Made by a program: the position numbers and the translations under genes. The notes under the pieces are model-generated. The model was not told where the DNA came from and made no database searches. It worked only from the letters and a program-made list of their open reading frames with translations. Shown here in pieces: positions 1-21,305 of a DNA stretch of 21,305 bases (position 1 is the stretch's first letter; every line of letters begins with the position of its first letter). This stretch comes from Boothiomyces macroporosus (taxonomy: Eukaryota > Chytridiomycota > Chytridiomycetes > Rhizophydiales > Terramycetaceae): NCBI GenBank assembly GCA_027604185.1, contig JADGKB010000173.1:1-21305 (forward strand), written 5' to 3'.

Positions 1-1887
1 GAATACAAAAAGGCCCTCGCGTCAAATATCGTTGCAAACAATTTACCATTTACATATGCAGAGTGGGGTGAGACAAAGTATTTGCACACCTTTTTGAATA
101 ATGAAGTCAAAACATATACAGCAAACACTGTCAGAAATTATATTCTATCTTTAGTAGATTTGAAGATGCAAAAGGTTGTTGACTACTTTTCTCGTTTAGA
201 ATCCACTAGAATATCTCTCACAATTGATGGTTGGAAGAGCCGCAATAATATGGATTTTGCAGGAATAAGTGCACATTGGATTGATCCTAATTGGAAATAC
301 CACAGTACTTACATTGGATTCACATACTGCGACTTTAAAAAAACTGGGAAAAATATGGCACATTTACTCTCCAAATCAATTACAAATTTTGGATTAGAAA
401 ACAAAATAATGGGAATTACGTGTGATAATGCCTCGAATAACGACGTAATGTTAACACATCTGGAAATAGCTAGTTCAGAATGGTTATATCCTTTTCAAAC
501 CACATGGGGTCATATACGCTGTCAAGCTCATGTCATAAATTTGGTAGCTAAAGCATTTTTAAAATACTTTGACTCGCATATAAAAGGCAAAATAGATCCA
601 GCAGACGATAAAGAATATTTTCAACCAGACTTGGATACCCTCAATGAACAGGAGGTTTCAAGTGACTCGGAAACTTTGGAAGATTCAGATGACGATAGTG
701 AAGTAGACGATGGGGAAGAACACTTTCAACCTAGGCTTTCAAAGGAAGAGCTCCAAGAATCAAAAATACCAATCACCAAATTACGAAATATCATAAAAAA
801 AATCAGGAGAAGCACAGAAAAATTGAGTGAATTTAAACTATATGCCCAAAATTCAAGTAAAATTGTAGGAACAAACAAAATGTTGTTACCAGTGTATGAT
901 GTGCAAACACGATGGAATTCAACATACTACATGATTCAGCGTGCTTTAATTTTAAAGGATGCAATAACTAAAATGGGGATTGTATTTTCTATTAAAATTA
1001 CTGAAATTGATTGGGTCGTACTTGAAAGGTATTTTCTTGTTTAATTCCAGAATCAGCAAAATTTTAGTTATATTCGAAGCAGCATCAAAGGAGGTATGTG
1101 TATCAAACAGTCCCACGTTATCTTCATCATTATACACTTATGAAAAAGTTGAAGTTAAATTAAAGGAATCTAAACCTCCTCAATCGAGTAAATATCCATT
1201 CTCTAAATATTTGGATAATGCTATTGATGCTGCCATTTCAAAGCTGCAACTTTATAATGACAAAAGTGGAGTTATAGCTCAAATATGCACTTTACTTGAT
1301 CCAAGGCGAAATCTGACATTCTTCCGAAAATATTGGTTAGATGACGACATTAAAAATTTAAAAGATAGGTTTGTCGAACTAGTGGCAGTATACAATTACG
1401 TTCTTGAATTACGCGGCGTACTTTCTCGCACTAATTTTGACTGGTCTAGCGTAATTACTGACCGTCCAATATATCAAAGTGACCAATTTCAAGACTACCC
1501 TCCCATTGCACCAACTACTAAACCAAACAATATAGTGTCTCTGTTGGATAGTGATGACGAATCGCCAACGAACGATAAGCCGTTGTACCAATACGAAGTA
1601 GAAAGGTAATTATTCTTAATCTTGGATATCAGAAAGAATACTGCATAGGAAAGAGAGATATTGATCCTTTAGTTTTTTGGAAAAATATGGAGGAAAGTCA
1701 AACTTTTGTCCTTTTGCCTTTGATTGCTCGGGATATTTTTGCAGCACAACCATCGAGTGTTTGCGTAGAGAGATTTTTCAGCAATGCAGGTAATGTTGTT
1801 ACTGCAAACAGAGCTAGTCTTGGGGCAAAATCAATATCTGCTTTGCTGTTAATGAAAGACTGGATGAATAATCCAATATTCAAATAA
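1..1887 (+). CDS. hAT transposase, 5'-truncated by window edge, possibly frame-damaged
   Basis: The frame is open from base 1. It shows the hAT RNase H-like core: SLTIDGWKS (first catalytic Asp), ITCDNASNN (second Asp), the CxxH motif in IRCQAHVINLVA, and TRWNSTYYM. The C-terminal dimerisation region follows (DPLVFWKN, then SSVCVERFFSNAG and SISALLLMKDW). A 22-nt intron at 1029-1050 joins the first two open blocks as LER|ISK. The second junction, near 1600, is unclear. The C-terminal frame (AAA at 1633 onward) is reached by a 20-nt intron at 1582-1601, by a 35-nt intron at 1598-1632, or by a single-base frameshift near 1605. The obvious GT-AG pair 1606-1632 (27 nt) leaves the frame wrong. The copy may therefore be recently active or slightly degraded. 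An acidic insert lies at about residues 195-245 counted from base 1. Confidence 0.85.
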
Positions 1888-1973
1888 AGCTGTTATACTA
1901 ATAGTTGTTGATTATATGTTCTTTTTTAATGCAGAAATAATAATACAAATCATTTTCCCTTACATTAAGAAAT

Positions 1974-2070
1974 GGGCGGGCGAGGGCGGGCGAAGAAATT
2001 CTTGGGCGGGCTGGGCGAGGGCGACAGTCTCTCTGGGCGGGCGAGATGGGCTGGGCGAGGGCGACTGCGA
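1974..2070. repeat. G-rich subterminal repeat tract of the hAT element
   Basis: The tract holds repeated GGGCGGGCG and GGGCTGGGCGAGGGCGAC units. The second unit is present twice, exactly, at 2008-2025 and 2048-2065. Many closely spaced GGG runs on the + strand could form G-quadruplexes. Subterminal repeats that bind transposase are known in hAT elements, so assigning this tract to the element is reasonable inference. I found no similar G-rich sequence elsewhere in the window. Confidence 0.65.
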
Positions 2071-2166
2071 CCCCTAATGATGACTCAGAAGTCAATGCGA
2101 CAGAAAATAATTAAACTTTTGCACTTTGTGAATGATATATTGTAAAAAGGTGTTTTGAATAATTTC

Positions 2167-2608
2167 CTACTTGAGCTTTGGGAATTTGAGACTCCATCCT
2201 CTCCTTTGGAAGATTCTAGCTACAGTTGGGGTAAATAAAGCTGTTATTCCTACCCTCACTGGTAAAATTACAGTGTGTATCACCCATGTTGCTCCCAATA
2301 TAGTAGTCCAATCAGCCTTTCCATGTGTATCAAAGTCTATATTATCCTGATCAGCGAAAACATAATGTCGCACTTTGTTGATTTCCTTAGTTAAAGGTGC
2401 CAAGTCAATTCCAAAAGAAAGTAAAGCCAGCCTTGATTAATACTTCTTACCATGTCGTGCAAGACACTGCGGATACCATTGAATAAGTTATAAATGTTGC
2501 TGGCCCATATTTCTTTGCAATTTCCTTTACTGAAAAGCTATAATTGGCATGTTTGGGGAGGTGCAGTTTAGAAAGCAGTGGTAAATGAAATGGTCTGTAG
2601 CGAAACAT
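2167..2608 (-). CDS. DUF1279 / FAM210-like mitochondrial membrane protein
   Basis: Two exons (2451-2608 and 2167-2431) joined by a 19-nt intron at 2432-2450 give 140 aa. The N-terminus (MFRYRPFHLPLLSKLH) is basic and hydrophobic, like a mitochondrial presequence. Then come KEIAKKYGPATFITYSMVSA and GIDLAPL, the typical start of DUF1279 (KYG followed by a membrane segment and GIDL), and a second hydrophobic segment with LPVRVGITALFTPTVARIF followed by RRG. Human FAM210A/B and yeast NAT2 carry this domain. FAM210A is linked to mitochondrial translation, but a general role is not established and I do not assign one. The start ATG overlaps the stop of a 41-codon upstream ORF (TGATG at 2606-2610). 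Without the intron the domain is split in two frames, so the 19-nt intron is well supported. Confidence 0.85.
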
Positions 2609-2733
2609 CAAAGTATATCAAGGCACGTTTCGTTTTTCTCTACCTTTGGTTGAAAATTAACGCCTAAACTCTCATCCTTTGTACGGCAGACGTGAAAACT
2701 AATATCCACTTGATTGGACTCTTTACTCTTCAT
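2608..2733 (-). other. Upstream ORF, 41 codons, overlapping the FAM210-like start
   Basis: This ORF starts at ATG 2733-2731 and stops at TGA 2610-2608, whose last base is the first base of the downstream ATG (TGATG). The peptide starts MKSKESNQVDISFHVCRTK and ends NETCLDIL. I do not recognise it. The one-base stop/start overlap would suit termination-reinitiation, making it either a regulatory uORF or a small protein on a two-cistron message. It may equally be chance, since no transcript start can be seen. It also reaches towards the divergent zinc-finger gene, whose start is at 2757. Confidence 0.3.
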
Positions 2734-2756
2734 GTTTTATTTTGAATTGTGGAATC

Positions 2757-3065
2757 ATGGTAGGAAAAGTTGTGTTTGGCACTTGTGATCAAATTATAAT
2801 TCCGAACATCTTTTCCAAGCCTTTGAATACAGCGATGACATCCTCATATGGCAAAAGACAGTTCACTTGCCGATTCAAGGACTGCAAGGAGTATTTTACC
2901 GACTCAATTTCTCTTGACATTCATCAAAAGTGTCATATAGTCGATGGGCAATACAATGCAATTTTTAGTGGAGGCAGATATTATTGCATAAACGAAGGCT
3001 GCACTTACTCTGCTGATGAATTAGTAGACATGAGCATGCATAAAATAACACATATCCACCAATAA
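2757..3065 (+). CDS. Small C2H2 zinc-finger protein, two fingers
   Basis: A single-exon ORF of 102 aa from the first in-frame ATG (2757); an open stretch runs further upstream but without an ATG. Two C2H2 fingers are visible: F-T-C-x4-C-x12-H-x3-H (about residues 36-58) and Y-C-x4-C-x12-H-x3-H (about 76-97), each with the long C-x4-C knuckle. The finger linker is longer than in classical tandem fingers, so they may act separately. Nucleic-acid binding is the family expectation; the target is unknown. Its TAA stop is part of an AATAAA signal at 3061-3066. The stop of convergent RFC1 lies only 11 bp away. Confidence 0.7.
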   Translation: MVGKVVFGTCDQIIIPNIFSKPLNTAMTSSYGKRQFTCRFKDCKEYFTDSISLDIHQKCHIVDGQYNAIFSGGRYYCINEGCTYSADELVDMSMHKITHIHQ

Positions 3066-3079
3066 ACTATTTTTATTCA
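3061..3079. terminator. Overlapping convergent stop codons and poly(A) signals
   Basis: On the + strand AATAAA (3061-3066) contains the zinc-finger gene's TAA stop. On the - strand AATAAA (3077-3072) starts on the last base of the RFC1 TGA stop. Both messages must be cleaved inside the neighbouring gene's 3' end. Confidence 0.6.
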
Positions 3080-5943
3080 CTTGGAATTCTTTTGTTTTCC
3101 TTTGGATGAAGAAGATTTCGCACTGGCTTTTGCTGGTTTCCCTTTTTTGACAGTCTGTACTGGCTTATCTTCCTCTTCTTCCTCCTCCTCTTCCACCGGT
3201 TCATCTTCAAGAACAACATCTTCTAAATCAGGAACATCCATAGATGCAGAGGCACGCGAGGCTTTCACCTCTGAAGAAAATGGTGTTGGGTGACTGGTTT
3301 TGTTGTATCTAAATTAATATCTGAATACGTTCTGGTAAATGCAGACTTGGTTTTTGATGGAATACCGCTTGGGTATGACTGATACCCTAATTCCATTACA
3401 GAGTCGAAATCATCTTTGTTCAAATAATAACTGTCCATCAGATTTATAACATCTGATATACCATCTTCACTATCAGCCATTGGTTTGGTCAACTTCTTTG
3501 CAAGCAAAGGTAAATAAGACAGACGCAATTCATTCTTGTCTGCAGAGGTGTGCAATCGCGTGTGGAGTTGCAATTCACGCAACAGTCTATTTCCTTTGCC
3601 TTGCTTCGAGTTTTGCCCTAACCAAGATGGGAACTGAATCATTCCTTTCAGTTGACCATGAGCAAAGAAGCAAGGACGAATAGTAGAAATGACACCATGA
3701 ATAGGTAAAAGGGACCAAGAGTTTTCTTTTCTTTGGCTACTATCTAAAATATCTCCCAAAGAAATAGAGTCCGCCGCCTGTGCCATTAAATTCATTACTT
3801 GGTGGTTCATTTGTTTACCAACAGCACCCGACTCTCGAGCAAGTTGAGAGTTGCAATGCAAATAGTTTTCCTAAATCAAATGGCTATTACTTGGACCATC
3901 AATGGTATGAGTGAAAAGTCTTGAAAGTATAAATCTATTTTGTCATTGAAAGAAGTAGATCTAAATGAATGTTGGGTGAATAGACGTGAAGTAATGTCGA
4001 ATGGAGAAAGTGACACATTCTTTGTGACAGAATTAGAGCTAGGTTAACTGCCAAATACATATTCTTGGAGTCGTCAAACGATAAATTGTTGTGAGACAAC
4101 CTGTAAGTGGACAAAATATTCAAAATCTGGCGAATATCTCCTGAAGTGGACGCCACTAATTCTGCAATAGCATTTGGCTCCAGTGTCAGTCCCTCCTTTT
4201 GAGCAATTGTTTTCAATCTTGCTTCAACCTGCTGTGCTGTAGCTCTATGGTTAATTAACGACACCTTCTAAATCTTAAATCCAAAGTGTAATTTGCAAGT
4301 GATCTAATTTTTGGTGACGAGCGATCATTACAGATACAAATAATAGGAACATGGCTCTTTTTGATAATTTGGATAATTTCAGCTATTCCACCACGGTCTC
4401 CACTAGACATACCATCTACTTCACTATTTATCAAAATATAATTACTCCATGATGATTATCTTTTTGCCCTTGGATTGGGGTTTACCACTGAAATAGTCCT
4501 TGACAGTTCCCGACAATGTTGCTTCTCTAACCAAGTCGTCTAATGTTTTCTTGCTTCTAGAATCACTAGCATTGAATTCAAGGACATCAACATTTTCAAA
4601 CTTTGCAACTAAATGCGCTGCTGTTGTTTTACCAATACCAGGAGGTCCAGAAAGTAAAGCAGCCCTATATTGTGTGACAGAGTCTTTGTTGCCTTTTGGA
4701 AAGCCTGCTTTTCTGTTCTTATCCCTACACTCAATATGATGTTACCATTCTCTAACCCATAAAGCTAATTTTTCAATCAAAGTTTTGTTTGCTATCACTT
4801 CGCTGTAGTTTTGGGGTTTATATTTATCTGTCCAGAGTTGGTCTGATGATTTGGGCTTTGTGAATGGAATGGTAGCAGCAATTGGGGCTTTTCCTTTATC
4901 TTTTGCTGGTTTCTTTGAACCAGCTGTTGGTGCAGTGGTAGTTTTAGAGTCTGATTTGGCAGATGCGTTTGTGTTTGCTGACCCAGTTCCAAATGAATTG
5001 ATGAAATCATAAAACTCATCCTCATTAAGGGTTTTCAATTTCAAGTCTGCAATCTTTTCCATCTTTTTTGGTCCAGGATCTTGTCCAACTACCACATAAG
5101 AGGTTTTCTTGCTAGGCGCTGTTGTAACTTTTCTATATTATATCGGTTTGTACCCTCCGTATCTTTTGATGATATCCGTAGAATCTTCTCTGGATAGTGA
5201 AGCCAAATCCCCCGTGAATACAAACGTCAATCCAGCCAAGCAATTTGGGGAGCCAATTGGTGGCGGTCTTTGAACAATAGCTTGTGCATGGACGGCTTTC
5301 CTGGCTGCATATTCATGATAACTGCTTTAAAAAGTAAGTACTTGAACTTCTTGGGCTGTTCATCCTTTGGTTGTTCTTTGACAGGAGACTTTTTCGTGTC
5401 TGCTACCACCACAAACTTAGTTGGCTTTTCTTCAACATCATCCGCTTTTCTCTTTGCTGGTGATGCCTTTGGAACTGGTTTGACTTTTTCAACTTTTTTC
5501 TCAATTTTAGTCTTGCTAGCTGGCGCCTTATCTTCTGGAATGAAATTCTCTTTACTCTTCTCATTCCTTTCGACTTCATCCAACAATTTTAGTGCTGCTT
5601 GATCGAATTCGTCCTCGTTGCTTGCGTTTTGATTCTTTTTTGTAATGGATTTCTCTGACTGTGCAACTGGCTTGTTGAAGAAGCTCGACGGATCGACTAA
5701 TTTCTTTCTAATATAAGAGCTGCTTACGGTTGAGTATCAAAGGCGTCTGGTAGCTTTCTCTTTCCTGCTACTTGTTTAGGTTTCTCTTCCGGTTCATCAT
5801 CAGAGTCTACGATTACGACCGATCGCTGTTCCTTCTTTGCGGATGCTAGCATTAGAAATGATGTACATTTAGGCTGTAATTTAAACGTCGAACTACCTTG
5901 AAAAAATCACGAATGTCCTTCTATTGTTAGGGGAGATTACCAT
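3077..5943 (-). CDS. RFC1: Replication factor C subunit 1 (clamp-loader large subunit)
   Basis: Splicing 13 coding exons gives 2619 nt, 872 aa, close to yeast Rfc1 (about 860). Order: PIP-like KDIRDFF at residues 3-9; acidic/basic linker; BRCT domain (about 190-270, with RYGGKVTT); LWTDKYKP (about 328-335); Walker A GPPGIGKTT (384-392); Walker B IIIMDEVD (447-454); sensor region DIRQILN; RFC1 C-terminal domain (SWSLLP, FPSWLGQN, AFTRTYNKT); charged lysine-rich tail. RFC1 with RFC2-5 loads PCNA at primer ends. Introns: 5921-5940, 5874-5896, 5846-5866, 5708-5727, 5322-5341, 5133-5153, 4725-4745, 4424-4445, 4245-4264, 4039-4058, 3871-3890, 3309-3328, all 20-23 nt. The start is fixed by homology: ATG 5943-5941 is followed at once by an intron, and the next exons are 24 and 7 nt. 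Confidence 0.96.
5846..5943 (-). other. RFC1: RFC1 5' micro-exon cluster
   Basis: The first 98 bp of the gene hold only 34 coding bases. They are ATG (5943-5941), an intron of 20 nt, exon 2 of 24 nt (5897-5920), an intron of 23 nt, exon 3 of 7 nt (5867-5873), and an intron of 21 nt (5846-5866). Joined, they read MKDIRDFFKPKS, the conserved N-terminal PCNA-binding motif of RFC1 (human begins MDIRKFF). No other arrangement I tried restores this motif. Confidence 0.85.
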
Positions 5944-6050
5944 TCAAGATTCGGACTTTTTTGGGAAACCAAGGTGGGCGACGAGTACGAAATCTGATCC
6001 ATACTTGGAGATGCGATGGATAATCGTGAATGCATGGTCAGTTTATTAAT

Positions 6051-7131
6051 TCACACAAGTTTTTCTTTTTCTAATGCCAACATTACCGCTTCCTCTACGT
6101 CATGAACAAGGTATTTTGCATCATGATCATGGCCATGAGATTCATCCCAAACGCCAGTTCTGACGAGGATAGATTCCCACCCATGGTCATTGGCTCCCTT
6201 GATATCAGAAGCAGGATTATCTAACTTAGAAACACTGTACCACCAATCGCATAAACAGTCCGTTGAACATGAGTATGTTCTGGCCACATTTCATCGGATA
6301 TATTGTCCAGCAGATCCTCTGCATACCTATGTTAATCAAAATTACCGATAAGTTTCTGCTTCAGGTTTACCAAAGCGGGTGTATTCAAGTTGATTTCCAG
6401 TAAGCCTTTTGTAAACTGCTTCTAGAGATATCCTAAATGCACCTTGCGCAAATCTAGTAAGTGGGTAGTCGTTGCTCCATACAAAATCAGAATTGCTGAA
6501 ATAAAGCGGAACACTAATTAATACGCAATTACCTTTGTTTACTTGGCTCATTTGTAAGTGTGCCCAACTTGCCTTGATTGGACCGAAGTAAATCACACAT
6601 GATCTGCATATCCTGCTGTTAGATTTGACACACCTTTCCCCAATCCCAAGAATCATAAAACATCATTATGGCTGCTATTTGCAAATTCTCCAAATTCAAA
6701 TCAGTACGACGATTTGATGGGGGATTCTTGAACGGCCAAACTGTATGGTTCCATTCATAAATATCATCGGTGGTAACGACATGCTTGAATCCATAAGATA
6801 ATGCAACTTCTCTGCAAGTGTCTTTTCCAACAATTAACACTGGTTTGTCCCCGTATTTTGAAGCCAGCCGCTGCATAGGAGAATGCGATAATACAATTTG
6901 CTTTGGATTGAGTGGGAGGTTGAATTTTGACGATAATTCAGCCGCTTTCCTGGCTTCTGTCACTCCTCCCCCATTGGTCAACAATATGAATGGGCATTTC
7001 TTTTCCTGTAATAATTTGAGCATTTTAACACCCTGCGGAAGTACTTTTGCCCCTCTTATTAGTACACCATCAATATCAAAGGCAAATCCTAATTGTGCTG
7101 GGTGCGACAAATAGCGCTTGAAAATCAACAT
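6051..7131 (-). CDS. HAD-superfamily hydrolase, HDHD5/CECR5 (TIGR01456) type
   Basis: Five exons (6634-7131, 6533-6612, 6346-6513, 6241-6326, 6051-6220) give 333 aa. HAD motif I is FDIDGVL (D19, D21). Motif II lies in ILLTNGGG. The substrate-side cap contains YTRFGKP. Motif IV is AIGDNPASDIKGAN (D278, D283), completed only when the 20-nt intron 6221-6240 is removed. Other introns are 6613-6633 (21 nt), 6514-6532 (19) and 6327-6345 (19). The first residues (MLIFKRYLSHP) resemble a short mitochondrial presequence; the human relative HDHD5 is reported as mitochondrial. The substrate is unknown. The start lies only 23 bp from the divergent IFT57 start. An AATAAA (6047-6042) follows the stop after 3 bp. 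Confidence 0.93.
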
Positions 7132-7154
7132 GAAAAAATCGCGTAAAATTAAAA
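7132..7154. promoter_or_regulatory. 23-bp divergent intergenic region, HAD gene / IFT57
   Basis: All the DNA between two opposed start codons is 23 bp, AT-rich, with no TATA box. Both promoters must extend into the neighbouring coding sequence, or both messages have almost no 5' leader. The HAD start is firm because motif I follows at residue 19. The IFT57 start could instead be Met8, which would widen the gap by 21 bp. Confidence 0.6.
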
Positions 7155-8478
7155 ATGTCTACGAAAGGAAGTGAGATGGGGTCATTAGAGCAACTATCTA
7201 GCGGAGGAAGATCTTCCAGCAGAGGAACATTATCTTCCACCGCAGCTTCGATGGATGAAATTTTGGATAAACTGAAATGTCTAAATTATCAAAAAGAATT
7301 TTGTATTCCAAAGTACAATTCGTTAACGCTAGCAATATTCCACCAATACACAGATTTTACTTTTCGTATCCAGATACAAACCCTAATGAGCAGTTTTACA
7401 CCTTTGTTCTGTTATTTACTTGGTTTATGAAGATTGTCAATGTTCCATTTGACAAGCCAGGCCAATTCGACGACCCAAATGCCACTTGCGCGAATATAGG
7501 TTTATATTATTAATACAGCTGCGGAATTGAAGAAACTAGGGATTCCATTTGAATACGGACCTCAAAAACTAAAACAAGCCTATGGAGATGCATGTCTGTA
7601 CGTATTGCAAAGTTTGGCAGATATCGCATTGATACAGCGAAAAATTACATTCCAGCAGCCAATTCATAAGGTTGACGAGTAATCTATTTCTGAAGTAGCT
7701 ACCCGGAAGAAGCTGAAGTAGACTATGACGCAGAAGTTACAACAGAGACGGTAGAAGAGGTAGAAGCAAACCAGGAAGAAGATGAAAACTTTTTAGAGAC
7801 TCAAATATCTAGAAAGCAAGAAGTACAGCCACAACAAGCTCCAAAGACTGATCCCGCAGAATGGAGATTGGAAGTTGAACGAGTTACTCCACTTTTAAAA
7901 GTGGTGATTCCCAACGACAACAAGGACTGGAGACTGCACCTACAGCAAATGGAGCACCATCAAAAGAACATTCAAGAAACTAAAATTGAAACACACGCGC
8001 AATTGACCAAACTCCATGCCGAAATCGAGCAAAGTTTGGAAAAGATTGCTAGCAGGGAAAAGTACATTAATTCACAATTCGAATCTCAAGTAACAGTATT
8101 TAACACAGATTGAACAGTATAAACGAATACAAGACCAAGCGTCGGAATCTAAGCAAAAACACTCAGTAGCATCGACTAATGTCACTGAATTGACCAATGA
8201 ACTGTCTAGAATATCAGAGGATCTGGATTCAGTCAAAGTACTCTATGTTAATGTTAGTCTAGAATGGACGAACTCGGAAGTGGAATGACAGATTCAAAGC
8301 CATTGATTGCAATTAAGCAAGGATCCACCAAACTAAAGGTAATTGGGATTAATTTTAGGCTGAAATTAAGCAAATGGATTTGAGAATTGGCGTAATTCAA
8401 AATACTCTGTTGAACGCGAAACTAAAGAATAAGGGCAACAGCAATGATTTTTCTGTACAAGTATTGTCCTTTTACTAG
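7155..8478 (+). CDS. IFT57: Intraflagellar transport protein 57
   Basis: Seven exons give 401 aa. The N-terminal calponin-homology-like domain shows LDKLKCLNYQKEF, RFYFSYPDTNPNEQFYTF and FDDPNATCANI, which match IFT57. Then come an acidic linker (about 165-200), TDPAEWRLEVERVTPLLKV, and a long coiled coil ending KQGSTKLKAEIKQMDLRIG, all in family order. IFT57 is a peripheral IFT-B subunit that helps kinesin-driven anterograde transport into the flagellum. Introns: 7313-7332, 7500-7518, 7679-7698, 8090-8108, 8238-8257, 8339-8358 (19-20 nt). The gene implies a flagellated life stage. The last codons are ambiguous: translation may stop at TAG 8476-8478, or an 18-nt GT-AG unit (8461-8478) may be removed so that TAA 8479-8481 is used. 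AATAAA follows at 8481. Confidence 0.95.
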
Positions 8479-8524
8479 TAAATAAAGCTCCAATCTATTG
8501 ATTCAGACTAGATTCAATTTATTA
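8476..8524. terminator. Convergent 3' ends of IFT57 and mitochondrial PheRS
   Basis: Stops are 43 bp apart. The + strand AATAAA is at 8481-8486, just after the IFT57 stop. The - strand AATAAA (8523-8518) overlaps the PheRS TAA stop (8524-8522). Confidence 0.55.
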
Positions 8525-9787
8525 TCGAAGCTCGACATTGAATTTTTCAACCACAGCTTTACATAATTCTGCATGAATAGTGTCCACTTCCTTGTTTGTC
8601 AAGTTTCTATATTAATACAAAATACCTATCCATAGCGCGATAGTCTATTCTGAAACACTTGCTGGTTCGTTTGGTTTTAGGATGAACAAATGTATCTATC
8701 AGTGCAACTCTTTCTACCAAATCCCCACAAACTGTGCGAACAACCTCTACAAAGTCATTTTCATGAATTTCACTCTTTATCCAAAATGATAAATCTTTAT
8801 AGCAACTAGGATATTTAGAGAATGGCTTGAATTCTGTTATTTGACCATCTTTAAATTGCGATAGGAATCGTTCATCTTTAGACCAGAATAGTCTAATATC
8901 TGGAATATTAAATAGAATCTTTTGTTAGATATTTATACCATTGCAATGCGTTCTAATCCAATGCCAAATGCCCAACCAACTTTATCCACACCTGCATTTT
9001 TAAGGATTTCTTGCTCAATTACACCACAGCCTAATACTTCTAACCACTCGTTGTTGTAATATATTTCCATTTCCCAGCTAGGAGAAGTAAATGGAAAGTA
9101 TGCTTTTATCCATCTAATCTGTAAATCTTGGTGGAAAAGATGCTTCATCAGCCCTTCCAATTCAATTCGTAAATGTCTAGAAACCAAGTCAACATCACCG
9201 ATATCATGAACTGACTGAACTGGGTTGTCCCCTTCTTTTGATAGTTCTTCCATTACGTGTTGCGGTAACTTTAAATTGGTCAAATCTTTCTTTGAAAAGA
9301 GTCTAATACCTTCCATTTGATGAAATACTGGGTAGTGTGTAGGATCAATTTCATCTCTACGATATACATCTGCGGATAAAATATAACCATCTGATTCCTT
9401 GCTCGCCAATGCTTCAGATTGATGAGCTGAAGTGTGGGTTCGCAACACCAACTCTTCATTAACATAATAAGTGTCTGTTGGTCGTCTCCCTGGATGGTCT
9501 TTTGTGAAAAGCAAGTCATCAAAATTTTGTTTGGTTGTTACAATTGGGTTCATTGAATCCAATATCTTGTAGGCGAAGATCCCGGTAAAATATGAGTCGA
9601 CTTTATCCTTCAATATCTTCAATGGGTGATTTGGAGTTTTCAATAATTTTGCTTCCAGTTTCTCAATAATTGGTAAGGAAACATTGGTAGTGTGGTCAAC
9701 TTTAAATTTCTGATTCAATAATTTAATTTCATTCGTGCTGGAGAAGCGGACCTGAATCGAATATCTTTGAAATATGCAGAGTCTCAT
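8522..9787 (-). CDS. FARS2 (MSF1): Mitochondrial phenylalanine-tRNA ligase
   Basis: Three exons (8939-9787, 8626-8918, 8522-8606) with introns at 8919-8938 (20 nt) and 8607-8625 (19 nt) give 408 aa, near the usual 420-470. It is the single-chain mitochondrial PheRS. There is a basic N-terminal presequence ([17 protein letters not shown]), then the class II core: [14 protein letters not shown] segment ([15 protein letters not shown]), [11 protein letters not shown] (motif 2 region), [10 protein letters not shown], and motif 3 [13 protein letters not shown]. After intron 1 comes [19 protein letters not shown] and an anticodon-binding domain with [13 protein letters not shown] and [16 protein letters not shown] sequence. 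It charges mitochondrial tRNA-Phe. It is divergent from the mitochondrial GrpE gene with 81 bp between starts. Confidence 0.96.
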
Positions 9788-9868
9788 TGACGGAGATGGA
9801 GTGGTTGTAAAGTGATGGGGAAATAAGAATTTAAAGCCACTTGAAAATTTTCAAAAAAAAATTAAAAA
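9788..9868. promoter_or_regulatory. Divergent 81-bp promoter region, PheRS / GrpE
   Basis: This is the only sequence between the start codons of two nuclear genes for mitochondrial proteins. It ends in A-rich runs directly before the GrpE ATG. No TATA box is visible. A shared bidirectional promoter is inferred from spacing alone. Confidence 0.45.
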
Positions 9869-10522
9869 ATGATTGGAACCATTACAAGAATTGCCCGCCC
9901 TTCTCTGAATTTACTCAAAATCAACCGCGTGTTAACTGCGCAACGATTCGTTGTGCCTAAAAGATTCTACGCAGAAAAGGCCGACGAACCAAAACAAGAA
10001 CAAAAATCTGAGGAAAACAAAGACGGAAAAACTGAAGATTTTCAAGAATTATTAAAGAAGAAGGACCATGAAATCGCTGAATTAAAGGATTTATATCGCA
10101 GAGCATTGGCTGACGCTGAAAATCTCCGAATTAGAACCCGCAAGGAAATTCAGGACAAGGAAGCCTACGCTGTCCAGAAATTTGCCAAAGATTTGCTAGA
10201 CACTGCAGATGTACTCACCCTAGCTCTGAACGCTGTTCCAGAGAGTGAACGAGGAGAAAACAAGTTGAACCCAGAATTGGGCAAATTATATGTTGGTGTT
10301 GAATTGACTAGAAAAGAGTTGTGGAAGGTATTTGAACAATATGGAATCACACACTATAATCCGCTCGGTGAAAAGTTTGACTACAATCTACACACTGCCA
10401 TTTTCCAATCTGTGGTTGAAGGAAAGGAACCAGGTACTATTATCCATGTGGACAAGATTGGGTACAAAATGAAAGACAGAATATTGAGACCAGCCAATGT
10501 TGGTGTAGTCAGGGAAAAGTGA
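9869..10522 (+). CDS. MGE1: Mitochondrial GrpE nucleotide-exchange factor
   Basis: An intronless ORF of 217 aa. It has an N-terminal mitochondrial presequence rich in Arg/Ser/Leu (residues 1-35, including PKRFYAEK) and a charged linker. The GrpE long helix follows (about 65-130: EIAELKDLYRRALADAENLR, then DKEAYAVQKFAKDLLDTADVL). The C-terminal beta domain has the family signature FDYNLHTAIFQ...GTIIHVDKIGYKMKDRILRPA in outline. It releases ADP from mitochondrial Hsp70 (Ssc1), driving matrix import and folding. Length matches yeast Mge1 (228 aa). This is one of few genes here with no intron. AATAAA lies at 10526, 4 bp past the stop. Confidence 0.97.
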   Translation: MIGTITRIARPSLNLLKINRVLTAQRFVVPKRFYAEKADEPKQEQKSEENKDGKTEDFQELLKKKDHEIAELKDLYRRALADAENLRIRTRKEIQDKEAYAVQKFAKDLLDTADVLTLALNAVPESERGENKLNPELGKLYVGVELTRKELWKVFEQYGITHYNPLGEKFDYNLHTAIFQSVVEGKEPGTIIHVDKIGYKMKDRILRPANVGVVREK

Positions 10523-10556
10523 CTTAATAAAGAATTGCAAAGCTGAAACTTTTATT
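10520..10556. terminator. Convergent 3' ends of MGE1 and CYC8
   Basis: Stops are 29 bp apart. The + strand AATAAA is at 10526-10531. The - strand AATAAA (10556-10551) contains the CYC8 TAA stop (10554-10552). Confidence 0.55.
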
Positions 10557-12292
10557 GAGGGGGTTTGTATCTCTTCATATCTGGACCATCAATCGGTGTC
10601 AAACGTCTCTTGCCAGTTTGAGGTGCTTCTTCTTTCTCGTCTGGCAAGCCAGCCCTATTGAGTTGTGGACCCAACATCATCGGACGAGATTGCTGCTGTG
10701 GAGGTGGACGTTGAGGGTTTTGTCCAGGAGGTGGTGGATTTGGATTAGCCAGTTGGTTGAATGAAGTAGGACCGCCGCCATTCAACACTGGTTTCTGGCC
10801 AACTTTTCGCGGTTGCTGCTGTTGGTTACTTGAAGGTCTTTCCGGTAAATGAGGAGACTAGTGTTAAATTGACTTACTCTAAAGTTTACAGGTGCGCTTC
10901 CACCAGCATTTGGATATTTTGGAGGAGCAGTATCTTGGGGAGCTGGTTGTTGAGGTTGTAATTGAGGAGGATTTTCACCATTATTAGGATTCTTTAGATA
11001 TTGAATTCTTTGTTTAATTAATGCGTTATTTGGATCAATCTCAAGTGCTTTGGTGTATGCATCCAGTGCGTCAGATTGCTGGTTTTCGCAAGACTCGTAC
11101 AGTGTCCCCAAGTCAAACCTAAAATTAAAAGCAATTACCAAACTTCAGAGATATATGGGTTTAGTCTAATCGCCCTACTATAAGCATCAAGGGCATCTGA
11201 ATATTGGTTAATTTGGTAATAAAGCACACCAATCGAGCACCAGAAAGTAGGATTACGACCATCCCGGTATACAGCTTGCTGATAGGCATTATAGGCATCA
11301 TTGTACTTTTGCTGGGCCATATAGCAGCGTCCCAAGAAATAAAAGCTTTGGGCATCAGTTTGGTCAGATTCAATTGAGCGAGTAAGATGGCTAATAGCGG
11401 CATCTTGGTTTGTGAACCCGGAATTTGAAATATGGTATAGCCATCCAAGCTGCTGCAATACTTTGGCATGTTTAGGGCTTTCAGCCAAAACCCTTTCGTA
11501 TGCCTCTCTCGCCTTCCCATATTCTTTCTGCTGCTCATACAAATGCCCAATTTGGAACCAAATATCTAGCTCAGTCAACGGGCTTGGTGGACAGTTCAAG
11601 ATGTATTTGAAACACTCTAAACTGTTCTCGTATTTGCCCTCTTGTTTGTAAATAATTCCAAGTCTAAAGTAAATTTCGTTTGCTTTTTCAAAATTTGGAT
11701 CCATTTCGATTACTGCCGAGAATGCATCTTCTGCGTGTTCAAAAGAGCCATATCGATCGTACAATATTCCAATCCCGTACCATAATTTAGGTTCCTACAT
11801 AAATAATAAAGTACTTTTGGGTTTGGTAGGTGGTAGAGCGCTTGTTGGTAAGCGGAATAGGCTTTGTGTAGGTCATCCAACATCAAATAACAGTGTCCCA
11901 AAGCTCCCCATACCTCGCCGTTGCTTTCATGTAATTTGAGGATTCGCTGGAAATACTCAGCCGCCTATAATCAGAATCGAGGACCTTTGCGTATTTTTCT
12001 TGAGATCGACATAACGAGGCGATGATGGTCAGAGTTTTTTCAGAGTATGGATTGTGACGAAGACAGTTTTCGTATGCGGCTAGCGCTTTATCTGGATCAG
12101 ACATGTTTTCAGCTACTTGACCTGCGATTAAGGAGGGTTACCTTATGTTAGATTTCCTATACCTAAACGTAAATCGTTCCTAGTTACCTGTGGGTTATCA
12201 TCGGCTTACCTAGGCGTCAGTTAATTCCTACCTATCTGGAACCAAGTGTTCTCATTCATTACCTGCAATTCCTTTACAATCTGTGAGGCCAT
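10552..12292 (-). CDS. CYC8: CYC8/SSN6-type TPR corepressor subunit
   Basis: Six exons (12232-12292, 11985-12121, 11815-11964, 11139-11794, 10878-11118, 10552-10857) total 1551 nt, 516 aa. Successive TPR repeats carry the family signatures ALGHCYLMLDDLHKAYSAYQ, WYGIGILYDRYGSFEHAEDA, WFQIGHLYEQ and WCSIGVLYYQINQYSDALDA. The C-terminal ~140 residues are Pro/Gln-rich. Cyc8 with Tup1 is a general corepressor recruited by DNA-binding repressors. The protein is much shorter than yeast Cyc8 (966 aa) because the Q-rich tails are reduced. Ordinary introns of 20 nt lie at 11965-11984, 11795-11814, 11119-11138 and 10858-10877. The first intron position (12122-12231) is a 110-nt stack of five intron-like units. 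It lies head-to-head with TBL1, 49 bp between starts. Confidence 0.95.
12122..12231 (-). other. CYC8: Stack of five back-to-back minimal introns in CYC8
   Basis: Removing all 110 nt joins WFQI-G to QVAENMSD in frame (ATAG|GTCAAG), as TPR homology demands. Read on the - strand the 110 nt divide without remainder into 12231-12210 (22 nt), 12209-12188 (22), 12187-12163 (25), 12162-12142 (21) and 12141-12122 (20). Each begins GTA and ends AG, so every border is AG|GT. Four of five carry a clear branch-like motif (TTAAC, GATAAC, CTAAC, TTAAT) near the 3' end, and unit 3 has TTTAC. The units are not similar to one another beyond these signals, so they are not a recent tandem duplication. Unit sizes match the single introns of the window. 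Confidence 0.8.
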
Positions 12293-12341
12293 TGAACGGT
12301 CGTTTTTTTGGAGAAATTTTCAGCAAATTTTAAAAAACCAA
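12293..12341. promoter_or_regulatory. 49-bp divergent intergenic region, CYC8 / TBL1
   Basis: This is the only DNA between the start codons of two corepressor genes. It is T- and A-rich with a T7 run and no TATA element. Shared promoter control is inferred from distance only. Confidence 0.5.
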
Positions 12342-13895
12342 ATGAGCATCACTTCAGACGAAGTAAACTATCTGGTGTACAGGTATCTATTAGAATCAGG
12401 TTGACAAACATTAATATCAGGATTCACTCATACTTCGTTTGCTTTTCAATATGAAACCGCGATACACATGGCAGAGATCAAACAAGGTTCAGTCAGTCCT
12501 GGAGCACTGATAACGCTGCTACAGAAAGGCTTACTCTTTTCACAAGTTGAAACGCACCTCAATGAAGTATTTGTTTTTAACTTCAGGACGGCAGCGAAAA
12601 GAAATGTGTAGCTCCCTTCACACTGTTGGGTCCTCATGTCTGTCAAATACAAGAAAAGAAGAAGAAAAAGAAGCGCAAGGAAGAGAAGGACAAGAGTGAA
12701 GAGAAGCAAAACAAAAATATCGAAATTTCGAGCACTAATGTAATAGCACTGAAAGAGCATGAGTCAGATGTATATATCAGTTTACAATAGGTATTTGTGT
12801 GTTCTTGGAACTCTGTCTATCCTCTGTTGGCCACAGGTAGCGCTGACGGGTCTGCTAGAATATGGAATATACCTGAGGATCCAAGTGTAAAAGTTACGAG
12901 TATAGTTTTGCCACACAGCAATTCTTCAGCTGAAAGCAAAGATATTACTACATTAGAATGGAGTGTAATTAATAGTTAAATGTAGCCCGACGGCAGCCTG
13001 CTAGCCACCGGTTCTTATGATGGATTTGCAAGAATATGGCATAAATCTGGAGAGCTAAAGTTTGTTATGGAAAGACATGTTGGCCCAATATTTTCACTTA
13101 AATGGAACAAAAAGGGGGATTTATTACTTAGTGGGGGATTGGATACTAGCGCAATTGTGTGGGATATTAGGACGGGCGACTCTAGACAGCAATTTTCCTT
13201 TCACACTGGCCCTACTTTGGATGTTGATTGGAGAGATGATATTACATTTGCCACCAGTTCTGCCGATAAAAAGATTTTCGTTTGTCAGTTGGGTTCTCTG
13301 GAGCCTTTAAAGAGATTTTCAGGCCACACAGATGAAGTGAATTGCATAAGGTGGGATCCTAGAGGTAAATATTTGGCCTCCTGTGCAGATGACAGAACTG
13401 CAAAGGTTTGGTCGCTAGATCAAGACGATCCAATATGGGATTTGACTGCCCATGATAAAGAGATCTACACAGTAAGATGGTGTCCAGCTAAACCAAACGA
13501 AGATAAACTATGGCTTGCAACGTAAACCATTGCTAATCTAGCGCTTCTTTTGATGGTGCGATAAGGTTATGGGATATAAATTCTGGGAATTGTCTATATA
13601 CTCTGTCGCAACATAAAGAGGCAGTCTATTCCGTTTCATTCACTCCGGATTCTACCTTTTTAGCGAGTGGATCTGTCGACAAGAGCGTTTATGTATGGAA
13701 CTTGAAGGTAATATTTGATAACCTCAGGATGGAAGTTTAGTTAATTCTTATACCGGCGAAGGCGGAGTGTTTGAGCTTGCTTATAGCCCTAAAGGTGACA
13801 AGTTGGCTGTTTGCTATTCCGATAATAAGGTAATCAATCTGTAACCGCAGTTGGTTGTTTTATATACCAATCGAGAAATTGAAGCCAAAAAGTAA
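12342..13895 (+). CDS. TBL1XR1: TBL1/TBLR1 (yeast Sif2-like) LisH-WD40 corepressor
   Basis: Eight exons give 1410 nt, 469 aa (human TBLR1 514). The N-terminal LisH motif reads MSITSDEVNYLVYRYLLESG, followed by THTSFAFQYE and a lysine-rich linker (about 105-130). The WD40 propeller then starts ALKEHESDVFVCSWN and continues with WD repeats typical of TBL1: SGGLDTSAIVWDI, SSADKKIFVCQL, FSGHTDEVNCIRWDP, LASCADDRTAKVWSL, DGAIRLWDI, SVDKSVYVWNLK and VFELAYSPKGDKLAVCYSD. Animal TBL1/TBLR1 belong to NCoR/SMRT-HDAC3; yeast Sif2 belongs to Set3C. Introns: 12400-12420, 12567-12586, 12770-12790, 12965-12985, 13522-13541, 13708-13727, 13830-13850 (20-21 nt). Confidence 0.96.
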
Positions 13896-14085
13896 TCATT
13901 TTCAAGCAAATGGACAAGATTTAATATAAACAATTTAACGCGGTTTACTTTATATTTTGATCGGCTCCAAAACAAATTTGTTTGGTTTTGGAATCCATTT
14001 CTATATCCATGTTTTGAGAGCAGCTACAGGATATCCATTGTGTTTTTTAGTTATAGGAGGCGTTTAATTTTTTCACCAAACATCC
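13896..14085. other. Intergenic region between TBL1 and the OSBP gene
   Basis: 190 bp, AT-rich. It holds an AATATAAAC-like 3' signal about 30 bp after the TBL1 stop and presumably the promoter of the downstream gene. I see no ORF, RNA gene or TATA box worth calling. Confidence 0.4.
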
Positions 14086-15293
14086 ATGGCAGACGAAGAT
14101 TTCGATGAAGGCAACAGAAGCATCATAATGGAGATTATTGGTCAATTAAGGAAGGGAACTGACCTTCACAGAGTTACCCTTCCCACATTTGTTTTGGAGC
14201 CAAGAAGCATGTGCGAAAGATTATCAGATTTCTTTACATATCAGGATATTCTATTCAAGTACGATATCGATTTAACACAGATGCGCTGAATTGACTTTGC
14301 CGCAAGAGCGAATCCTACAGGTGGTTCGCTACTTTTTATCCGGATGGCATATTAGACCTAAAGGTGTGAAGAAACCGTTTAACCCAATCTTGGGAGAGTT
14401 TTATAGATGCTCTTGGATTGAGGATGATGGAAGCGAAGGCTTTTATATTTGTGAACAAGTTTCACACCATCCACCAATGTCTGCTTTCTTTTATGGAAAC
14501 CCTCAGAAAGGAATCGCTATTAGTGGAGAGTTGATACCTCAGGCAAAATTCTTTGGAAACAGCGCGGCGACAATGATGGAAGGCGGATCAACCATCTATT
14601 TACCCAACGACGAATACAGAGTTACAGAACCAAATATATACGCTAGGTCAATCTTATTTGGAACAATGTTTATGGAATTGGGCGATTCATGTACCATTTC
14701 TAGCAACAAATCTGACTACAGCTGTACGATTGAATATAAACAAAAAGTACCGTTTCAGCTAATTCAAGGGATTCTTTGGAGGTAGCGATAGAGATTGTAT
14801 CGCTGGTAAAATTATTAAAAAGTCTACTGGTGAGACTGTATACAAGATCTGTGGCAAGTGGTCTGGCAAAACGTTTGCTACAGACTCTAAAGGAAAAGAA
14901 ATCCTGTTGTTTGATGCAACAGTTCCGCCAAAAATCAAACCGAGGACATTACATCCAGATATGGAAGACTTTGAATCCGCAAAGTAATTTGTATTTAAAT
15001 AGACTATGGAAACACGTTGCTGCCGCTGTTAAAGCAAACGATCATACCACTGCAACTCAAGAAAAACAAAAGATCGAAGAGAACCAACGAACATTAGTTA
15101 AATCTAGAAAAGAGCAGTGGGTATCTCGGTTTTTCCACAAAAAGAATGACAAGTGGGAATTAACTATCCTTGATTCGTACCTTCTATTAACTGTAGACTT
15201 GTAAACAAGCCTCAAGATCCAGCTGCATTAAGAGATTTCATTTTTTCAAAGCCAAAGATGCCTGTACATGAAGTATTTTGGGTGAAGGGGTAG
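14086..15293 (+). CDS. Oxysterol-binding protein, short Osh4/Kes1-like type
   Basis: Five exons (14086-14258, 14281-14746, 14769-14983, 15003-15176, 15197-15293) give 374 aa. This is a stand-alone ORD domain without PH or ankyrin parts. Signatures: RVTLPTFVLEPRSMCERLSD (lid side), SGWHIRPKGVKKPFNPILGE (residues 78-97) and the OSBP fingerprint EQVSHHPP (116-123). After a 22-nt intron come GFFGG and GKWSGKTF, then the C-terminal RLWKH-type helix (KLWKHVAAAVKAND). Such proteins exchange sterol against PI4P between membranes. Introns at 14259-14280 (22 nt), 14747-14768 (22), 14984-15002 (19) and 15177-15196 (20) are each needed to keep the frame. Yeast Osh4 has 434 aa, so some loss at the C-terminus is likely. 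AATAAA follows about 15 bp past the stop. Confidence 0.94.
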
Positions 15294-15426
15294 GTGTAAT
15301 TTAAATATAATAAACTTTGGCTGATGATCCGGTTCATGTTTTAATCAGAGCATTTCAAAGGTGGGCTTTAGATTCAAAGAGTTTCAATTTATGATCCGTA
15401 GACAGTGTCCCGCCAATTAAATCCCG

Positions 15427-15907
15427 TCATATGTTGGGTGTTTCAGGTATCTTGATTTGGAAGACTCACAATTTAACTAATTACACAAGGTTGCGACGTG
15501 GAAACCCGAGATTCCAACAGAAAGAGTGCTCTTGCTGTTATCGAAGATCAAGGGCAAATCTATCTGTTGATATTAATATAGGATTGCGTCATTCGTTTTA
15601 CACCTATTTGGGGCACTGCCATTTCACAGCATTGATTGGTGGCACCACAATTTGAAACATCATTGCCAAAAACAGAACTCATAAAGAGCCAAAAATATTT
15701 TTACATCATCCTCTGTGAACCCTCAGTACCAATAGCGACGGGATTGCACACAGTTTTCCATATCCATTGGTAAAAACGTGGAATATCGCCACCGCGTTCA
15801 ATGTTACCGTGCATACAAGTGGAACTGAATGTTCTGCCTTTTGATGAACAGAATGGGACACCGTCAAATTGAGCCACCAATTCAAAAGTCCCAGAGTAAT
15901 GTTTCAT
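15427..15907 (-). CDS. Doubtful split gene, unrecognised product (strand uncertain)
   Basis: I cannot settle this stretch. On the - strand an ATG at 15907 opens a 203-nt block (MKHYSGTFELVAQFDGVPF, Cys-containing). It can be joined to three further blocks using GT-AG introns of 27 nt (15678-15704), 38 nt (15564-15601) and 20 nt (15465-15484), ending at TGA 15427, 131 aa in total. The product contains four cysteines in SNCGATNQCCEM and nearby; I know no family. On the + strand a rival model starts at ATG 15324 with introns of 17, 21, 43 and 16 nt and includes KSALAVIEDQGQIYL. Neither model keeps to the 19-23 nt rule of the rest of the window, so this could be a decayed gene or longer-intron gene. 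Confidence 0.25.
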
Positions 15908-15913
15908 CAAATA

Positions 15914-15920
15914 TATAAAA
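15914..15920 (+). promoter_or_regulatory. TATA box (TATAAAA)
   Basis: TATATAAAAGG lies 25 bp upstream of the ATG at 15946. With usual TATA spacing the transcript would start very close to that ATG, giving almost no 5' leader. Confidence 0.45.
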
Positions 15921-15945
15921 GGTGATAACAATCAAATGTGCGCAC

Positions 15946-16254
15946 ATGTTCTCTTCAAACACTCAATATCAATTTGTGTCTTTTAACCCACACGAAAAGA
16001 ATTTGAAGAATCAATTCCAAGTTCAAACACCAGCTATATTTGATGCGCAATCCTTCTACCCACAGCGGCTTTATACTCAGCCGTCGCCTACACTCTCATA
16101 CGTGTCCAACCAATCCTACATCTCGCAAGACTATTTACAAGACCAATTTAGACTAGAAGATTTCATCAATTGCGATGACATTGTTTTTGACCAACCACAA
16201 ATAAGAATATTTACCCCGCTGTTAAAACCACAGTTGAAGAATTCTTTTGCCTAA
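15946..16254 (+). CDS. Small Q/S/N/P-rich protein, unrecognised
   Basis: A single-exon ORF of 102 aa from the first ATG in frame (an in-frame GTG lies 24 bp upstream). The sequence is rich in Gln, Ser, Asn, Tyr and Pro (for example FYPQRLYTQPSPTLSYVSNQ). A short acidic/hydrophobic patch (RLEDFINCDDIVF, about residues 69-81) precedes a basic end. There is no signal peptide, membrane segment or known domain. The composition resembles disordered regulatory or activation segments. A TATA box at 15914 supports transcription in this direction. It lies upstream of the bZIP gene in the same orientation. It could be a genuine lineage-specific protein or a chance ORF. Confidence 0.45.
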   Translation: MFSSNTQYQFVSFNPHEKNLKNQFQVQTPAIFDAQSFYPQRLYTQPSPTLSYVSNQSYISQDYLQDQFRLEDFINCDDIVFDQPQIRIFTPLLKPQLKNSFA

Positions 16255-16449
16255 TATATTATATACTGTTTGATTCAAATCGATTATGGTTGTATGTGCT
16301 ACTTGAGTGTTGAGGCTAACAATGGGTCTCTGAGAAACTAAACCATATTACCAGACTTTTTGATTTAACATGCCTTCCTGTCTAGATATATGTCAATCAA
16401 ATAACACAAAAAACGGGGCGGAGCTCAGACTTACAAGCCACATTGTAAT

Positions 16450-16458
16450 GTGAGTCAC
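16450..16458. promoter_or_regulatory. GCN4/AP-1 type site GTGAGTCAC
   Basis: The core TGAGTCA (16451-16457) is the classical half-site pair recognised by GCN4-like bZIP dimers. It lies about 190 bp upstream of the TATA box of a GCN4-type bZIP gene, suggesting autoregulation. Confidence 0.45.
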
Positions 16459-16647
16459 TGGAAATTGTTATTCTTGCGACATCAAAAAGTCTGTGGTTTG
16501 CTCACCAACCCGCTTCAAACTCACACATATATCGATTACAATTGATATCTAATTATTCCGGAGGCTTTTTCGGTCAAATTTCCTTTGTAGCTTTGCTCTT
16601 TGTGTGGTTTCAAAAAGCACTTTGGATCATGTGGCGCGGCGCAGAAT

Positions 16648-16654
16648 TATAAAA
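16648..16654 (+). promoter_or_regulatory. TATA box of the bZIP gene (TATAAAA)
   Basis: TTATAAAAGGGGG is a near-perfect TATA element. Transcription is expected to start near 16675-16685, giving a leader of roughly 250 nt before the main ATG. Confidence 0.55.
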
Positions 16655-16864
16655 GGGGGAGAACCAAGACAAACAATAACAACCGTTTCCGTATCAGTTC
16701 CTCAAAGAAAGAAGGAACTAATTTATCGCAGAACCAAAAGCACGAAAACGAATCACTTTTTGCTCCCTCAAGCACCAGCAAAGCTCTTCTTCAAGACTCG
16801 AAGAATCAAACGAAAACCTTACTCTCTCTAAACTATTCACCATTTCACCAAAACTAAGCGCTCA

Positions 16865-16951
16865 ATGTATCAACAACTACCAAGCTCATCAGATATTGTC
16901 GCCTGCTGTGGAAACATTTTTAACTACCCCATTAATGACACCAACGGATAG
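16865..16951 (+). other. Overlapping uORF (28 codons) upstream of the bZIP ORF
   Basis: This holds the first AUG downstream of the TATA box. It encodes 28 residues (MYQQLPSSSDIVACCGN...) and stops at TAG 16949-16951. That is 14 bp past the first base of the main bZIP ATG (16935) and in a different frame. A scanning ribosome that translates it cannot start at 16935. This is the layout of ATF4 uORF2 and recalls uORF control of GCN4/CPC1. The alternative is an unseen intron or frame change that makes this ATG the true start of the bZIP protein. Confidence 0.5.
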
Positions 16952-17408
16952 TTCTTTCGGCGGAACTGTTTACCAACAACAGTTCCAGTCTCCTTTGAAC
17001 ACACCACTTACCTTTGAAGATATTCTAAAGACTAGCTTCCCAATGGCAGCAATGTCACCATTGGAACAGGTTCCAATCAGCCATTCCCCATCCTTTGGAT
17101 CTATTGGTATGGCTCGTGATCTGTCTGTTACTTCTGCATCTGGCAAAGTAACCAAGAAGAGACGCGAACACTATCTTAACCATCAAGAACTTTTGGCCGA
17201 GGTTGAAGAAAAGAGACGTAGAAATACCGAATCTGCTCGTCGATCTCGTGCTAAAAAGTTGGAAAGAGTTCAAGAATTGGAACGCCTTTTGGCAGAGTCT
17301 GAAAGGGCTCGCCAGGAGATGGCCAAGCAATTGGCAGACCTTGTAGCTGAAAAGCAACAATGGCAAAAGCAGAAGCAAGAGGAATCTCAAGCTACTGAAA
17401 TTTTTTGA
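16935..17408 (+). CDS. GCN4/CPC1-type bZIP transcription factor
   Basis: 157 aa from the first in-frame ATG; the frame stays open upstream to 16722 without an ATG. The N-terminal half is Ser/Thr-Pro-rich (MTPTDSS, FQSPLNTPLTFEDILKT). The C-terminal basic region KRRRNTESARRSRAKKLERV has the invariant N-x7-R spacing and closely resembles GCN4 (NTEAARRSRARK). A coiled coil (about 110-150) follows; it is unusually rich in Glu, Arg and Gln with few zipper leucines (L in LERVQELERLL and QLADL). GCN4/CPC1 factors activate amino-acid biosynthesis on starvation and are controlled translationally by uORFs. An overlapping uORF lies at 16865-16951. The AATAAA signal (17408-17413) overlaps the TGA stop. 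Confidence 0.9.
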   Translation: MTPTDSSFGGTVYQQQFQSPLNTPLTFEDILKTSFPMAAMSPLEQVPISHSPSFGSIGMARDLSVTSASGKVTKKRREHYLNHQELLAEVEEKRRRNTESARRSRAKKLERVQELERLLAESERARQEMAKQLADLVAEKQQWQKQKQEESQATEIF

Positions 17409-17636
17409 ATAAAATCTATTAAATCAAGTTTTTTGATTGGTTCATGCAGTGTTTTATCTCACTCGTTCGTGGGAGTATATCATCCCCTACTTTCGACTAA
17501 CAGATTAGAGATAGTCACCAGCAACTGAATTCAATAAACACCTGATCACTATCCGTTATCACCACTCAACTGGTGTTGGGCTGAAAAACTTTGCCTTGAA
17601 TTTTGTCAAATAAAAACACTGCCGAAAAAACTAATC
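17409..17636 (+). promoter_or_regulatory. Intergenic region bZIP / SH3 membrane protein
   Basis: 228 bp holding the bZIP 3' end (AATAAA at 17408) and the promoter of the next gene. An ATTGG (inverted CCAAT) at about 17437 is the only motif I noted. There is no clear TATA box. Confidence 0.3.
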
Positions 17637-18721
17637 ATGTTCCAGTTCCTACTATTTGGAATGGTATTCCCAAAGTGCATTTCGATTACCGAAACTACGG
17701 TTTGTTCACCATGGTCCAACATGCAGATTGACGTTGATGTTCTCTCAAACGTGTACCAACCGAAAACCACTCTGGATGCGAAAACATGGGAACAGTTACT
17801 TTTACAGTCTACAAACACTGAACAAAAAACGCTATGGCAATCATGGGCGAATTGCTCTTTGGATGACACTGCAGTTATTCCATATTCGCGATCCTACAAC
17901 TGCTTGACCGACATCTTTGTGTTTTCAAAGGAATGTAATCAAGGCAAGACTGCTCCAAGGTTAGAAGATTTTGTATGTCAAAGGTATGGAAATTACCTGC
18001 ATTTGATGGAGACAAATGATAATGTTTGTCCAAAATTGAACCAAGGTTCTCCGTACTACGGCATAATGAATCAACGAAGGCAGAGTATGTGTCAAGCGGG
18101 AGATGTCTGCAAGAAATTCTTGGAGTTGCCTAATTTCACAGGACAGCCAAAAATACCTGGTGTGGACACCGATTCTTCTACTTGCGGCACAGGCACTAGT
18201 GATGCCTACAAAAAGTATTGCTCCTTGAATCCAGGTGAGAGCTGCTGCCTAAACACCAATTCAGAAACATTTTCAGAATCCATCGCAGGTGCTATGAAGA
18301 TGTGGAGTGCTGTAACTAAAACTGGTAAGGGTTATAGTGATATGAATTCTGATAACATTGGAAGCATTCTATTGATATTGGTTGTGGCTGCTTTTTGTAT
18401 ATTGGTAGTTGGCTTAATGGTTGCCAAACTAGTGGCATTGAAAAGAAAGAATGCTCCAACTGAAAACACTTACAAGAATTTGGACTCTCAAAGCTCCAAG
18501 GAAGATACGTTGTTGACCACTGCCCAGCTACTGTATCGAGTTAGATATTCTTACACTCCTCAATTAGATGACGAATTGGAATTGGTTGAGGGTGATGAGA
18601 TTGAAATGGAGAGCATTGATGACAAAGGTAACTGAAACTAATCGTAGGATGGGGTGTTGGAAGAAACATAAAGACCAACAAAAGAGGTACCTGTAGCATT
18701 CGATTCATGGAAAGAATATAA
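17637..18721 (+). CDS. Single-pass membrane protein with cytoplasmic SH3 domain
   Basis: Two exons (17637-18627, 18648-18721) around a 20-nt intron (18628-18647) give 354 aa. It has a signal peptide (MFQFLLFGMVFPKCIS) and a Cys-rich outer domain (about 20-238, with CSPW, NCL, CQRYGNY, SCCLN). A transmembrane helix follows at about 241-266 (GSILLILVVAAFCILVVGL). The cytoplasmic SH3 domain at about 297-354 begins LYRVRYSYTPQLDDELELVEGDEIE, and only removing the intron supplies its central WGVGRN (KGWGVGRNIKTNKRG). Receptor-like proteins of this plan occur in early-diverging fungi; Fus1 and Sho1 are looser functional analogues. A role as surface sensor or adhesion protein feeding a signalling scaffold is inference. 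It converges with the GPCR gene, stops 29 bp apart. Confidence 0.85.
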
Positions 18722-18750
18722 CTTTTTCAAAAACTTTATTCAAAATTACA

Positions 18751-21304
18751 TTATTTACCTTCTCCCAACATTGTCTTTGCAATATGAGCATTTGTCCAAG
18801 GATGGAAATAGTTATCCCAAGACTTTGCATCATCTTCATTCTCATATGTAACTTCAAACTGGTCCTTGTCCAAATAATATCTTCTAGTAAGGTCAGATAC
18901 TTTTTCAACTTTGAATTCTTTCAAGTTTGGTAGTTTCCAGCATTCACCATCGCCTCTCTTTGAAGCAGCTTCATCTTCAAGAGTGAGTTTAGTGAATCTA
19001 CAGAACGATACGAATTCAGGAGTTTCAGAGTGCATCATTCTTGGTTTTGATTCAGAGAACAGTCCTGGTTTACGAAGAATAACTGGAGTGCCAGCTTTTC
19101 CTTTCTTGGCATCCTTTTCTTTGACAGAAATGGCTTCCATCGATGGATTAGTAATGCTATGAGTAGACTTGCTGCCACTCTTTGTGCTTAGAACATTGTC
19201 TTGGACGCAGTGAACTACTTTTAATGAGAATGACGAAACGAGGTTGAAGAATAGCAAGTAAAATACTGCAATCATCTTGATGGCAGCTTTTAATCGGAAT
19301 CCCAAGCCCTCTGATAGCAGAATCGAGATAGCAAACAAAGTAATCTACTATTAAGAAATAGTTACGATAGTAGTATTGTAAATAGCCAGAGTAATTACTC
19401 TAGTTTCGCTGTACTTTGAAGGAATATTTCTAGTCTGGAACGCAATATACAAATTCATTGCAAGAATAATTGCACAATAAACTGATAAGAGCGTTACCAT
19501 CACACTTTGCAAACTTGTTGAAGTTGACGAACAAGTCCAAGCATAAACGCCTTTCATCACCGTAATAGCTGCTGGTTTAGGGGCATCTTTTGCATTCCAA
19601 ATCGCAATGATAATTGCTGGTGGAATACCAAATATAATTCCTCCTATAATCGTTTCGTGTGTTTTCAAGATTCTACTTCTTGGGCGGGTGAAGATTGTGT
19701 AAATTCGGTAATTCTTTATAAACATTAATCCATAGTAAACCGAAAAAGTGATTGGAATAATAATAGAATCAACTGTACAAGTAGTGTTTGTTGGTTTGTT
19801 GAGCATTGTTAATAAATCAAACCAAGTGACAAAGATACAGAATTGCATTGCAAATCCCACAAACACATCTGATGCTCTGATCATTGGTCTATTGCGGTAC
19901 AGGACTATGCCAACAAGTGAGGCAATACTGGTAACAGCACCAACAAAGAATAAGATGATTGCCAGGATACCTAGTCCGTCACCGCTGGTTTGTAAATAGT
20001 CAGCTACAGTTGTTGGGTCGATTGCGTCCGCTGGCTTGTAACTGGCTCCTCCTGGATAGTAGTATGGCTGAATTTGGTATTCTGCGCCATTGGACCACTT
20101 TGATACTTGGACAAGGCTGGCGTCTGCCTGAACATTCATAATCGCGTAGTCCCCGCTTCTGTCGCCGTTCTGGTCCAGAGATATCCTTCCCGTCGTCGTG
20201 TCATGATTTGGGAAGTTAAATGATTGAGGGACTTGCATCTGGCTGTTTAGCTCACCTGCATTAGAGCGGCTTACCATTAGCGAGCTTGGTGACATTGTTT
20301 CCGTTTGCTTTGACCAGAGCATCAAAGCCCAAAAGCGCTAGATCGACGCAGCTGCTGTGGAAATAGCCAAACGGGCCGCTGCTGTTGATCGAAGACACGT
20401 TTGCGCCAGGGTTTCCAACGCCGAGTCTGTTGGCTTTCCAGTAGGCGTCAAAGGCGTCCGACACTGGCCCGTCAGCCCGCTCCAGCGGGAACAGATACGA
20501 GGTGCCGGCATAGGCAGTAGTAGGGACCATTTGCTGCAGCCCGTCGGTTCCGATCCAAAAGTATCCAGCGCCGTAGCAGCCAGCCAGCGTGGCCTGCTGG
20601 ACGATCACCTCGTACTCTGCTGCAAACCCGAAATACACAATGATCCTCGCTTCGGCAGAAATAATTTGCTGTGCGATTTGATTGGCTGCATTTGCGTCCA
20701 CATTCGTTTCCACTAGCTGTCTCGAAAGCACGGTTATGTTATACTGCGACGCGTAATTCAGAAAAGAGGATATGGCTCCATTCCCATAGTCTTCGTCGGT
20801 ATTAATAGTGGCGATTTTGTGCCAGCCGTTGAAAGCAAGGTATTGGGCCATCGTGAGCGTAGCAGCGTTATCGTTGGGGATGGTTCGGAAAAAGTTTGGG
20901 TAGAGCGCTTTCTGTCCCAGAGTCGGATTAGTGGAAGAGCCGCAACACATTGGAATTTGGTAGTTTTGTAGAATCAACGAACTAATAATCGACATTGACG
21001 AGTATCCGGAACCAAAGATAAATATTTCTCCGTCAAGAGCCATATCGAGTGCCTGAGGAATCAACTGCGCCTTGCTTCCATGGTTATTTAGCAGAGTCGG
21101 TACAATTGTTGCGTTTGGGTGTATTAGCGAAGTGTTTTGGTTGAGCTGGCTGATTCTTACAAAGACACCTTCAATTTCATCAGCTAAATCGTTAGTTCCG
21201 TCAAGATAGAACATGAGAATTCCTACCTTGATTTGTATCGTTCCATTAGGAGTGAGACATTTACAAATCCCTAAGAGTAGGGCTATCTGATAGAGCAAAT
21301 TCAT
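18751..21304 (-). CDS. Class C (GABA-B-like) G-protein-coupled receptor
   Basis: Three exons (20275-21304, 19366-20255, 18751-19344) with introns of 19 nt (20256-20274) and 21 nt (19345-19365) give 837 aa. The start is at the window edge but fits a signal peptide (MNLLYQIALLLGICKC). Residues ~22-400 form a type I periplasmic-binding (venus-flytrap) domain: VGILMFYLDG, FGSGYSSMSIISSL, CCGSSTNPTL, FFRTIPND, FNGWHKIATINTDEDYG, FGFAAEYEVI and WIGTDG. Seven membrane helices lie at about 437-462, 470-493, 504-532, 544-565, 592-616, 629-650 and 660-681. The third is followed by NYRIYTIF, as in GABA-B receptors, and introns do not break the helices. There is a 155-aa cytoplasmic tail of unknown fold. 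The receptor probably senses a small extracellular molecule; the ligand is unknown. The sushi and long Cys-rich linkers of animal relatives are absent. Confidence 0.92.
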
Positions 21305-21305
21305 T

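Follow-up and report, generated by a model that had tools for sequence, protein, structure and literature searches.

Closest described systems

The source of new introns is a long-standing question. In zero-nucleotide recursive splicing, as outlined for Drosophila and human in the excerpts of the literature considered here (PMC5126111, PMC10156609), juxtaposed AG|GT sites allow the stepwise removal of an intervening sequence with no exon left behind. In ascomycete fungi, several U2 introns can occupy one position as stwintrons, which the excerpted accounts describe as one intron situated within or next to a splice element of a second intron, with the inner one having to go first (PMC7138796, PMC9024468). 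Intron gain via repeat expansion, with a copy number that varies between strains, is summarized for the Cryptococcus gene CNN00420 (PMC2395259), and the ultrashort introns of ciliates are given in abridged form as falling within a narrow span of lengths around 25 nt (PMC5014332).

The window (the whole 21,305-nt stretch analyzed here of DNA from Boothiomyces macroporosus, a soil chytrid of the Rhizophydiales, Chytridiomycota) contains in its CYC8 gene an array of abutting intron-like units that can be set against each of these. As in recursive splicing, AG|GT ratchet points lie inside the intervening sequence, both in CYC8 and in the comparable arrays of MGM101 and TFB1; the known hosts of recursive splicing, by the partial accounts, are mostly long introns, with some below 1,000 nt also included (PMC10156609), whereas the predicted Boothiomyces arrays have pieces of about 20 nt, up to nine of which abut. 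In contrast to stwintrons, their units are complete and lie side by side, and the order of their removal should not matter. No CYC8 unit interrupts a splice element of another, which rules out a stwintron as outlined in the excerpts of PMC7138796, PMC9024468 and PMC5639578. The likeness to Cryptococcus CNN00420 lies in new introns arising by the copying of existing ones; however, the repeat summarized there is about 107 nt long and includes exon ends (PMC2395259), while in Boothiomyces the repeat would be the intron alone, with the protein unchanged. Ciliates share the tiny introns and the narrow length range, and the available parts of two reports on them make no mention of abutting arrays (PMC5014332, PMC12862383). 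Introners, as briefly described, would likewise give rise to many new introns (PMC9860276), but in Boothiomyces the likeness between units of different arrays does not exceed that between randomly chosen solitary introns. The initial annotation of this DNA knew of no described case of five abutting ultrashort introns, and we too recognized no such arrays in searches of an open-licence literature collection, represented largely by titles and abstract openings.

The abutting units of CYC8

On the - strand, window positions 12231-12122 within CYC8 comprise 110 nt that partition, as the initial annotation had proposed and as a base-by-base check of the borders bears out, into an exact GT..AG tiling of 22+22+25+21+20 nt. 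All five units begin with GTA and end with AG, and the AG|GT word is present at all four inner borders and likewise at both exon edges, with the array lying on the - strand between ..CCAGATAG and GTCAAGTAGC.. The gene is organized as follows:

12232..12292, - strand: CYC8 exon 1, coding MASQIVKELQVMNENTWFQI plus the first base of a G codon and ending ..ATAG (our own gene model)
12210..12231, - strand: intron unit 1, 22 nt, branch motif TGAC
12188..12209, - strand: intron unit 2, 22 nt, branch motif TAAC
12163..12187, - strand: intron unit 3, 25 nt, weak branch motif TTAC
12142..12162, - strand: intron unit 4, 21 nt, branch motif TAAC
12122..12141, - strand: intron unit 5, 20 nt, branch motif TAAT, the strongest of the five
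11985..12121, - strand: CYC8 exon 2, starting GTCAAG.. (..QVAENMSDPDKAL..) (gene model and alignment with other fungal Cyc8 proteins)
11965-11984, - strand: solitary intron of 20 nt (gene model)
10552..11964, - strand: remainder of CYC8, four more exons with 20-nt solitary introns between them (gene model)

Taking out the 110 nt joins ..NENTWFQI-G-QVAENMSDPDKAL.., which restores the conserved beginning of Cyc8. When nine proteins are aligned, this junction is ungapped in seven of the eight other fungal sequences, the eighth (P0008) beginning inside the region. The residues of exon 1 are identical in the deposited protein of Boothiomyces sp. JEL0838, a clean record free of the 110-nt stretch, from which the 516-aa protein that we predict differs at a single position (residue 462). 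Conversely, none of the 31 possible sets of retained units has an open frame, which rules out retained coding sequence; unit 4, the sole unit with a length divisible by three, brings in an in-frame stop if retained. Stretches of this kind are rare: in 221,305 bases searched on both strands, one of 14,254 GT..AG segments of 105-115 nt tiles into GT..AG units of 18-26 nt, namely that of CYC8. Pairs of AGGT words in the same 221 kb are by themselves too weak a statistic, with 43 pairs at a spacing of 18-26 nt, 31 at 8-14 nt and 34 at 30-38 nt.

The units had also been said not to resemble one another, and we detect no similarity between them: the best pair scores 5 (corrected p of 0.99 against pairs of solitary introns). 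Tandem Repeats Finder reports no repeat in window positions 12000-12350, which rules out a plain DNA repeat. Both the absence of a repeat and the 1/14,254 figure count against the view that the array is a chance placement of AGGT words, or a DNA repeat within coding sequence, and contains no introns, an explanation to which we give hardly any credence. The 3,500 bases that include the locus (window 10501-14000) recur without a single difference (3,500/3,500) at C1:391419-394918, such that at least part of the window contig is represented again at the end of contig C1. As this copy is identical, it carries no information on allelic change in unit number.

The units compared with ordinary introns

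For comparison, we used our own gene finder, which combines a periodic Markov coding model with GT-AG introns of 14 to 300 nt under Viterbi training, on a sample made up of the window, C1:1-100,000 and C2:1-100,000 (221,305 bases). Under a first length prior, one half of which was uniform over 14-40 nt and the other over 14-300 nt, the intron lengths nevertheless peaked sharply at 19-22 nt. The splice-site models were trained on predictions of 17-26 nt and followed by a learned length prior, and the later intron set thus carries these assumptions. The resulting reference comprises 342 predicted solitary introns of 18-26 nt with a mode of 20, 91% of which start with GTA and which show a YTRAY-like branch motif, mostly 2-3 nt ahead of the AG. 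Among 203 introns between well-supported exons, 189 are of 19-23 nt, one of 24 nt, two of 14-15 nt and 11 of 33-274 nt. Several of the last group resemble fused neighboring genes or a missed exon, for example a kinase without its catalytic loop. Elsewhere in the window (5867-5943), the 5′ end of a predicted gene consists of exons of merely 3, 24 and 7 nt with introns of 20, 23 and 21 nt. We take this gene to be RFC1-like.

By U2-type criteria, all five CYC8 units are GT..AG stretches of 20-25 nt with scores inside the range of solitary introns, mostly at its low end. An intron score of at least 0.6 is attained by all five, as compared, among decoys, to 2.9% of 10,221 GT..AG stretches that are not introns and 3 of 218 AG|GT..AG stretches in exons. 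The branch motif, earlier noted in nearly all units, is present in its strict form (TRAY) in four of the five, unit 3 having TTAC only. That the units have the size of single introns is correct as regards the solitary range of 18-26 nt, while in other respects they are less typical: their splice signals fall at percentiles 6, 7, 19, 8 and 77 of the solitary introns, placing four of them in the lower fifth, and their G+C content is 42% against 30%.

These low scores bear on an account in which the donor of the first unit pairs with the acceptor of the last and the array is removed as a single intron, the inner signals being rarely or never used leftovers of duplicated or merged introns. Besides the four low-scoring units, this account can draw on our gene finder, which initially called CYC8 units 1-4 a single 90-nt intron, and on the fact that all routes of removal yield an identical mRNA. 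Conversely, long introns are not evident in this genome, given that the 11 longer ones among the 203 include several apparent model errors. On the whole, we regard removal as a single intron as unlikely, and the inner units of the longer arrays, considered below, weigh in the same direction.

Arrays in other genes

A genome search for further AG|GT-bordered runs, which the initial annotation had suggested, turned up arrays in MGM101 and TFB1 and 35 candidates in all, and CYC8 is thus not unique. MGM101 shows nine consecutive predicted introns at C1:351601-351779 (one of 21, six of 20 and two of 19 nt) after residue 98, inside the match to the Pfam Mgm101p domain at residues 40-207. TFB1, named on the basis of deposited homologues and its BSD domain, with a PH_TFIIH match over the junction slightly below the cut-off, has four (20, 21, 21 and 19 nt) at C4:258846-258926 after residue 20. 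From the unselected gene-finder sample came a pair of 20+20 nt at C2:58930-58969 in a HEAT-repeat gene, the model of which continues into a second gene. This HEAT-repeat gene resembles Integrator subunit 4. Inner AG|GT borders number eight in MGM101 and three in TFB1, next to the four of CYC8. As in CYC8, no set of retained units leaves an open frame in MGM101 (0/511) or TFB1 (0/15, with seven sets compatible in length and a stop in all seven), and hence all units must leave the mRNA if the proteins are to be made. For these three genes, the array structure is established as far as sequence allows, and the predicted layout of abutting introns, with two to nine units, is a recurrent one in several genes of B. 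macroporosus.

The wider searches give a more mixed signal. Three AGGT words at intron spacing, taken as a loose pattern, match 273 times in 15.2 Mb, with about 79 matches expected from a simulated genome, and a pattern admitting other donors has 38. Reversed controls exceed both (1,636 and 104, respectively) because TGGA is commoner than AGGT. A stricter pattern gives 37 matches as compared to 11 reversed, and 6 Mb of simulated sequence yielded no match to it; CYC8, counted on both C1 and C173, accounts for four of the 37, and at least a few others resemble coding repeats. The first 100 of the 273 loose matches, which lie on contigs C1-C31, form 67 chains, and among these listed matches 16 of the 67 chains have every unit scoring at least -3. 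Our set of 35 array candidates (105 units) consists of the 4 resolved arrays, 16 loose-pattern chains whose mean score exceeds -1 and in which two or more units score above -3, and 15 chosen by visual inspection among the stricter- and other-donor-pattern matches; 48 of the 67 chains and the remaining stricter- and other-donor matches were left out. The reading frame was checked for four of the 35, and 29 are known from their unit sequences without flanks. Ten stretches were examined with their flanks: two are in-frame arrays, three a solitary intron plus a chance AGGT, three neither, and two (C1:7627 and C5:40740) have intron-like units outside the modeled coding regions.

The searches also turned up layouts of other kinds. 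A pattern for zero-length exons has 18 matches and one for 3-nt exons 15, six of the latter (overlaps included) falling within 1 kb of contig C103, and this difference carries little weight. These six matches to two introns exactly 3 nt apart, some of them overlapping, lie at C103:30243-31205, and an overlapping pair of the same kind lies at C172:5885-5949; the two clusters may be either introns with 3-nt exons or a repeat. At C16:137512-137557 and 143924-144032, a 21-nt repeat has AGGT borders and no branch motif and would read as a seven-residue protein repeat. It is probably a coding repeat, and as such a false positive of searches based on borders only.

Chance placement or coding repeats thus account for some of what such patterns retrieve, as indicated by the matches expected at random, the 48 chains not accepted, the reversed controls above the real counts (the stricter pattern excepted) and the resemblance of the five-unit C16 chain to a coding repeat. 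However, the arrays of CYC8, MGM101 and TFB1 interrupt conserved proteins and cause stops or a frameshift if kept. For these three, the sequence itself makes such an origin very unlikely, and less so for the candidates known without flanks.

Inner units and the mode of removal

Removal as one intron requires only the first donor, the last branch point and the last acceptor. We accordingly considered chains of at least four units from the AGGT-only pattern, taking all units but the last for branch motifs. A relaxed motif (T-N-A at branch distance), chosen after the TTAC of CYC8 unit 3 was known, is present in all 26 distinct non-last units of six chains, and in 335 of the 342 solitary introns. 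Among decoys, it is seen in 52 of the 218 exonic AG|GT..AG ones and 3,232 of the 11,469 other GT..AG ones. A seventh chain, the near-identical 21-nt copies on C16, was omitted, and with it the count is 26/28. The strict TRAY form is found in 17 of the 26, the corresponding share being 73% for solitary introns and 7-11% for decoys. Donors are more relaxed, GTA being found in 16 of 26 distinct non-first units as compared to 91% among solitary introns and 31% among exonic decoys, although in the four resolved arrays it is found in 15 of 16. We read this as most inner units probably being under selection, with some slack.

The inner branch motifs, retained in every sampled unit though most arrays lack similarity between units, favor a unit-by-unit removal over one long intron with relics, even if the weaker inner donors speak somewhat for the latter. 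The unit lengths point the same way, lying at 19-26 nt in all 35 candidates, a range partly imposed by the spacing of the search pattern. Of the three readings offered in the initial annotation, recursive splicing at the smallest scale is thereby the one that these motifs and the solitary-range lengths would favor, and a single 110-nt intron with relict signals is disfavored by the same two features.

Unit-by-unit splicing is the likely mode of removal for the arrays in general. Each unit has its own donor, branch-like motif and acceptor, spaced as in ordinary 20-nt introns, and a spliceosome recognizing introns over about 20 nt would most likely take the units out singly. Each removal would rejoin an AG to a GT, making the order immaterial and every route productive of the same mRNA; consequently, an added unit would stay invisible in the protein for as long as it can be spliced. 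For CYC8 itself, we consider it probable that the 110 nt represent five complete U2-type ultrashort introns with zero-length exons between them, belonging to a wider class of arrays and removed one by one. Such arrays would offer a naturally occurring means of examining how splice sites pair near the minimum intron size, and of seeing which GT pairs with which AG when several lie 20 nt apart.

Growth of the arrays

In five of the 35 candidates, the units are more alike than random introns, whereas 30 show no detectable similarity, a test with low power at 20 nt. In MGM101, units 3-7 are near-identical and the array is detected by Tandem Repeats Finder; the array at C24:126660 has a two-unit block repeated with one base changed; that at C8:114395 has two identical units and a third with three base differences; and those on C92 and C183 have related neighboring units. 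Tandem duplication is hence indicated as one route of growth. Separately, the two-unit arrays at C12:116206-116248 and C43:77527-77571 have similar second units (19 nt, score 15), perhaps as the same array in duplicated genes or haplotypes.

We posit that arrays would grow by tandem duplication of whole units, which then diverge while keeping their splice signals. The simplest view of the dissimilar units would be that they were duplicated in place and then drifted apart while selection maintained these signals, and the CYC8 array might have originated in this manner. On balance we lean, by a modest degree of confidence, toward introns multiplying in place as their own minisatellite, the 20-nt intron being at once the repeat unit and the splicing unit, with each copy removed singly. 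If so, arrays of up to nine units could grow or shrink without a change in the mRNA, and the arrays would represent, to our knowledge, recursive splicing at its smallest scale and highest density.

The 30 arrays without detectable unit similarity, CYC8 among them, would also fit the repeated insertion of separate introns at one AG|GT site, for example by reverse splicing, in place of duplication. The splicing would be the same, and this alternative, which we hold to be possible but rather doubtful, pertains to origin only and does not exclude the splicing account given above. The similar or identical units of the five arrays speak against it, as does the want of likeness between arrays: among array units, 5 of 5,305 cross-array pairs score at least 13, with about 12 expected, and an introner-like family is ruled out by the same lack of cross-array similarity. 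Moreover, since introns of 20 nt lose their similarity fast, the similarity test has little power, and the dissimilar arrays weigh less in favor of insertion. The gain at a self-regenerating AG|GT site envisaged in the initial annotation thus holds in form, such arrays being found in at least three other genes, with similar units in 5 of the 35 candidates. Under in-place multiplication or insertion alike, the gain of a unit has nil coding effect, and unit counts between strains could therefore measure the rate of intron duplication and loss directly. The array layout offers in this sense a natural test of intron multiplication.

Deposited gene models at array sites

Several deposited records depart from their homologues at the array sites. 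The B. macroporosus TFB1 record (P0195) lacks 21 residues directly after the array, and that of JEL0866 lacks 11 residues after it, a segment present in three other aligned chytrid proteins. For MGM101, the JEL0838 record is clean, in the JEL0866 record 12 residues are inserted precisely where the array lies, and the record of Terramyces sp. JEL0728 lacks 31 residues around it. Four of these TFB1 and MGM101 records (P0195, P0196, P0122 and P0123) show apparent gene-model errors at or next to arrays. The JEL0866 insert could be translated unspliced units, in which case the MGM101 site would be occupied in a second species. With gene models faulty at the array sites in some records, arrays are easily missed.

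Other features of the window

The start of the window (1-2076) has a transposase-like reading frame with a weak match to DUF659, under the cut-off, and its part at 1306-2076 recurs with 100% identity on contig C107. At the other end, positions 18814-21305 comprise most of a class C GPCR-like receptor with 7tm_3 and ANF_receptor matches. Copies of this stretch with 85-100% identity are found on contigs C216, C114, C171 (two) and C136, pointing to a recent duplication.
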